From Microbacterium enclense (GTDB taxonomy: Bacteria; Actinomycetota; Actinomycetes; Actinomycetales; Microbacteriaceae): 64,000 nt of DNA. The translations under genes and the position numbers were made by a program. The stretch lies in NCBI RefSeq assembly GCF_001456955.1, contig NZ_KQ758468.1, forward strand, positions 310,001-374,000, given 5' to 3'. The notes under the pieces are model-generated. The model was not told the origin of the DNA and did not search any database. It was given only the letters and a program-made list of their open reading frames with translations. This document shows, piece by piece, positions 1 to 64,000 of this stretch (positions within the stretch are counted from its first letter, which is position 1; each line of letters opens with the position of its first letter).

Positions 1-1254
<1,254 letters not shown>

Positions 1255-1290
1255 GTCGCACATCGCCGCGGTGCGGGCCACCCGCACAGA

Positions 1291-1326
1291 CAAGAGGGGC
1301 AGCGGCCTCAGCCCCCGCCCCTCTTG
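1291..1326. terminator. bidirectional hairpin terminator between ligA and lipoprotein gene
   Basis: Arms CAAGAGGGGC (1291-1300) and GCCCCTCTTG (1317-1326) are perfect reverse complements in the gap between two convergent genes. Confidence 0.75.
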
Positions 1327-1329
1327 CCG

Positions 1330-1830
1330 TCAGCCCTGGCAGACCGTGCCGGCCTCGGTGAAACTCTGCTGCAGCGCCGTCACCTGCGTGCCGAGTTCGC
1401 CGAGCTTGCCGGGGTCGGCCGTGACGCTGGCGAGGAAGGCCGCATACTCGTCGAGTTGCGCGCTCGCCTTCTGCGCTGCCGGGGCGACATCGGCGTTGGT
1501 GATCTGCGCGAAGTCGCCCTGCACCTTCTCGCTGAGCTCCTGGAACCGCGTGAGGTTGCCCTGCGGATCCGACGAGTCCATCGACTGGCTGGTCGAGACG
1601 ACGTCGTTGAACGAGGCGATGATGATCTGGCACGCGTCGGCCTTCGACTGTCCCGTCGCGTCGGTGCCGGACTCGGGCGCCGACGAGGCCGATGCCGAGG
1701 CGACCGGCGTCGGAGCGACGGACTCGGCGGGTGCCGCGTCGGTCGTGGTCGAGGCGCCCCCGGAACATCCGGTGAGCAGCAGCAGGGCAGAAGCGGCGAC
1801 GAGCGCGAACGGCGAACGAGAAGTGGTCAA
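1330..1830 (-). CDS. small secreted lipoprotein, function unknown
   Basis: A 166-residue predicted lipoprotein. The N-terminus carries a short positive stretch, a hydrophobic core and the lipobox LLTGC, so it should be lipidated and anchored on the outer face of the membrane. An Ala/Ser/Thr/Pro-rich linker leads to a helical domain containing two cysteines, one near the start of the domain and one at the extreme C-terminus, which could form a disulfide. I chose the TTG at 1830 because it sits just downstream of a GGGGGA ribosome-binding sequence and gives a normal-length signal peptide; an upstream ATG at 1869 would add 13 residues before the signal. No enzymatic motif is visible. Confidence 0.7.
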   Translation of the reverse strand: MTTSRSPFALVAASALLLLTGCSGGASTTTDAAPAESVAPTPVASASASSAPESGTDATGQSKADACQIIIASFNDVVSTSQSMDSSDPQGNLTRFQELSEKVQGDFAQITNADVAPAAQKASAQLDEYAAFLASVTADPGKLGELGTQVTALQQSFTEAGTVCQG

Positions 1831-1917
1831 GAGATCCCCCAGAGGTCTTGGTCGAGCCGGAACTTCCACCGTAGCGAGTGGCGGGAGTCCGTCAGGGTCT
1901 CCCGGTCGACCGTCGCG

Positions 1918-3597
1918 TCATGACGACAGCAGCCGATCGCGCACCTGCCTGCGAAGCACCTTGCCGATGAGCGAACGCGGCAGATCTTCGACCACCTCGA
2001 GGCGCTTGGGCACCTTGTACGGCGTCAGGATGCCGCGAGCGAAGGCACGGACGGCCTCGGCGTCGAACGACTCCGGGTCGACCGGCACGACGGCGGCCAC
2101 GACCTGCTCGCCCGAGTGCTCGTCGGGCAGGCCGACCACGGCGACGTCGGCGACCGAGGGGTGCTGCCGCAGGACGCTCTCGACCTCCGTCGGGGCGACA
2201 TTGAAGCCCCCCGTGATGATGAGCTCTTTGATGCGGTCGACGATGCGGACGAACCCGGCCTCGTCGATCGTGACGATGTCACCCGTGCGGAACCAGTCGT
2301 CGACGAACACGGCCGCCGTCTCTTCGGGCTTGCCGTAGTAGCCCCGGAACACCTGCGGTCCGCGCACGAGAAGCTCGCCGCGTTCGACGTCGGTGTGCGG
2401 ATCGTCGGGGTCGACCACGCGGCACTCCGTGCCGGGGAGGGGGAGACCCACCGTGCCCGCGACACGATTGTCGGCGACGGGATTCGCCATGAGCACGGGG
2501 GAGCACTCGCTCAGCCCGTAGCCCTCGACGAGGTACCCGCCGGTGGCTTCCTCGAACGGTACGACGAGGTCGTGCGGCAGGGCCATCGCGCCGGAGATGG
2601 CGATATCGGTGCCCGCGAGCGAGACGCCCCGCTCCTGGGCGGCTTTGAGAAGGCGGTCGGCGATCGGCGGCACGAGCGGGAGGAAGGTCGCGGGGTGCTT
2701 CTTGGTCACGGCCAGCACGAGGTCGGGATCGAACCTCGGGAAGAGCACCAGGCGCGCCCCCATCGACATCGCGAAGGTCAGGCACAGTGTGAGGCCGTAC
2801 GCGTGGAACATCGGGAGCACGGCGTAGACCACGCAGCCCTCGCCGCGGACGATCTGCGGAACCCACGCCCGCGCCTGCGCCGCGTTGGCGAGCAGGTTGG
2901 CGTGCGTCAGCACGGCGCCCTTGGGTGTGCCGGTCGTGCCGCTGGTGTACTGGATGATCGCGAGGTCGTCCGCAGCTGGTCGCGGATGAGACGCGGGCAG
3001 CGGTGCGTGGCCGACGACGTCGTTCCAGTCGATCGCGCCCTTCGTCTTGGCGTGCAGGGCGGCACGCGACTCCCGCGCCTTCGCCACGGGCAGACGCAGC
3101 GCGAGGCGCGTCGTCCACGGCATCGCGCGCGTCACGTCGACGGACACGAGGGTGTCCACGCGCAGGTCGGCCGGGAACTCCTGCACCGTCGCGACGACCT
3201 TGCTCCAGACGATCGCGTGCTTCGCGCCGTGGTCCTCGAACTGTTTGCGCAGCTCCCGCGGGGTGTACAGCGGGTTGTGCTCGACGACGATCGCGCCCAG
3301 CCGCAGCACCGCGTAGAACGCGACGATGTGTTGTGGACAGTTCGGCAGGACGATCGCGACGGGGTCCCCGGCCCGCACGCCGCGTGCCTGCAGCGCGCCA
3401 GCGGCGCGTGCGATCTGATCGGACAGCTCGGCGTACGATGTCTCGCGCCCGAAGAACTGCAGGGCGGGGGCGTCGGGATAGTCACGCACCGAGGCGTCGA
3501 CGATGTCGATGAGCGAACCGCTCTGGGGCTCCAGATCGGCGGGGACCCCCGCGGCGTAGCTCGAGGTCCAGGGTCGAGGCGGGTCGAAGCTCGTCAC
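1918..3597 (-). CDS. long-chain fatty-acid--CoA ligase (FadD-like)
   Basis: A 559-residue member of the ANL adenylate-forming superfamily that activates a carboxylic acid with ATP and transfers it to coenzyme A. The P-loop-like motif YTSGTTGTPKGA, the GYGLSE core motif, the WFRTGD motif and the C-terminal catalytic lysine context (RSLIGKVLRR) are all present, so the enzyme looks intact. Length is normal for FadD. The start codon is GTG at 3597. It is a single gene, divergent from gatC. The exact acyl chain is not deducible; long-chain fatty acids are the default for this group. Confidence 0.85.
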   Translation of the reverse strand: MTSFDPPRPWTSSYAAGVPADLEPQSGSLIDIVDASVRDYPDAPALQFFGRETSYAELSDQIARAAGALQARGVRAGDPVAIVLPNCPQHIVAFYAVLRLGAIVVEHNPLYTPRELRKQFEDHGAKHAIVWSKVVATVQEFPADLRVDTLVSVDVTRAMPWTTRLALRLPVAKARESRAALHAKTKGAIDWNDVVGHAPLPASHPRPAADDLAIIQYTSGTTGTPKGAVLTHANLLANAAQARAWVPQIVRGEGCVVYAVLPMFHAYGLTLCLTFAMSMGARLVLFPRFDPDLVLAVTKKHPATFLPLVPPIADRLLKAAQERGVSLAGTDIAISGAMALPHDLVVPFEEATGGYLVEGYGLSECSPVLMANPVADNRVAGTVGLPLPGTECRVVDPDDPHTDVERGELLVRGPQVFRGYYGKPEETAAVFVDDWFRTGDIVTIDEAGFVRIVDRIKELIITGGFNVAPTEVESVLRQHPSVADVAVVGLPDEHSGEQVVAAVVPVDPESFDAEAVRAFARGILTPYKVPKRLEVVEDLPRSLIGKVLRRQVRDRLLSS

Positions 3598-3698
3598 TCC
3601 GTCAGCCTATTGCGTGCGGTTCCGACACCGCCGGGCTTGTCCACACCCCTTGCGCGTGGCGTCACTCCGCCCGTCCGAAGCGGCGACGGCTCGCGAAC

Positions 3699-3704
3699 TA
3701 GAAT
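3699..3704 (+). promoter_or_regulatory. -10 promoter element of gatCAB, leaderless
   Basis: TAGAAT lies exactly 6 nt before the GTG start of gatC, so transcription should begin at or next to the start codon. No ribosome-binding sequence can fit. Confidence 0.65.
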
Positions 3705-3710
3705 CGACGG

Positions 3711-4010
3711 GTGTCTGAAATCACTCCTGATCTCGTGCGCCATCTCGGTGTGCTCGCCCGGATCCAGTTGAGCGACGAGGAGGTCCAGAGCCTCACCGGC
3801 CAACTGGATGCCATCGTCGACAACATCGCGAAGGTGTCCGAGGTGGCAACCCCCGACGTTGTCGCGACGAGCCACCCGATCCCGCTCGAGAACGTCTTCC
3901 GTCCCGACGTCGTGCAGCAGCAGCTGACGCGCGAGCAGGTGCTGCAGAACGCTCCCGACCAGGCCGACGGCCGGTTCCGGGTCACCGCGATCCTGGGGGA
4001 GGAACAGTGA
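3711..4010 (+). CDS. gatC: Asp-tRNA(Asn)/Glu-tRNA(Gln) amidotransferase subunit C
   Basis: A 99-residue GatC, the small subunit that holds GatA and GatB together in the amidotransferase that converts misacylated Glu-tRNA(Gln) or Asp-tRNA(Asn) to the correct amide form. The conserved N-terminal pattern [14 protein letters not shown] and the LDAI helix match the family. The GTG start at 3711 is six bases after a -10 box, implying a leaderless message. It overlaps gatA by four bases (GTGA), indicating translational coupling in a gatC-gatA-gatB operon. Confidence 0.95.
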
Positions 4011-5548
4011 GCGACCTCACGCGTCTGACCGCGGCCGAGCTGGCCGCGAAGCTGTCGGCATCCGAGATCTCCAGCGTCGAGGCGACGCGAGCGCACCTCG
4101 ACCGCATCGCCGCCGTCGACGGCGACGTGCATGCGTTCCTGCACGTGAGCGACCACGCGCTCGACGTCGCGGCCGACATCGACCGCCGCCGCGCGGCCGG
4201 CGAGCAGCTGCACGAGCTCGCGGGCGTCCCGCTCGCCGTCAAGGACGTCCTCGTCACGACGGACATGCCCTCCACCAGCGGGTCGAAGGTCCTCGAGGGC
4301 TACATGTCGCCGTACGACGCCACGGTCGTCGCGCGCTCGCGCGCCGCGGGCCTGGTGCCGCTGGGCAAGACGAACATGGACGAATTCGCCATGGGCTCCT
4401 CGACCGAGTTCTCGGCGTACGGGCCGACCCGCAACCCGTGGGACCTCGATCGCATCCCGGGCGGCTCGGGCGGTGGATCCGCCGCGGCCGTCGCCGCGTT
4501 CGAGGCGCCGCTCGCGCTCGGCTCCGACACCGGCGGCTCGATCCGCCAACCTGCCCACGTCACCGGCACGGTGGGCGTCAAGCCCACCTATGGCGGGGTG
4601 AGCCGCTACGGCGCGATCGCGCTGGCATCCAGCCTCGACCAGGTCGGCCCGGTGACCCGAACCGTCCTCGACGCGGGCCTGCTCCATGACGTCATCGGCG
4701 GACACGACGCCAACGACTCGACCTCGCTCTCCGACGCGTGGCCCTCGTTCGCCGCCGCAGCCCGCGAGGGTGCGAGCGGGCAGGTGCTCAAGGGCCTCAA
4801 GGTCGGTGTCGTGCGCGAGCTCGACGGCTCGGGCTTCCAGGCCGGTGTGGCGTCGTCGTTCCGCGCGGCGCTGTCCGCGATGGAGGCGCAGGGCGCCGAG
4901 ATCGTCGAGATCAGCGCTCCGCACTTCGAGTACGGCGTCGCCGCGTACTACCTGATCCTCCCCGCCGAGGCGTCGAGCAACCTCGCGAAGTTCGACTCGG
5001 TGCGCTTCGGCCTGCGGGTGAACCCGCAGGGCGCCGCCACCGTCGAGAACGTCATGGCCGCGACCCGCGACGCGGGCTTCGGCCCCGAGGTGAAGCGGCG
5101 CATCATCCTCGGCACCTACGCCCTGTCGGCGGGCTACTACGACGCCTACTACGGCAGCGCGCAGAAGGTGCGCACCCTCATCCAGCAGGACTTCGACGCC
5201 GCCTTCGCGCAGGTCGACGTCATCGCGACGCCCTCGGCCCCGACCACGGCGTTCCGCCTGGGCGAGAAGATCGACGACCCGCTGCAGATGTACCTCAACG
5301 ACATCACCACGATCCCCGCAAATCTCGCGGGCGTCCCGGGCATCTCGATTCCGAGCGGCCTGGCCGACGAAGACGGCCTGCCCGTCGGCATCCAGTTCCT
5401 GGCGCCCGCCCGCGAAGACGCGCGCCTGTACCGCGTCGGTGCCGCACTGGAAGCGCTGCTCGTCGACCAGTGGGGCGGACCGCTGCTCGACAAGGCCCCC
5501 TCTCTGACCCTTCGACAGGCTCAGGGACCGAAAGCAGGAATGATCTGA
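4007..5548 (+). CDS. gatA: Asp/Glu-tRNA amidotransferase subunit A
   Basis: A 513-residue amidase-signature enzyme that releases ammonia from glutamine for the tRNA amidation carried out by GatB. The Ser-cisSer-Lys machinery is present: the lysine in PLAVKDV near residue 78, the serine in [11 protein letters not shown] near residue 152, and the nucleophile region [10 protein letters not shown]. The last 15 or so residues ([15 protein letters not shown]) are not part of the family fold: they are encoded by a 25-nt hairpin repeat (5505-5529) that occurs elsewhere in the window. The stop codon overlaps the gatB start by one base. Confidence 0.95.
5505..5529 (+). repeat. 25-nt TCGACAGGCTC hairpin element inside gatA
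   Basis: A copy of the dispersed 25-nt element: the arms end in CCCT and AGGGACC around the constant loop TCGACAGGCTC. It is read in frame as LRQAQGP and forms most of the GatA C-terminal tail. The outermost bases of the left arm (TGA instead of GGT) have decayed. Confidence 0.85.
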
Positions 5549-7065
5549 TGGCGAAAGATGCCCTGATGGACTTCGACGAGGCGCTCGAGATGTTCGAGCC
5601 CGTCCTCGGCTTCGAGGTGCACGTCGAACTCAACACCGCGACGAAGATGTTCTCGTCGGCGCCGAACCCGGCCAACGAGGCGAACCACGGCGCCGAGCCC
5701 AACACGCTCGTCGCCCCCGTCGACATGGGGCTTCCCGGGGCGCTTCCCGTGGTGAACCAGGAGGCCATCCGCTCCTCCATCAGCCTGGGCCTCGCCCTCG
5801 GCTGCTCGATCGCGCCGTCGAGCCGCTTCGCGCGGAAGAACTACTTCTACCCCGACCTGGGCAAGAACTATCAGATCTCGCAGTACGACGAGCCGATCGC
5901 CTTCGAGGGCTCGGTCGAGGTCGAGCTCGCCGACGGCACGATCGTCACCGTGCCGATCGAGCGCGCGCACATGGAAGAGGATGCCGGCAAGCTCACCCAC
6001 ATGGGCGGCTCGACCGGTCGCATCCAGGGTGCCGAGTACTCGCTCGTCGACTACAACCGCGCCGGCGTGCCGCTCGTGGAGATCGTCACCAAGCCGATCT
6101 TCGGCGCGGAGCACGCGGCCCCCGACCTGGCGAAGGCCTACGTCGCGACGATCCGTGACATCGTGCGCGGCCTCGGCATCTCGGAGGCGAAGCTCGAGCG
6201 CGGAAACCTCCGCTGCGACGCTAACGTCTCGCTCCGGCCCCGCGGTCAGGAGAAGCTGGGCACCCGCACCGAGACGAAGAACGTCAACTCGATGCGCTCG
6301 GTCGAGCGCGCGGTGCGGTACGAGATCCAGCGGCAGGCCGCGATCCTCGCCAAGGGCGGCACCATCACGCAGGAGACGCGGCACTGGCACGAAGACACCG
6401 GGCGCACCTCTCCCGGGCGCCCCAAGTCGGACGCCGACGACTACCGGTACTTCCCCGAGCCCGACCTGCTGCCGGTGGTCCCCGCGGCCGAGCTGATCGA
6501 GGAGCTGCGCGCGGCTCTGCCCGAGCCGCCCGCCGCCCGCCGCCGGCGTCTCAAAGCCGAGTGGGGCTTCACCGACCTCGAGTTCCAAGACGTGGCCAAC
6601 GGCGGTCTGCTCGACGCGGTCGCCGAGACGGTCGCCGCGGGCGCCGCTCCCGCCGCCGCCCGCAAGTGGTGGACGGGTGAGATCACCCGTGTCGCGAACG
6701 CGCAGGAACGGGATGCCGCCGACCTCGTGTCGGCCGCCCACGTCGCCGCCCTGCAGCAGCTCGTGGACGCGGGCACCCTCACCGACAAGCTCGCCCGTCA
6801 GGTGCTCGAGGGCGTCATCGCCGGGGAGGGCACCCCGCAGCAGGTCGTCGACGCCCGCGGTCTCGCCGTGGTCTCCGACGACGGCGCGCTCATCGCCGCG
6901 ATCGATGAGGCCCTCGCGGCCCAGCCCGACGTGCTCGCGAAAATCCGCGACGGCAAGGTGCAGGCCGCCGGCGCCGTCATCGGCGCGGTGATGAAGGCGA
7001 TGAAGGGCCAGGCCGACGCCGCGCGCGTGCGAGAACTCGTGCTGGAGCGCGCCGCCGCGCAGTAA
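5548..7065 (+). CDS. gatB: Asp/Glu-tRNA amidotransferase subunit B
   Basis: A 505-residue GatB. It phosphorylates the misacylated tRNA and uses the ammonia delivered by GatA. The signature [11 protein letters not shown] and the active-site block [23 protein letters not shown] are intact, followed by the helical and tail (YqeY-like) domains that grip tRNA. The ATG at 5548 overlaps the gatA stop by one base (TGATG), as expected for a stoichiometric complex. A strong hairpin at 7072-7117 closes the operon. Confidence 0.95.
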
Positions 7066-7071
7066 GACACC

Positions 7072-7117
7072 GGATGCCACGACCCCGCCGTCTCTCTCGG
7101 CGTGGGTCGTGGCATCC
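7072..7117 (+). terminator. hairpin terminator after gatCAB, GGATGCC type
   Basis: GGATGCCACGACCC (7072-7085) pairs perfectly with GGGTCGTGGCATCC (7104-7117) around an 18-nt loop, seven bases after the gatB stop. There is no T-run, which is usual in this G+C range. Confidence 0.75.
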
Positions 7118-7151
7118 GTCGTTCCCGCATCGCGCCGTTCCGCGTGTCCCC

Positions 7152-7210
7152 GCCCCGCTCCGTTTCGCCTGCCCCTCGCCCCGCTCCGTTTCGCCTGCCT
7201 CTCGCCCCGC
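7152..7210. repeat. 26-bp tandem repeat upstream of dinB
   Basis: The sequence GCCCCGCTCCGTTTCGCCTG begins at 7152 and again at 7178, and a third truncated copy (GCCCCGCT) begins at 7204, giving an exact 26-bp period in the 305-bp gap before dinB. A second, less regular repeat of GGGCGGTGGC blocks follows at about 7290-7335. Confidence 0.7.
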
Positions 7211-7267
7211 TGACTTGCGCCTTATGTGCGCGAGAAACGCGCTTTCGCGTACATATCCCGCGAGTCA
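7211..7267. repeat. nested palindrome related to the TGACTTGCG element family
   Basis: It begins TGACTTGCG and ends CGCGAGTCA, an eight-of-nine inverted match, and carries a second inverted pair inside (ATGTGCGCGA against TCGCGTACAT). The outer box matches the four 62-bp elements after tig. Confidence 0.65.
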
Positions 7268-7370
7268 CCGGGGCCGTGGCCCGTCCCGGGCCGAGGGCGG
7301 TGGCCTGTATCGGCCCGAGGGCGGTGGCTGTCCCGGCCCGATGTCGGAGGTCGGGGGGAGAATGGATGCC

Positions 7371-8627
7371 ATGGGACGCGGAGACGGCACGGGGCGCATC
7401 GTCTCGCGTCCCGACGCCGATGACACCGGTACGGGCATCCTCCACGTCGACATGGATGCGTTCTTCGCGTCGGTCGCCGTGCTCGACGATCCGTCGTTGG
7501 CGGGCAAGCCCCTCATCATCGGCGGGTCCGAGGGGCGCGGGGTCGTTTCCAGTGCCTCGTACGAGGCGCGGCGTTACGGGGTGAAGTCCGCCATGCCGGT
7601 GTCGATCGCGCTCCGCCTGTGCCCGACGGCGATCGTCGTGAACCCGCCGTACCACCGCTACACCGAGATGTCGCGGCAGGTCATGGCGATCTTCCACGAC
7701 GTCACGCCCCTGGTCGAGCCCCTGTCGATCGACGAGGCGTTCCTCGACGTGCGCGGCGCGCGTCGGCTGTGGGGGAGTCCCGGAACGATCGCACGCGATC
7801 TGCGGGCGCGGGTGAAGGCCGAGACCGGGCTGACGTGCAGCATCGGTGTCGCCGCGACGAAGCACGTCGCCAAGATGGCGTCGACGATCTCCAAGCCCGA
7901 CGGGTTGCTCGTCGTGGCCGCGGCCGACACCGAGGCCTTCCTCCGGCCTCGTTCCGTACGCGCGCTGTGGGGCGTCGGGCCGAAGGCGGCCGAAGCGTTG
8001 GAGTCCCGTGGCATCCGACTCGTGTCCGACATCCTCGACACGCCCCGGCACGCGATCGACCAGGTGCTGGGAGCGGCGATGGGGGAGCGCATCTGGCACC
8101 TGTCGCGGGGAATCGACGCGCGAGAGGTGCACACCGGCCGCGCCGAGAAGAGCGTCGGTCACGAAGAGACGTTCCACGCCGACATCTCCGACACGCGCAC
8201 CCTGCACGTGGAGTTCCGGCGTCTCGCGGATCGTGTGGGCGCACGGCTGCGCGCGCAGCAGTACGAGGCGTCGACGATCTCGATCAAGGTGCGGTTCTCC
8301 GACTTCACCACCTTGAGCCGGTCCCGCACGCTCCCCGAGCCCACCTCGGTCGGGCAGCGGATCGGCGACGCGGCCATCGAGCTGTTCGACACGATCGACC
8401 GGCGCCAGGCGGTGCGGCTCGTCGGCGTGCGCGGCGAGAAGCTGAAGCCGGCGACGATGGCCGCGACCCTCTGGGACGACGACGCCGAATGGCGCCGGGT
8501 CGAGGGCGCGCTCGACGGTGCGGCGGCCCGATTCGGCCGCGGGGCCGTCACGCGCGGGTCGCTGCTCGGCCCGTCGCGGGGTGGCGGAGCGCTGCCGACG
8601 AACCCACGGCCGTCCTACGACCACTGA
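7371..8627 (+). CDS. dinB: DNA polymerase IV (Y-family)
   Basis: A 418-residue translesion polymerase that extends past damaged bases at low fidelity. The catalytic motifs HVDMDAFFASV and PLSIDEAFLDV carry the metal-binding acidic residues, followed by the thumb helix-hairpin-helix (LWGVGPKAAEAL) and the little-finger domain. I chose ATG 7371 because GGGGGAG at 7354-7360 is correctly spaced for it; ATG 7362 (three residues longer) is too close to that sequence. It is monocistronic, with a repeat-rich 305-bp gap upstream. No LexA box was recognised. Confidence 0.9.
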   Translation: MGRGDGTGRIVSRPDADDTGTGILHVDMDAFFASVAVLDDPSLAGKPLIIGGSEGRGVVSSASYEARRYGVKSAMPVSIALRLCPTAIVVNPPYHRYTEMSRQVMAIFHDVTPLVEPLSIDEAFLDVRGARRLWGSPGTIARDLRARVKAETGLTCSIGVAATKHVAKMASTISKPDGLLVVAAADTEAFLRPRSVRALWGVGPKAAEALESRGIRLVSDILDTPRHAIDQVLGAAMGERIWHLSRGIDAREVHTGRAEKSVGHEETFHADISDTRTLHVEFRRLADRVGARLRAQQYEASTISIKVRFSDFTTLSRSRTLPEPTSVGQRIGDAAIELFDTIDRRQAVRLVGVRGEKLKPATMAATLWDDDAEWRRVEGALDGAAARFGRGAVTRGSLLGPSRGGGALPTNPRPSYDH

Positions 8628-8694
8628 GGTCCGCGACCTGTGGCACGCGCGGCCACCGGACGCAACACCCTCACCGATCCCGGGGCGCCGCCGC

Positions 8695-8700
8695 TACGGT
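8695..8700 (+). promoter_or_regulatory. -10 promoter element, leaderless
   Basis: TACGGT ends exactly 6 nt before the ATG at 8707, the same geometry as other leaderless genes in this window. Confidence 0.5.
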
Positions 8701-8706
8701 GGGGAC

Positions 8707-9027
8707 ATGCCCAACATCGCACTCGAACTCGGCAAGCAGTCCACTCAGTTCGGCGTCACCGCCGCCTACGGCGAGCAGCAGGACGTCGACGGCGTGCGCA
8801 TCGTCCCCGTCGCCCTCGTGTGGGCCGGGTACGGTGGCGGCTCCGACGAGCAGGGCAACGGCGGGGGCGGCGGCGGTGGCTACACGCTGCCGCTCGGTGC
8901 CTACATCCGCCGCGGCGACGACCTGCGTTACGACCCGAACCTCGTGTCGCTGCTCGCCGTCGGCATCCCGTTCGTGTGGGTCGCCGGTCGCGCGCTCAGC
9001 CGTGTCATCCGCGCCCTCAAAAAGTAA
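8707..9027 (+). CDS. GerW/YtfJ-like glycine-rich small protein
   Basis: A 106-residue protein with the layout of the GerW (YtfJ) family: a short beta-strand region (FGVTAAYGE, then VDGVRIVPVALV), a glycine-rich stretch of about 20 residues in the middle, and a hydrophobic helix at the C-terminus (about 80-98). In Bacillus YtfJ is linked to spore germination, but the family also occurs in non-spore-forming actinobacteria, where its role is unknown. The assignment is from sequence layout only. The next gene probably overlaps its end. Confidence 0.6.
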   Translation: MPNIALELGKQSTQFGVTAAYGEQQDVDGVRIVPVALVWAGYGGGSDEQGNGGGGGGGYTLPLGAYIRRGDDLRYDPNLVSLLAVGIPFVWVAGRALSRVIRALKK

Positions 9028-9595
9028 CACCGACGCCGTCGACGACGCCCTCACCGCGGCGGTCGCCGCGGTGGCGGCGCGCATCGTCGCGGTCGGGGCT
9101 CCGAACCCCGTCGTGGTGCTCGACGGTCGCAGCGGCGCCGGCAAGAGCTCGCTCGCGCGACGCCTCGTGGCGGGATGGCCAGGGCGTGACCGCGTGCAGC
9201 TCGTGGCCCTCGACGACGTCTACCCGGGCTGGGACGGACTCGCCGACGGCGCGGCATATGCGTGCGAGATCATCCTGCGTCCTCACGCCCGCGGCTTGAT
9301 CGGCGTGTGGGAGCGGTGGGACTGGGGCGAGGGTGCGCGCGCCGAGGCGCACGCGATCGACCCGTCGCTGCCCCTGATCGTCGAGGGCGCCGGGCTGTTG
9401 ACCCCCGAGGTGGCCCGGCTGGCCGACGTCTCGGTGTGGGTGGACGCGCCGACGTCGTCGCGGCGCACCCGCGCCCTCGATCGCGACGGCGACACCTACC
9501 GACCGCACTGGGACCGGTGGGCTCGTCAGGAAGACGCGCACATCGACGCGCACGACCCCGCATCGCTCGCGACGCTGATCGTCCGCATCCCCTGA
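9002..9595 (+). CDS. P-loop ATPase/uridine-kinase-like protein
   Basis: A protein of about 197 residues with a clear Walker A motif (LDGRSGAGKSSLARRL) followed by a LDDVYPGW segment like that of uridine kinases, and IVEGAGLL, which could be the Walker B strand. Such small actinobacterial P-loop proteins are often called ATP-binding or nucleoside-kinase-like, but the substrate cannot be read from sequence. The start is uncertain: GTG 9002 overlaps the previous gene by 26 bases and suggests coupling; GTG 9071 would give a 174-residue product that still keeps the P-loop. Confidence 0.65.
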   Translation: MSSAPSKSNTDAVDDALTAAVAAVAARIVAVGAPNPVVVLDGRSGAGKSSLARRLVAGWPGRDRVQLVALDDVYPGWDGLADGAAYACEIILRPHARGLIGVWERWDWGEGARAEAHAIDPSLPLIVEGAGLLTPEVARLADVSVWVDAPTSSRRTRALDRDGDTYRPHWDRWARQEDAHIDAHDPASLATLIVRIP

Positions 9596-9604
9596 TCGTG
9601 ACGT

Positions 9605-10087
9605 TCAGGTGCGGTCGAGTGCCGTGATGAGTCCCTCGAGGCGGTAGCCGATCCAGTCGTAGACGCCGAAACGCGGATCATCCGGCTCGTGATCGTCTTC
9701 GGTCTGGATGCCGAGTCGCGTGGCGAGCACCAGACGCACCGCCGAGAGGGTCCGCATCCAGGCCTGGGCCTCGCTCTCGCCGAGGGCGACCGCGATCGTG
9801 GCGTCGGGGTCGCTCGCCGGATCCAGGTCGGCACCGTCGATCCCGAGCGTGCGCAACACCGTCTCGGCATCCTGACCTCGCCGTTCGAGGAGATCGCCCT
9901 CGGTGAGGCGACGGAACTCACGGCTCGCCGACGCGTCGTCGGGGTAGGCGTCAGGCGTGAGACGCGCCACGGCGGGGTCGTCGGTCGACCGCGACGCGGT
10001 GAGGAGGTCGCGGAACTGGCCGACGATGCCGGCGAGATGGAGTGCCTCGAGTCCGCTGACCTCGAGCACGACGATGCGTTCGCTCAC
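9605..10087 (-). CDS. DUF2017 family protein
   Basis: A 160-residue acidic protein of the DUF2017 family, which in actinobacteria sits directly after clpS. The biochemical role is unknown. The GTG start at 10087 overlaps the clpS stop by four bases, so the two are translationally coupled. The sequence is soluble with alternating helices and no catalytic motif. The constant linkage to the N-degron adaptor ClpS suggests, but does not prove, a role in Clp-dependent proteolysis. Confidence 0.8.
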   Translation of the reverse strand: MSERIVVLEVSGLEALHLAGIVGQFRDLLTASRSTDDPAVARLTPDAYPDDASASREFRRLTEGDLLERRGQDAETVLRTLGIDGADLDPASDPDATIAVALGESEAQAWMRTLSAVRLVLATRLGIQTEDDHEPDDPRFGVYDWIGYRLEGLITALDRT

Positions 10088-10383
10088 GAGGGCTCCTTCC
10101 TGACGGTCGCCCAGAGACCGTAGTCGTGCATGGCCTGGGTGTGGGCCTCCATGATCTCGCGCGGTCCGCGGGCGACGATCGCGTGTCCGTCGTGGTGCAC
10201 GGCGAGCATGAGTCGATGGGCGGTGGCGGCGTCGAATCCGAAGTAGCTGCGGAAGACGTGGGTGACGTAGCTCATGAGGTTGACGGGATCGTTCCAGACG
10301 ACCGTCTGCCACGCTGCCGGGGGCTGCTGCGACAGGTCGTGCTCGAGCGAGGAGTCGAGGTCGGGGGTTGCGAGTCCGCCCAT
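10084..10383 (-). CDS. clpS: ATP-dependent Clp protease adaptor ClpS
   Basis: A 99-residue adaptor that recognises N-end-rule substrates and delivers them to a ClpC/ClpP machine. The family core is present: WNDPVNLMSYV supplies the ND pair of the binding pocket, followed by VHHDGHAIV and a C-terminal ALWATV-type strand. I chose ATG 10383, which overlaps the upstream stop by one base (TGATG); GTG 10392 is possible and would add three residues. It is the middle gene of a three-gene operon. The partner ClpP genes are at 38.2-39.5 kb. Confidence 0.93.
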   Translation of the reverse strand: MGGLATPDLDSSLEHDLSQQPPAAWQTVVWNDPVNLMSYVTHVFRSYFGFDAATAHRLMLAVHHDGHAIVARGPREIMEAHTQAMHDYGLWATVRKEPS

Positions 10384-10805
10384 CACGCCCACCCCAGTTC
10401 GTGCAACCGGTCGTCGTCGATGCCGTAGAAATGGGCGATCTCGTGCACGAGGGTGGTGTGGATCTCGTCGCGGAGCTCGTCCTCATCGGCGCAGGCGGCG
10501 AGATGGGGCTCGCGGTAGACGATGATGCGGTCGGGCAGCTCGCCGACGCCGTACCGGTCGCGCTCGGTCAGCGCCCACCCGTCGTAGAGGCCCAGCAGAT
10601 CGAGGGAGCCGTCTTCGGGCCGATCCTCGACGACGAACACGACGTTGTCGAGCCCGTCGATCATGTCGTCGGGGAGCTGATCGAGTTCGTCGACGACGAG
10701 CCGCTCGAACGCCTCGTGGTCGAGCACGAACGGGCTGTCGGCGTGTTGCACGCGGGCCTCCCGAAGTGTGAGAAACGGATGACGTCGGCGGGACGTGGCA
10801 TCCAT
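10383..10805 (-). CDS. zinicin-like metallopeptidase
   Basis: A 140-residue protein of the possible-zinc-metallopeptidase family (PF06262 type). The zinc-binding motif HEIAHFYGID is near the C-terminus, with an acidic N-terminal half (LVVDELDQLPDDM). It is the first gene of the run metallopeptidase-clpS-DUF2017 with one-base and four-base overlaps, so it is cotranscribed with the N-degron adaptor. A natural substrate is not known for the family. Confidence 0.82.
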   Translation of the reverse strand: MDATSRRRHPFLTLREARVQHADSPFVLDHEAFERLVVDELDQLPDDMIDGLDNVVFVVEDRPEDGSLDLLGLYDGWALTERDRYGVGELPDRIIVYREPHLAACADEDELRDEIHTTLVHEIAHFYGIDDDRLHELGWA

Positions 10806-10846
10806 CGTCGATTCTACGGGCCGGGCACCGCCGCGCGCCGGGAACG

Positions 10847-10881
10847 CGAGAGCCCGGCGGATCGTCTCCGCCGGGCTCTCG
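10847..10881 (-). terminator. hairpin terminator downstream of tRNA-His
   Basis: CGAGAGCCCGGCGGA (10847-10861) and TCCGCCGGGCTCTCG (10867-10881) form a perfect 15-bp stem with a 5-nt loop, ten bases past the tRNA 3' end. Confidence 0.8.
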
Positions 10882-10890
10882 TCTAGGTAC

Positions 10891-10967
10891 TGGGGTGGCT
10901 AACGGGACTTGAACCCGCGACCCCCGCGACCACAACGCGGTGCTCTACCAACTGAGCTATAGCCACC
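10891..10967 (-). tRNA. tRNA-His (GTG)
   Basis: Read on the minus strand it folds as a cloverleaf with acceptor GTGGCTA/TAGCCAC, anticodon loop TTGTGGT (anticodon GUG) and the T-loop TTCAAGT. The extra 5' G (G-1 opposite discriminator C73) that histidyl-tRNA synthetase requires is encoded at 10967, and CCA is encoded at 10891-10893. Confidence 0.95.
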
Positions 10968-11002
10968 ATGTGTCTGCCGCAGCAGACAACTGAACGATTA
11001 TG

Positions 11003-11629
11003 TCACACGTCCAGCGCGAACGACGACACGGCCGCCGTCGAGACGGCCTTTGCCTCGTCGCTCGTGGGCCCGGGTTGCGGCACGAAGACCGCGGCGCGGT
11101 AGTAGGCGAGTTCGCGGATGGACTCGCGGATGTCGGCGAGCGCTCGGTGGCCACCGTGCTTCGTCGGCGCCTGGAAGTAGGCGCGCGGGTACCAGCGGCG
11201 CGAGAGCTCTTTGATGCTCGAAACGTCGACGTTGCGGTAGTGGAGCCACCGATCGACGCGCGGCATGTACTTCGCGAGGAACATGCGGTCGGTGCCGATG
11301 GTGTTGCCGGCGAGGGGGGCTTTCCCCTCGACCGGCGCGAAGCGCTGGATGTACTCGAGGGCCTGGAACTCGGCATCCGCGAGGCTGACGCCGTTCGGGA
11401 TCTCGTCGAGCAGGCCGGACGAACGGTGCATCTCGGTCACGAACTCGCCCATGTTCGCCAGCGCGGAGTCGTCGGGCTTGATGACGATCTGGAACCCGGG
11501 GTCGAGGACGTTCAACTCGAAGTCGGTGATGACGACGGCGATCTCGACGAGTTCGTCGACCGCGAGGTCGAGGCCCGTCATCTCGCAATCGATCCAGACG
11601 AGCCGGTCGTTCTCGGAGGCGTTTACCAT
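11003..11629 (-). CDS. orn: oligoribonuclease
   Basis: A 208-residue DEDDh 3'-5' exonuclease that degrades two- to five-nucleotide RNAs, including pGpG, at the end of RNA decay. The first acidic pair is in WIDCEMTGLD, the second aspartate in GNTIGTDRMFL, and the final His/Asp in HRALADIRESI. ATG 11629 is preceded by AGGA at good spacing. It lies between two tRNA genes on the same strand. Confidence 0.95.
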   Translation of the reverse strand: MVNASENDRLVWIDCEMTGLDLAVDELVEIAVVITDFELNVLDPGFQIVIKPDDSALANMGEFVTEMHRSSGLLDEIPNGVSLADAEFQALEYIQRFAPVEGKAPLAGNTIGTDRMFLAKYMPRVDRWLHYRNVDVSSIKELSRRWYPRAYFQAPTKHGGHRALADIRESIRELAYYRAAVFVPQPGPTSDEAKAVSTAAVSSFALDV

Positions 11630-11664
11630 CCCCACATCCTACTGAGGGGCTCCGACATCGGATC

Positions 11665-11740
11665 TGGTCCCCCAGACACGATTCGAACGTGTGACCGGCG
11701 GATTAGAAGGCCGCTGCTCTATCCACTGAGCTACTGGGGG
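11665..11740 (-). tRNA. tRNA-Arg (TCT)
   Basis: The minus strand folds with acceptor CCCCCAG/CTGGGGG, anticodon loop CTTCTAA (anticodon UCU) and T-loop TTCGAAT. The discriminator is A, and CCA is encoded at 11665-11667. Confidence 0.95.
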
Positions 11741-11842
11741 TCGTTCACAGGATATCGGTCGTCTCCCGCCGTCAGCACCAGCCCCTGGCGCGCCGATGCT
11801 CGCAGGCGTATCGTCCCGGCCAACGAGAGCAAAGGAGCACTC

Positions 11843-12052
11843 ATGTCTGACACCGTGACCAAGCGTCTCTGGGTGGCCTACGGACCCAACGGGGTCGTCG
11901 GAAAGATCCAGCAGGACGCAGAGGGCTACAGCGTCCACATGGCCGGCAAGGACGAGCGGTTGGGCGTATACCCGTCGATGGAGATCGCCAAGAACGCCGT
12001 CCACGCGCATCTCAAGCCCGGTAGCGACCGGCCGGAGTTCCGGGAGCACTGA
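11843..12052 (+). CDS. conserved small protein, unknown function
   Basis: A 69-residue basic protein with a predicted mixed beta/alpha fold (VTKRLWVAYGPNGVVGKIQQ, then a helix MEIAKNAVHAHL). A strong AAAGGAG ribosome-binding sequence seven bases before ATG 11843 supports real translation. There are no cysteines, membrane segments or catalytic motifs. The sequence pattern (WVAYGPNG ... YSVHMAGKDE) suggests a small stand-alone domain. I do not recognise a function. Confidence 0.7.
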   Translation: MSDTVTKRLWVAYGPNGVVGKIQQDAEGYSVHMAGKDERLGVYPSMEIAKNAVHAHLKPGSDRPEFREH

Positions 12053-12080
12053 CGCGGCCTTCGGCGCCTGACTCGAGGCG

Positions 12081-12280
12081 AGCACGGCGGCTCCGTTGGG
12101 AGCGCGTGCTTCGACCGTCGTGAAGAGACGGGTACGGCGGCTCCGTCGTGAGCGCCTGCCCCGCCCGTCGTATGCGGGCGGGCATGGCGGCTCCGCCGTT
12201 CATGCGCGCACCGTCCGTCGTCCACAGGCGGGCACGGCGGCTCCGCCGTTCGTGCGCGCCCCGCTCGTCGTGCGCCGGCC
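12081..12280. repeat. four-copy 50-bp tandem repeat
   Basis: A block ACGGCGGCTCCG (ATGGCGGCTCCG in the third copy) begins at 12084, 12134, 12184 and 12234, an exact 50-bp period. Each unit ends with a CCGTCGT or CTCGTCGT block. The third and fourth units are the most alike. It fills most of the 299-bp gap between two genes with convergent ends. Confidence 0.85.
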
Positions 12281-12351
12281 TCCCCGCCCACCCCGGGAGG
12301 TATGCGGGTGGGCGGGGATGCCGTCGGCGCGCCCGGGCCACAGGCGCCGCC

Positions 12352-12960
12352 TCACACGCGCGCGAGTCGACGTGCGCGCGGTGCGGGTTTTGTGAAAGCG
12401 AGCATCGGCATCGCGACGTGGACGAGCGGTCCGATGCCGAGGGCGAAGACGACCGTGCCCACGCCGACCGTCCCGCCGAGAAGCCAGCCGAGCACGAGCA
12501 CCGACCCTTCGACGAGCAGGCGACACGCCCAGATGGGCCAGCCGAAGCGGCCGTGCAACCCCGTCATCAAGCCGTCGCGAGGCCCCGGACCGAATTTCGC
12601 GCCGATGTAAAGACCGGATGCCACGGCGACGAGCACGACGCCCGACACCAGGAGCAGCGCCTGGAGCCAGAGCTGGTCGGGGTGGGGGAGCACGCCGAGG
12701 GCGATCTGCATGCTCGTGCCGACCAGCAGGATGTTGGCGATCGTGCCGAGGCCGGGCTTTTGACGAAGCGGAATCCAGAGCAGGAGCACGGCGAGGCCGA
12801 CGATGTTGGTGATCCACCCGATTCCCACGCCCGTGACGCGCGAGAGACCTTGGGCGAAGACCGTCCAGGGGTCGACGCCGAGACCGGCCGCCACGGTCAG
12901 CGCGCAGCCGACGCCGTAGAGCGCGAGTCCGACGACGAGGCGAGTAATCCGGGAGAGCAT
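12352..12960 (-). CDS. YczE/YitT-type integral membrane protein
   Basis: A protein of about 202 residues with five to six membrane helices and the family-typical loops GLGVDPWTVFAQGL, NIVGLAVLLL and IGAKFGPGPRDGLMTGL. In Bacillus subtilis YczE affects surfactin-type antibiotic production by an unknown mechanism; a transport role is guessed for the family. ATG 12960 is preferred to an in-frame TTG at 12972 because the operator palindrome (12967-12986) covers the latter. It is divergent from a MocR-type regulator, the same pairing as yczE/yczR in Bacillus and relatives. Confidence 0.8.
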   Translation of the reverse strand: MLSRITRLVVGLALYGVGCALTVAAGLGVDPWTVFAQGLSRVTGVGIGWITNIVGLAVLLLWIPLRQKPGLGTIANILLVGTSMQIALGVLPHPDQLWLQALLLVSGVVLVAVASGLYIGAKFGPGPRDGLMTGLHGRFGWPIWACRLLVEGSVLVLGWLLGGTVGVGTVVFALGIGPLVHVAMPMLAFTKPAPRARRLARV

Positions 12961-12966
12961 GAAGGA

Positions 12967-12986
12967 ATCCAATCACCGGATTGGAT
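12967..12986. promoter_or_regulatory. palindromic operator between yczE-like and mocR-like genes
   Basis: ATCCAATC (12967-12974) and GATTGGAT (12979-12986) are perfect inverted repeats with a 4-nt spacer. A further half-site, CCAATTC, lies at 13000-13006. The region sits between divergent starts 61 bp apart and is the likely binding site of the regulator encoded at 13022. Confidence 0.7.
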
Positions 12987-13009
12987 ATTTGCAAGGATGC
13001 CAATTCGGC

Positions 13010-13015
13010 TAACGT
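13010..13015 (+). promoter_or_regulatory. -10 promoter element of the MocR-like gene, leaderless
   Basis: TAACGT ends 6 nt before ATG 13022. The operator palindrome and half-site lie just upstream, where they would overlap the -35 region. Confidence 0.5.
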
Positions 13016-13021
13016 GGCCCC

Positions 13022-14440
13022 ATGGATTCGCGCATCTCCGCCCGTGCCCTGGCCTCCGCCCTCGGCGGGTGGCGGGGGAGCGGGCCCGCCTACGAGGCCC
13101 TCGCCGACGGCGTGCGACTCCTCTGCCTCGACAACCGTCTCGCGCCCTCGACGGCCCTGCCCGCCGAGCGCGAGCTCGCGGCGGCGCTGGGGTTGAGCCG
13201 TACCACCGTGGCCGCGGCCTACCGCAGCCTGCGCGACACCCGCCACATCGAGAGCCTGCGCGGCAGCGGCAGCGTGACGCTGCCACTGCGCCGCAATGAC
13301 CCCGGCAGTCTGGACGGTGCCGGGGTGTCTATCGACCTGCAGCAGGCGAGTCCGGCCGCGTGGCCGGGATTGCCGGCGGTCGTCGCGGAGGCGATGCAGG
13401 ACGCACCAGCGCTGGTCGCACGCATCGGCTACGACGTCGTCGGCGACCCGACCCTGCGCTCCGTGATCGCCACGCACTACACCTCGCGCGGTCTGCCCAC
13501 GTCGCCGGAGCAGATCCTGGTCACGACCGGGGCGCAGAGTGCCATCCACCTCATCGCCTCGGTGTTGTTGAGCCGCGCCGATCGCGTGATGCTCGAAACG
13601 CCCACCTACCCGCACGCCGCCGACGCCTTCCGCCGCGTGGGCGCACGCCTGGTCGGCGTGCCTGTCGATGCGGCGGCCGGTTGGGACCTCGAGCGCGCCG
13701 CGCAGAGCTTCGCCCGCGCGCTGCCCACCCTCGCGTACCTCATGCCCGACTTCCACAACCCGACCGGTCGCACGATGTCGTCTGAGGAGGCGTCGGCGTT
13801 CGTCTCGGCGGCGCAGACGGCGGGGACGCTCCTCGTGCTCGACGAGACCACGGCGCAGCTCGACATCGACCGGGCGTCGGGGCCGGCGCCGTTTCCCGAC
13901 GATGAGCGCATCATCCGCGTGGCCTCGCTGGGCAAGACGGTGTGGGGCGGTCTGCGGGTCGGGTGGGTGCGCGCGGCTCCCGACATCGTGCGGCGTCTGG
14001 CCAGCGGCCGTCCGGTGCACGACCTCGGCACGCCGGAGATCGAACAGGCGATCGCAACGCGTCTCGTGCCGCGGCTCGACGAGATTTCCCGCCAGCGCGG
14101 CGACCTGCTGCGCGAGGGACGCGACGCTCTGGTGACGGCGCTGCGTGGCACGCTGCCCGGCTGGCAGGTCCCCGACGTCGATGGCGGGGTGTCGCTCTGG
14201 GTGGGTCTGGGCGAACCCCTGAGCACCCCCCTTGTCATGAACGCCCGTGCGCGTGGGTTGGCGCTGTCGGCGGGTTCGCGTTTCGCGGTCGAAGGGGGTC
14301 ACGATCGGCGCCTGCGCGTTCCGTTCACCGCGCCGCCGGCGACGCTCGAACGAGCCGTCGAGGTGCTGCGCCATGCCTGGGATGACGTGCGAGGGGGACG
14401 CACGACTCCCGCGCGTGAGGATTTCGCCACCGTGGTCTGA
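13022..14440 (+). CDS. MocR-family (GntR/aminotransferase fusion) regulator, YczR-like
   Basis: A 472-residue fusion of an N-terminal winged helix (about 1-85; AERELAAALGLSRTTVAAAYRSL is the recognition region) and a PLP-dependent fold-type I aminotransferase-like domain. The PLP-binding lysine is in SLGKTVWGGLRVGW near residue 305, and the aspartate and asparagine ligands lie in LMPDFHNPTGRTM and LVLDETTAQLD. Proteins of this kind sense PLP or an amino compound. Divergent placement from the YczE-like membrane protein, with a palindrome between, implies it controls that gene and itself. It could alternatively be annotated PdxR, but no pdx genes are nearby. Confidence 0.88.
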   Translation: MDSRISARALASALGGWRGSGPAYEALADGVRLLCLDNRLAPSTALPAERELAAALGLSRTTVAAAYRSLRDTRHIESLRGSGSVTLPLRRNDPGSLDGAGVSIDLQQASPAAWPGLPAVVAEAMQDAPALVARIGYDVVGDPTLRSVIATHYTSRGLPTSPEQILVTTGAQSAIHLIASVLLSRADRVMLETPTYPHAADAFRRVGARLVGVPVDAAAGWDLERAAQSFARALPTLAYLMPDFHNPTGRTMSSEEASAFVSAAQTAGTLLVLDETTAQLDIDRASGPAPFPDDERIIRVASLGKTVWGGLRVGWVRAAPDIVRRLASGRPVHDLGTPEIEQAIATRLVPRLDEISRQRGDLLREGRDALVTALRGTLPGWQVPDVDGGVSLWVGLGEPLSTPLVMNARARGLALSAGSRFAVEGGHDRRLRVPFTAPPATLERAVEVLRHAWDDVRGGRTTPAREDFATVV

Positions 14441-14460
14441 CCCTCGCCCCCGTCGATCGC

Positions 14461-14718
14461 TCACCGCGCGTAGCGCAGGCATTCGAGGGCATCGTTCGAC
14501 GACCAGAACTCGCCGAGGCGACGGAACCGACCGGATGCCGCGTGGAACCGCTCGGCGGCGTACCGCCAGTCGCCGTCGGCCGCGATCGCGCGGACGTGGC
14601 CGACCACGATGCCCCTCGGGTCGGCGATGCGCCACAGACCGGCGGCGACATGGGTCGCCGCCCCCCACCCGGCCGGGCGCGGGGCCGGAGCGGGGTCGTT
14701 CCACAGTGCGGCGCTCAT
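14461..14718 (-). CDS. hypothetical protein, unknown function
   Basis: An 85-residue protein rich in Trp and aromatic residues (GWGAATHVAAGLWRIADPRGIVVGHVRAI), soluble, probably a small beta-rich domain. I do not recognise it. The start at ATG 14718 is a choice; ATG 14748 in the same frame would add ten residues and lies just before a GGAGG block. It ends 20 bp from the regulator on the opposite strand. Confidence 0.55.
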   Translation of the reverse strand: MSAALWNDPAPAPRPAGWGAATHVAAGLWRIADPRGIVVGHVRAIAADGDWRYAAERFHAASGRFRRLGEFWSSNDALECLRYAR

Positions 14719-14861
14719 GTCGTCGACGGTAGGACCAACCTCCGACATCGGGATCGACGCGGGTGCCGCCCCGTCCTCCCCACCGCGGGAGCGACCTCGG
14801 TTGTCCACCGAACCGCTCATTCGGGCAACGCGCGAGGGGGCTCCGAGGTCATCCTGAACGT

Positions 14862-14896
14862 GCTCCGGCATCCGTCGGGCACACGGATGCCGGAGC
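14862..14896. repeat. perfect 14-bp inverted repeat upstream of ssb
   Basis: GCTCCGGCATCCGT (14862-14875) pairs with ACGGATGCCGGAGC (14883-14896) around a 7-nt loop. It lies 26 bases before the ssb start in a divergent gap, so it is not a terminator of either neighbour as placed. The core is the GGCATCC/GGATGCC heptamer. Confidence 0.8.
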
Positions 14897-14921
14897 GTAC
14901 ATCACGTCGAGAGGACACATC

Positions 14922-15452
14922 ATGAGCGACCACATCACCCTCGTAGGCAACATCGTCGGGGATCTCGAGCAGCGGGCGACGCGCGGCGGCGGCTCCGTCG
15001 CCGCGTTCCGCCTCGCCGTCGGCGAGCGCAAGCTCGACCGGGAGCGCGGCGAATGGGTCGATGCGCACACCAACTACTACTCGATCTCGGTGTTCGGCGA
15101 GCTCGGCGCGAATGCGTTGCGGTCCCTGCACAAGGGCGAGCGCGTCGTCTTGAGCGGGCGACTCCGCCTTCGGGAATGGGAGACCGAGACCAAACGCGGG
15201 GTGAGCGCCGACGTCGTCGCGGATGCCATCGGACACGACCTGCGCTGGGGCACGACGCGATTCGAACGCACACCGAAGCCGAACGCGCAGGCGGGAACGG
15301 CCGGCGTCGGGGGTACCGGGAACGACGGCGCGCCGAGCGAGGCGGCCTGGTCGGTGCCGGGTGCATCTCCGGAGCCGGCGGGTGTCGTCGTCGGAGTCGG
15401 TGCCGGTTCGGGCGCAGAAGCCGTCTCACCCGGTGACGAGACACCGTTCTGA
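14922..15452 (+). CDS. ssb: single-stranded DNA-binding protein
   Basis: A 176-residue SSB that coats single-stranded DNA. The OB fold spans about 1-110 (ITLVGNIVGDLEQRAT; FGELGANALRSLHKGERV; LRLREWETETKRG), followed by a flexible Gly/Ala/Pro linker and the acidic protein-interaction tip ending DETPF. ATG 14922 is preceded by GAGAGGA. The fold departs from the main replicative SSB in places and there is no neighbouring rpsF/rpsR/rplI, so this is probably an accessory SSB rather than the housekeeping copy. Confidence 0.88.
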   Translation: MSDHITLVGNIVGDLEQRATRGGGSVAAFRLAVGERKLDRERGEWVDAHTNYYSISVFGELGANALRSLHKGERVVLSGRLRLREWETETKRGVSADVVADAIGHDLRWGTTRFERTPKPNAQAGTAGVGGTGNDGAPSEAAWSVPGASPEPAGVVVGVGAGSGAEAVSPGDETPF

Positions 15453-15498
15453 TCAGCGAGCCGTGGGGCGGCCGATCGGGCGCGAGGCGGGGGTTCCG

Positions 15499-15504
15499 TA
15501 GACT
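15499..15504 (+). promoter_or_regulatory. -10 promoter element
   Basis: TAGACT ends 7 nt before ATG 15512, consistent with a leaderless or nearly leaderless transcript. Confidence 0.5.
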
Positions 15505-15511
15505 CGGACGC

Positions 15512-16000
15512 ATGTCTCGGTCCCTCGGTCGCCCCCTCGCCGCCCTGACCTTCGCGGCGATGCTCGCCCTCGCCGGGTGCACGGCCGAGCAGCCCGCGCC
15601 CGTTCCGACCGACGCCGCGTCATCCGCCTCGACCGACGCCGCGACACCGTCCGCGACGGCGGCGCCCGCGGCACTCGTTCCCGGCGGAAGCGCCTCCGAG
15701 AACCTGCCGTTCTTCGCCCAGGTCGTCTCGACGGTGTGGAGCGGCCCCGACCAGGTCGCCGGCCGCGCGTACATCGACGCCCTCACGGCGGCCGGTTTCG
15801 ACAAGGGGGCCATGCAGGTGACGCCCGACGAGTCGACCATCGGCAACGCGGCGGAGAGCATCGAGTTCTCGGTGCGCATCGGCGACGACTGTCTCGTGGG
15901 CCAGGTGGGGCCCTCCATCGGAGACCCCGTCACGGCGGCGCTCCCCGGCCTGTCATCGGGCGGCTGCCTGATCGGGCAGACGCGCTCCATCGACTGGTGA
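15512..16000 (+). CDS. secreted lipoprotein, unknown function
   Basis: A 162-residue lipoprotein: signal peptide with lipobox LALAGC at about 19-24, an Ala/Ser/Thr-rich linker, then a compact domain of about 100 residues with two cysteines (DDCLVG and GGCLIG) that probably form a disulfide outside the membrane. Microbacteriaceae carry similar small lipoproteins of unknown role. It has its own promoter and lies 56 bp upstream of ettA. Confidence 0.75.
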   Translation: MSRSLGRPLAALTFAAMLALAGCTAEQPAPVPTDAASSASTDAATPSATAAPAALVPGGSASENLPFFAQVVSTVWSGPDQVAGRAYIDALTAAGFDKGAMQVTPDESTIGNAAESIEFSVRIGDDCLVGQVGPSIGDPVTAALPGLSSGGCLIGQTRSIDW

Positions 16001-16056
16001 CAGCTCGCCGGCGCACGTCAGCCCCCGCGGCATGCCGCCCCTAGACTGGACGGGTT

Positions 16057-17728
<1,672 letters not shown>

Positions 17729-17736
<8 letters not shown>

Positions 17737-18268
17737 CACCTCCCCGTCGTCCGACTCGGGTCCGGTTCCGGCCGGACCCGAGCGGGTGCACGTTCCGATC
17801 CACCTGCGGTGGGGCGACCTCGACGCGCTCGGTCACGTCAACAACACCTCGATGCTGAAGCTGCTCGAAGAGGCGCGTCTGCGTGCGTTCTGGTTCAGCG
17901 ACGGCGAGGGCGAGCCTCTGCCCACCGCGGTCTTCGACATGGACGTGCTCGACAGCGGGGGCGATCGCGCCACGCTCATCGCGCACCAGGAGATCGAGTA
18001 CCTCCGCCCGGTTCCCTACAGCCAGCGTCCCCTCGACGTGCGCATGTGGATCGGGGCGATGGGCGGGTCGAGCGCCGACATCTGCTTCGAGGTCTTCAGC
18101 CCCGCGGGTGACTCCGCTCCGGTGCTGTACGCCCGCGCCACGGTCGTGGTCGTGCTCGTCGACACCGCCAGCGGACGACCGATCCGCTGGAACGAGCGCG
18201 AACGTTCAGCCTGGGCGCCCTACGTAGGCGACCCGATCCAGTACCGCCGACGTTCCGCTCGCGGCTGA
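17729..18268 (+). CDS. hotdog-fold acyl-CoA thioesterase
   Basis: A 179-residue hotdog protein of the YbgC/4-hydroxybenzoyl-CoA thioesterase type, which hydrolyses acyl-CoA. The catalytic region RWGDLDALGHVNNTSMLKLLEEAR contains the expected Asp and the HVNN motif. GTG 17729 overlaps the end of ettA by eight bases, so translation is coupled. The substrate is unknown; the family ranges from short to aromatic acyl-CoAs. Confidence 0.85.
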
Positions 18269-18329
18269 CCCGCGCGGGATGCCGCGGGGGTGGGCCGCGC
18301 GTTCGGGCGTCGTCAGGGTGGCATCCGTT

Positions 18330-18406
18330 CCCGTCGAGAAACGCGGTCGGCGGGAAGAAACGCTTCGTCGTCCCATTTCTTCGTGCGGATCGCGTTTCTC
18401 GACGGG
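18330..18406. repeat. 77-bp nested palindrome between convergent thioesterase genes
   Basis: CCCGTCGAGAAACGCG (18330-18345) and CGCGTTTCTCGACGGG (18391-18406) are perfect 16-bp inverted repeats. A second inverted pair, GGGAAGAAACG against CATTTCTTCG, lies inside, so each arm carries two AGAAACG-type boxes about 18 bp apart. It could act as a bidirectional terminator but is longer than one needs. Confidence 0.8.
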
Positions 18407-18486
18407 GATGCGGTGGCGCGCGACGTGACCGACGGTTTCACGCCGAGCTCGATCTCACTCGCTCGGCGCGACGGCGGCATCCGGAG

Positions 18487-19356
18487 TCAGTCGCGCGGGA
18501 CGCGCACCATGACCTCCTGCGCGACGCTGGCGACGAGCACGCCGTCGCGCGTGTAGATGCGTCCGGTCGACAGGCCTCGGCCGCCGCGTGCGGTGGGCGA
18601 CTCCTGCACGTAGAGCAGCCACTCGTCCACGCGCCCGGGTCGGTGCCACCACATCGCGTGGTCGAGGCTCGCGACCTTCAGGCCCAGGGTGTTCCAGGCC
18701 ACGCCGTGCGCGCGCAGGATCGACTCCTGGATCGTCAGATCGCTGAGGTACGCCAGCGCGGCACGATGCACCGCAGGGTCGTCGGGGAGGGCCCGGCGCG
18801 TGCGCATCCACACGGCCTGACGCGGTACGTGGGGTCCCTCGACCGACGTATACAACGGCGACGGCACGTGCAGCACGTCGACCGGCCGCTCCGAGAACAT
18901 GCGGCGACTCAGCGGGTGCAGACCCTCGATGTCGAACGCGGGCAGGTCTTCGGGCTGCGGGATGCCGTCGGGCATGGGCTCCGCGTGCTCGAGGCCCGGG
19001 TCTTCGTCTTGGAACGACGCGATCATCGAGAAGATCGGCACGCCCGCCTGATACGCCTGCGTGCGTCGCGTCGAGAACGAGCGGCCGTCGTGGATGCGGT
19101 CCACCGAGAACGTGATGCCGTCGGCCGGGTCACCCGGACGCAGGAAGTACCCGTGCATCGAGTGCACCGTGCGCTCGGGAGAGAGCGTGCGCGAGGCTGC
19201 GACGATCGATTGCGCGAGCACCTGCCCGCCGTAGACGCGGCCGAAGGGCATGGGCTGCGACACCCCGGTGAAGATGTCCTCGGTGGTGCGGGCTCCGGCA
19301 TCGCGGAGGTCGAGCACGGCGAGCAACGACGCCACGGGATCGAGGGCGTCGGTCAC
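18487..19356 (-). CDS. tesB: acyl-CoA thioesterase II (TesB-like)
   Basis: A 289-residue double-hotdog thioesterase. The N-terminal half includes VYGGQVLAQSIVAASRT and MHGYFLRPGD; the C-terminal half includes LTIQESILRAHG and SLDHAMWWHRPGRVDEWLLY, with the catalytic Asp (LDHAMWWH) typical of TesB, and a final GRIYTRDGVLVASVAQEV. The GTG start at 19356 has a GGAG box seven bases upstream and gives the normal family length. It is convergent with the other thioesterase gene. It probably hydrolyses medium- or long-chain acyl-CoA in the cytoplasm. Confidence 0.92.
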   Translation of the reverse strand: MTDALDPVASLLAVLDLRDAGARTTEDIFTGVSQPMPFGRVYGGQVLAQSIVAASRTLSPERTVHSMHGYFLRPGDPADGITFSVDRIHDGRSFSTRRTQAYQAGVPIFSMIASFQDEDPGLEHAEPMPDGIPQPEDLPAFDIEGLHPLSRRMFSERPVDVLHVPSPLYTSVEGPHVPRQAVWMRTRRALPDDPAVHRAALAYLSDLTIQESILRAHGVAWNTLGLKVASLDHAMWWHRPGRVDEWLLYVQESPTARGGRGLSTGRIYTRDGVLVASVAQEVMVRVPRD

Positions 19357-19395
19357 GCTGACTCCGTTCCGGTACGGCGGGTCCGCACCGCTTGG

Positions 19396-19401
19396 TAGTT
19401 T
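19396..19401 (+). promoter_or_regulatory. -10 promoter element, leaderless
   Basis: TAGTTT ends 7 nt before the GTG at 19409. Confidence 0.45.
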
Positions 19402-19408
19402 AGGGCGG

Positions 19409-20077
19409 GTGTCCGCGCGTCTGTTGTTCCCCGATCCGCAGGCGGCAGCCGACCTGCTCACCTTCGCGTCCCGCGCGATCCGTCTCGGCGACGGGACGGT
19501 GCGCCTCCGCGCCGACGCGGGCGTCCTCGTCACCACCGCCGCACCCCTCGCCCCGCGCGGCCTGTTCGACACCACCCCCACGGTGCTGGGGCTGCGGGTG
19601 TCGGCCATCGATCCCGAGCTCGAGTGCGACCTCGTCGTGGATGCCGCAGCCCTCCTCCCCGCACCCGACGACGCCCAGGCCGTCGTGCTGCCCGAAACCG
19701 CGACGTCACCGGCGTGGGCCGGCATCTCGCCGCCGCGGGGCGGCTGGGAGCAGACGGATGCCATCGACGCCGCCGTCCTGGCATCCCGTGCCCAGTACGG
19801 GGTCGCGGCTGTCGCCGACGCTCTCCCGGCGAACGCGGGGGAGGACGTCGTGCGGGCGGTGCGGGCACAGGTGTGGGGGCAACCCGACGACGCACTGGGC
19901 GGGCTGCCGCTCGGAACCGCGTTCGCGGCGTTCGCGCTCGGGTTCATCGCGGGCGGCGAGTCCGCCGCGGTGCGCACGAGCGGCGCGTGGACACGAGTCA
20001 CGCTCGCGCGTGGTCACGTGCTGGTGCGCGGTCCGGTGCGGTCGGGGCTCACGCCCGTCCGTGCCACCGGGAGCTGA
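19409..20077 (+). CDS. conserved hypothetical protein
   Basis: A 222-residue protein with alternating beta strands and an Ala-rich helical second half (about 140-195, LGTAFAAFALGFIAGG). There is no signal peptide, cysteine motif or nucleotide-binding site. It looks like one of the conserved actinobacterial proteins of unknown function. It is divergent from tesB with a 52-bp gap, and has its own leaderless-type promoter. Confidence 0.7.
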   Translation: MSARLLFPDPQAAADLLTFASRAIRLGDGTVRLRADAGVLVTTAAPLAPRGLFDTTPTVLGLRVSAIDPELECDLVVDAAALLPAPDDAQAVVLPETATSPAWAGISPPRGGWEQTDAIDAAVLASRAQYGVAAVADALPANAGEDVVRAVRAQVWGQPDDALGGLPLGTAFAAFALGFIAGGESAAVRTSGAWTRVTLARGHVLVRGPVRSGLTPVRATGS

Positions 20078-20114
20078 TCCAGCAAGCGCATAGGTGGCCG
20101 CCATACGCTGAAGC

Positions 20115-20213
20115 TCGCAAGGGGAGTACTCCCGTCGCGATGCATCCGTCATCACGAGGCCACCGTTGGTCTCCGGGTGCATCGGTCCGGCCCGGGCGGA
20201 GGAGACCTTGACG
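20115..20213 (+). ncRNA. probable yybP-ykoY manganese riboswitch
   Basis: The leader carries CAAGGGGAGTA (20118-20128) and, 80 bases on, GGAGACCTTG (20201-20210), with CAAGG pairing with CCTTG to close the structure. Inside, CGATGCA (20138-20144) pairs with TGCATCG (20178-20184) around CCGTCATCACG. The GGGGAGTA and GAGACC loops plus GTCATCAC are the conserved metal-binding and docking pieces of the yybP-ykoY family, which turns genes on with Mn2+. It ends 36 bases before the start of an uncharacterised gene. The match is by eye from remembered family features. Confidence 0.75.
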
Positions 20214-20248
20214 TCGCAGCCGCGCGCTGCCCGTCGAAAGGTCCGCCC

Positions 20249-21088
20249 ATGGTCTCCCTCTCCCGTCTCATCTCGCTCGCCTCGAAGGCCGTCGACAAGG
20301 CGTCGTCCTCGTCGTCTCCCCGCCCGTCGGGAACGGGCGGCGGGAAGGACTGGCGCGACATGGTGCGCTCGGCGGCTGACGCCGTGACGGGCGACCGCCG
20401 CACCGACGCCCCCGGCGCTGCGCCGCGAACGGCGCCATCGACCTCGCGCTACGCCCCGCCCGCGTCATCCGGTTCGTCCGCGCGCCTCTCGTCCGAGGAC
20501 CGCGCCGCTATCGCCCGATACGACTATCTGCTGCGGACGGCCGACCCCGACCGTGTCGAGCAGATGCATCGCGAGGCCTTCGCCCGCTTGACGCCCGCGC
20601 AGCGCGCGCACGTGCGGGAGCGGATGGATGCCGACCTCGCTCCCCACGAGCGTCCGCGCTCCGACAGCGCTGACGACCTCGCTCGCACCGCGGCACGCGC
20701 CGAGGCTGCGCGCCCCGGGCGCATGTCGACCTTGCTCGCGCGTGCCGGCCGCGGGGGGCTCATCGGCGCGGGCGTCGTCGGCGCGGGCGGGCTCTTGGCC
20801 GCGGTCGCCGGCGGGGCCGTCGTCAGCGCCGTCGCGGGGCCCCTGCTCGCGCAGGCGGGCCAGATGGGCGTCGACTTCGCCGGGCTCGCGGACGGCGTCG
20901 ACCTCGAGGGTCTGGCATCGGGCGTCGATCTCGCGTCGCTCGCCGAGGGCGTCGACCTGGGCGCCGCGGGCGAGTGGGCCGGCGGGGCCCAGGATGCCGT
21001 GAACGGCGCCGGCGACCACATCAGCGGCTTCGGCGAGAGCCTGTCGAACCTCGACATCCCCGGGTTCGGCGACTTCCTCGGACGCTGA
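20249..21088 (+). CDS. unknown protein behind a probable manganese riboswitch
   Basis: A 279-residue protein. Residues 1-90 are Ser/Ala/Pro-rich and disordered; about 90-145 form a charged helical region (RYDYLLRTADPDRVEQMHRE); about 165-200 are strongly hydrophobic and Gly/Ala-rich, enough for one or two membrane helices; the tail has short repeats (GVDLEGLASGVDLASLAEGVDLG). GAAAGG precedes ATG 20249. I do not recognise the family. It is not TerC, MntP or a P-type ATPase, the usual genes behind such riboswitches, so the leader suggests a new manganese-linked membrane protein. Confidence 0.7.
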   Translation: MVSLSRLISLASKAVDKASSSSSPRPSGTGGGKDWRDMVRSAADAVTGDRRTDAPGAAPRTAPSTSRYAPPASSGSSARLSSEDRAAIARYDYLLRTADPDRVEQMHREAFARLTPAQRAHVRERMDADLAPHERPRSDSADDLARTAARAEAARPGRMSTLLARAGRGGLIGAGVVGAGGLLAAVAGGAVVSAVAGPLLAQAGQMGVDFAGLADGVDLEGLASGVDLASLAEGVDLGAAGEWAGGAQDAVNGAGDHISGFGESLSNLDIPGFGDFLGR

Positions 21089-21159
21089 GCCCGCGACGAC
21101 CCGCGATTCGCGGGTGGCCGGGTCGGTGGCCGTGCCGGCGACCGGAACCCGGGCGGCCT

Positions 21160-21609
21160 TCAGTCGGCTGAGCGGATCGGCAGCCCGGTGTCGGGACGGC
21201 CGTTCTGCTGGGGCCCGATGCCGCGCGGCTCGAACGTGTTCACCATGGCGTACGCGGCGCGTTCGAGGTAGTCCCACAGCGGCGCTTCGAACGCCGGCGG
21301 AAGGGCCAGCTCGTCGACGGCGACGCGCATGTGCCGCAGCCAGCGGTCGCGCGCGTCGGGGTCGACATGGAACGGCATATGGCGCATGCGAAGGCGTGGA
21401 TGCCCACGCGTCTCGCCGTAGGTGGTCGGCCCGCCCCAGTACTGCGCGAGGAAGAGCGTCAGGCGTTCGGCCGCGGGTCCGAGATCTTCTTCGGGGTACA
21501 TGGGTTTCAGCACCTCGTCGGAGGCGACGCCGCGGTAGAACGTGTCGACGAGACGGCGGAACGTGTCCATGCCGCCGACCTGGTCGTAGAAGCTGACGGG
21601 CTCGCTCAT
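21160..21609 (-). CDS. glbO: truncated hemoglobin, group II (trHbO)
   Basis: A 149-residue truncated globin with the 2-on-2 fold, which binds O2 or other small ligands at heme. The N-terminal FYDQVGGMDTFRRLVDTFY, the LTLFLAQYWGGPTTY segment with the group II Trp/Tyr pattern, and the GHPRLRMRHMPFHV motif with the proximal histidine are all there. ATG 21609 overlaps the mscS stop by four bases, so it is coupled to the mechanosensitive channel gene. Group II globins in actinobacteria are linked to oxygen or peroxide chemistry. Confidence 0.92.
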   Translation of the reverse strand: MSEPVSFYDQVGGMDTFRRLVDTFYRGVASDEVLKPMYPEEDLGPAAERLTLFLAQYWGGPTTYGETRGHPRLRMRHMPFHVDPDARDRWLRHMRVAVDELALPPAFEAPLWDYLERAAYAMVNTFEPRGIGPQQNGRPDTGLPIRSAD

Positions 21610-22829
21610 GAGGTGCCTTCTTCGTCGGAGCGGACGGCCGGGGGCGTGGGCTTGGGCGTGTCCGCCCCGGGTAGATCCACCGCCGTGGTGGGCGCCGCGT
21701 CGCGGACCGTCTTCTTCCGAGGTGCGGGATCGGCCTCGTCGTCGGGCGCGGCGGAGGCGAGGGGCTTGCTGCGACGGCGGGGCTTCCACACCGGGCGGGC
21801 GGCATCCGCTGCGACCGGCGTCTCCTTCGTCTTCGGCGGGTTCGCGCCTCGGACGCTCTGCGCGCCTTCGGCTCCGGTGAGGACGATGGAGTTGAGGTGC
21901 GGCAGGGCGATGCCGAGTTCGTCGATGGCGCGCTTGAGGCGGGCGCGCAGCTCGCGGGCGACGTCGTCTTTCGCACTCGAGCGGGTCTTCATCACGAGCC
22001 GGATGACGAGCGCGTCGCCGCCGATCGACTCCAGGCCCCAGATCTCGGGCTGCTCGATGATGCGCGAGCGCCACTTGTTCTCTTTCGCCATCGCCTTCGC
22101 CGCGTCGAGCATGGCCTTCTCGACGTCGTCGAGGTCGGCATCCACGGGGACGGCGAGGTCGATGATCACCCGCGACCATCCCTGCGACATGTTGCCGATG
22201 CGGGTGATCTCGCCGTTGCGTACGTACCAGAGCGTGCCGTTGACGTCGCGCACATGGGTGATGCGCACGCTGACGAACTCCACGATGCCGGTGGCCAGGC
22301 CCAGGTCGACGACGTCGCCGATGCCGATCTGGTCTTCGGCGACGATGAAGATGCCGTTGAGCACGTCTTTGACGATGTTCTGCGCGCCGAAGCCCAGGCC
22401 GGCACCGATCGCCGCCGTCAGCAACGTGAGGGATGCCAGGGCGTCGGGGGCGACGATCCCCGCGATCCACACCAGCGCCACGATGACGAGGATGACGTTG
22501 ACGATGTTCTGCAGGATGGTGCCGAGCGTGCGGGTGCGCTGGACGAGACGGACGGCGTTGAGGGGCGAGCGGTCGAGCGCCTGCGTGTCGTCGACACGGG
22601 CCTTGCTCTTCGCTCCGTTGACGATGCGGTCGACGACGCGACGGATGACCACGCGCAGGATCCAGGCGGCGACGGCCACGCCGATGATGATGCCGAGGAC
22701 CCGCAGCATCGTGCCGCCGAATTCGAGCAGACGGCCGCCGATCCACGTCCACGTGTCGAGATTGGCGAAATCGCCGGGAGACGTGATGGCGGGTGACGGG
22801 GTGGGGGTGGCTTCGGCGAGAACGAACAT
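21606..22829 (-). CDS. MscS-family mechanosensitive ion channel
   Basis: A protein of 407 residues with three N-terminal membrane helices (about 15-120). The pore helix TM3 is followed by the family signature LGFGAQNIVKDVLNGIFIVAEDQIGIGD. The beta and alpha/beta vestibule domain follows, with a basic Lys/Arg/Pro/Ala-rich cytoplasmic tail of about 80 residues. It opens under membrane tension to release solutes. ATG 22829 (MFVLAE) is preferred; the longer reading frame to 22880 would run through the terminator hairpin of the upstream operon. Confidence 0.88.
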   Translation of the reverse strand: MFVLAEATPTPSPAITSPGDFANLDTWTWIGGRLLEFGGTMLRVLGIIIGVAVAAWILRVVIRRVVDRIVNGAKSKARVDDTQALDRSPLNAVRLVQRTRTLGTILQNIVNVILVIVALVWIAGIVAPDALASLTLLTAAIGAGLGFGAQNIVKDVLNGIFIVAEDQIGIGDVVDLGLATGIVEFVSVRITHVRDVNGTLWYVRNGEITRIGNMSQGWSRVIIDLAVPVDADLDDVEKAMLDAAKAMAKENKWRSRIIEQPEIWGLESIGGDALVIRLVMKTRSSAKDDVARELRARLKRAIDELGIALPHLNSIVLTGAEGAQSVRGANPPKTKETPVAADAARPVWKPRRRSKPLASAAPDDEADPAPRKKTVRDAAPTTAVDLPGADTPKPTPPAVRSDEEGTS

Positions 22830-22844
22830 CGGATCCAGGGTAAC

Positions 22845-22885
22845 GACGGATGCCTCGGCGCCGGCTGAGCGTCGAGGCATCCGTC
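22845..22885 (-). terminator. hairpin terminator after the ABC-2 operon
   Basis: GACGGATGCCTCG (22845-22857) and CGAGGCATCCGTC (22873-22885) form a perfect 13-bp stem with a 15-nt loop, 26 bases past the permease stop. It is another GGATGCC-type stem. Confidence 0.75.
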
Positions 22886-22911
22886 CGTGTGACGGGGCGG
22901 GGGAGGAGGGG

Positions 22912-23706
22912 TCAGGCGTCGCGGGAGCGCAGCGCCACCCATCCCAGCAGCAGCGGTCCCGCGGCCCACGCGAGCAGGGTCACAAGGTTGGCACCGATCT
23001 CGGCACCGGGAGTGGTCAGGTCGGAGGCGGCACTGGCGGGCAGGTAGGCGCCGAGATCGACCATCCACTGCCAGTTCGGGCCGCCGAAGGTGAACAGCGA
23101 CACCACGATGGGCAGGACGAACAGCACGCCCACCGTCGCCGCGATCGCACCGGCGCCCGCGCGGATGACGAAGCCGAATCCGAGTCCGAGGAGGGTGAAG
23201 ACCACCATCGACAGCACGCCGAACAGCAGGGGCACGGTCGATTGCGCGGGGTCGGACCAGTCGATCCCGGTCGTCAGCAGCGGGGCGGTCAGAAGGATCG
23301 CCGCGGCGTAGGTGACCACCGTGGTGGCGGCCATGACGAGCGAGACGACGACGGCCTTCGACAGCAGCACCGCTCCGCGGCGGGGCTGCGCGGTCAGCGT
23401 CGAACGGATCATGCCGGTCGAGTACTCGCCGGTGACGACGATGGCGCCCAGGATCCCGGCGACGAGCATCGTGAATTGCGTGGGCATGAGAACGACGTTC
23501 ACCGCGGCGAAGCCGTCGTAATCGGCGGCGGCCGCGGCGATCATGAGCGCCACGCCGATCGACAGGGCCGCCGTGATGCCGAGCGACCACCACGTGGAGC
23601 GCAGCGTCAGCACCTTGATCGCCTCGCTGCGCAGCAGGTGAGCGAAGCTCAGGCGGTGGGCGGCGTGATGAGCGGCGCGGGTGGGCGCCGCGGCGAGGGC
23701 GGTCAT
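22912..23706 (-). CDS. ABC-2 type transporter permease
   Basis: A 264-residue membrane protein with six predicted helices and the ABC-2 pattern. It has an amphipathic N-terminal helix (SFAHLLRSEAIKVLTLRSTW) and the conserved VTGEYSTGMIRSTLTAQPRR coupling region. It pairs with the ATPase at 23703-24614, overlapping by four bases (ATGA). Such two-gene systems usually export drugs, antibiotic peptides or lipids; the substrate cannot be told. Confidence 0.85.
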   Translation of the reverse strand: MTALAAAPTRAAHHAAHRLSFAHLLRSEAIKVLTLRSTWWSLGITAALSIGVALMIAAAAADYDGFAAVNVVLMPTQFTMLVAGILGAIVVTGEYSTGMIRSTLTAQPRRGAVLLSKAVVVSLVMAATTVVTYAAAILLTAPLLTTGIDWSDPAQSTVPLLFGVLSMVVFTLLGLGFGFVIRAGAGAIAATVGVLFVLPIVVSLFTFGGPNWQWMVDLGAYLPASAASDLTTPGAEIGANLVTLLAWAAGPLLLGWVALRSRDA

Positions 23707-24614
23707 GCGATCTCCTTGGTCTTGTATTCGACCGAGTCGTCGGTCAGGGCGAGGTAGGCGTCTTCGAGCGAGCCGCTGCGCGGGGTGAGTTCGTAGAGGG
23801 GGATGCCGTGCCGGGCGGCGAGGTCGCCGACGGTCTGGGCCGTGACCCCCGTGATCTGCGCCGCACCGGGCTCGAGCGCCGAGACGGTGGCATCCGGGAT
23901 CTGGAGGGCTGTGACGAGGTCGGACAGGCGTGGCGAGCGGACGAGAAGCGTCGTGGTCGTCCAGGAGTTGACGAGGTCGGCCAGCGAGGCGTCGGCCAGC
24001 ACCCGTCCCCGCCCGAGCACGATCACGTGGTCGGCCGTCTGCGACATCTCGCTCATGAGGTGGCTGGACAGCAGAACCGTCCGCCCCTCCGCGGCGAGGT
24101 GACGCACGAACTGACGTACCCAGCGCACACCCTCGGGGTCGAGGCCGTTGACCGGCTCGTCGAGGATGAGCGTGTGCGGGTCGCCGAGCAGCGCGGCGGC
24201 GATGCCGAGGCGCTGCCCCATGCCGAGCGAGAAGCCGCCCGCGCGCTTGCCGGCGACCGAACCGATGCCGGTGAGCTCGATGACCTCGTCGACGCGCGCG
24301 CGGCCGATGCCGTGCGTCGCGGCCATGGCTCGGAGGTGGTTGCGGGCCGAGCGTCCCGTGTGCACGGCTTTCGCGTCCAGCAGCACGCCGACCTCGGTGA
24401 GGGGCGAGCGCAGGTGCCGGTAGTCGTGGCCGCCGACGGTGACGCGGCCGGCCGTGGGTCGGTCGAGGCCGACGATCATGCGCATCGTCGTGGACTTGCC
24501 CGCGCCGTTCGGCCCGAGGAACCCGGTCACCCGGCCGGGGGCGACGGTGAACGAGACGCCGTCGACCGCGGTCTTGGCGCCGTATCTCTTGGTGAGGTTG
24601 TCTGCAACGATCAT
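23703..24614 (-). CDS. ABC transporter ATP-binding protein (ABC-2 exporter)
   Basis: A 303-residue ATPase of the DrrA/CcmA group: Walker A GPNGAGKSTTMRM at about 36-48, signature SLGMGQRLGIAAALLGDP, Walker B LILDEPVNGLD and a switch histidine in LSSHLMSEM. The signature is the SLGMGQR variant common in bacitracin- and lantibiotic-type exporters. The C-terminal region of about 80 residues is typical of this group. First gene of the pair, starting from ATG 24614. Confidence 0.9.
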   Translation of the reverse strand: MIVADNLTKRYGAKTAVDGVSFTVAPGRVTGFLGPNGAGKSTTMRMIVGLDRPTAGRVTVGGHDYRHLRSPLTEVGVLLDAKAVHTGRSARNHLRAMAATHGIGRARVDEVIELTGIGSVAGKRAGGFSLGMGQRLGIAAALLGDPHTLILDEPVNGLDPEGVRWVRQFVRHLAAEGRTVLLSSHLMSEMSQTADHVIVLGRGRVLADASLADLVNSWTTTTLLVRSPRLSDLVTALQIPDATVSALEPGAAQITGVTAQTVGDLAARHGIPLYELTPRSGSLEDAYLALTDDSVEYKTKEIA

Positions 24615-24700
24615 GCTTCCACGCTAGGAAGCGGCCCCTCCCCGGGTCGTCCTCCGCGGGGATGACCCGGGCGCGACGAGAGGATGATCCTCGCGAACGA

Positions 24701-24734
24701 CGGATGCCCCCTCCCCGAGGGGAGAGGGCATCCG
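24701..24734 (-). terminator. hairpin terminator after pepN
   Basis: CGGATGCCCCCTCCCC (24701-24716) pairs with GGGGAGAGGGCATCCG (24719-24734) with one mismatch, 12 bases past the pepN stop. It is a GGATGCC-type stem. Confidence 0.75.
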
Positions 24735-24745
24735 AGGGGTGGTGC

Positions 24746-27295
24746 TTACTGCGCGTCGCGCTCCTGCACGGCGAGGGCGCGCTCGACACCGGCGAGGTTC
24801 TCGCCGACCAGGCGACGGAGCGCGGGAGCGGCATCGGCGTGCTGCGACAGCCACGCGCGTGTCGCGTCGCGAAGGCCCGTGTTCGCGAGGCCTGCGGGGT
24901 AGAGACCCACGATGAGGTACTGCGCGATCTGGTAGCTGCGCGACTCCCAGATCGGCAGCAGCATCGCGAAGTAGGGCTCGACGAAGTCGGCGAGCGCGTC
25001 GACGGTCGCAGGGTGGGTGAAACCGGCGGCGGTGGCGCGCACGATGGTGTTCGGCGCGTCGGCGGAGTCGATCAGCGAGCTCCACGCCTTCTGCTTCGCC
25101 TCGCGGGAGGGGAGGGCAGCGAAGGCGGTCGCCGCGAACTCCCCGCCCTTGGCGGTGTTGTCGGCGGCGCGCGCGGCCTCGATGTCGGCCTCGGTCGCCA
25201 CGCCCGCGGAGGCGAGCGAGATCAGCAGCTGCCACGACAGGTCGGTGTCGATCTCGAGTCCCTCGAGCGTCGCGTCACCGTCACGCAGGGCGCGCACCGT
25301 CTCGGCATGCGCCGGAGTGGATGCCGCCGACGCGAACGCCGTGACGAACTGCAGCTGGCTGTCGCTTCCGGCCTCGGCCGCCCGGGCGAGCTCCCACAGA
25401 CCGTCGGCGACGCGCTCGCGCGCGGCGTCGCGGGTCGCCGGAGCGACATAGGAGTTCGCGGCGAGCTGCAACTGGGCGAGCGTCGTGCGCACCGTCGTCG
25501 ACTCGGTCTCGGAGCCGATGTTCTGCAGCACGAGGTCGAGGTAGTCGGTGGCCGAGGCTTCGGCATCCCGGGTCTGATCCCACGCCGCGCCCCAGACGAG
25601 CGAGCGGGCGAGGGGGTCGGAGATGTCTTTCAGGTGGGCGATCGCCGTGGCGAGCGAACGCTCGTCGAGACGGATCTTCGCGTAGGCGAGGTCGTCGTCG
25701 TTGAGCAGCACGAGGTCGGGGCGACGGATGCCGCGCAGCTCCGCGACCTCGGTGCGGTCGCCGTCGACGTCGAGCTCGACCTGGTGCACGCGCTCGAGGG
25801 CTCCGGCGTCGTTCAGCGAGTAGAAGCCGATTCCGAGGCGGTGCGGGCGGATCGTGGGGTAGTCGGCCGGGGCCGTCTGCACGATCGCGAAGCGCGAGAT
25901 GGAGCCGTCGGCACCCTCTTCGATGAGCGGGGTCAGGGTGTTGACGCCCGCCGTCTCGAGCCACTTCTTCGCCCAGTCGCCCAGATCGCGTCCGCTCGTG
26001 GTCTCGAGCTCGGTGAGCAGGTCACCGACCTCGGTGTTCGACCACTGGTGCTTCTGGAAGTACGCCGCGACACCGGCGAAGAACTGCTCGATGCCCACCC
26101 ACGCGGCGAGCTGCTTGAGCACCGAGCCGCCCTTGGCGTACGTGATGCCGTCGAAGTTCACCTGCACGTCTTCGAGGTCGTTGATCTCGGCGACGACCGG
26201 GTGGGTCGAGGGGAGCTGGTCCTGACGGTAGGCCCAGGTCTTCTCCATCGCGTTGAAGGTGGTCCAGGCCGCCTCCCACTCGGTGGCCTCGGCGGTGGCG
26301 ATGGTGGAGGCCCACTCGGCGAACGACTCGTTCAGCCACAGGTCGTTCCACCACTTCATGGTCACGAGGTCGCCGAACCACATGTGGGCCAGTTCGTGCA
26401 GGATCGTGACGACGCGGCGCTCCTTGACGGCATCCGTCACCTTGGAGCGGAAGACGTAGGTCTCGGTGAAGGTCACCGCGCCGGCGTTCTCCATGGCGCC
26501 CGCGTTGAACTCGGGCACGAAGAGCTGGTCGTACTTGGCGAAGGGGTAGGGGAAGCCGAACTTCTCCTCGAAGTACGCGAAGCCCTGGCGCGTCTTCTCG
26601 AACACGTAGTCGGCGTCGAGGTACTGCCACAGGCTCTTGCGGGCGAAGACGCCGAGCGGGATGACGCGGCCGTCGGCGCTGGTGAGCTCGCTGTAGGTGG
26701 CCTCGTACGGGCCGGCGACCAGGGCGGTGATGTACGACGAGATGCGCGGGGTGGCGGGGAAGTCCCAGCGCGCGGTGTCGCCGTCGAGCGCGACCGGTTC
26801 GGGCGTAGGGGAGTTGGACACGACCTTCCAGCGCGCGGGCGCCGTGACCGAGAACGTGAACGCGGCCTTCAGGTCGGGCTGCTCGAAGACCGTGTACATG
26901 CGGCGGGAGTCGGGCACCTCGAACTGCGAGTAGAGGTAGACCTCGCCGTCGACGGGGTCGACGAAGCGGTGCAGGCCCTCACCCGTGTTGGTGTACTCGC
27001 AATCGGCCTCGACGATGAGCTCGTTCTCGGATGCCAGGCCCTCGAGCGCGATGCGGGAGTCGGCGAACACCGACGCGGGGTCGAGCGAGCGGCCGTTCAG
27101 CGTCACGGAGTGGACGGTGCGCGCGATGAGGTCGATGAACGTCGACGCCCCCTCGGTCGCGGCGAAGGTGACGGTCGTGCGCGAGGTGAACACCTCGTCT
27201 CCGCGGGTGAGGTCGAGCTGCACGTCGTACGCGCGGGTGTCGACGATCGCGCGACGCTCCTGCGGTTCGATGCGGGTGAGGTTCTCTCCTGGCAC
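24746..27295 (-). CDS. pepN: aminopeptidase N (M1 family)
   Basis: An 849-residue zinc aminopeptidase that trims N-terminal residues from peptides in the cytoplasm. The exopeptidase motif GAMEN is near residue 267, and the zinc site HELAHMWFGDLVTMKWWNDL with the distant glutamate in NESFAEW is near 300-325. The C-terminal ERAP-like helical domain is complete. The GTG start at 27295 has GGGAG seven bases upstream. Length is normal for actinobacterial PepN. Confidence 0.95.
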   Translation of the reverse strand: MPGENLTRIEPQERRAIVDTRAYDVQLDLTRGDEVFTSRTTVTFAATEGASTFIDLIARTVHSVTLNGRSLDPASVFADSRIALEGLASENELIVEADCEYTNTGEGLHRFVDPVDGEVYLYSQFEVPDSRRMYTVFEQPDLKAAFTFSVTAPARWKVVSNSPTPEPVALDGDTARWDFPATPRISSYITALVAGPYEATYSELTSADGRVIPLGVFARKSLWQYLDADYVFEKTRQGFAYFEEKFGFPYPFAKYDQLFVPEFNAGAMENAGAVTFTETYVFRSKVTDAVKERRVVTILHELAHMWFGDLVTMKWWNDLWLNESFAEWASTIATAEATEWEAAWTTFNAMEKTWAYRQDQLPSTHPVVAEINDLEDVQVNFDGITYAKGGSVLKQLAAWVGIEQFFAGVAAYFQKHQWSNTEVGDLLTELETTSGRDLGDWAKKWLETAGVNTLTPLIEEGADGSISRFAIVQTAPADYPTIRPHRLGIGFYSLNDAGALERVHQVELDVDGDRTEVAELRGIRRPDLVLLNDDDLAYAKIRLDERSLATAIAHLKDISDPLARSLVWGAAWDQTRDAEASATDYLDLVLQNIGSETESTTVRTTLAQLQLAANSYVAPATRDAARERVADGLWELARAAEAGSDSQLQFVTAFASAASTPAHAETVRALRDGDATLEGLEIDTDLSWQLLISLASAGVATEADIEAARAADNTAKGGEFAATAFAALPSREAKQKAWSSLIDSADAPNTIVRATAAGFTHPATVDALADFVEPYFAMLLPIWESRSYQIAQYLIVGLYPAGLANTGLRDATRAWLSQHADAAPALRRLVGENLAGVERALAVQERDAQ

Positions 27296-27445
27296 TGGCG
27301 TTCTCCCGGGGATGAGGGCGGAATCGACGCGAACGAGCGCGGACGCGGGTGACGACGAGCGCCGTCGGCGACGATGACAACCAGATAAGCCTAGTCACGA
27401 GACAACCCGCGTCCGGCCGTCCCGGCCAGGTGGGAGGATTGCACC

Positions 27446-28633
27446 GTGAGCACGACCGACACGGACACCAACGCTGAGACCGTCCTCTACGCCTCGCCCG
27501 CAGCGGCATCCGGACCCAAATGGGTCGAGACGCCCGTCGCCTACGACGGCATCCTCCTCGCCGGCTTCGGCGGACCCGAGGGTCAGGACGACGTCATCCC
27601 CTTCCTCCGCAACGTCACGCGCGGACGCGGGATCCCCGACGAGCGCCTCGAAGAGGTCGCCCACCACTACCGGCACTTCGGCGGGGTGAGCCCGATCAAC
27701 CAGCACAACCGCGAGCTGAAGGCGGCCCTGGAAGAAGAGATCGCGAAGCGCGGCCTGAACCTTCCGGTGTACTGGGGCAACCGCAACTGGGAGCCTTATC
27801 TTGAAGAGGCCGTCACCGAAGCCGCAGAGGCCGGCGACACCACCCTCATCGCGATCGCGACGAGTGCCTACAGCTCGTTCTCGAGCTGCCGTCAGTACCG
27901 CGAGGACTATGCGCGCGTGCTCGAGGCGACCGGGCTCGGCGAGACGGTGACCATCGACAAGGTGCGTCAGTTCTTCGACCACCCCGGCTTCGTCACCACG
28001 TTCGTGCGGGGTGTGACGGATGCCGTGTCGGCCTTCGTCGCGAAAGGCATCGCGCCCGAGAAGATCCGCGTGCTCTTCTCCACCCACTCCATCCCCACCG
28101 CCGATGCCGAGCGCTCCGGCCCGCGCGACGTCGATTTCGGCGAGGGCGGCGCCTACGCCGCGCAGCACAAGGCCGTCGCCGCCTTCGTCATGGCCGAGGT
28201 GGCCGCCGCCGTCGCCGACGTCGAGTGGGAGCTCGTCTACCAGTCGCGTTCGGGCCCGCCCACGCAGCCGTGGCTCGAGCCCGACGTCAACGACGTCATC
28301 GCCGAGCTCCCCGGCCGCGGTGCCGAGGCGGTCGTCATCGTGCCGCTCGGCTTCGTCAGCGATCACATGGAGGTGCTCTGGGACCTCGACACCGAGGCGA
28401 TGGAGGCCGCAGAGGAGGCCGGCATCAAGGCCGTGCGCACCCCGACGCCCGGCATCGACCCGGCCTACGTCTCCGGTCTGATCGACCTCGTCGAGGAGCG
28501 CCTGAAGGGTACGCCCAAGGCCGAGCGTCCGTCGCTCACCGACCTCGGTCCCTGGTACGACGTGTGCCGCCCCGGGTGCTGCGAGAACATCCGCGCCGGC
28601 TTCAAGCCCGTCGCGGCGGGCCTGCGCCCCTGA
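27446..28633 (+). CDS. hemH: ferrochelatase (coproporphyrin ferrochelatase type)
   Basis: A 395-residue ferrochelatase that inserts Fe2+ into the porphyrin; actinobacteria usually act on coproporphyrin III (the CpfC route). YDGILLAGFGGPEG starts the fold, the metal-side histidine is in LFSTHSIP, and the second site glutamate is in YQSRSGPPTQPW/WLEPDV. The C-terminal CRPGCCENIR segment supplies cysteines like those that bind a [2Fe-2S] cluster in actinobacterial enzymes. GTG 27446 has GGGAGGA eight bases upstream. No other heme genes are in the window. Confidence 0.93.
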   Translation: MSTTDTDTNAETVLYASPAAASGPKWVETPVAYDGILLAGFGGPEGQDDVIPFLRNVTRGRGIPDERLEEVAHHYRHFGGVSPINQHNRELKAALEEEIAKRGLNLPVYWGNRNWEPYLEEAVTEAAEAGDTTLIAIATSAYSSFSSCRQYREDYARVLEATGLGETVTIDKVRQFFDHPGFVTTFVRGVTDAVSAFVAKGIAPEKIRVLFSTHSIPTADAERSGPRDVDFGEGGAYAAQHKAVAAFVMAEVAAAVADVEWELVYQSRSGPPTQPWLEPDVNDVIAELPGRGAEAVVIVPLGFVSDHMEVLWDLDTEAMEAAEEAGIKAVRTPTPGIDPAYVSGLIDLVEERLKGTPKAERPSLTDLGPWYDVCRPGCCENIRAGFKPVAAGLRP

Positions 28634-28640
28634 CGCTCCC

Positions 28641-28678
28641 CGGTGCCGCCCGTTCCCTTCGCGGGGCGGGCGGCACCG
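28641..28678. terminator. bidirectional hairpin terminator after hemH
   Basis: CGGTGCCGCCCG (28641-28652) and CGGGCGGCACCG (28667-28678) are perfect arms between two convergent genes. Confidence 0.75.
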
Positions 28679-28683
28679 TCGTT

Positions 28684-29535
28684 TCACACCAGCAAGAAGA
28701 CGACGTGGCAGAGGGCGCTCGCCGCCAGCATTCCGGAAATCACGAGAGCCGGTGCCACCGATGGCCGACGTGCGGGTCGCGTGCGCGGCCGGAAAGATCG
28801 CCGAAGACGTTCGCGCACCACCACGACCCGGCCGTCGTCCCCGAGACGCACCGCGGCGTCGTCGGGCAGTTCGCCGACAGGGAGGGCGTCGTTCTCGATG
28901 ACCGCGTCGACCTGTCTGAAGACGGCCTCGATGGCGCGTTGGTTGGCCCAGACGAACGTCGTCCAGACCCCGACCGGGACGCACGCCGCCGCGGCGATGC
29001 CGAGCAGGGCCGCAGAGAGCTCGCTCGCGCCCGTGTCCTGTATCGACACCACGGCGGCGATCAGCAGTGCGAGCGCCACCATGTAAAAAACGGAAGCGAT
29101 CCAGGGGAGCACTCGCAGGGGCGGTGCGTGCAGCGCGCGGACGATCGCATCGAGTTCGGCGAGTGTGCGGGCATCGCACGGCGCCATCAATGACGGAGGC
29201 AGCGACCCCCGTTCTTCCGGCGACATCATCGTCGCCGGCTCGTCGGCTCTCGCGACGAAGTCCACCGCCGCGCGGCGGGCGCCGTGCAGTCGCAGGACCG
29301 CCCATACCGCGGCGCCCCCGAGGGCGTACCACTGCAGGAGCGGAGCGCCGACGACCGATGCCGTCAGAACGAGCAGGGCGCAGCCGACGACGACAGTGGC
29401 ATCCACTGCCATGCGCGGCGCGGACACCGTGCTGCGGATGAGGAGGGCGAGCTGGTCGTACCCTTCGCGACGGTCCGCGACCGTCGCGAATCGACCGTCG
29501 GGGAAGGGAGTGGCCTCGTGAGCGGCAATGGTCAT
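28684..29535 (-). CDS. hypothetical integral membrane protein
   Basis: A 283-residue protein with four to five hydrophobic segments: a pair at about 42-85, a pair at about 143-200 and one at the extreme C-terminus (ISGMLAASALCHVVFLLV). The central loops are charged. There is no family motif I recognise, no ATP or metal site and no signal peptidase site. ATG 29535 is taken as the start. It has its own gap on both sides, so it is probably monocistronic. Confidence 0.65.
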   Translation of the reverse strand: MTIAAHEATPFPDGRFATVADRREGYDQLALLIRSTVSAPRMAVDATVVVGCALLVLTASVVGAPLLQWYALGGAAVWAVLRLHGARRAAVDFVARADEPATMMSPEERGSLPPSLMAPCDARTLAELDAIVRALHAPPLRVLPWIASVFYMVALALLIAAVVSIQDTGASELSAALLGIAAAACVPVGVWTTFVWANQRAIEAVFRQVDAVIENDALPVGELPDDAAVRLGDDGRVVVVRERLRRSFRPRTRPARRPSVAPALVISGMLAASALCHVVFLLV

Positions 29536-29663
29536 CGGGGCCTTTCAGCGGGGGAGAGCTCGTTTCGCGCGAGGAGTCCGTGACGCGCCAGAGCGCAGCA
29601 TAGCGAGAGCGGATGACGGGCTCAGCCGTCGTCATGTCCGCCCGCGACGTCGGACCGTCTCAA

Positions 29664-29669
29664 TAGACT
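29664..29669 (+). promoter_or_regulatory. -10 promoter element of rpiB, leaderless
   Basis: TAGACT ends exactly 6 nt before ATG 29676. Confidence 0.6.
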
Positions 29670-29675
29670 TGCGGC

Positions 29676-30218
29676 ATGCGCATCCACCTCGGCACGGATC
29701 ACGCCGGCCTTGAATTCTCGACCCAGATCCAGCACCACCTCGCCGCACAGGGGCACGAGGTGATCGACCACGGGCCGATCGAGTACGACCCCCTCGACGA
29801 CTACCCGGCGTTCTGCATCCGCGCCGCCCAGGCGGTCGTACGCGACCAGGCCGCCGGCGTCGAGGCGCTCGGCGTCGTCTTGGGCGGTTCGGGCAACGGC
29901 GAGCAGATCGCCGCCAACAAGGTGCTCGGCGTTCGCGCGGCCCTCGTGTGGAACATCTCGACCGCCGAGCTCGCCCGCGAGCACAACGACGCCAACGTCA
30001 TCTCGATCGGAGCCCGCCAGCACACGTTCGACGAGGCCGCGTCGTTCATCGACCGCTTCATCGCCACGCCGTTCTCGGGTGAGGAGCGCCACGCGCGCCG
30101 TATCGGCCAGCTCGCCGCATACGAGCAGGACGGCGCATTGCTGCCCGACCCGCGCGCCGGCCACTCCGAGAACACCATGACCGACGCGAGCGACTCGTTC
30201 GACCCCGAGGCAGGCTGA
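29676..30218 (+). CDS. rpiB: ribose-5-phosphate isomerase B
   Basis: A 180-residue RpiB/LacAB-family isomerase interconverting ribose-5-phosphate and ribulose-5-phosphate in the pentose phosphate pathway. GTDHAGLEFS opens the fold and GGSGNGEQIAANKVLGVRAAL contains the substrate loop. The actinobacterial type lacks the catalytic cysteine of E. coli RpiB, replaced here by Ser in VLGGSGNG. The stop overlaps the start of the glycosylase gene by one base. Confidence 0.93.
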   Translation: MRIHLGTDHAGLEFSTQIQHHLAAQGHEVIDHGPIEYDPLDDYPAFCIRAAQAVVRDQAAGVEALGVVLGGSGNGEQIAANKVLGVRAALVWNISTAELAREHNDANVISIGARQHTFDEAASFIDRFIATPFSGEERHARRIGQLAAYEQDGALLPDPRAGHSENTMTDASDSFDPEAG

Positions 30219-31210
30219 TGCCCGAAGGGCATTCCGTCCACCGCATCGCGCGGCAGTTCGAGCGCAACATCGTGGGCCGCACGGTCGCGGCATCCAGTCC
30301 TCAGGGCCGATTCGTCGAGGGCGCCGCCGTCATCGACGGACGCGAGGCGCTCGAGGTGCGCGCCGTGGCGAAGCAGATGTTCCTGCGCTTCGACGGCGAC
30401 GTCTGGCTGCGGGTGCACCTCGGCATGTACGGCGCATGGGACTTCGCGGGCGACGTCTCGGTCGACGCGACGATCGCGTCCTCCAACGGACGCATGGGAC
30501 AGACGAACCAGCGAGGTACCGTCCTCGACGACGCGCCGATCATGGATGCCGCCGGCGAGAACTCCCTCAGCTCGATCGGGGCCCCGCGGCGGGCGCGCGT
30601 GCGCATGTCGGAGCAGACCACCGGACTCGAGGAGCAGACAGAGTGGCCGCCGCCGGTCGTCGGTGCCGTGCGCCTGCGCCTGCTCACCGAGACGACCTGT
30701 GCCGACCTCCGTGGACCGACGGCGTGCGTGCTGCAGACGCCCGACGAGGTCGTGGCGACGATCGCGAAGCTCGGGCCCGACCCGCTCGTCGACGACGTCG
30801 ACGAGGGTGAGGAGCGCTTCACCGCGACGGTGAAGAAGAAGCCCACGGCCATCGGGCTGCTGTTGATGGACCAGGCCGTGGTCAGCGGCATCGGCAACGT
30901 GTACCGCGCCGAGCTGCTGTTCCGCGCGCGGCAGAATCCGCACACGCCGGGCCGTGACGTGCCCGAGGAGGTCGTCCGCGGCGTCTGGCGCGACTGGGCG
31001 CGGCTGCTGCCGATCGGCGTCGAGACCGGGCAGATGATGACGATGGACGACCTCGACCCCGAGGCGTATCGCCGCGCCATGGCCCATCGCGACGACCGGC
31101 ACTGGGTCTATCACCGTGCGGGTCTGCCCTGCCGCGTCTGCGGGACGACGGTGCTGATGGAAGAGGCGGCGGGGCGCAAGCTCTATTGGTGCCCGAACTG
31201 TCAGGCGTGA
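30218..31210 (+). CDS. nei: Fpg/Nei-family DNA glycosylase (endonuclease VIII-like)
   Basis: A 330-residue base-excision repair glycosylase/AP lyase. It starts MPEGH, giving the catalytic Pro2 and Glu3 after methionine removal; the H2TH region includes MDQAVVSGIGNVYRAELLF, and the zinc finger CRVCG...CPNC closes the protein. It exceeds the usual Nei length because of an insertion at about residues 85-145 (around SSNGRMGQTNQRGTVL). Coupled to rpiB by a one-base overlap (TGATG). Confidence 0.92.
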   Translation: MPEGHSVHRIARQFERNIVGRTVAASSPQGRFVEGAAVIDGREALEVRAVAKQMFLRFDGDVWLRVHLGMYGAWDFAGDVSVDATIASSNGRMGQTNQRGTVLDDAPIMDAAGENSLSSIGAPRRARVRMSEQTTGLEEQTEWPPPVVGAVRLRLLTETTCADLRGPTACVLQTPDEVVATIAKLGPDPLVDDVDEGEERFTATVKKKPTAIGLLLMDQAVVSGIGNVYRAELLFRARQNPHTPGRDVPEEVVRGVWRDWARLLPIGVETGQMMTMDDLDPEAYRRAMAHRDDRHWVYHRAGLPCRVCGTTVLMEEAAGRKLYWCPNCQA

Positions 31211-31223
31211 CCATGTCAGTCCC

Positions 31224-31283
31224 GGTCCCTTCGACAGGCTCAGGGACCTGGGTGGGAAGGTGGCTGAGCCTGTCGAAGCCACC
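31224..31283. repeat. two 25-nt TCGACAGGCTC hairpin elements in opposite orientation
   Basis: Copy 1 (31224-31248) has arms GGTCCCT/AGGGACC, copy 2 (31259-31283) has arms GGTGGCT/AGCCACC and lies inverted. Both share the loop TCGACAGGCTC or its complement. GGTCCCT at the left can also pair with GGGACC at 31284-31289. The pair sits between nei and the paiB-like gene. Confidence 0.9.
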
Positions 31284-31296
31284 GGGACCGGCGATC

Positions 31297-31302
31297 TAGG
31301 CT
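31297..31302 (+). promoter_or_regulatory. -10 promoter element, leaderless
   Basis: TAGGCT ends exactly 6 nt before GTG 31309. Confidence 0.6.
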
Positions 31303-31308
31303 GATCCG

Positions 31309-31935
31309 GTGCGTCAGAACCCGAGCTTCGCGATGACCGACGTCGGCGAGATCCGCCGTCTCATCGACCTCCACCCGTGGGTCACCCTCGTCAGCCAGAC
31401 CGACGACGGCCTCGTCGCCTCTCACTACGCCGTCATGCTCGACGACGACCGCGACGACCTCACCATCGTCGGACACGTCGGCAAGCCTGACGACCTCATC
31501 CTCGGTCTCGGCGATCGCGAGCTGCTCGTGATCGTGCAGGGGCCGCACGGGTACATCACGCCGCGGTGGTACGGCGACGTCGCCGCGGTGCCGACGTGGA
31601 ACTTCGTGTCGGCGCACCTGAGCGGCATCCCGGAACTTCTCACGCCCGACGAGAACCTGCGGGTGCTCGAGCGCCTGGTCGACCGGTTCGAGGGCGACGG
31701 CGACGACGCCCGCGGCCTGTACACCCTGCCGAACGACGCGGCCTTCGTGGAGCGCCTCGAACGGGGGACGGTCGGGTTCCGGCTGACGCCGATGCGCGTC
31801 ACCGCCAAGCGCAAGCTGAGCCAGAACCGCTCGCCCGAGGTGGTCGAGACCATCATCGACGGTCTGACCGCCGAGGGGCGCGACGACCTCGCCGCCGAGA
31901 TGCGCCGGGCCGCCGACGCGCGGGTGCGCCCGTGA
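31309..31935 (+). CDS. PaiB-family FMN-binding protein
   Basis: A 208-residue split-barrel protein of the PaiB family (RQNPSFAM start; SHYAVMLDDD; HGYITPRWY; VPTWNFVSAHLSG), which binds FMN and in Bacillus represses sporulation and protease genes. In actinobacteria these are annotated as FMN-binding negative regulators, but a flavin reductase or detoxification role is equally possible. Its stop overlaps the amidohydrolase start by four bases, so the two are cotranslated. Confidence 0.85.
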   Translation: MRQNPSFAMTDVGEIRRLIDLHPWVTLVSQTDDGLVASHYAVMLDDDRDDLTIVGHVGKPDDLILGLGDRELLVIVQGPHGYITPRWYGDVAAVPTWNFVSAHLSGIPELLTPDENLRVLERLVDRFEGDGDDARGLYTLPNDAAFVERLERGTVGFRLTPMRVTAKRKLSQNRSPEVVETIIDGLTAEGRDDLAAEMRRAADARVRP

Positions 31936-33425
31936 TCGGCGAGAGCGCGGGTTTCATCCGCGCGGTGCGTGTCGCGGGCCCGGGCCGTGAGTTCCTGCCG
32001 ACCGACGAACCCGTCGACATCGTCATCGCCGGCGGCCGCATCGCCGACATCGCCCCCACCGGCAACCTCCGCCCGACGGGGGTCGTGGTCGACGGCCAGG
32101 GCGGGTGGCTGCTCCCGGGGCTCTGGGACCATCACGTGCATGCCCTCCAGTGGGCGCTGGTCGCCGATCGTGTGCCCCTCGGCGACGTGTCGTCCGCCCG
32201 TGAGGCCGCCGCAGTCATGGGTGCGGCGCCAGTGCGCGACGGATGCCGCGTCGGGACGGGGTTCCGCGACGGCCTCTGGCCCGACGAGACCGCGTTGGCG
32301 ATCCTGGATGCGGCGACGGGCGACGTGCCGACGTACCTGATCAACGCCGACGTGCACAGCGTGTGGATGAACAGCGCCGCCTTCCGGCGTGAGGGCTCCG
32401 ACCCGGTGGCATCCGGTGTGCTGCGCGAGGAGGACGCGTTCGAGATTTCGCGGCGACTCAACGCCGTCGCACCCGAGATCGCCGACGGGGCCGTGGAGCG
32501 CATGGCGCGCGCAGCGGCCGCCCGCGGCGTCGTGGGAATGGTCGATCTCGACATGACCTGGAACGACGAGCCGTGGCAGCGCCGGGCCGCGCGCGGCTTC
32601 GATGCGCTGCGCGTCTCGTACGGCACCTACCCGCAGGACCTCGACCGGGCGATCGCCGAAGGGCTGCGCACGGGCGACCTCGTGCGCGGAGCGGTGAACG
32701 ATCTCATCTGCGTCGGACCGCTGAAGGCCATCACCGACGGGTCGCTCGGCACACGCACCGCCGCCTGCGCGCACCACTACCCGGGCGATGTCGGCAACCA
32801 CGGTCTGTTGACGGTCGCGCCCGACGAGCTCGTCGAGATGATGACGCGCGCCACGGCCGCGGGCATCGAGTGCGCGATCCACGCGATCGGCGACGTCGCG
32901 AACGCGCACGCCCTCGACGCCTACGCCCTGAGCGGTGCCGTGGGCACCATCGAGCACGCGCAGCTCGTCGCTCACGCCGACATCCCGCGCTTCGCCCGCC
33001 TCGGGGTCGCTGCGAGCGTGCAGCCCGAGCATGCGCTCGACGACCGCGACATGACGGATGCCATCTGGGCAGAGCAGTCCGCGCAGCCCTACCCTCTGCG
33101 GGCCCTGGTCGACAGCGGCGCCAACGTCCGCTTCGGGTCCGACGCCCCGGTGGCCCCTCTCGACCCCTGGGCGGCGATCGCCTCGGCGGTGTTCCGCACG
33201 CGCGACGGACGCGACGCCTGGCAGCCGCATCAGCGGGTCGACATCGGCACGGCCATCGCGGCATCCACGTCGGGCGGGTCGACGGCTCCGGCCGAGATCT
33301 CGCCCGGTGCCCTGGCCGACCTCGTCATCGTCGACGCCGATCCGCTGACCGCTGACGAGCGGGGCCTTCGCGCCATGCCCGTCCGCACGACGCTGCTCGC
33401 CGGTCGCGTGACCCACAGCGCGTGA
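31932..33425 (+). CDS. amidohydrolase (YtcJ-like)
   Basis: A 497-residue metal-dependent amidohydrolase. The first metal pair is in GLWDHHVHAL, later ligands in DLDMTWND, AIHAIGDVANAH and EHAQLV, and the catalytic aspartate in RFGSDAPVAPLDPW, as in the YtcJ group. The N-terminal and C-terminal beta-sandwich parts are complete (VVDGQGGWLLPG; DLVIVDADPL). The physiological substrate is unknown. GTG 31932 overlaps the paiB-like gene (GTGA). Confidence 0.88.
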   Translation: MIGESAGFIRAVRVAGPGREFLPTDEPVDIVIAGGRIADIAPTGNLRPTGVVVDGQGGWLLPGLWDHHVHALQWALVADRVPLGDVSSAREAAAVMGAAPVRDGCRVGTGFRDGLWPDETALAILDAATGDVPTYLINADVHSVWMNSAAFRREGSDPVASGVLREEDAFEISRRLNAVAPEIADGAVERMARAAAARGVVGMVDLDMTWNDEPWQRRAARGFDALRVSYGTYPQDLDRAIAEGLRTGDLVRGAVNDLICVGPLKAITDGSLGTRTAACAHHYPGDVGNHGLLTVAPDELVEMMTRATAAGIECAIHAIGDVANAHALDAYALSGAVGTIEHAQLVAHADIPRFARLGVAASVQPEHALDDRDMTDAIWAEQSAQPYPLRALVDSGANVRFGSDAPVAPLDPWAAIASAVFRTRDGRDAWQPHQRVDIGTAIAASTSGGSTAPAEISPGALADLVIVDADPLTADERGLRAMPVRTTLLAGRVTHSA

Positions 33426-33451
33426 GTCCGTGCGCGCCTGCCTCGAGGCGT

Positions 33452-33507
33452 GAGTCGCCAGGAATTGTCGCTTCCGACCCGCGAAGAGCGACGATTCTTG
33501 GCGACTC
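33452..33507. repeat. 56-bp palindromic element (GAGTCGCC family), copy 1
   Basis: The left arm GAGTCGCCAGGAATTGTCGC (33452-33471) pairs with the right arm ending TTGGCGACTC (33507) over 21 positions, with only two mismatches, both G-U compatible. It lies just after the amidohydrolase gene and before the dps terminator. A second copy is at 39578-39633. Confidence 0.85.
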
Positions 33508-33522
33508 TCGCGAGGCCGAACG

Positions 33523-33558
33523 ACGACGGGGGCGGTGCCGAAGCACCGCCCCCGTCGT
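33523..33558. terminator. bidirectional hairpin terminator between amidohydrolase and dps
   Basis: ACGACGGGGGCGGTGC (33523-33538) and GCACCGCCCCCGTCGT (33543-33558) form a perfect 16-bp stem closed by a 4-nt loop. Confidence 0.85.
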
Positions 33559-33569
33559 GTGAAGAACGC

Positions 33570-34055
33570 TTACGCGGCGAGGTGCGCGAAGAGGAACCAG
33601 CGGTCCTTGTCGAGGCCGCGCTTGATCTCGATCGCGACGTCCTGGCTCGACATGTCGACCTCGTTGAGGCCCTCGATGGCGGCCTCGAGGTCGACGAGCA
33701 CGGCGTCGATGTCGGCGATGACGGCGCGGATGACGACGTCGGACTGCGCGAACCCGGCGGGCACCTCGGTGGCCTTGGCCTTGGCGGCGACCGTCGACAG
33801 GCGCGAGTCGATCGGCAGACCCAGGGCGACGATGCGCTCGGCGGCCAGGTCGGCCCAGTCCTGTGCGTGAGCGACGACCGAGTCGAGCAGCTCGTGCACG
33901 CCGATGAAGTTCGAGCCGCGCACGTGCCAGTGGGCCTGCTTGCCGTTGACGACGAGGGCCTCGAGGCCGATCACGACGGGGGAGAGGAACTGGGCGGTGC
34001 CGGCGGCCATCGTGGGGTCGACGGTGGTGGCGGCGGGGGTCTGAACGGTGCTCAT
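33570..34055 (-). CDS. dps: Dps-family ferritin-like DNA-protection protein
   Basis: A 161-residue mini-ferritin that forms a dodecamer, oxidises Fe2+ with peroxide and protects DNA. The ferroxidase residues lie in LVVNGKQAHWHVRGSNFIGVHELLD and in AQDWADLAAERI. ATG 34055 has a good AAGGAG box. Upstream, at 34157-34172, is a sequence resembling an iron-regulator box. Convergent with the amidohydrolase gene. Confidence 0.92.
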   Translation of the reverse strand: MSTVQTPAATTVDPTMAAGTAQFLSPVVIGLEALVVNGKQAHWHVRGSNFIGVHELLDSVVAHAQDWADLAAERIVALGLPIDSRLSTVAAKAKATEVPAGFAQSDVVIRAVIADIDAVLVDLEAAIEGLNEVDMSSQDVAIEIKRGLDKDRWFLFAHLAA

Positions 34056-34156
34056 TTTCTGCTCCTTAGGCGACGTTCGAAGTCTCGATGGATGCAACGC
34101 TACTCACGTGGGAGCATTCCGCAAGCAAGATGAGGCTCGGCTAAATACCTGGTGAA

Positions 34157-34172
34157 TAGGCAATCCTCACCT
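34157..34172. promoter_or_regulatory. possible DtxR/IdeR-type iron box
   Basis: TAGGCAATCCTCACCT, read on the other strand, matches about 12 of 16 core positions of the remembered DtxR consensus. It lies 102 bp upstream of dps and 43 bp upstream of the carbonic-anhydrase-like gene, so it could serve either. Weak evidence. Confidence 0.3.
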
Positions 34173-34202
34173 TCCTTGAGGGCTCATATCGGTGCACCCC
34201 GA

Positions 34203-34208
34203 TAGGGT
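34203..34208 (+). promoter_or_regulatory. -10 promoter element, leaderless
   Basis: TAGGGT ends exactly 6 nt before ATG 34215. Confidence 0.55.
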
Positions 34209-34214
34209 CGGCGC

Positions 34215-34775
34215 ATGACGATCGCCCCGGATGCCGCCGTGCTAACCCTCCCCGACGCGATCCCTGTCGTCGCCGCCTCGGCGTTCGTGGCATCCGGTGC
34301 CCGGATCGTGGGCGAGGTGCACCTCGGCGAGGGAGCCAGCGTCTGGTACAACGCCGTGCTCCGCGGTGACAGCGCGTCGATCACGGTCGGTGCGCGCAGC
34401 AACCTGCAAGACAACGTGTCGGTGCACGTCGACGCCGGGCGTCCGGTGCGCATCGGGGCCGACGTGTCGGTGGGTCACAACGCCGTCGTGCACGGGTGCA
34501 CCATCGGCGACGGGTCGCTGATCGGCATGGGCAGCGTCGTGCTCTCGGGTGCCGAGATCGGACCAGGATGCCTCGTGGCCGGGGGAGCGGTCGTGCTCGA
34601 GGGCACCGTGGTGCCGGCCGGCTCGCTCGTCGCCGGCGTGCCCGCCAAGGTGCGGCGGGCACTCACCGACGAGGAGCGGGAGAAGATCCTGCGCAACGCC
34701 CAGACGTATCTCGCGCACACCGAGCGGCACGGGGCCGCGGCGCCGGTTCAGGAGCTTCTCGGGGACGGCGCGTGA
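34215..34775 (+). CDS. gamma-carbonic-anhydrase-like hexapeptide protein
   Basis: A 186-residue left-handed beta-helix protein of the gamma carbonic anhydrase group. VWYNAVLRGD, QDNVSVHV and VGHNAVVHGC give the Arg/Asp/Gln/His pattern with three metal-binding histidines, followed by IGMGSVVLSG and a C-terminal helix (TDEEREKILRNAQTYL). It probably forms a trimer with zinc or iron at subunit interfaces. Carbonic anhydrase activity is inferred from the family; many homologues are inactive or have other substrates. Confidence 0.88.
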   Translation: MTIAPDAAVLTLPDAIPVVAASAFVASGARIVGEVHLGEGASVWYNAVLRGDSASITVGARSNLQDNVSVHVDAGRPVRIGADVSVGHNAVVHGCTIGDGSLIGMGSVVLSGAEIGPGCLVAGGAVVLEGTVVPAGSLVAGVPAKVRRALTDEEREKILRNAQTYLAHTERHGAAAPVQELLGDGA

Positions 34776-34804
34776 ACCCCCTTCTCGGGCGTCGTCGGCG
34801 TCCA

Positions 34805-34810
34805 TAGGCT
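34805..34810 (+). promoter_or_regulatory. -10 promoter element, leaderless
   Basis: TAGGCT ends exactly 6 nt before ATG 34817. Confidence 0.55.
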
Positions 34811-34816
34811 CCCGCC

Positions 34817-35167
34817 ATGCACATCACGACGCTCCAGCCCGGCGAGATCTTCGTCTTCGGATCGAACGCTTCCGGCGCGCACGGAGGCGGCGCGGCGCGG
34901 TTCGCGTACGACCGCTTCGGCGCCGTCTGGGGACAGGGCGAGGGGCTGCAGGGTCAGTCGTACGGCATCGACACGATGTCGGGCCTCGATGTGTTCGAGG
35001 AGCAGGCGCGCCGGTTCGTCGCCTTCGCGGCCGACCGCCCGGAGCTGCGGTTCCTCGTGACCGAGGTGGGCTGCGGCATCGCCGGCTATCGCCCCGAACA
35101 GGTCGCGCGATTCTTCGCGGATGTCGGCGACAACGTCGTGCTGCCGGAGTCCTTCCGGAGAGGATGA
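34817..35167 (+). CDS. A1S_2505-type (phage non-structural-like) small protein
   Basis: A 116-residue protein with the motif IFVFGSNASGAHGGGAARFA near the N-terminus and VTEVGCGIAGYRPEQVARFF near the C-terminus. This pattern is shared by a family named after Acinetobacter A1S_2505 and found in phages and bacteria. It resembles the core of Macro/Appr-type phosphate-binding folds, so an ADP-ribose or nucleotide ligand is possible. It stands alone between a metabolic gene and tRNA-Gly, with its own leaderless promoter and no other phage gene nearby. Confidence 0.7.
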   Translation: MHITTLQPGEIFVFGSNASGAHGGGAARFAYDRFGAVWGQGEGLQGQSYGIDTMSGLDVFEEQARRFVAFAADRPELRFLVTEVGCGIAGYRPEQVARFFADVGDNVVLPESFRRG

Positions 35168-35183
35168 GCCGTCACGCGGCGTG

Positions 35184-35257
35184 TGGAGGGGCTGACGAGA
35201 ATCGAACTCGCATCATCTGTTTGGAAGACAGAGGCTTTACCACTAAGCTACAGCCCC
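35184..35257 (-). tRNA. tRNA-Gly (TCC)
   Basis: The minus strand folds with acceptor GGGGCTG/CAGCCCC, anticodon loop CTTCCAA (anticodon UCC) and T-loop TTCGATT. The discriminator is U, as usual for glycine, and CCA is encoded at 35184-35186. Confidence 0.95.
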
Positions 35258-35394
35258 GAATTTCGGCATCCTGAGGCGGACGACGAACTCGAACTCGACC
35301 ACTCTACGACACGCGCAGGGGTGGTGCGAACGCGACCCGCGCCGGTCGGCATCCGATCCTGTGTGCCGAGACCTGCGCGCTCAGGCCGATCGAC

Positions 35395-35400
35395 TAGACT
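35395..35400 (+). promoter_or_regulatory. -10 promoter element of tRNA-Pro
   Basis: TAGACT lies 39 bases upstream of the mature tRNA-Pro 5' end, leaving a short 5' leader for RNase P to remove. Confidence 0.45.
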
Positions 35401-35439
35401 TTCAGCGGTCGTTTCGTCGGCGCGTGCCGCGCGCCGCCC

Positions 35440-35513
35440 CGGGGCGTAGCTCAGCTTGGTAGAGCGCCCGCTTTGGGAGCGGGAGGCCGCAGGTTCAAAT
35501 CCTGTCGCCCCGA
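35440..35513 (+). tRNA. tRNA-Pro (TGG)
   Basis: It folds with acceptor CGGGGCG/CGCCCCG, anticodon loop CTTTGGG (anticodon UGG) and T-loop TTCAAAT. CCA is not encoded. It is 73 bases upstream of trigger factor, the common arrangement in this group. Confidence 0.95.
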
Positions 35514-35586
35514 CGTCACGGCCCCACAGACCACAGGCCTAGCCGGCCCCCGCGTGCGCGCGGGCCACACGAGGAGAACGAACCGC

Positions 35587-37044
35587 ATGGTCAACAGCAC
35601 CGTCGAGAAGCTCAGCCCCACCCGGGTCAAGCTCCACATCACGGTCTCGCCCGACGAGCTCAAGCCGAGCATCGCCCACGCCTACGAGCACATCGCGAAA
35701 GACGTGCAGATCCCCGGCTTCCGCAAGGGCAAGGTGCCCGCGCCCATCATCGACCAGCGCATGGGCCGCGGCGCGGTCATCGAGCATGCCGTCAACGAGG
35801 GTCTCGACGGGTTCTACCGCCAGGCCGTCGAGGCTCAGGAGCTCCGTGTGATCGGCCGCCCGAGCGCCGAGATCGTCGAGCTCCCCGAGCTCAAGGACTT
35901 CTCCGGCGACCTGGTCGTCGACGTCGAGGTCGACGTGCGCCCCGAGTTCGAGCTTCCCGCCTACGACACGATCACCGTGACCGTGGACGCCGCCGAGGTC
36001 GACGAGGCCGGCATCGACGCCGAGCTCGACCGTCTGCGCGCCCGCTTCGGCACGCTCGTCACCGTCGACCGCCCCGCGAAGACGGGTGACTTCGTCGAGC
36101 TCGACCTGGTCGCCACCATCGACGGCAACGAGATCGACCGCGCCGAGGGCGTGTCGTACGAGATCGGTTCCGGCGAGCTGCTCGAGGGCATCGACGAGGC
36201 CATCGAGTCGCTCACGGCCGACGAAGAGACCACGTTCCGCTCGAAGCTCGTCGGCGGCGAGCACGCCGGCGAAGAGGCCGAGGTGGCCGTGACCATCAAG
36301 GCCGTCAAGGAGCGCGATCTCCCCGACGCCGACGACGACTTCGCCCAGATGGCATCCGAATTCGACACCATCGGCGAGCTCCGCGAGTCGCTGAGCGAGC
36401 GCGTGTCGCAGCAGTCGGTCTTCACGCAGGGCTCGGCCGCGCGCGACAAGTTCATCGAGGCTCTCCTCGACGCCGTCGAGATCCCCGTTCCGCCGCAGCT
36501 CATCGAAGACGAGGTGCACAACCACCTCGAGGGCGAGAACCGTCTCGAAGACGACGAGCACCGCGCCGAGGTGACCGAGGCCAGCGAGAAGCAGTTCCGC
36601 ACCCAGATGATCCTCGACAAGATCGCCGAAGACGCCAACGTGCAGGTGTCGCAGGACGAGCTGACCCAGTACCTCATCCAGTCGGCCGCGCAGTACAACA
36701 TGGCGCCGCAGGACTTCGTCAACGCGCTGCAGCAGGGCAACCAGCTGCCTCAGCTCGTCGGTGAGGTCGCCCGCAACAAGGCCCTGGCGATCGCGCTCGG
36801 CAAGGTCACCGTCGTCGACACCGACGGCAAGCCCGTCGACCTGACCGGCTTCGTCGCCGTCGAGGGCGAAGAGCCCGCCGAAGCAGAAGACGAGGTCGTC
36901 GAGGAGGCGCAGGAGATCGCCGACGCCGCGGCCGACGCCGACGCCGTCGTCGAGGCCGAAGAGGCCCCCGCTGCGGAGGCCCCCAAGAAGGCCCCCGCCA
37001 AGAAGCGCGCCCCGGCGAAGAAGAAGGCCGCTGACAGCGAGTAA
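35587..37044 (+). CDS. tig: trigger factor
   Basis: A 485-residue ribosome-bound chaperone and prolyl isomerase. The ribosome-binding signature is in [15 protein letters not shown] (about 42-56), the FKBP-type domain spans about 160-240 ([24 protein letters not shown]), and the helical chaperone arms follow. The C-terminus has an acidic stretch and then an Ala/Lys/Pro-rich tail ending KKKAADSE. It is the first gene of the tig-ClpP-ClpX region, and a strong terminator follows at 37052-37085. Confidence 0.95.
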
Positions 37045-37051
37045 GGCGTGA

Positions 37052-37085
37052 GAAGGGGGCGGATGCTGCGGCATTCGCCCCCTTC
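37052..37085 (+). terminator. hairpin terminator after tig
   Basis: GAAGGGGGCGGATGC (37052-37066) pairs with GCATTCGCCCCCTTC (37071-37085) with a single G-U-type mismatch and a 4-nt loop, eight bases past the stop. Confidence 0.85.
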
Positions 37086-37146
37086 GTCGTTCCCGGGTTC
37101 TGTGGTCGCAGGGCACTCAGCTCGGGTCGTCGGCGCCTCCGGGGCG

Positions 37147-37575
37147 TTGACTTGCGGCGAATGTTCACGCGGCGAGGTTCCCCGCGCGCACAGGCCGCAA
37201 CTCAGCGGCATGAAGACGCGTCGCCGAGCCGGCGTCGCGGCGCCGCCAGGCGGTTGACCCGCCGGGCGCTTGACTTGCGCCGAGTGTTCGCCCGGAGGGG
37301 GTCTCGGCGTGCACAGGCCGCAAGTCAGCGGGACGGCGGCGTGTCGAGATGTCAGCGCGACGGCGTGTGGGCGTCGGCGCCTCCGGGGCGGTGACTTGCG
37401 GCGGGCGTTCGCCCGGAGGGGGTCTCGGCGTGCACAGGCCGCAAGTCAGCGGGACGGCGGCGTGTCGAGATGTCAGCGTGACGGCGTCCCGGGGTGTCGG
37501 CGCCGCCGGGCGCTTGACTTGCGCCGAGTGTTCGCGCGAGAGGGTACGGAGCGTGCACAGGCCGCAAGTCAGCGA
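37147..37575. repeat. four 62-bp palindromic elements in a 122-bp-period array
   Basis: Units lie at 37147-37208, 37270-37331, 37391-37452 and 37514-37575. Each opens with TTGACTTGCG or GTGACTTGCG and closes with GCCGCAAGTCAGCG (GCCGCAACTCAGCG in the first). The inner pair is GTGTTCGCC against GGCGTGCAC in the best copies. The spacers between units are themselves similar (GGACGGCGGCGTGTCGAGAT in two). The array fills the 620-bp gap between tig and the TPR-like gene. Confidence 0.92.
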
Positions 37576-37664
37576 GGTGTGTGAGGCCGGGCGGGCGTCG
37601 GCGGGGCCGGCGAAGAAGCACAGAGGCGAAGCAGAGAAGAAGGAAGGAAGAGGGGAGACGGGCC

Positions 37665-38153
37665 ATGGGTGACTGGCAGGACAGGGTGGATGCCGTGTGG
37701 GCGGACAGCGACCTCGATGCGGCCGAGGTGATCCGGCGCATCGACGAGCTGGCGGGGGAGCGGACCGCGGATGACGCGGTGGCGCTGTTCGAGCGCGCCG
37801 GCGCCCGCGACTCGGCCGGGCTCGAGCGCGAGGCGGAACCGCTTTACCGCCGCGCGCTGACTCTCGGCCTCGACGAGGACCGCCGCACGCAGGCGACGAT
37901 TCAGTTGGCCAGCACCATCCGCAACCTCGGCAAGACCGACGAGGCCCTCGCGCTCCTCCGCGAGGAGTACGAGCGCGAGCCGCGCGGCGCGCTGCACGAC
38001 GCCACGGCCGCCTTCTACGCCCTCGCGCTCGTGTCGAGCGGAGAGCCGGAGCGGGCGGCATCCATCGCTCTGCAGGCACTCGCTCCGCATCTGCCGCGCT
38101 ATACCCGGTCGGTGACCGGATACGCGCGAGAAATCGCCGAGGAACCGCGCTGA
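37665..38153 (+). CDS. tetratricopeptide-repeat protein
   Basis: A 162-residue all-helical protein with about three TPR-like units ([58 protein letters not shown]), resembling the actinobacterial TPR-5 group. It is presumably a cytoplasmic protein-interaction module with an unknown partner. GGGGAG precedes ATG 37665. The 45 bases before the start are almost all purine, unlike the surrounding DNA. Confidence 0.8.
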
Positions 38154-38196
38154 TCCGCCCGCGGCGAACACGGCATCCCGCCCCGGAACGCGCCGG

Positions 38197-38202
38197 TAGA
38201 TT
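38197..38202 (+). promoter_or_regulatory. -10 promoter element of clpP1-clpP2
   Basis: TAGATT lies 28 bases before the clpP1 ATG, leaving room for the GGAAGAGGAG ribosome-binding sequence seen at 38215-38224. Unlike many neighbours this gene is therefore not leaderless. Confidence 0.5.
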
Positions 38203-38230
38203 CATTGCAGATCACGGAAGAGGAGCACCA

Positions 38231-38815
38231 ATGCCCGAACCCCTTATGGCAACGAGCGTCTTCGACAGGCTGCTGAAGGACCGCATCATCTGGCTCGGTT
38301 CCGAGGTGCGCGACGAGAACGCCAACGAGATCTGCGCGAAGATCCTGCTGCTCGCAGCCGAAGACCCGCAGAAGGACATCTACCTCTACATCAACTCGCC
38401 CGGCGGCTCGATCACGGCCGGCATGGCGATCTACGACACCATGCAGTTCGTGCCCAACGACATCGTCACCGTCGGCATCGGCATGGCGGCGTCGATGGGG
38501 CAGCTGCTGCTGACCAGCGGCACCAAGGGCAAGCGGTACATCACGCCCAACGCCCGCGTGCTCCTGCACCAGCCGCACGGCGGCTTCGGCGGCACCTCGA
38601 GCGATATCCAGACCCAGGCGCAGCTCATCCTCGACATGAAGCGCCGTCTCGCCGAGATCACCGCGAACCAGACCGGCAAGAGCGTCGAGCAGATCAACGC
38701 CGACGGCGACCGCGACCGCTGGTTCACCGCTCAAGAAGCCCTCGAGTACGGCTTCGTCGACCACATGCGCGAGCACGCCACCGACGTCACCGGCGGCGGC
38801 GGAACCGCGGCCTGA
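38231..38815 (+). CDS. clpP1: ATP-dependent Clp protease proteolytic subunit 1
   Basis: A 194-residue ClpP serine protease subunit. The nucleophile serine is in [11 protein letters not shown], the histidine in [12 protein letters not shown] and the aspartate in the NADGDRDRW region. It assembles with the second ClpP into a mixed two-ring particle, as in other actinobacteria, fed by ClpX (39.8 kb) or ClpC with ClpS (10.1 kb). The next clpP begins 23 bases downstream. Confidence 0.95.
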
Positions 38816-38838
38816 GCCGAGAGGAATAGGACACCGAC

Positions 38839-39501
38839 ATGAACATCCCCACCTTCGGCGGCGCCGCAGCCCACATGCCGAGCAGCCGTTACGTCCTGCC
38901 CCAGTTCGAGGAGCGCACGGCCTACGGCTACAAACGCCAGGACCCGTACAACAAGCTGTTCGAAGATCGCGTGATCTTCCTCGGCGTACAGGTCGACGAC
39001 GCCTCGGCCGACGACGTCATGGCCCAGCTGCTCGTGCTCGAGTCGCAGGACCCCGACCGCGACATCATCATGTACATCAACTCGCCCGGCGGCTCGTTCA
39101 CGGCCATGACGGCGATCTACGACACGATGCAGTACGTCTCGCCGCAGATCCAGACGGTCGTGCTCGGACAGGCCGCCTCCGCGGCATCCGTCCTGCTCGC
39201 CGCCGGCGCCCCCGGCAAGCGACTCGCTCTGCCGAACGCCCGCATCCTGATCCATCAGCCCGCCATGGGCGAGGCCGGTCACGGCCAGGCCTCCGACATC
39301 GAGATCCAGGCGCAGGAGATCCTCCGCATGCGCACCTGGCTCGAAGAGACGATGGCTCGCCACACCGGTCAGGACGTCGCGAAGATCAACAAGGACATCG
39401 ACCGCGACAAGATCCTCTCCGCCGCCGAGGCGATGGAGTACGGCATCGTCGACCAGGTGCTCACCACCCGCAAGCGTGTGCCGGCGGCTCTCACCGCCTG
39501 A
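38839..39501 (+). CDS. clpP2: ATP-dependent Clp protease proteolytic subunit 2
   Basis: A 220-residue ClpP paralogue. Nucleophile serine in GQAASAASVLL, histidine in ILIHQPAMGE, aspartate in KDIDRDK. The N-terminal extension of about 30 residues (NIPTFGGAAAHMPSSRYVLPQ) is typical of actinobacterial ClpP2 and includes a propeptide. GAGGAATAGG precedes the start. The terminator at 39521-39550 ends the two-gene operon. Confidence 0.95.
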   Translation: MNIPTFGGAAAHMPSSRYVLPQFEERTAYGYKRQDPYNKLFEDRVIFLGVQVDDASADDVMAQLLVLESQDPDRDIIMYINSPGGSFTAMTAIYDTMQYVSPQIQTVVLGQAASAASVLLAAGAPGKRLALPNARILIHQPAMGEAGHGQASDIEIQAQEILRMRTWLEETMARHTGQDVAKINKDIDRDKILSAAEAMEYGIVDQVLTTRKRVPAALTA

Positions 39502-39520
39502 CGCGTTAGCGCCCCGACCA

Positions 39521-39550
39521 GCCCCGCAGACCCGTTTCGGTCTGCGGGGC
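39521..39550 (+). terminator. hairpin terminator after clpP1-clpP2
   Basis: GCCCCGCAGACC (39521-39532) and GGTCTGCGGGGC (39539-39550) form a perfect 12-bp stem with a 6-nt loop, followed by TTCGTCGT. Confidence 0.88.
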
Positions 39551-39577
39551 TTCGTCGTGCACGGGGCCGAAGCCCGT

Positions 39578-39633
39578 GAATCGCCTGTGTTTGTCGCTCG
39601 TGGGCCCACCGAAGCGACGATTCCTGGCGACTC
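39578..39633. repeat. 56-bp palindromic element (GAGTCGCC family), copy 2
   Basis: It starts GAATCGCC and ends AGCGACGATTCCTGGCGACTC; the right arm matches that of the 33452-33507 copy at all but one base, while the left arm has diverged in the middle. Same 56-bp length. It sits between the clpP terminator and clpX. Confidence 0.82.
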
Positions 39634-39731
39634 GCGCGGGCGAACGGGGGCGGACGGGATGCCGAGCTTCGCCCTGGGCGATCATGACGCCGCGACGCGC
39701 GCAAATGCCCTTGTATGTCGTGGGCTCGGGT

Positions 39732-39737
39732 TAGGCT
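39732..39737 (+). promoter_or_regulatory. -10 promoter element of clpX
   Basis: TAGGCT lies 42 bases before the clpX ATG; a GACGGGAGGA ribosome-binding region lies between. Confidence 0.45.
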
Positions 39738-39779
39738 CGTCTACACACCGGCGGGGGCCGGGTGACGGGAGGAACCGGC

Positions 39780-41048
39780 ATGGCACGCATCGGTGAGAGC
39801 GCCGACCTGTTCAAGTGCTCCTTCTGCGGCAAGAGCCAGAAGCAGGTCCAGCAGCTGATCGCCGGTCCCGGCGTGTACATCTGCGACGAGTGCGTCGAGC
39901 TCTGCAACGAGATCATCGAAGAGCGCATGGCCGAATCGTCGGCCGGCGAGGTCGCCGAGTTCGATCTGCCCAAGCCCCGCGAGATCTTCTCGTTCCTCGA
40001 GGAGTACGTCGTCGGCCAGGAGCCCGCCAAGCGCGCCCTCGCCGTCGCGGTCTACAACCACTACAAGCGCGTGCGCGCCCACGGCACCCTGCAGCCGGCC
40101 GAGGCCCGGGCCGAAGAGATCGACATCGCCAAGAGCAACATCCTGCTGCTCGGTCCGACCGGGTGCGGCAAGACGTATCTCGCGCAGACCCTCGCGAAGC
40201 GCCTCAACGTGCCGTTCGCGGTGGCGGATGCCACGGCGCTCACCGAGGCCGGCTACGTCGGCGAAGACGTCGAGAACATCCTGCTCAAGCTTCTGCAGGC
40301 CGCCGACTTCGACGTCAAGCGCGCCGAGACCGGCATCATCTACATCGACGAGGTCGACAAGATCGCCCGCAAGGCCGAGAACCCCTCGATCACGCGTGAC
40401 GTGTCGGGCGAGGGCGTGCAGCAGGCGCTGCTGAAGATCCTCGAGGGCACGGTCGCCTCGGTGCCCCCGCAGGGCGGACGCAAGCACCCGCACCAGGAGT
40501 TCATCCAGATCGACACGACGAACGTCCTGTTCATCGTGGCCGGCGCCTTCGCCGGGCTCGAAGAGATCATCTCGGCCCGCGTCGGCAAGCACGGCGTCGG
40601 TTTCGGTGCGCCGCTGCACCGCAAAGAGGACGCGCCCGACCTGTTCAGCGAGGCGCTTCCCGAAGACCTGCACAAGTTCGGTCTGATCCCCGAGTTCATC
40701 GGTCGTCTGCCCGTCGTGGCATCCGTCTCGCCCCTCGACCAGGACGCGCTGATGGAGATCCTCACGGCACCGCGCAACGCGCTCGTCAAGCAGTACCAGC
40801 GCATGTTCGAACTCGACGGCGTGCAGCTGGAGTTCGATGAAGACGCCCTGCGCGCCATCGCCGACCTCGCCGTGGCCCGCAAGACCGGCGCGCGGGGCCT
40901 CCGCGCGATCCTCGAAGACGTGCTCGGTCCCATCATGTTCGACGTGCCCTCGTCGGACGACATCGCGAAGGTCGTCATCACCCGGGCGGCGGTCGAAGAC
41001 GGTGCCCAGCCGACCATCGTTCTCGCGCAGAAGCGCCGGAGCGCCTAG
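39780..41048 (+). CDS. clpX: ATP-dependent Clp protease ATP-binding subunit ClpX
   Basis: A 422-residue AAA+ unfoldase. N-terminal C4 zinc finger (CSFCGK...CDECVELC, about 13-41), Walker A GPTGCGKT near 125, Walker [11 protein letters not shown], the pore loop GYVGEDVE, the ClpP-docking IGF-like loop, arginine finger region and the C-terminal small domain. It feeds substrates to ClpP1/ClpP2 encoded just upstream. It has its own promoter and a GGGAGG ribosome-binding site. Confidence 0.96.
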
Positions 41049-41260
41049 GCGTTCCCGCCGTTCCACGGACGCGGCGAGCACCTGCGCGTGAATCGCCTCT
41101 TCTGTGGGGCGTGTTCCGCGGCGCACGGCTCATCGTGCGAGAGGGACCGGGTGCCGCACTCGCGACGCTCGTCGTAGCGTCTTGTGTCGAGCGCTGACCC
41201 CGGGCTCGCACCCGCGGGAGCCGGCCGCGCGGGAGCCACCCGAGCGGGCAGGATGGAGGG

Positions 41261-41770
41261 ATGTTGTCTGAACTCTCCCTGCCGGTCAGTCTGTCGAGCC
41301 GAGCAGGGGAGGTTCGGCTGCGGCGTGCGGTTGCGGACGATCTGCCGGGCCTGATGGCTCTGCTCTCCGACGATCCGATCAGTGCCGCCCGGGGCGACCG
41401 GGCCGACGACGCCGACGAGGGCGCCTATGCCGGCGCGCTGCGTCGCGTGCTGCAGGCCCCCCTGAACGATCTCCTCGTCGTCGACGATGCCGAAGGCGCC
41501 CTGGTCGGCACGCTGCAGCTGACCGTCATCCCCGGTATGGCGCGTCAGGGAGCCACGCGGCTGCTCGTCGAGGCGGTCCGGGTGTCGTCGAGCGTGCGCT
41601 CCGGGGGCATCGGCACCGCCGTCATGCGCTGGTTGATGCACGTCGCGGCCCCGGCCACCGGCGCGACTCTCGTGCAGCTGACCTCGGACGCCGCGCGCGT
41701 CGACGCCCACCGGTTCTACACGCGGCTCGGCTTCGCCGCCTCCCACATCGGATTCAAGTACGCGCTGTGA
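41261..41770 (+). CDS. GNAT-family N-acetyltransferase
   Basis: A 169-residue acetyltransferase that transfers acetyl from acetyl-CoA to an amine. The fold is seen in VRLRRAVADDLPGLMALL, LVGTLQLTVIPGM, VEAVRVSSSVRSGGIGTAVMRWL (the R/Q-x-x-G-x-G/A CoA site, here RSGGIG) and the ending AHRFYTRLGFAASHIGFKYAL. The acceptor is unknown. It is convergent with the M3 peptidase gene, 32 bp apart. Confidence 0.9.
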   Translation: MLSELSLPVSLSSRAGEVRLRRAVADDLPGLMALLSDDPISAARGDRADDADEGAYAGALRRVLQAPLNDLLVVDDAEGALVGTLQLTVIPGMARQGATRLLVEAVRVSSSVRSGGIGTAVMRWLMHVAAPATGATLVQLTSDAARVDAHRFYTRLGFAASHIGFKYAL

Positions 41771-41802
41771 GGCCGGCCGGGGCGCGGCCGGCGCCCGACG
41801 CC

Positions 41803-43854
41803 TCAACCCGCGAGTCCGCGGCGTTTCAGCAGCGGCTGGATCTCGGCATCCCGGCCTCGGAAGTCCCGGTAGGCGGTGAGAGGGTCGCCGGAACCGCCGA
41901 CACCCAGAAGGCGCTGGCGGAATCGATCGCCGTTCTCGCGCGTGAGGCCGCCGTTCTCGCGGAACCACTCCACGGTGTCGGCGTCGAGCACCTCGCTCCA
42001 GATGTAGGAGTAGTACCCGGCGCTGTAGCCGCCCGAGAACACGTGCGCGAAGTACGTCGACGCGTAGCGGGTGGGGACAGCCGGGTTGTCGAGTCCGATG
42101 TCTGCCAGGGCCGCCGCCTCGAAGGCCGCGACGTCGATGTCGGTCGATGCCTCGTCCACGGTGAGACCGTGCCACGCCTGGTCGATCCAGGATGCCGCGA
42201 GGTACTCGCTCGTGGCGAAGCCCTGGTTGAACGCCTCGGACGCGTGCAGCCGCTCGACGACGTCGGCCGGGAGCGGCTCACCGGTGTCGATGTGGCGGGC
42301 GTAGTGCGAGAGGATCTCGGGCCAGAGGATCCACATCTCGTTCACCTGGCTCGGGAACTCGACGAAGTCGCGGTACACCGCTGTCCCGGCGAAGTGGGGG
42401 TACGTCACGGTGGCGAACAGGCCGTGCAGGGCATGTCCGAACTCGTGGAAGAGGGTGGTGACCTCGTCCAGCGTCAGCAGCGTCGGGGTTCCGGGGGCCG
42501 GCTTGTTCACGTTGAGGTTGTTGACCACGACGGGCGCGGTGCCGCGCAGAGCCGACTGCGTCACGATCGAGTTCATCCACGCACCACCGCGCTTGGTGTC
42601 GCGCGTGTACAGGTCGAGCAGGAACAGCCCGAGCTCGCTGCCGTCGGCGTTGTGCACCTCGAAGACACGGACGTCGGGGTGATAGCCCTGCAGATCGTGG
42701 CGCTCGGCGATGGTGATGCCGTAGAGCTGCTCGGCGGCGAAGAACACGCCGTCGCGCAGCACGCGCTCCGCCTCGAACCACGGCCGGAGGGCGGCCCGGT
42801 CGAGGTCGTACCGCTCAGCGCGCACCTTCTCGGTGTAGAACGCCCAGTCGTACGGCTCGATCCGGATGCCGTCGGCATCGGCGATCCTTTGCAGTTCCGC
42901 CTGCTCGGAGCGGGCGTTGGCGGCCGCGGGGGCGGCAAGGCGGCGGAGCAGGTCGTGCACGGCATCCGGGGATCCCGCCGTCTGGTCGGCCAAGACGGCG
43001 GCGGCGTGAGAGGGGTAGCCGAGAAGGGCGGCGCGCTCGGCACGCAGGCGCACGATGTCGCGCAGCACCGCGCGGTTGTCGTGGGCGTTGCCGCGTGCGG
43101 CCCGCGAGCGGGACGCCTCGAGCAGCCTGCGACGGCTCTCGCGGTTCGTGAGCGAGGCGAGATACGGGTGGCCGGTGTACAGGGTCAACGAGACGACGTA
43201 GCGGCCGTCGAGCCCCCGAGTCGTGGCGGCTTGTGCGGCGGCCGACAGTTCGCCGTCGCTGAGGCCGTCGAGCTCGGCCGAGGTGTCGAAGACCACGGCG
43301 AGGTCGTTCGTATCGGCGAGGAGGTTCTTCTCGAACGTGGTGGTCAACACCGACAGCCGCTGATTGAGGTCGGTGAGGCGCTGCTTCTGGGCGTCGTCGA
43401 GCCCGGCCCCGGCGAGCGACATCTCGCGGTGATGGCGCTCGACGAGGTAGCGGCTCTCGGCATCCAGGCCCAGCTCGTCGAGCTGATCGCGCACGGCGGC
43501 GATGCGGGCGAAGAGCAGGGCGTCCAGCTGGATCGCGTCGCGGTGCGCCGACATGAGAGGCGCCAGTCGCTCTTCGACCGCCTGGATCTCGGGAGTGCCG
43601 TCGGCACCCGTCACCGTGTAGAACGCGCGCGACACACGCCCCAGCAGCTCTCCGCTGCGCTCGAGCGCGACGAGCGTGTTCTCGAACGTCGCGGGCTCCG
43701 TCTGCGCCGTGATGGCGTCGATCTCGTCGCGTTGCCGGGCGAAGGCTTCGTGGAACGCGGGGAGGTAGTGCTCGACCGCGATGCTGCCGTAGGGCGGCAG
43801 GTCGTAGGGGAGCGAGGGCGGCGCGAGGAGGGGATTGGTCACGGCATCCGTCAT
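41803..43854 (-). CDS. dcp: M3-family zinc metallopeptidase (peptidyl-dipeptidase Dcp type)
   Basis: A 683-residue thimet-type peptidase removing dipeptides or short peptides in the cytoplasm. The zinc site is FHEFGHALHGLF with the third ligand downstream in the PSQVNEMW region. The mouth-covering C-terminal helices (GGYSAGYYSYIWSEVLDADTVEWF) carry the substrate tyrosines. Length agrees with Dcp/PepF-sized M3A enzymes. ATG 43854 is 80 bp from the divergent regulator. Confidence 0.93.
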   Translation of the reverse strand: MTDAVTNPLLAPPSLPYDLPPYGSIAVEHYLPAFHEAFARQRDEIDAITAQTEPATFENTLVALERSGELLGRVSRAFYTVTGADGTPEIQAVEERLAPLMSAHRDAIQLDALLFARIAAVRDQLDELGLDAESRYLVERHHREMSLAGAGLDDAQKQRLTDLNQRLSVLTTTFEKNLLADTNDLAVVFDTSAELDGLSDGELSAAAQAATTRGLDGRYVVSLTLYTGHPYLASLTNRESRRRLLEASRSRAARGNAHDNRAVLRDIVRLRAERAALLGYPSHAAAVLADQTAGSPDAVHDLLRRLAAPAAANARSEQAELQRIADADGIRIEPYDWAFYTEKVRAERYDLDRAALRPWFEAERVLRDGVFFAAEQLYGITIAERHDLQGYHPDVRVFEVHNADGSELGLFLLDLYTRDTKRGGAWMNSIVTQSALRGTAPVVVNNLNVNKPAPGTPTLLTLDEVTTLFHEFGHALHGLFATVTYPHFAGTAVYRDFVEFPSQVNEMWILWPEILSHYARHIDTGEPLPADVVERLHASEAFNQGFATSEYLAASWIDQAWHGLTVDEASTDIDVAAFEAAALADIGLDNPAVPTRYASTYFAHVFSGGYSAGYYSYIWSEVLDADTVEWFRENGGLTRENGDRFRQRLLGVGGSGDPLTAYRDFRGRDAEIQPLLKRRGLAG

Positions 43855-43898
43855 CCATCCAGCCTAGGCGCAGTCGGCCGCGGAGTGCAGAGAAGTTG

Positions 43899-43927
43899 TT
43901 GCAAATAAAGTCGTGCAAAGGTATCTT
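43899..43927 (+). promoter_or_regulatory. promoter of the ArsR-like regulator, leaderless
   Basis: TTGCAA (43899-43904) and TATCTT (43922-43927) are separated by exactly 17 bases, and the ATG follows 7 nt after the -10, so the message should be leaderless. The -10 lies within the operator palindrome. Confidence 0.65.
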
Positions 43928-43931
43928 TGCA
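43914..43931. promoter_or_regulatory. operator palindrome overlapping the -10 box
   Basis: TGCAAAG (43914-43920) and CTTTGCA (43925-43931) are perfect inverted repeats with a 4-nt spacer. A further TTGCAAA half-site starts at 43899. It lies next to a winged-helix regulator gene, so autoregulation is likely. Confidence 0.7.
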
Positions 43932-43934
43932 TTC

Positions 43935-44531
43935 ATGGCCGAACAGTCGAAACCCCGCGAAGAGCGTGTTCTGGATGCCGGTGCGCTTCGCGCCCTGGCG
44001 CACCCGCTGCGCGTGCGGCTCTACGACATCCTGAGCCAGTACGGCCCTCAGACGGCGAGCAGCCTCGCGGATCTGACGGGGGAGTCGACCGGAGCGACGA
44101 GCTACCATCTGCGGGCGCTCGCCCGTCACGACCTCATCCGCGAGGTCGCCGGTCGCGGTACCGCTCGCGAACGCTGGTGGGAGCGTCCGGCCGGCAGCGT
44201 CACGCTGACCAATCCCGAGCTCGAGCACACACCGTCGGGACGCGCCGTGCTGGAGGCCGTGCACTCCGAGACCCTGACACTGCGTCACCAGCAGCTCATG
44301 CATTTCGCCACGCACGGCTGGGACGAGGACGGAGAGTGGCGCGAGGGGTCCGTCATCTCCACCGCGACCGCGCGTCTGACCGCCGAGCAGTCACGCGAGC
44401 TCGTACACCGCATCGGTGCCCTCATCGACGAGACCGTCCAGCGCTACCGCGACCAGACGGGAGAGGGCGTGCGTCCGGTCACCATCCGCAACGACGTCTT
44501 CCCGCTTCCGACCGAGAGGGGCTCCGCATGA
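43935..44531 (+). CDS. ArsR-like winged-helix transcriptional regulator
   Basis: A 198-residue regulator. The N-terminal winged helix (about 10-95: LRALAHPLRVRLYDILSQYGPQTASSLADLTGESTGATSYHLRALARHDLI) matches the ArsR/helix_turn_helix_20 group; the C-terminal half is helical and lacks metal-binding cysteines. It is probably autoregulated through the palindrome in its promoter. Homologues of this type usually sit beside an MFS transporter, but here only a 70-residue gene follows. Confidence 0.85.
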   Translation: MAEQSKPREERVLDAGALRALAHPLRVRLYDILSQYGPQTASSLADLTGESTGATSYHLRALARHDLIREVAGRGTARERWWERPAGSVTLTNPELEHTPSGRAVLEAVHSETLTLRHQQLMHFATHGWDEDGEWREGSVISTATARLTAEQSRELVHRIGALIDETVQRYRDQTGEGVRPVTIRNDVFPLPTERGSA

Positions 44532-44740
44532 GCGCCGTGACGAGGGCCATCGCTCTGCCTGTCCGACCGACCCGTGCCGAAACGGCGCTGCTGGCGCTGT
44601 CACGGACCATCACGCGGCTCGCCGAGGAGCGTATGCGGCGACGTGCGTGGGCCATCGAGGCGGAGCCGGCGCGTCGAGCCGGTCGCGCCGCGTCTCACGC
44701 GATGTCAGCGGATGCCGCGCGCTACCTGTCGCCGCGCTGA
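44528..44740 (+). CDS. small basic protein coupled to the ArsR-like regulator
   Basis: A 70-residue protein rich in Arg and Ala (ALSRTITRLAEERMRRRAWAIEAEPARRAGR), predicted helical and cytoplasmic, with no family I recognise. ATG 44528 overlaps the regulator stop by four bases (ATGA), which argues that it is translated. It could be a modulator of the regulator or a remnant of a longer gene. The tandem repeat array starts about 50 bp downstream. Confidence 0.6.
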   Translation: MSAVTRAIALPVRPTRAETALLALSRTITRLAEERMRRRAWAIEAEPARRAGRAASHAMSADAARYLSPR

Positions 44741-44791
44741 TCGCCGCGGTCTCTGAGCGAGTCGGGGCACCGGGACCCGTGCGCTGACTCA

Positions 44792-45005
44792 GGTCGCTGA
44801 GCCTGTCGAAGGGCCCGGGACCCGCATCCACCCGGTGGCTTGAACAGGCTCAGCCACCTCGCCATGCCACCCGCGGACGCCCGGTGGCTTCGACAGGCTC
44901 AGCCCCCTCGCCATGCCACCCGCCGACGCCCGGTGGCTTCGACAGGCTCAGCCCCCTCGCCATGCCACCCGCGGACGCCCGGTGGCTTCGACAGGCTCAG
45001 CCACC
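44792..45005. repeat. array of five 25-nt TCGACAGGCTC elements, four in a 49-bp tandem repeat
   Basis: Element copies start at 44792 (inverted), 44834, 44883, 44932 and 44981. The last four are spaced exactly 49 bp, with the spacer TCGCCATGCCACCCGC and a GGACGCCC/CGACGCCC end repeated each time. Copies 44834 and 44981 have intact GGTGGCT/AGCCACC arms; the middle two have AGCCCCC. The array occupies most of the 336-bp gap before the 82-residue gene. Confidence 0.92.
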
Positions 45006-45076
45006 TCGGATCCGAAACGCACCGAGCCCGCCGATGCCCGAAGGCGTCGACGGGCTCGGGACGTGAGCGCGGAGGC

Positions 45077-45325
45077 TCAGGCGAACTCGGCGTCGTCGTC
45101 GTATCGCACGACGACCTCGCCGGCGGCATCCTGGGTCACGATGACCCCGGTGTCGAGTTCGGCGACGGGGCGACCCTCGAGGAAGGTCAGCGTCCACCGC
45201 GGTGCGGGCGCGCTCAGGCCGTCGGGCGTGAGCGCGGCCTCGACCGCGGCGATCTGGGCGTGCAGCGCCTCGGGAACAGCCTTCGGCGGCTGCTCGCGGG
45301 CGGTCCAACGGGTTCCGAGTTGCAT
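45077..45325 (-). CDS. small conserved protein downstream of valS
   Basis: An 82-residue acidic protein (MQLGTRWTAREQPPKAVPEALHAQ at the start in overlapping parts; a beta-strand region RWTLTFLEGRPVAELDTGVIVTQ). ATG 45325 overlaps the valS stop by one base, so it is translated with valyl-tRNA synthetase. It is probably a member of the small actinobacterial proteins seen after valS; function is unknown. It has no motif or membrane segment. Confidence 0.7.
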   Translation of the reverse strand: MQLGTRWTAREQPPKAVPEALHAQIAAVEAALTPDGLSAPAPRWTLTFLEGRPVAELDTGVIVTQDAAGEVVVRYDDDAEFA

Positions 45326-47892
45326 CAGTCCTCCTGGGGTGCGAACACGATGTCGGTGACGGCCGCGGTGTCGGCCTCGACGAACGAAATGGTCTCGATG
45401 CGTCCCACCGCGCGCAGGTCGCCCTCGGCGAGGCGCAGCGCCTCGACGTTCGGACCCGACACGGTGAGCGAGGTCACGGGCGTCTTCTGCGAGGCCTTCG
45501 CCTCGGTCTTGGCACGACGGATGCCGATGAGCGCGGCGCTCACGGCGGTGAGCACGGCCGGGTCGCCCCCGGAACCGCTCGGCTCGGGCCACGCGGCGGT
45601 GTGCACGGATCCCTCTTCAAACCACGACCAGGTCTCCTCGGCCGCGAACGCCAGCACGGGGGCGAACAGGCGCACGAGCGTCGACAGGGCGGTGCGCAGC
45701 GCGAGGGCCGCCGACGCCTGGCCGACATCGGTCTGGTCGTACGCGCGCTCCTTCACGAGCTCGAGGTAGTCGTCGCAGAACGTCCAGAAGAACGACTCGG
45801 TGATCTCGAGCGCCCGCGCGTGGTCGTACGCCTCGAACGCGGCCGTGGCGTCGCGCACGACGGCATCCAGGGTCGCGAGCATCGACGCATCGAGCGCGTG
45901 CGTGACCTCGGCGCCCTCGGGCACGGGGAACGACAGCACGAATTTCGCGGCGTTCAGCAGCTTGATCGCCAGGCGCCGGCCGATCTTCACCTGCGTCGGG
46001 TTCTGCGGGTCGAACGCCGCATCGGTGCCGAGCCGGCTGGACGCCGACCAGTAGCGCACGGCGTCGGAGCCGTGCTGCTTGAGGATGTCGGCGGGCGTGA
46101 CCACGTTGCCCTTGGACTTCGACATCTTCTTGCGATCGGGGTCGACGATGAAGCCCGAGATCGCGGCATCCGACCAGGGGCTGCGGTCGTCTTCGAGGGT
46201 GCTGCGCAGCATGGTCGAGAAGAGCCAGGTGCGGATGATGTCCTGGCCCTGCGGGCGCAGATCGAACGGCGACACGAGGTTCCACAGCTCCTCGTCGCGC
46301 TGCCAGCCACCCGCCAGCTGCGGCGTGAGCGACGAGGTCGCCCACGTGTCGAGGATGTCGCGCTCGGGGTCGAAGCCGCCGGGAACGCCCCGCTGGTCCT
46401 CGGTATAGCCCGGGGGGACGTCGGTGGTCGGGTCGACGGGGAGCGAAGCGAGCTCGGGCGTCAGCACGCGGTCATAGTCGCGTTCGCCGTTCTCATCGAG
46501 GGCGTACCAGACCGGGATCGGTACGCCGAAGAAGCGCTGGCGCGACACGAGCCAGTCGCCGGTGAGGCCGCTGGTCCAGTTCTCGAAGCGCACGCGCATG
46601 AAGTCCGGATGCCACGACATCTCGCGACCCAGCGCGATCAGGCGATCGCGCAGTTCGGCATCCCGCGCGCCGTTGCGGATGTACCACTGGCGCGTCGACA
46701 CGATCTCGAGCGGCCGGTCGCCCTTCTCGAAGAACTTCACGGGGTGGGTGAAGGGCTTGGGCGCGCCCTCCATGGCGCCGGACTCCTGCAGCAGTTCGAC
46801 GATGCGCTTCTTGGCGCTGAAGACGGTTTTGCCCGCGAGCTCCGCGTACGCCGCCTTCGCGGCATCCGTCACGATCACGTCGGGGGCGTCGGTGACGATC
46901 CGCCCGTCCTTGCCGATGATCGTGCGGTTGGGGAGATCCAGCTCGCGCCACCAGATGATGTCGGTCACATCGCCGAAGGTGCAGATCATGGCGATGCCCG
47001 AGCCCTTGTCCTTCTGCGCGAGGGGGTGCGCCAGCACGGGCACCTCGACGTCGAACAGCGGGGTGCGCACGGTCGTGCCGAACAACGGCTGATAGCGCTC
47101 GTCGTCGGGGTTCGCCACCAGCGCCACGCACGCGGGCAGCAGCTCGGGGCGGGTGGTCTCGATGAACACATCGCCCGAGCCGTCGGTCTTCGCGAAGCCC
47201 ACGCGGTGGTACGCGGCGGGCTGGTCGCGGTCCTCGAGCTCGGCCTGGGCGATCGCCGAGCGGAAGTCGACGTCCCACAGGGTCGGCGCGAGCGCCTGGT
47301 ACGCCTCGCCACGCTCGATGTTGCGCAGGAATGCCAGCTGGCTCGTGCGGATCGAGTCGTCGGAGATCGTGCGGTAGGTCTGCGTCCAATCGACGCTGAG
47401 GCCCAGCTCACGGAAGAGCTCCTCGAACTGCTTCTCGTCTTCGATCGTCAGCTGCTCACACAGCTCGATGAAGTTGCGGCGGCTGATGGGCACCTGGTCG
47501 GCGGCCTTGCTGCTCTTGTTATCGCCGCCCGCGAACGGCGGGGTGAAGTCGGCGTCGTACGGGAGCGAGGGGTCGCAGCGCACGCCGTAGTAGTTCTGCA
47601 CGCGGCGCTCGGTGGGCAGGCCGTTGTCGTCCCACCCCATCGGGTAGAACACCGTCTTGCCGCGCATGCGCTCGAAGCGCACCTTCACGTCGGTGTGCGT
47701 GAACGAGAACACGTGTCCGATGTGCAGGCTCCCGGATGCCGTCGGCGGCGGCGTGTCGACCGAGTAGACGCCCTGACGACCGGCCTCGGCGGCGCGGAGA
47801 CGGTCGAACACGTACGTGCCGCGCTCGTTCCACGCGGCATCCCACTTCTGCTCGAGGCCTTCCAGGGCGGGCTTGTCAGGGATCGTGGCCAT
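45325..47892 (-). CDS. valS: valyl-tRNA synthetase
   Basis: An 855-residue class I synthetase charging tRNA-Val. HIGH at residues 57-60 (SGSLHIGHVFSFTHTD), the editing domain in the middle, KKMSKSKGNVV near residue 588 and the anticodon-binding helical domain at the end. ATG 47892 is preceded by GAGGAG at seven bases; an in-frame upstream start at 47952 would precede that site and is unlikely. There is no T-box in front, in contrast to ileS. Confidence 0.96.
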   Translation of the reverse strand: MATIPDKPALEGLEQKWDAAWNERGTYVFDRLRAAEAGRQGVYSVDTPPPTASGSLHIGHVFSFTHTDVKVRFERMRGKTVFYPMGWDDNGLPTERRVQNYYGVRCDPSLPYDADFTPPFAGGDNKSSKAADQVPISRRNFIELCEQLTIEDEKQFEELFRELGLSVDWTQTYRTISDDSIRTSQLAFLRNIERGEAYQALAPTLWDVDFRSAIAQAELEDRDQPAAYHRVGFAKTDGSGDVFIETTRPELLPACVALVANPDDERYQPLFGTTVRTPLFDVEVPVLAHPLAQKDKGSGIAMICTFGDVTDIIWWRELDLPNRTIIGKDGRIVTDAPDVIVTDAAKAAYAELAGKTVFSAKKRIVELLQESGAMEGAPKPFTHPVKFFEKGDRPLEIVSTRQWYIRNGARDAELRDRLIALGREMSWHPDFMRVRFENWTSGLTGDWLVSRQRFFGVPIPVWYALDENGERDYDRVLTPELASLPVDPTTDVPPGYTEDQRGVPGGFDPERDILDTWATSSLTPQLAGGWQRDEELWNLVSPFDLRPQGQDIIRTWLFSTMLRSTLEDDRSPWSDAAISGFIVDPDRKKMSKSKGNVVTPADILKQHGSDAVRYWSASSRLGTDAAFDPQNPTQVKIGRRLAIKLLNAAKFVLSFPVPEGAEVTHALDASMLATLDAVVRDATAAFEAYDHARALEITESFFWTFCDDYLELVKERAYDQTDVGQASAALALRTALSTLVRLFAPVLAFAAEETWSWFEEGSVHTAAWPEPSGSGGDPAVLTAVSAALIGIRRAKTEAKASQKTPVTSLTVSGPNVEALRLAEGDLRAVGRIETISFVEADTAAVTDIVFAPQED

Positions 47893-48041
47893 GGGGGTAC
47901 TCCTCGAGCGATATGGGCGGCACTGTGTGAGCGTGCCTGATGGGTATGGCATCCATCGTATCGGGCCGGGCTCGTCGCGTCCGGGGCACGGGGGGTGTGT
48001 GTGCGGGGCGCCGCGCGTGTCGTGTTCGGCGCGTCCCGGGT

Positions 48042-48125
48042 GTGCGCAAGGTCGGTGATGTGCACAAAGTCAGTCGGAGGGGCGGGATGCCGACGGAGTT
48101 CGTGCACATCGCGGAGGTTGTGCGC
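48042..48125. repeat. 84-bp four-box palindromic element, copy 1
   Basis: The left arm is GTGCGCAAGGTCGGTGAT then GTGCACAAAGTCAG; the right arm is the inverted equivalent, GAGTTCGTGCACATCGCGG then AGGTTGTGCGC. The spacer contains GGGATGCCGA. It lies upstream of the DUF559 gene. Confidence 0.9.
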
Positions 48126-48186
48126 GGGTGCAGGGGCGCGCACGGGCAGCGTGCGCACGGCGTGGAGGGAGAGCACGACGAGGAGC

Positions 48187-48222
48187 GTGCGCAAGGTCGG
48201 TGACATCGCGGAGGTTGTGTGC
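48187..48222. repeat. collapsed 36-bp derivative of the 84-bp element
   Basis: Outer left box GTGCGCAAGGTCGGTGA is joined directly to the outer right part CATCGCGGAGGTTGTGTGC; the two inner boxes and the spacer are missing, as if deleted between the inner arms. Confidence 0.8.
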
Positions 48223-48275
48223 CGGCGCGAGCGGGCCGCGTGCGCAAGGCGTGGACGGTGAGCACGGCGAGGAGC

Positions 48276-48359
48276 GTGCGCAAGGTCAGTGATGTGCACA
48301 AAGTCAGCCGGAGGGACAGGATGCCGACGGAGTCTGTGCACATCGCGGAGGTTGTGCGC
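48276..48359. repeat. 84-bp four-box palindromic element, copy 2
   Basis: Same length and layout as copy 1 (GTGCGCAAGGTCAGTGAT, GTGCACAAAGTCAG, spacer with GGATGCCGA, then GTGCACATCGCGG and AGGTTGTGCGC). Its flank (CGTGCGCAAGGCGTGGA onward) is a direct repeat of the flank of the collapsed copy, period 89 bp. It ends 100 bp before the DUF559 start. Confidence 0.9.
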
Positions 48360-48459
48360 GGGTGCGCCCACGACCTCACCCGTCCTCCACAGGCCGACCT
48401 TGTCCCCGAAAGTGACGGGATGCGTCCTCGCGCGCGCGGCCGTCGCGGAGCATGTGGTC

Positions 48460-49299
48460 ATGCAGATCGATCGCGTGCGCGCCGTCGCCGACCGTGTCGC
48501 CGACCTGGGCGGCGTGGCCCGACCCACCCGACTCGTACGGGAAGGCCACGGGCGTCGCCAGGTCTCGGAGGCCGTTTCACGCGGTCTGGTGACACGGGTG
48601 CGGCGCGACTGGATCGCGAGCCCCGGCGCCGACGAGTACCTGGTCGCGGCGGCGAGGACCGGAACCGTTCTGTCCTGCGTCACGGCCGCGGAACGACTCG
48701 GACTCTGGGTGCACGAGCGTCCACCCCAGCCGCACGTCGCCCATCCCGGGCGGGGAAAGATCGCCGCGACGGCCGCGGTCGTGCATTGGCAGCGCGCGAT
48801 CGTTCCTCGGCATCCTGATCTTCTCGAAGACGGCATCGAGAACGTGCTGATGACCGTCGCCGCGTGCCGCCCCTACGAACAAGCCCGCGCGGTGTGGGAA
48901 TCGGCGCTCAACAAGCGACTCGTCGACCTGCCCGGGCTGGAGCGACTTCCCTGGGTCGGCGTCGCGCGACGCCTCGCGCAGGAGGTGACGCCCTGGGCGG
49001 ACTCCGGGCTGGAGACCTATTTCGTGACGCGCCTGGGCTGGCTCCGCCTGCCGATTCGGACGCAGATATGGATCGAGGGGCACCGCGTGGACTTTCTTAT
49101 CGGGGAACGACTCGTGGTGCAGATCGACGGCGGTCACCATGTCGGCCGACAGCGGTCGGAGGACAACCGACACGATGCAGCGCTCATGCTGCTGGGTTTC
49201 CGCGTCATGCGCGTGAGTTACGAGCAGGTGATGCATCGGTGGCCAGAGGTGCAGGAGCAGATCATGCAGGCGGTGGCGCAAGGTCTTCATCGCGCGTGA
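48460..49299 (+). CDS. DUF559 (Vsr-like) nuclease-family protein with AbiEi-like N-terminus
   Basis: A 279-residue protein. The first 80 residues look like a winged helix of the AbiEi type (ADRVADLGGVARPTRLVREG; RQVSEAVSRGLVTRVRRDW). The last 90 form a Vsr/PD-(D/E)XK-like DUF559 domain: RVDFLIGERLVVQIDGG, HHVGRQR, then RHDAALMLLGFRVMRVSYEQV. At the position where many DUF559 proteins have E-x-D, this one has Q-x-D. ATG 48460 has GGAG nine bases upstream. It is an isolated gene with 84-bp palindromic elements on both sides. Nuclease activity and target are unproven. Confidence 0.8.
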   Translation: MQIDRVRAVADRVADLGGVARPTRLVREGHGRRQVSEAVSRGLVTRVRRDWIASPGADEYLVAAARTGTVLSCVTAAERLGLWVHERPPQPHVAHPGRGKIAATAAVVHWQRAIVPRHPDLLEDGIENVLMTVAACRPYEQARAVWESALNKRLVDLPGLERLPWVGVARRLAQEVTPWADSGLETYFVTRLGWLRLPIRTQIWIEGHRVDFLIGERLVVQIDGGHHVGRQRSEDNRHDAALMLLGFRVMRVSYEQVMHRWPEVQEQIMQAVAQGLHRA

Positions 49300-49337
49300 A
49301 CCGCACGGGTGAGCCGGGGGTTTCGAGGTGCGGCGAC

Positions 49338-49457
49338 GTGCGCAAGGTCGGTGGTGCGCGCAAGGTCGGTGGTGTGCGCAAGGTCGGTGGTGTGCGCGAA
49401 GTCAGCGGGAGGCGCGGGATGGCGACGGAGTTCGTGCACATCGCGGAGATTGTGCAC
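49338..49457. repeat. 84-bp element copy 3 with extra tandem half-boxes
   Basis: The canonical 84 bp is 49374-49457 (GTGCGCAAGGTCGGTG to ATTGTGCAC). Two extra copies of GTGCGCAAGGTCGGTG-type boxes precede it from 49338, giving four boxes in a row on the left side at about 16-18 bp spacing. It starts 39 bp after the DUF559 stop. Confidence 0.88.
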
Positions 49458-49494
49458 GGGTGGGGCGGCGCTCGCGGCGCGCGCACACCGCGCT

Positions 49495-49578
49495 GTGCGC
49501 AAGTTCAGAGATGTGCACAAAATCAGCGGCAGAGTGCGGATGCCAACGGAGTTCGTGCACATCGCGGAGGTTGTGCAC
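49495..49578. repeat. 84-bp four-box palindromic element, copy 4
   Basis: GTGCGCAAGTTCAGAGAT and GTGCACAAAATCAG on the left, GTGCACATCGCGG and AGGTTGTGCAC on the right, with a GGATGCC spacer. Same 84-bp length. Confidence 0.9.
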
Positions 49579-49615
49579 GGGTGGTGCGGCGCTTGCGGCG
49601 CGCACAGCCCGCGCC

Positions 49616-49699
49616 GTGCGCAAGGTCGGTGGTGTGCACAAAGTCAGCGGCAGGGTGCGGATGTCAACGGAGTTCGTGCACATCGCGGAGGTTGTGCAC
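49616..49699. repeat. 84-bp four-box palindromic element, copy 5
   Basis: GTGCGCAAGGTCGGTGGT and GTGCACAAAGTCAG on the left, GTGCACATCGCGG and AGGTTGTGCAC on the right. The spacer has GGATGTC instead of GGATGCC. The sequence after copies 3, 4 and 5 is also repeated (GGTGG then GCGGCGCT/GCGGCGCTTG). Confidence 0.9.
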
Positions 49700-49803
49700 G
49701 GGTGGGCGGCGCTCGTGTGCGCGCGGGAATCCCGACTTTCCGCACGCGGTCCAGGAACGCGGGTAGGCTGAAGCTTCCCCACCGAACACTTCGAGGTTTC
49801 GTC

Positions 49804-51417
49804 ATGCCTTCACAGCTTTCCCGCCGCGTGCTCTCCACGGTGGCCGTCGCCGCGGTCGCCGCCCTGTCGCTGTCGGCGTGCGCCGGCTCCGACCCCGAAG
49901 CCGCGGGCGACGGCGAGATCGTCTGGGCGATCGAGGGCGCGAACCTCTCGGCCGGCAAGATGGACCCCCAGACCAGTCAGCTCGACGTCACCGCGATGGT
50001 GCAGCGCGCCGTGCTCGACTCGCTCGTCTTCCAGGAGGCCGACGGCTCGTTCTCGCCCTGGCTCGCGAGCTCGTGGGAGGTCGAGGACGGCGGGGCGAGC
50101 TACCTGTTCACGCTTCGTGACGACGTCACCTTCCACGACGACATGCCGTTCAACGCGGCGGCCGTGAAGGCGAACTTCGACCGCATCGCCGACCCCGAGA
50201 CGGCGTCGGCGCAGGCGGCATCCATGCTCGGCGGCGAGCTCTACGCCGGCACCGACGTGGTCGACGACCACACCGTGCGCGTGCGTTTCACGCAGCCGTA
50301 CGCACCGTTCCTGCAGGCGGCCAGCACGGCGCTGCTCGGCTTCTACTCACCCGCCGTGCTGTCGTCGTCGCCCGACCAGCTCGCCGCGGGCGGACCCGGC
50401 GTCACCGTGGGCACCGGCCCGTTCGAGCTGACCGAGTACACGCCCGACCAGGACATCGTCTACACCCGCAACGACGACTACACCTGGGGCCCCGACGGCA
50501 CCGGCAAGCCGAGCTTCCAGACGCTGCGCGTCGACATCCTGCCCGAGGCGTCAGTGCGCGTGGGCGCGCTGTCGAGCGGCCAGGCCGACGTCGTGACGAA
50601 CCTCCCGCCGAACCTCGTCAGCCAGGTGCCCGCCGACGCCACGGTCGAGTCGCTCGAGTACCCGGGCCTGCCCTACTCGCTCTTCCTCAACGAGAAGTAC
50701 GGCGTCTTCGCCGACGAGAAGGTGCGCCAGGCGTTCACCCGCGCAATCGACGTCGACACCGCGGTGCAGGAGATCTTCTTCGGCCAGTACCCCCGCGCGT
50801 GGAGCATCCTCGGTTCCACCACCCCCGGCTACGACGCGAGCCTCGAGAACTCGTGGCCCGTCGACCCGGCCGCCGCCAACGCCCTGCTCGACGAGGCCGG
50901 CTGGACGGGACGGGATGCCGACGGCATCCGCACCAAGGACGGCCAGCGCCTCACGGCTCGCTGGATCGCCTGGACCCCGGTGCCCGACGACCGCGCCGCC
51001 CTCGCCAACGCCGTGCAGAGCGACCTGAAGGCGGTCGGCTTCGACCTGCAGCGCGAGGTGCTCGAGCCCGGTGCATACAACGAGCAGTACGGTCCGAAGA
51101 CGTTCGACGTCACCGATTGGGGCTTCTCGGGCGTCGACGCCGACCTGCTGCGCAGTCACCTCGAGACCGACGGCTTCCAGAACGCCTCGCAGGTGAGCGA
51201 CCCCGCCGTCGACGCGCTGCTCGAAGAGGGCGCGTCGACCACCGACCAGGCCGCGCGCAACGCCGTGTACGCCCAGGTGCAGCAGTGGAACGCCGAGCAC
51301 GCCGCCATCGTGCCGCTGTACAGCCCCTCGCTCATCAGCGCCGTGCGCCCCGATGTCACCGGCCTGACGTTCGACCTGTACGGTCGCCCGCTGTTCGCCA
51401 CCGCCTCGGTCGGCTGA
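49804..51417 (+). CDS. ABC transporter substrate-binding lipoprotein (family 5)
   Basis: A 537-residue peptide/nickel-type binding protein. It carries a signal peptide with lipobox LSLSAC (about residues 20-25) and then the family 5 fold (LDSLVFQEADGSFSPWLASSWEVEDGG; DVTFHDDMPFNAAAVKANFDRI; TGPFELTEYTP). It would catch peptides, opines or similar ligands outside the membrane and pass them to the two permeases downstream. A hairpin at 51430-51488 follows and overlaps the first permease start, a layout that can raise the binding protein relative to the permeases. Confidence 0.92.
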   Translation: MPSQLSRRVLSTVAVAAVAALSLSACAGSDPEAAGDGEIVWAIEGANLSAGKMDPQTSQLDVTAMVQRAVLDSLVFQEADGSFSPWLASSWEVEDGGASYLFTLRDDVTFHDDMPFNAAAVKANFDRIADPETASAQAASMLGGELYAGTDVVDDHTVRVRFTQPYAPFLQAASTALLGFYSPAVLSSSPDQLAAGGPGVTVGTGPFELTEYTPDQDIVYTRNDDYTWGPDGTGKPSFQTLRVDILPEASVRVGALSSGQADVVTNLPPNLVSQVPADATVESLEYPGLPYSLFLNEKYGVFADEKVRQAFTRAIDVDTAVQEIFFGQYPRAWSILGSTTPGYDASLENSWPVDPAAANALLDEAGWTGRDADGIRTKDGQRLTARWIAWTPVPDDRAALANAVQSDLKAVGFDLQREVLEPGAYNEQYGPKTFDVTDWGFSGVDADLLRSHLETDGFQNASQVSDPAVDALLEEGASTTDQAARNAVYAQVQQWNAEHAAIVPLYSPSLISAVRPDVTGLTFDLYGRPLFATASVG

Positions 51418-51429
51418 GCACGGACCCTC

Positions 51430-51488
51430 GGATGCCACGACCCCGCCCTCGCGCTCTGCTGAGTCGCCTCGGCCAGGTCGTGGCATCC
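51430..51488 (+). terminator. hairpin covering the start of the first permease gene
   Basis: GGATGCCACGACC (51430-51442) and GGTCGTGGCATCC (51476-51488) are perfect 13-bp arms. The ATG of the permease (51432) is in the left arm. The arms repeat the sequence of the gatB terminator at 7072-7117. It could cause partial termination, block translation initiation or stabilise the upstream mRNA. Confidence 0.65.
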
Positions 51489-52409
51489 GTCGTCCTGGTG
51501 CTGTGGGGGGCGGCGACGCTGGCGTTCGTGGCGTTCCGGATCATCCCGGGCGATCCGGTCGAGGTGATGCTCGGACCGCAGGCCCAGGTGAGCGACGCGG
51601 TCAAGGACGGGATGCGGGCCGACCTCGGGCTCGACCGACCGGTGATCGAGCAGTACGGCGCGTTCCTCGGGCGGCTGCTACGTGGCGACCTGGGGGAGTC
51701 GTATCAGCTGCGGCTTCCTGTGGCCGAGGTCATCGGCCGTCAGCTCGGACCGACGCTGCAGCTCTCGGCCCTCGCGCTGGTGATCGCGGTGCTGCTGGCC
51801 CTGGCGTCCGCTCTGCTCGTGCGGGGGCGCACCGGGCGGGCCGCGGCATCCGGGGTCGAACTCGTCGTGCTGTCGTCGCCGGTGTTCTGGACGGGCCTGG
51901 TGCTGCTGAGCGTGTTCTCGTTCCAGCTCGGGTGGTTCCCGGTGTCGGGGGCACGGGATGCCGCCGCGATCGTGCTGCCGGCGGTGACCCTCGCCCTGCC
52001 GGTCGCGGCGCTGCTGTCGCAGGTGCTGCGCGACGGGGTCGAGGCGGCGGAGCGCGAGCCGTTCCTGCTGACGGTGCGCGCCCGCGGGGCGGGACCGCTG
52101 CGCGAGAGCCTGCACCACTCGCTGCGCCACGCCAGCGTGGGGGGAGTGACCCTGGCGGCATACCTGGTGGGGTCGTTGCTGGGCGGCGCAGTGCTGGTGG
52201 AGACGGTCTTCGCGCGACCCGGGATCGGGCGCGTGACTCTGACGGCGATCACCGACCGCGACCTGCCGGTCATCACGGGCGTGATCATGCTGAGCGCACT
52301 CGTCTTCGTGCTCGTCAACACGCTGGTCGACCTCGTCGTGCCGCTCATCGATCCGCGATTGCGCAGCACGTCGGCGGCGCTGCGCGTGCGCGCGGGGGTG
52401 CCGGCGTGA
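51432..52409 (+). CDS. ABC transporter permease (DppB/OppB type)
   Basis: A 325-residue permease with six membrane helices. The start (LLSRLGQVVASVVLVLWGAATLAFVAFRIIPGDPV) and the coupling motif EPFLLTVRARGAGPLRESLHHSLRH (EAA loop) match DppB/OppB. ATG 51432 is the only start giving the full first helix, although it lies inside the inverted repeat arm. Second gene of the operon, 14 bases after the binding-protein stop. Confidence 0.9.
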   Translation: MPRPRPRALLSRLGQVVASVVLVLWGAATLAFVAFRIIPGDPVEVMLGPQAQVSDAVKDGMRADLGLDRPVIEQYGAFLGRLLRGDLGESYQLRLPVAEVIGRQLGPTLQLSALALVIAVLLALASALLVRGRTGRAAASGVELVVLSSPVFWTGLVLLSVFSFQLGWFPVSGARDAAAIVLPAVTLALPVAALLSQVLRDGVEAAEREPFLLTVRARGAGPLRESLHHSLRHASVGGVTLAAYLVGSLLGGAVLVETVFARPGIGRVTLTAITDRDLPVITGVIMLSALVFVLVNTLVDLVVPLIDPRLRSTSAALRVRAGVPA

Positions 52410-52485
52410 GCGTCGTCGGGGCGGGTGCGGCGACGCGGGGCTGCGGCGACGTCGACGACGTTGCGGTGCGGTCGGCGGTGGCCTC

Positions 52486-53328
52486 GTGAGCGTCGCCCCC
52501 GGGCGCAGCCTGACGCGCCGACGCGGCCGCACGGTCGCCCTCTCTGTCGCCGGCGCGGTGCTCGCGATCATCGCCCTCGCCGCTGTCGCTCCGGGGCTGG
52601 TGGCGACGCACGATCCGCTTCTCACCGACGTGCGCGCGGCGCTGCAGCCGCCGAGCGCGGCGCACTGGTTCGGCACCGACCAGAGCGGACGCGACGTGTA
52701 CTCGCGCGTCGTCTTCGGCGCCGGGCGCTCGGTCGGGATCGGCCTGCTGGCCACCGGACTCGCCCTCGTCATCGGGGTCGTCGCCGGCTCGCTCACCGCT
52801 GTCGCCCCCCGTCTTGTCGACACCGTCGCGATGCGCATCGTCGACGTGCTGCTGGCGTTCCCCGAGTTCCTCGTCGCGCTGCTCGTCGTGGCGGTGCTCG
52901 GACCGGGGCCGACGAACGTCGCCCTCGCGGTGACGATCGCCGCCGTGCCCGTGTACATCCGCCTGGCGCGGGCGCAGACCCGCACGCTCGCCGCCGCCGA
53001 GTACGTCGAGGCCGCGCGCATCAGCGGCGTGCCCGCGGCACTCGTGCACGTGCGGCATGTGCTGCCCGGCGTTCTCGGGGCCGTGAGCGTGCTCGCGACG
53101 ATCGGGGTGGGCACCAGCATCCTGGCCGCCGCCGGTCTCAGCTTCCTCGGCCTCGGCCCCACCGAGCCCACGCCCGAGTGGGGGCTCATGCTGTCGGCCG
53201 GGCGCAACCTGCTGCTGCAGGCGCCCTGGGTCGCCGTATTCCCGGGGCTGGCGATCACCGCGACGGTGGTCAGCGTGAGCGTGGTCGGGCGGACCTTGCG
53301 CGCGCGGACCGAGGAGCGCGGGGCATGA
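52486..53328 (+). CDS. ABC transporter permease (DppC/OppC type)
   Basis: A 280-residue permease with five to six helices. The DppC pattern is clear: THDPLLTDVRAALQPPSAAHWFGTDQSGRDVYSRVVFGAGRS, and the coupling loop AAEYVEAARISGVPAALVHVRHVLP. GTG 52486 is used; 76 bases separate it from the first permease. A 27-codon frame starts at GTG 52406 (GTGAGCGTCG, the same sequence as at 52486) and ends in a TGA overlapping this start, possibly a duplicated start region. Confidence 0.88.
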   Translation: MSVAPGRSLTRRRGRTVALSVAGAVLAIIALAAVAPGLVATHDPLLTDVRAALQPPSAAHWFGTDQSGRDVYSRVVFGAGRSVGIGLLATGLALVIGVVAGSLTAVAPRLVDTVAMRIVDVLLAFPEFLVALLVVAVLGPGPTNVALAVTIAAVPVYIRLARAQTRTLAAAEYVEAARISGVPAALVHVRHVLPGVLGAVSVLATIGVGTSILAAAGLSFLGLGPTEPTPEWGLMLSAGRNLLLQAPWVAVFPGLAITATVVSVSVVGRTLRARTEERGA

Positions 53329-55022
53329 GCGGGCGGGATGCCGGGGTGCCCGACGGCGGCGACGCCGCACGGCGCGTGAGCGGAAGGGATGCCGGTGCGA
53401 CGGCGGGGGCCGCGGATGCCACCCCGCCGCGCGCCGGGGGAGCCGCTGCCGCCCGCCGTAACGCACCGCCCGCGTCGGGTCTTCACCTCCGCGGCCTGCG
53501 GATCGCCAGCCCCGCAGGTGCCATCGTCGACGGCCTCGACCTCGACGTCGCGCCGGGGGAGTGCGTGGCCATCGTGGGCGAGTCCGGCGCCGGCAAGTCG
53601 CTCAGCGCACGGGCTCTGCTCGGCATCGTGCCCGACGGCCTCACGAGCGCCGTCGACGCCCTCTCGGTCGACGGGGTCGACGCCCGCGCGGCCACCGAGA
53701 GGCAGTGGCGTGCTCTGCGCGGCCGCCGCATCGCCCTGGTCTCGCAGGACGCGCTCGTCTCGCTCGACCCGCTGCGCCGCATCGGCGCCGAGGTCGCCGA
53801 GCCCATCCGCATCCACGACCCCGCCGTCCGCGGCGCAGCCCTCGCCGCACGCGTGCGCGAGAACCTCGAACGCGTCTCGCTGCCCGAGCCCGACCTGCGC
53901 GCCCGGCAGTACCCGCACGAGCTCTCCGGGGGACTGCGCCAGCGCGCGCTCATCGCCTCGGCGCTCGCGGCGACGCCGTCGGTGCTCGTAGCCGACGAAC
54001 CGACGACGGCCCTGGATGCCACGGTGCAGGCTCGCGTGCTCGACCTCGTGCGCCGCATCGCCGACGACGGCGTGGCCGTGGTCTTCATCAGTCACGACCT
54101 CGGCGCCGTCGCGCGGGTGGCCGATCGCATCGTGGTCATGCATGACGGGCGTGTGGTCGAGACGGGCGTCACGGCCGAGGTGCTGGCATCCCCCCGGCAT
54201 CCGGTGACCCGCGAACTCGTCACGGCCGTGTCGCACGAGCCGCTCGCTCGGGCCCCGCGCACCGATGCGGCGCTGTTCACCGCCACGCGGGTGAGCAAGC
54301 GGTTCGGCGATCGGGTCGCCGTCGACGACGTGTCGTTCGAGGTGCGTCGCGGTCGCACGCTCGCCGTCGTCGGGGAGTCGGGGTCGGGCAAGACGACCCT
54401 CGCGCGCATGGTGGTGGGGGTGACCCCGGCCGACGCGGGGCAGCTCGTCTTCGACGGACGCCGGTGGGGCGTGTCGATCGCCCGCGGGGCCGACCGGCGC
54501 CGTGTGCAGCTCGTACAGCAGAACCCGTGGGGCGCGCTCGACCCGCGATGGAGCGTCGGCCGCACCCTCACCGAGGCCGTGGCCGCGGCGGGGGTGGCAC
54601 GCTTCGACCGGCGGCAGACCGTCTTGGCGCTGCTCGACGAGGTGGGGCTCGCAGCCGCCTTCGCCGGACGGCGCCCCGCCCAGCTGTCCGGCGGTCAGCG
54701 CCAGCGCGTCGCCATCGCGCGCGCCCTCGCCGTCTCGCCCGACCTGCTCGTGCTCGACGAGCCGGTGTCGGCGCTGGATGCGACCGTGCGCGCGCGGATC
54801 CTCGAGCGGCTGCGGGCGCTGCAGGCCGAGCGCGACCTCGCGATGGTCTTCGTCACGCACGACCTCGACGTGGTGGCCGCGATCGCCGACGACGTGCTGG
54901 TGATGAAGGACGGGCGGGTCGTCGACGCGGGCCCGGTTGCATCCGTGTTCTCCGCGCCGCGGCATCCGTTCACCCGTGAGCTGCTGGACGCCGCCGGCCT
55001 CGGCCCCGGCGCGTCGCCCTGA
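53325..55022 (+). CDS. dual ATP-binding protein (DppD-DppF fusion)
   Basis: A 565-residue protein holding two ABC ATPase domains, equivalent to DppD and DppF joined. First cassette: Walker A GESGAGKSLSARAL, signature LSGGLRQRALIASAL. Second cassette: GESGSGKTTLARM, signature LSGGQRQRVAIARAL, Walker B LLVLDEPVSALD. The N-terminal 45 residues are low-complexity with SGRDAG written twice, once around each GGATGCC copy; a GTG at 53376 could be the true start. ATG 53325 overlaps the upstream stop by four bases. Confidence 0.9.
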   Translation: MSGRDAGVPDGGDAARRVSGRDAGATAGAADATPPRAGGAAAARRNAPPASGLHLRGLRIASPAGAIVDGLDLDVAPGECVAIVGESGAGKSLSARALLGIVPDGLTSAVDALSVDGVDARAATERQWRALRGRRIALVSQDALVSLDPLRRIGAEVAEPIRIHDPAVRGAALAARVRENLERVSLPEPDLRARQYPHELSGGLRQRALIASALAATPSVLVADEPTTALDATVQARVLDLVRRIADDGVAVVFISHDLGAVARVADRIVVMHDGRVVETGVTAEVLASPRHPVTRELVTAVSHEPLARAPRTDAALFTATRVSKRFGDRVAVDDVSFEVRRGRTLAVVGESGSGKTTLARMVVGVTPADAGQLVFDGRRWGVSIARGADRRRVQLVQQNPWGALDPRWSVGRTLTEAVAAAGVARFDRRQTVLALLDEVGLAAAFAGRRPAQLSGGQRQRVAIARALAVSPDLLVLDEPVSALDATVRARILERLRALQAERDLAMVFVTHDLDVVAAIADDVLVMKDGRVVDAGPVASVFSAPRHPFTRELLDAAGLGPGASP

Positions 55023-55027
55023 CCGCG

Positions 55028-55033
55028 TAGACT
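55028..55033 (+). promoter_or_regulatory. -10 promoter element of ileS
   Basis: TAGACT lies 7 bases before the predicted start of the T-box leader (about 55040) and five bases after the ABC gene stop. Confidence 0.6.
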
Positions 55034-55039
55034 GGAGTG

Positions 55040-55255
55040 ATCAGCACCGATCCGGCCATCACCGGGGAGCTCGCGGAAGAACGTCCGGCCCTTCGACACG
55101 CTCGAGGACCGAATCACTAGAACCGCGCGGGGCAGGCCCGTCACAGCCGCAGTGAGAGCGGCATCGGCCCCTGAGCTCGTCGAAGGGTCCGGTGCAATGC
55201 AGGGTGGTACCGCGGTCCGCATGGATCGTCCCGGCGAGCAGACCTCGACCCGCGG
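55040..55255 (+). ncRNA. T-box leader controlling ileS (isoleucine)
   Basis: The T-box AGGGTGGTACCGCGG is at 55201-55215. The short actinobacterial-type stem I has CCGGCCATCACCGGGGAGC (55052-55070), with ATC at 55058-55060 as the isoleucine specifier, followed by GGAAGAACG. CCGCGG in the T-box (55210-55215) is complementary to CCGCGG over the ileS ribosome-binding site (55250-55255), so control is probably at translation initiation: uncharged tRNA-Ile frees the site. The linker carries two 25-nt repeat elements in inverted orientation. Confidence 0.92.
55087..55190. repeat. inverted pair of 25-nt TCGACAGGCTC-type elements in the T-box linker
   Basis: Copy 1 at 55087-55110 (GGCCCTTCGACACGCTC, then GAGGACC) and copy 2, inverted, at 55166-55190 (GGCCCCTGAGCTCGTCGAAG, then GGTCC). 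Each is a slightly decayed version of the element. The facing GGCCCTTCGAC and GTCGAAGGGTCC can also pair with each other over about 11 bp. Confidence 0.7.
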
Positions 55256-55261
55256 AGTGAC

Positions 55262-58200
55262 ATGACCTACCCACGCCCCTCATCCTTCGGCCCCGCCGCC
55301 GACGCGTCTTCCTCGGATGCCACGGCCCCGGCGACCGCGCAGGGCGCCGCCGCGACGGCATCCGTCGTCCCCAGCCCCCGCTTCCCCCAGATCGAGAACG
55401 ACACACTCGCGTTCTGGAAGAGCGACGACACCTTCCGGGCCTCGATCGCGAACCGCGAGGGCGCCGAGGAGTGGGTCTTCTACGACGGCCCGCCGTTCGC
55501 CAACGGCCTGCCGCACTACGGGCACCTGCTGACCGGGTACGCCAAGGACGTCTTCCCGCGCTTCCAGACGATGCGCGGCAAGAAGGTCGACCGCGTCTTC
55601 GGGTGGGACACGCACGGCCTGCCGGCCGAGCTCGAGGCGATGAAGCAGCTCGGGATCACCGAGAAAGACGAGATCGAGGCCATGGGCGTGGCGACCTTCA
55701 ACGCCAAGGCCCGCGAGTCGGTGCTCGAGTACACGCGCGAGTGGCAGGACTACGTCACCCGTCAGGCACGCTGGGTCGACTTCGAGCGCGGCTACAAGAC
55801 GCTCGACACGACCTACATGGAAAGCGTCCTCTGGGCGTTCAAGACCCTGCACGACAAGGGCCTCGCCTACGAGGGGTACCGCGTGCTGCCGTACTGCTGG
55901 CGCGACGAGACGCCGCTGTCGACGCACGAGTTGCGCATGGACGACGACGTCTACAAGATGCGGCAGGACCCCTCGGTCACGGTCACCTTCCCGCTCGTCG
56001 GCGCCAAGGCCGAGGCGCTCGGCCTCACCGGCGTGCGGGCGCTGGCGTGGACGACGACGCCGTGGACCCTGCCGACGAACCTCGCTCTCGCGGTGGGTCC
56101 CGGCATCCGTTATGCCGTCATCGAGGGCGGGCCGAACGGCGCCGCCGACGTGCACACGACCCCCGACGGCACGCCCGACGAGGCGTTCGAAGCCGTCGCG
56201 CACCGCTACCTGCTCGCCGAAGATCTGCTGGCGAACTACGCCAAGGATCTCGGGTACGAGAGCGCGGATGCCGCCCGCGCGGCCGTGCAGACGACCATCT
56301 CGGGCGCCGAGCTCGAGGGCGTCTCGTACGACCGCCTCTTCGACTACTACGCCGATGCCTCCGTGTGGGGCACGCAGGACGCCTGGAAGATCCTCGTCGA
56401 CGACTACGTCACCGTCTCGGACGGCACGGGCATCGTGCACCAGGCTCCCGCCTACGGTGAGGACGACAAGCGCCTCGCGGATGCCGCGGGCCTGCCGACG
56501 ATCATCTCGCTCGACGACGGCGGCCGGTTCCTCTCGGCCGTGACCGACGTCGCGGGGGAGCTGTGGCTGGATGCCAACCGCCCGCTCATCCGCCTGCTCA
56601 AGCAGGAGGGCCGGCTGCTGCGTGAAGCGTCGTACGAGCACTCGTACCCGCACTGCTGGCGCTGCCGGAACCCCCTCATCTACAAGGCCGTGTCGAGCTG
56701 GTTCGTGCGCGTGACCGACATCAAGGACGACCTGCTGGCGAACAACCAGCAGATCACCTGGGTGCCCGAGAACGTCAAGGAGGGCCAGTTCGGCAAGTGG
56801 CTCGAGGGCGCGCGCGACTGGTCGATCAGCCGCAACCGCTACTGGGGCTCGCCGATCCCGGTGTGGAAGAGCGACGACCCGAACCACCCGCGCGTTGACG
56901 TGTACGGCTCGCTCGCCGAGATGGAGGCGGATTTCGGCCGGCTCCCGATGAACGCCGACGGCGAGGTCGACCTGCACCGTCCGTACATCGACGACCTCAC
57001 GCGCCCGAACCCCGACGATCCGACGGGGCAGTCGACGATGCGCCGCATCGACGACGTGCTCGACGTGTGGTTCGACTCGGGCTCGATGCCCTTCGCGCAG
57101 GTGCACTACCCGTTCGAGAACCACGAGTGGTTCGACGAGCACGCCCCGGCCGACTTCATCGTCGAGTACATCGGGCAGACCCGCGGCTGGTTCTACGTGA
57201 TGCACGTGCTCTCGACCGCGCTCTTCGACCGCCCGGCGTACACCGGCGTCTCGTGCCACGGCATCGTGCTCGGCAACGACGGACAGAAGATGTCGAAGTC
57301 GCTGCGCAACTACCCCGACGTGCGCGAGGTCTTCGACCGCGACGGGTCGGATGCCATGCGCTGGTTCCTCATGTCGTCGAGCGTGCTGCGCGGCGGCAAC
57401 CTCGTCGTGACCGAGGAGGGCATCCGCTCGGGCGTGCGCGAGTTCCTGCTGCCGCTGTGGAACGCGTGGTACTTCTTCGCGACCTACGCCAACGCTTCGG
57501 CGCCGGTGGCTGAGCCCGCGCCGGTGGCTGAGCCCGTCGAAGCCTCCGGCCCCCGGCCCGAGGGGGTCCCAGACCCTTCGACAGGCTCAGAGACCTCGGT
57601 TGGCGGGTACGAAGCTCAGTGGCGCACCGACTCGACCGACGTGCTCGACCGGTACATCCTCGCGCTGACCAGCGACCTGGTGCGCGATGTCGCCGCCGAC
57701 CTCGAGGGCCTCGACTCCACGACCGCGGCCGAGCGCCTGCGCGACTTCGCCGAGGTGCTGACCAACTGGTACATCCGGCGCTCGCGCGACCGGTTCTGGG
57801 TGGGCGTGACCGACGACCCGCGCAGCCGCGAGGCCTTCGACACCCTGTACACGGTGCTCGAGACGCTGACCCGGGTGGCCGCCCCGCTCATCCCGCTCGT
57901 CTCCGAGCGCGTGTGGCAGGGCCTCACGGGCGGCCGCAGCGTGCACCTGGAGGACTGGCCCGACGCCTCGGCGTTCCCCGCGGCAGAGGACATCCGCACC
58001 GCGATGGACACGGTCCGCGACGTCTCGAGCGTCGCCAACGCGCTGCGCAAGCGCGAGGGCAAGCGCGTGCGCCTGCCCCTGCCGCGTCTGACGGTGGTGA
58101 CCCCGGATGCCGCGGGCCTGGCGCAATTCGACGACATCCTGCGCGAGGAGCTCAACGTGAAGACCGTCGAGCAGGTCGCTCTGCGGGAGGGCACGGCGGG

Positions 58201-58789
58201 GGATTACGGCATCACGCACCGCCTCTCGGTCAACGCGCGCGCCGCGGGCCCGCGACTGGGCAAGCAGGTGCAGCAGGCCATCAAGGCCGCTCGCGAGGGC
58301 GACTGGAGCGAGGTCGACGGGCAGGTCGTCGCGGGCGGCATCCCGCTCGAGCCCGCCGAGTACGACCTCGTCGTCGAGACCGCGGGGCGCCCCGACGGCG
58401 AGGCGCTGGCGGTGCTGTCGTCGGGGGGGTTCGTGCTGCTCGACACGGTCACCACGCCCGAGCTCGAGGCCGAGGGCCTGGCCCGCGACATGATCCGCGG
58501 CATCCAGGACACCCGCAAGGCCGCCGGCTTCGACGTGAGCGACCGCATCTTCTTGTCGCTGACGTTCGTCGAGCACGCCGACGCGCAGGCCGTCGCTCAG
58601 GCGTTCGAGGTGGCCGGCGTGGCATCCGAGACCCTCGCCGAGGCGGTCGTGCTCGCCAGCCGCACTGACCGGCTCATCGAACGCGGCGCCCCGGTCCCCG
58701 CGGAGTACGAGACCGTCATCGCCGCCAAGACCTACGCGAACGTCGGCGCCGTCACCGTCGCCGTCGCCCGGATCGGAGCCTTCGCATGA
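55262..58789 (+). CDS. ileS: isoleucyl-tRNA synthetase
   Basis: A 1175-residue class I synthetase charging tRNA-Ile. The HIGH-type signature is HYGH at residues 85-88 ([16 protein letters not shown]) and KMSKS lies near 677 ([14 protein letters not shown]), the form found in the long eukaryote-like IleRS type. The editing domain and C-terminal domain are complete. About 30 extra residues after FFATYANAS (near 745-780, [17 protein letters not shown]) are encoded by two dispersed 25-nt elements. GGAG precedes ATG 55262. Regulated by the T-box upstream. Confidence 0.96.
57523..57595. repeat. two 25-nt elements inside the ileS coding sequence
   Basis: Copy 1 (57523-57547): GGTGGCTGAGCCCGTCGAAG followed by CCTCC, inverted orientation. 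Copy 2 (57571-57595): AGACCCTTCGACAGGCTCAG followed by AGACC. A partial copy of the first (GGTGGCTGAGCCC) precedes at 57505. The reading frame stays open through all of them. Confidence 0.88.
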
Positions 58790-60138
58790 GCGACCGCTCC
58801 CGGGCCGACGCCGTCTACAGCGCTCTGCTCGAACGCCAGGGCGAGCAGTGGGTGCAGCCGCGCGTCGAGCGCACACGCCGCGTGCTCGAACTTCTCGCCG
58901 ACCCGCAACGCACGTACCGCGTCATCCACGTGACCGGCACGAACGGCAAGACCTCGACCAGCCGCATGATCGAGAGCCTGCTGCGCGCGATGGGCCTGCG
59001 CACCGGGCTGTTCACCAGCCCGCACCTCGAGCGTTTCACCGAGCGCATCCTCATCGACGGCGAGCCCGTGTCGGACGCCGCGGTCGCCGACGCATGGGAC
59101 GAGATCCAGCCGTTCGTCGACATGGTGGATGCCGAGCTCGCGGCATCCGGAGACGCTCCGCTGACCTTCTTCGAGCTGCTCACCGTGCTGGCCTTCGTCG
59201 CGTGCGCGGACGCGCCGATCGACGTGCTCGTGCTCGAGGTCGGCATGGGCGGGGAGTGGGACTCCACGAACACCGCCGACGGCGACGTCGCGGTGTTCAC
59301 CCCCATCGACATCGACCACGTCGACCGGCTCGGCTCGACCGTCACCGAGATCGCCACCGTCAAGGCCGGGATCATCAAGCCGGGCGCCGCAGTCGTATCC
59401 GCCGAGCAGCCTGACGAGGCGCTTCGCGTCATCCGTACCCGGGCCGAGAAGGAGGGCGCGACGCTCGCCGTCGAGGGTTCCGCGTTCGGTCTCGAGGCAC
59501 AGACCCTCGCCGTGGGCGGGCAGCAGCTCACCGTCCGCGGTGTGGCCGGAAGCTACCCCGAGGTCTACCTGCCGCAGTACGGCGCCCACCAGGGACACAA
59601 CGCCGCCCTCGCCGTCGCCGCGGTCGAGTCGCTCGTCGGCGGTGGCACGCAGCCCCTCGCCGCCGACGTGGTCGCCGACGGTCTCGGCAACGCCACCTCG
59701 CCCGGTCGCCTGCAGCTCGTCGGCACCGCACCGACGGTGCTCGTCGACGCCGCCCACAACCCGCACGGTGCTCGCGCGCTGGTCGCCGCCCTCGACGAGT
59801 CGTTCGACATCGACGAGTGGGGCGCCGTGCTCGGCATCCTCGACGGTAAGGATGCCACCGGCATCGTGTCGGCGCTCGTCCCGGCCGTCGCGCGCGTCTT
59901 CGCCACCGCGCCCGACAGCGACCGCGCGACCGATCCCGACGCGATCGCCGACGTCGCCGAGGCCGCGGATCTGCCCGTCACCGTGCACCCCACCCTCGAA
60001 GACGCCGCGGACGCCGCGCGCTCGTGGGCCGCGGAGTCGGACCGCCGCGCCGTGGTCATCGCCGGCAGCGTCGTGCTCGCCGGGGAGGCGCTGCGCCTGT
60101 CGGAACTCGAGGACTGGAAGGCGGGGTGGCAGCCGTGA
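58786..60138 (+). CDS. folC: bifunctional folylpolyglutamate synthase/dihydrofolate synthase
   Basis: A 450-residue Mur-ligase-like enzyme that adds glutamate to dihydropteroate and extends folate polyglutamate tails. ATP loop [14 protein letters not shown] (residues 48-61), Mg-binding [13 protein letters not shown], and [16 protein letters not shown] in the C-terminal domain. ATG 58786 overlaps the ileS stop by four bases. The order ileS-folC-DUF4233-ndk is a conserved actinobacterial operon. Confidence 0.94.
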
Positions 60139-60548
60139 GCCCGCGGGAGCCCCGCACCCCCCGACCGCGCCGCCGGCGCGGCGCGCAGGAGTCGCTCGGT
60201 GCCGTCGTGCTCGGCTTCGAGTCGGTCGTCGTCTTCCTCGGCGGCCTGGTGGTCTACGGGCTGAAAGTGCTGCCGTTCGGCATCGAGCCGTGGTGGGGGA
60301 TCGTCGGCGGTGTCGTGATGGCCGTGGCGATGGTCGCGGTCTCGGGCATGCTTCAGCACCGCTGGGCGCTGTTCGCCGGGTGGGGCCTGCAGATCCTTCT
60401 CCTCCTGGGCGGCCTGCTCGTGCCGGCACTCGCGGTCGTCGCCGTCATTTTCGGCGGCATGTGGGCGTATGCGACGATCAAGGGAGCGGCGCTCGACCGA
60501 CGCAACGCCCGGTTCGCCGCCGACCCCGACCTCTCGAACGGAGAATGA
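60135..60548 (+). CDS. DUF4233 membrane protein
   Basis: A 137-residue protein with a basic N-terminus and four membrane helices from about residue 25 to 115 (LGAVVLGFESVVVFLGGLVV; GIVGGVVMAVAMVAVSG; LFAGWGLQILLLLGGLLVPA; VVAVIFGGMWAYATIKG), typical of the DUF4233 family that lies between folC and ndk. Function unknown. GTG 60135 overlaps the folC stop by four bases. Confidence 0.88.
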   Translation: MSPREPRTPRPRRRRGAQESLGAVVLGFESVVVFLGGLVVYGLKVLPFGIEPWWGIVGGVVMAVAMVAVSGMLQHRWALFAGWGLQILLLLGGLLVPALAVVAVIFGGMWAYATIKGAALDRRNARFAADPDLSNGE

Positions 60549-60551
60549 CCC

Positions 60552-60968
60552 ATGGCCACCGAAGAGACCCTCGTCCTGGTCAAGCCCGACGGCGTCGCCC
60601 GCGGACTGACCGGCGCGATCCTGGCGCGCATCGAGGCGAAGGGCTACGCCCTCGTCGACATCCGCCTCGTCGAGCCCGACCGCGAGACCCTCGCCCGGCA
60701 CTACGCCGAACACGAGGGGAAGCCCTTCTACGAGCCGCTGCTGGAGTTCATGCTCTCCGGCCCCTCCGTCGCGATCCGCCTCGCCGGCAACCGCGTCATC
60801 GAGGGCTTCCGCTCGCTGGCGGGCACCACCGACCCGACCACCGCCGCCCCCGGCACGATCCGCGGCGACTTCGGCCGCGACTGGGGCCTGAAGGTGCAGC
60901 AGAACCTCGTCCACGGCAGCGACAGCGTCGAGTCCGCCGAGCGCGAGCTCGCGATCTGGTTCGCCTGA
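60552..60968 (+). CDS. ndk: nucleoside diphosphate kinase
   Basis: A 138-residue kinase exchanging phosphate between nucleoside di- and triphosphates through a phosphohistidine. The catalytic histidine is H121 in NLVHGSDSVESAERE. TLVLVKPDGVARGLTG and FRSLAGTTDPTTAAPGTIRGDFG complete the signature. Last gene of the ileS operon, three bases after DUF4233, followed by a terminator. Confidence 0.96.
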   Translation: MATEETLVLVKPDGVARGLTGAILARIEAKGYALVDIRLVEPDRETLARHYAEHEGKPFYEPLLEFMLSGPSVAIRLAGNRVIEGFRSLAGTTDPTTAAPGTIRGDFGRDWGLKVQQNLVHGSDSVESAERELAIWFA

Positions 60969-60979
60969 TCCCGGATGCC

Positions 60980-61016
60980 ACGAAGGCCGTCACCCCGTGA
61001 GGGTGGCGGCCTTCGT
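60980..61016 (+). terminator. hairpin terminator after ndk
   Basis: ACGAAGGCCGTCACCC (60980-60995) pairs with GGGTGGCGGCCTTCGT (61001-61016) with one G-U-type position and a 5-nt loop. It is preceded by CCGGATGCC. Confidence 0.85.
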
Positions 61017-61081
61017 CGATGCGCAGGGTGGCCGGCGGGAATCGCTGAGGCCGTGAGCGGAGGCCGACGCTCCAGGAGTCC

Positions 61082-61165
61082 GTGCACAAAGTCAGTGATG
61101 TGCGTCACGTCAGTGGCATCCGGGGCCGTCGGGCGGAGTTTGTGCACATCGCTGAGGTTATGCAC
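61082..61165. repeat. 84-bp four-box palindromic element, copy 6
   Basis: GTGCACAAAGTCAGTGAT and GTGCGTCACGTCAG on the left; GAGTTTGTGCACATCGCTGA and GGTTATGCAC on the right; the spacer carries GGCATCC. It keeps the 84-bp length although many bases differ from the 48-49 kb copies. Confidence 0.85.
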
Positions 61166-61189
61166 GGCGCCGGACGTCGCGGGGGCTGA

Positions 61190-61273
61190 GGGCACAGAGT
61201 CAGTGATGCGCGTCACGTCAGTGGCATCCGGGGCCGTCGGGCGGAGTTTGTGCACATCGCTGAGGTTGTGCAC
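61190..61273. repeat. 84-bp four-box palindromic element, copy 7, and a remnant after it
   Basis: Same layout as copy 6 with the first box decayed (GGCACAGAGTCAG). The right arm is GAGTTTGTGCACATCGCTGA then GGTTGTGCAC. It is 108 bp after copy 6. A shortened remnant (ACGAAGTCGGTG, then CGCATCCGGGG) follows at about 61304-61336. Confidence 0.82.
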
Positions 61274-61385
61274 GGCCTCCGATGTCGCGGGGGCGCTGAG
61301 GGTACGAAGTCGGTGTCAGGGCAGTCGCATCCGGGGCGGGCGGCGCTCGCGCAGACCGCCGGATTCGGGCCCGGCGCGTGAGACC

Positions 61386-61410
61386 GGTCCCTTCGACAGG
61401 CTCAGGGACC
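61386..61410 (+). repeat. 25-nt TCGACAGGCTC element near the VKOR gene
   Basis: Perfect 7-bp arms GGTCCCT and AGGGACC around the loop TCGACAGGCTC, identical to the copy at 31224-31248. It lies 22 bases past the stop of the VKOR-family gene. Confidence 0.9.
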
Positions 61411-61431
61411 TCGGCCGTCGAACCCGCGGGA

Positions 61432-62028
61432 TCAGAACTGCGCGAGCACGTTCAGGCGCACCTGCGCCAGCATCGCGACGACGGCGAACGCGACGATCGT
61501 CATCAGCGGCACCCACACGAAGAGGCGGTCCGCCACCTCTCGGACCCGCACCGAGGGGATGACGCCTTCGCGCAGAACGTGCAGCGTCACGACGAAGAAC
61601 GACGGGATCACCACCGACCAGGTCACCATGCACCATGGGCACAGCGTCGACAGCACGAACAGGCTCTGCGCGATGAGCCAGATCACGAAGGTCAGGGCGA
61701 AGGCGAAGCCGAACCAGAACAGGGCCCAGAACCACCGCGCGAATCGGGCGCCGGCCAGGAGCGCGGCTCCGACGACGATCGGCGCGATCCACGCGCCGAG
61801 GCCGATTATCGGGTTGGGGAAACCGAAGACCGCTCCTTGCGCGGACTGCAGGTTGGTGGAGCACTGCACGAGCACACTGAAGTCGCAGGATGCCGCCTCG
61901 CCCGGGTTCTGCAGCTGGTGGAAGCGCTCCATCGTCAGGGAGAACGCCGCCCACCAGCCGATCACGCCGGCGAAGATCAGCCAGACCGCGACGACGATCG
62001 GGCGACGAGGGGTGACGATTTCGCTCAT
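61432..62028 (-). CDS. vitamin K epoxide reductase (VKOR) family protein
   Basis: A 198-residue membrane protein with four to five helices and the VKOR cysteine pattern: loop cysteines C48 and C56 (CDFSVLVQCS) and the redox CPWC motif in a later helix (LCPWCMVTW). In actinobacteria such proteins re-oxidise a DsbA-like thioredoxin with quinone to allow disulfide formation outside the membrane. No fused thioredoxin domain is present, and no dsbA is in the window. ATG 62028. Confidence 0.92.
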   Translation of the reverse strand: MSEIVTPRRPIVVAVWLIFAGVIGWWAAFSLTMERFHQLQNPGEAASCDFSVLVQCSTNLQSAQGAVFGFPNPIIGLGAWIAPIVVGAALLAGARFARWFWALFWFGFAFALTFVIWLIAQSLFVLSTLCPWCMVTWSVVIPSFFVVTLHVLREGVIPSVRVREVADRLFVWVPLMTIVAFAVVAMLAQVRLNVLAQF

Positions 62029-62155
62029 GCCGCAATCCTGCCACCGCGCAGTTTCGGGGTCGCTGAGGGCGCGGCATCCGCACCGTACGGCAGCGCCGAG
62101 GGCGTTCCGCGGACGGCGAACGGACGCGTCCGCTGGTCGTGACGCCGGTCCGTGC

Positions 62156-62161
62156 GATAAT
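62156..62161 (+). promoter_or_regulatory. possible -10 promoter element of the RNase E gene, and its long leader
   Basis: GATAAT is the best -10 candidate in the 320-bp gap 62029-62348. It would give a 5' untranslated leader of about 180 nt, which contains several GC-rich hairpin segments but no riboswitch I recognise. I see no other feature in this gap. Confidence 0.4.
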
Positions 62162-62348
62162 GAAGGCTGATGTGACCGCGGCCGCGCTGCAGGAACATCA
62201 CCAGAAGACTTCGGGCGATGACCGCCCTTCGCAGCACGCGCCACAGGCCTGCTGCAGACCGAATGAGTTCGCGGCCCCGCCGGGTGCGGCGCCGCATGAG
62301 ATTTCGTCGGGCGACGCGCGGTGTCGCCCGCCAGGGAGAAACCCCGAT

Positions 62349-64000
62349 ATGGCCGATGTGACCGACGATCAGACCCCCGCCGACGAGACGACGCCCGACA
62401 CCCCCGACGCACAGTCGCCCGACACCACGGCTCCCACGGAGGCTCCGGCCAACGATGCCGGCTCCGTCGACGAGGAAGAGGCGGCGGTTCAGGATGCCGT
62501 CGAGGCCGCTGCCGACGACACCCAGGAACCCGCGGTGCTCGCGGCCGATGCCGCACCGGCCGGCGGCGACGAGACGCCCGCCGCCGACGACGCGACGACG
62601 CCCGCAGAGAGTGACGCCCCCGCATCCCCTGACGCCGAGGCGGCGACGGATGCTCCGTCGTCCGACGCGGCGTCCGAAGCCGCTGGCGCACCGGCGGCCG
62701 AGGCCGATGACCTGCCCGCGGGCGACGCCGCCGACTCCGCGACCGCCGTCGACAGCGAGGCCACCCCTGCGGCATCCGGTGCCGACGACGCGGCGGCGAG
62801 CGAGTCGACGGCCGCCGCGGCGTCAGACACCGAGGCCTCGGCCGAGCCGGCGTCGACCACTGACACGAATGCTCCCGCCGCAACCGAGGCTCCCTCCGAG
62901 CCCGCGGCGCCCGCCGAGCCCGGAACCCCCGCCGAGCCCGCGGCGCCCGCCGAGCCCGAAACCCCCGCCGAGCCGCAGAAGCCGGCGCGCCCCACGGCGG
63001 TGTCGCTCGGACTGCTGCCGGAGAACTTCGTCTCGGCCGTGACGACCGCGCTTCACTTCTACGCGCCCGAGCTGCCGCCCCTGCCCGCGCGCGAGACGTT
63101 CTTCGACCGCGACGACCGCGACGACGACGGCCCCGCCGAGCGCGGGTCCGCCAATGCCCGCCGCCGCAACCGCCGCCGCGGCGGCAGCGATGCGACCCCC
63201 GTCGAGCAGAACGACGCGCCCGCCGCGCCCGTGCGCCAGCGCGCCGTCGAGGTCATCACCGAGCCGCAGCGCATCAAAGGCTCGACGCGTCTCGAGGCCA
63301 AGAAGCAGCGTCGCCGTGACGGCCGCGAAGCCGGACGCCGTCGCCCCGTCGTCACCGAGGCCGAGTTCCTCGCACGCCGCGAGGCCGTCGACCGCGTCAT
63401 GGTCGTACGCTCCAAGGCCGGTCGCATCCAGATCGCCGTGCTCGAAGACAACGTGCTTGTCGAGCACTACGTCGCCCGCAACCAGGACGCCTCGCTCATC
63501 GGCAACGTCTACCTCGGCCGTGTGCAGAACGTGCTGCCCAGCATGGAGGCGGCGTTCGTCGACATCGGCCGCGGTCGTAACGCGGTGCTCTACTCCGGCG
63601 AGGTCGACTGGGACGGCGTCGAGACCAACAACCAGCCGCGACGCATCGAGCTCGCGCTCAAGTCGGGCGACCGCGTGCTCGTGCAGGTCACGAAAGACCC
63701 CGTGGGCCACAAGGGCGCTCGTCTGACGAGCCAGATCTCGCTGCCCGGCCGCTACCTCGTCTACGTGCCCAACGGCACGATGAACGGCATCTCGCGCAAG
63801 CTCCCCGACACCGAGCGCGCCCGCCTGAAGAAGATCCTCAAAGAGGTGCTGCCCGAGTCGTCGGGCGTCATCGTCCGCACGGCGGCAGAGGGCGCGACAG
63901 AGGAGCAACTGACGCTCGACGTGCAGCGCCTCACCTCGCAGTGGGAGCACGTCTCCAGCCAGGTCAAGACGATCCAGGCCCCGTCGCTGCTGCACTCCGA
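62349..64000 (+). CDS. rne: ribonuclease E/G, N-terminal part
   Basis: The first 550 residues of an RNase E/G-type endoribonuclease; the window ends inside the gene. Residues 1-215 or so are a disordered Ala/Asp/Pro/Glu-rich acidic extension (PAEP repeats near the end), then a basic segment (NARRRNRRRGG). The catalytic region begins at about 350: RIQIAVLEDNVLVEHYVARN, and the S1 domain GNVYLGRVQNVLPSMEAAFVDIGRGRNAVLY. The metal-binding aspartates and zinc link are beyond the window. The N-terminal extension before the catalytic domain is the actinobacterial arrangement. GGGAGAAA precedes ATG 62349. Confidence 0.92.
   Translation, partial: MADVTDDQTPADETTPDTPDAQSPDTTAPTEAPANDAGSVDEEEAAVQDAVEAAADDTQEPAVLAADAAPAGGDETPAADDATTPAESDAPASPDAEAATDAPSSDAASEAAGAPAAEADDLPAGDAADSATAVDSEATPAASGADDAAASESTAAAASDTEASAEPASTTDTNAPAATEAPSEPAAPAEPGTPAEPAAPAEPETPAEPQKPARPTAVSLGLLPENFVSAVTTALHFYAPELPPLPARETFFDRDDRDDDGPAERGSANARRRNRRRGGSDATPVEQNDAPAAPVRQRAVEVITEPQRIKGSTRLEAKKQRRRDGREAGRRRPVVTEAEFLARREAVDRVMVVRSKAGRIQIAVLEDNVLVEHYVARNQDASLIGNVYLGRVQNVLPSMEAAFVDIGRGRNAVLYSGEVDWDGVETNNQPRRIELALKSGDRVLVQVTKDPVGHKGARLTSQISLPGRYLVYVPNGTMNGISRKLPDTERARLKKILKEVLPESSGVIVRTAAEGATEEQLTLDVQRLTSQWEHVSSQVKTIQAPSLLHS

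Follow-up and report, generated by a model that had tools for sequence, protein, structure and literature searches.

The AbiEi-like, DUF559-containing protein encoded at positions 48460 to 49299 of a 64,000-nucleotide stretch of the Microbacterium enclense genome (the window) very probably forms one cognate unit with the 84-bp repeated elements that lie on both sides of its gene. Computational analysis established that flanking elements across the order are gene-specific, that element and protein diverge together, that the elements are dispersed and that a single site can carry any of several element families; it also gave a predicted fold with AbiEi-like and Vsr-like parts, in which acidic residues are retained.

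The gene, its protein and its flanking elements

The open reading frame runs from an ATG at 48460 to a TGA ending at 49299. The gene is chromosomal and sits among housekeeping genes, between valS (class I tRNA synthetase) and an ABC transporter operon, and was not seen within another gene. Its closest titled relative is that of Microbacterium sp. SORGH_AS_1204 (96% identity). The features of the window, with their positions, are:

48042..48125, + strand: full 84-bp element, upstream copy 1
48187..48222, no strand: collapsed element, a single forward box joined to a single reversed box
48276..48359, + strand: full 84-bp element, upstream copy 2
48386..48392, + strand: TCCACAG motif, past upstream copy 2 and ahead of the start codon
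48460..49299, + strand: gene for an AbiEi-like plus DUF559 protein with a predicted Vsr/I-Bth0305I-type nuclease domain, 279 aa (PF04480 profile, predicted fold)
49338..49373, + strand: pair of additional forward boxes that keep the phase of the following element
49374..49457, + strand: full 84-bp element, downstream copy 1
49495..49578, + strand: full 84-bp element, downstream copy 2
49616..49699, + strand: full 84-bp element, downstream copy 3
61082..61165, + strand: dispersed full element between ndk and a VKOR-family gene, ~12 kb beyond the gene
61190..61273, + strand: second dispersed full element, in tandem at a 108-bp step

Each full element is built of four boxes: an 18-bp box (consensus GYGCRCAAnnTCnGYGAT) repeated twice in forward orientation, a 12-bp spacer, and the box repeated twice as its reverse complement. 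A preliminary description of this DNA had reported five full copies and one collapsed copy around the gene, two and the collapsed one upstream and three downstream, all full copies being 84 bp long with a four-box structure. Both coordinates and build were confirmed, with the inner boxes fitting the consensus less well (up to three mismatches, which was also the limit for listing a box, so that some inner boxes beyond it are unlisted). The copies it named were correct, but its list lacked the two boxes at 49338–49373 and the copies at 61082–61165 and 61190–61273. When the first copy was used as query, the other four gene-flanking copies matched with E values from 7e-30 to 7e-21. A 96%-identical relative (L338) carries one full upstream element against the two full and one collapsed of the window, and thus the upstream array appears to have been altered recently by tandem steps.

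The elements had also been called palindromic, which holds for the arrangement of two forward and two reversed boxes but not for hairpin covariation. Across 24 copies from the same genome and 36 pairs, standard pairs occupied 76.5% of cells, compared with 78.4% when partners were shuffled, and compensating changes in the arms were not enriched within these 24 copies (8 double-change pairs versus 10.3 shuffled). The symmetry of these elements, termed family 1, is in this genome that of repeated boxes rather than of a co-varying hairpin. Such absence of covariation suits a row of protein-binding boxes, for which there are no binding data. An RNA or single-strand hairpin was excluded as the conserved feature of family 1 given the lack of covariation in the 24 copies, despite strong single-strand folding of five elements (z −3.9 to −8.2). 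A reading of TTGTGCACA within the boxes as a DnaA box was dropped as many boxes read GCGC at that place. Separately, GGATGCC was the most over-represented 7-mer in the window and the fetched stretches of the same genome (496 sites versus 370 expected). It is present in 14 of the 24 elements, often within the spacer, and may serve as a signal throughout the genome, Chi-like or of another kind.

Upstream of the family genes, the motif TCC(A/C)CA(C/G) is strand-specific and present at half of the loci, being found between −130 and −20 in 85/170, on the reverse strand in 8/170 and in far stretches in 3/169. Pairs of TCCnCA spaced 9–29 bp apart occur in 40/168 loci, most commonly at spacings of 18 (10 loci) and 27 (9 loci). 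The motif reads TT(A/G)TCCACA in 20/168 loci, resembling a DnaA box.

The PF04480 (DUF559) profile matched residues 198–272 of the window protein (E 1.7e-10, 41.2 bits against a cut-off of 20.6), and PADLOC models for AbiEi (E 8e-5) and for a homing endonuclease (E 0.006) also touched it. An AlphaFold2 model was obtained with a pLDDT of 91.4, and only structural matches to AbiEi and to the Vsr-like group were used. Residues 182–276 superposed on the catalytic domain of the I-Bth0305I homing endonuclease (3r3p; Z 12.7, rmsd 2.5, 94 residues aligned) and residues 182–277 on Vsr (1vsr; Z 10.1, rmsd 2.3, 95 aligned), with NGO0050 matching the C-terminal domain at Z 12.6. The preliminary assignment of a nuclease-like C-terminus is supported by profile and predicted fold alike. 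Its AbiEi-like N-terminus, only weakly indicated by the AbiEi_4 profile (E 0.13), is borne out by the predicted fold of residues 4–177, which matched the AbiEi antitoxin 6y8q (Z 9.1, rmsd 4.7, 173 aligned). Glu185, Asp211 and Asp235 are present in all 168 family proteins counted and Asp223 in 166, proteins with stops or of 220 residues or fewer having been left out. Nuclease activity remains an inference, resting only on the fold match and on the conservation of these acidic residues.

Cognate flanks, dispersal and history in related genomes

Within its own genome, one copy as query returned 32 family-1 strand-matches (E ≤ 0.001). Another ten clusters were retrieved; each of them, like the clusters of the window, lies between called genes. 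By position, no DUF559 gene is found at any of the ten, and no strong family-1 match was found beside the other DUF559 genes of this genome; next to the C5 paralog, two weak matches to the element model were found (E 0.0027 and 0.012). Taken alone, this genome speaks against an association of nuclease and element. That apparent refutation was lifted when three AbiEi–DUF559 paralogs (C1:158772, C4 and C5) proved to have upstream and downstream flanks that match each other, each in its own distinct way. The flanks of a further paralog, C1:695459, match only weakly (score 56), and the three remaining DUF559 genes were left out of this comparison. Where two different genes share a genome (11 pairs), their elements scored 36–74 for similarity. 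The elements of the window gene and the C5 paralog, the top pair at 74, may be distantly alike; the other pairs scored 36–61.

The preliminary description held that its reading would fail if element copies in related genomes showed no association with DUF559 genes, or if genomes that never had the gene carried as many copies. A protein search of 119 Microbacterium genomes found relatives in 114 at E 1e-10, most genomes of the genus carrying several family genes, and close orthologs of 68–86% identity in seven other genomes. In each of the seven, the gene is bordered by the family-1 element both upstream and downstream (8/8 loci with the window). As the ortholog also adjoins valS in each of them, flanking in those seven alone could reflect shared ancestry. 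Between genomes, the window protein shows 68–86% identity versus 83–96% for its neighbours, and by these values the family-1 gene diverges faster than the genes around it. Weaker matches to the element model occur beside more distant DUF559 genes and also at other places, and the flanks of those distant genes contain elements of the same build and of different sequence.

A family-wide test was performed in which the two 360-bp flanks of each gene were locally aligned on both strands and each gene's own pair was compared with all mismatched pairs. For 40 Microbacterium loci, own flanks averaged 100.5 versus 51.9 for mismatched pairs, with 69.0 the largest of 5000 permutations; these 40 include one place twice (L111 and L137) and have L107, L112 and L114 in the wrong orientation, and with both points corrected the own mean was 100.8 (39 loci). 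For other genera of the order, 59 of 70 loci were used, nine from the own genus and the cut-off loci L201 and L207 being left out, and own flanks averaged 83.3 versus 41.0 (permutation maximum 50.2). Here 27/59 loci exceeded the mismatched 99th percentile, compared with 5/59 for control stretches lying 1100 bp farther from the gene. Titled records of Microbacterium, Agromyces, Leucobacter and unplaced actinobacterial genomes supplied another 63 loci (17 of 80 had already been used and were left out), which gave 96.8 versus 48.6 with a permutation maximum of 56.3, and 32/63 exceeded the 99th percentile versus 0/59 far controls, the own flank ranking first in 29/63. The 99th percentile was missed by 32/59 of the out-of-genus loci and by 31/63 of the further loci. 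Across genomes, with the element on both sides of all seven orthologs and gene-specific flanks in other genera, the association is supported. At E 1e-15, 122 of the 248 genomes searched in the order have relatives of the window-protein alignment. Close relatives (56–58% identity) of these actinobacterial genes are also encoded in records titled Planococcus sp. APC 4015 (L358, L366), whose title or assembly may be wrong.

De novo dyads exceeded the 95th percentile of shuffles in 122/210 flanks versus 33/209 far stretches. An 18-bp period was found in the dyad arms of Microbacterium (0.504 versus 0.267; 58 arms, related loci included) and was faint outside the genus (0.303 versus 0.261; 72 arms). 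Between different genes, element similarity above 78 was reached by 31/189 pairs at protein identities of 60% or more (30/188 binned pairs and one pair at 92%) and by 0/552 pairs below. Element and protein similarity were correlated (rank correlation 0.26, reached by 3/2000 permutations). Locus L111 is the same place as L137 and was left out of the dyad and element–protein counts. As far as sequence comparison can tell, the element follows the protein, and paralogs in the same genome share little.

The element model matched in 33 of the 119 genomes, with 12 or more matches in 14; these counts include both strands and are lower bounds for each genome. In a ValS tree of 37 selected genomes, not all 119, eight gene-bearing and eight gene-less genomes form one clade (support 100/99) that contains all 14 element-rich genomes. 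The eight clade members in which a genome-wide search found no ortholog still have from 4 to at least 37 family-1 matches, and so the elements persist without the gene; the assemblies of two of them, G016 and G055, are only 86–87% complete. Copy number was compared with gene presence, as suggested in the preliminary description. More matches were found in gene-bearing than in gene-less clade members (Mann–Whitney p 0.026), on counts that are lower bounds and include both strands, but the copy number of some genomes without the gene equals that of genomes with it. As far as tested, the second ground for failure did not arise: the element-rich genomes all fall in this clade, where gene-less members are mixed among gene-bearing ones, so that loss of the gene is the simpler reading, one that the tree leaves unproved. 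The gene label requires 6 changes on the tree, as few being seen in 48/500 shuffles, and the supported sister pairs G009–G055 and G092–G071 differ in gene presence. Since the gene occurs on both sides of the first fork of the clade, one gain with repeated loss would be the simplest reading, not a proof. In G069 a single element stands beside valS and the gene is absent there; in G016 this place is not visible as the contig ends.

Three families were traced from their own gene, family 1 and those of the C4 paralog and of a gene outside the genus (G300), and all three are dispersed. The C4 element has three copies around its gene and is found at four further places in the same genome, with matches in 31 of the 119 genomes, many weak (a lower bound, as are the match counts per genome in that search). 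The G300 element is found twice around its gene and at 13 further places in the same genome; in 15 other genomes it gave weak partial matches in two and none in 13.

The region between sufU and sufE (L266–L280) acts as a harbour, with three palindrome families or none among related genomes. The gene pair was found in 15 of the 16 clade genomes, G083 lacking a sufE match. Eight of the 15 carry family-1 elements between the two genes, and five a different palindrome termed family 3. In G020 the site has two copies of the element that belongs to a distant DUF559 gene of that genome, whereas in G016 it has no element and the genes are 88 bp apart. Read from sequence alone, this pattern is what independent arrivals would leave. 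No clean target-site duplication was found at the suf junctions by eye, and exact junctions were unreadable.

If family 3 (GAGTGTCC...GGACACTC) is of the same kind, some AbiEi–DUF559 gene should have it on both sides. Arrays of motif matches lie at L121 14074–14588 and L124 13231–13601, in two clade genomes. Of 20 genomes searched, 15 contain family 3; G069 gave 81 strand-matches, and the genome of the window gave none. Eight stretches were fetched, three of which had been chosen for copies ~1.1–1.2 kb apart, and two of these three, from G069 and G024, have an open reading frame (296 and 297 aa, respectively) between two copies. The two proteins are 67% identical and both match AbiEi models (best E 2.6e-10 for G069 and 4.8e-8 for G024). 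Against the Pfam DUF559 cut-off of 20.6, the G024 protein passes (26.4) and the G069 protein falls just under (19.3). A protein search at 1e-10 found no relative of the window protein in G024. The third stretch (L325) holds two other genes, and neither it nor the five further stretches has a DUF559 match. The prediction held in two genomes.

Proposed function and competing explanations

On balance, the nuclease probably reads its own boxes, and its cutting probably spreads or maintains these. That the protein binds the boxes, that it cuts, and that cutting is what spreads the element are all inferred in the absence of biochemical data. According to PMC7319586, AbiEi antitoxins act as monomers on inverted repeats within the promoters of their own genes. 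Rv2827c recognises four repeats of this kind, and neither of the two members tested bound the sites of the other. Because AbiEi proteins thus bind promoter repeats in a member-specific manner, the window protein is inferred to read its own boxes. The gene and its flanking elements would then be a unit of a repeat-plus-nuclease system that is REP/RAYT-like and not related to REP/RAYT. The AbiEi-type part (a winged helix plus a second domain) would read the 18-bp boxes private to the protein, of which each element has four, and the Vsr/I-Bth0305I-type C-terminal domain would nick or cut DNA at the element or next to it. As these breaks are repaired, elements may be copied into new intergenic places, and the gene-flanking copies may also be kept alike. 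A REP/RAYT-like unit of nuclease and repeat had been proposed in the preliminary description; its cognate association holds across genomes, despite the contrary appearance of the window's own genome, but spreading as opposed to mere reading of the repeats has not been demonstrated.

The main rival, which we consider unlikely though far from dismissed, is that the elements are AbiEi-type operators for their own gene, and perhaps for genes near the dispersed copies, and that some other process, and not the nuclease, spreads them. The antitoxin precedent cited above lends itself to this explanation, and the dyads that pass in 62 upstream flanks are centred at a median of 178 bp from the aligned gene start. 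Dyads pass about equally downstream, however, in 60 flanks with centres at a median of 82 bp past the gene, where no promoter of the gene would be expected. Dispersal and the occurrence of several families at one site also need a mover. No Y1 (HUH) transposase (PF01797) was found in any of eight element-rich genomes, with matches in 5 of 14 control genomes; only the Y1 type was searched for, and other movers lie outside this search.

Less likely still is a defence or self-marking nuclease that cuts incoming DNA, with the dispersed elements holding or titrating it or marking the chromosome as self. An abortive-infection system is the known setting of AbiEi (PMC3985639), the PADLOC models mentioned above touch the protein, and its fast divergence would suit conflict. 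Set against this, no defence genes are found among the nearest neighbours, which are valS and the ABC transporter operon, and the close orthologs keep their place beside valS in all seven genomes. That the gene merely sits within a repeat-rich intergenic region can be given hardly any credence, for although tandem duplications are found among the copies of the window and the upstream copies are fewer in the 96%-identical relative, the family genes have their own matching flanks that did not vanish against far-flank controls, same-genome paralogs share little, and a family found at a distant site led to its gene.

For the cognate nuclease–repeat system, a wider proposal can be made, to which we give roughly even weight for and against. 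Actinomycetota would contain an entire class of mobile repeats that is convergent with REP/RAYT and in which an AbiEi-type operator turned into a transposable palindrome, spread by a Vsr-fold nuclease and not by an HUH transposase, with many specificities replacing each other at shared harbours. If this is so, palindromic repeats in bacteria are moved by two or more unrelated enzymes, a testable role falls to a gene family that is very common and has no known function, and the spreader of REP-like repeats in high-GC Gram-positives becomes directly testable. As most Microbacterium genomes carry several of these genes, nature may also offer in this family a collection of DNA recognition specificities.

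Comparison with known systems

In the open PubMed Central literature, as far as its text was available and without subscription papers or preprints, no paper was found that connects dispersed palindromes with fusions of DUF559 or AbiEi. The system is counted as new because neither its enzyme nor its repeat belongs to a known repeat–mover pair in the literature searched. The window protein shares the fold of its C-terminal domain with Vsr and I-Bth0305I, but its DNA-reading part is different and its gene lies between housekeeping genes; its likeness to homing endonucleases is a fold match only.

With AbiEi of the type IV toxin–antitoxin systems it shares the two-domain fold predicted for residues 4–177 and a setting of repeated inverted sites upstream of the gene, which AbiEi binds (PMC7319586). 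In contrast to AbiEi, the window protein is fused to a nuclease domain and its element is also found downstream and dispersed. No nucleotidyltransferase toxin gene adjoins the window gene, whose neighbours encode ValS and ABC transporter parts, and because of this the system is not an AbiE toxin–antitoxin system.

The closest likeness in layout is to REP/RAYT. Repeats of the REP type can outlive their gene, and window-type elements likewise persist in genomes without the gene. A repeat-flanked gene, dispersed repeats, co-divergence, synteny and fast evolution are described for RAYT in PMC2817692, and correspond here to a cognate palindromic repeat on both sides of the gene, copies elsewhere in the genome, a protein and repeat that appear to co-diverge, orthologs that stay syntenic while both change, and a gene that evolves fast. 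The enzyme differs, being an AbiEi plus Vsr-like (DUF559) protein and not a Y1 transposase. The element, of ~70–110 bp and mostly four boxes, is larger than REPs of 20–40 bp (PMC3733652), and the family-1 arms lack compensating changes. Because there is no Y1 transposase in the eight element-rich genomes and no co-varying hairpin, the window system is not a member of REP/RAYT, but is convergent with it in layout.
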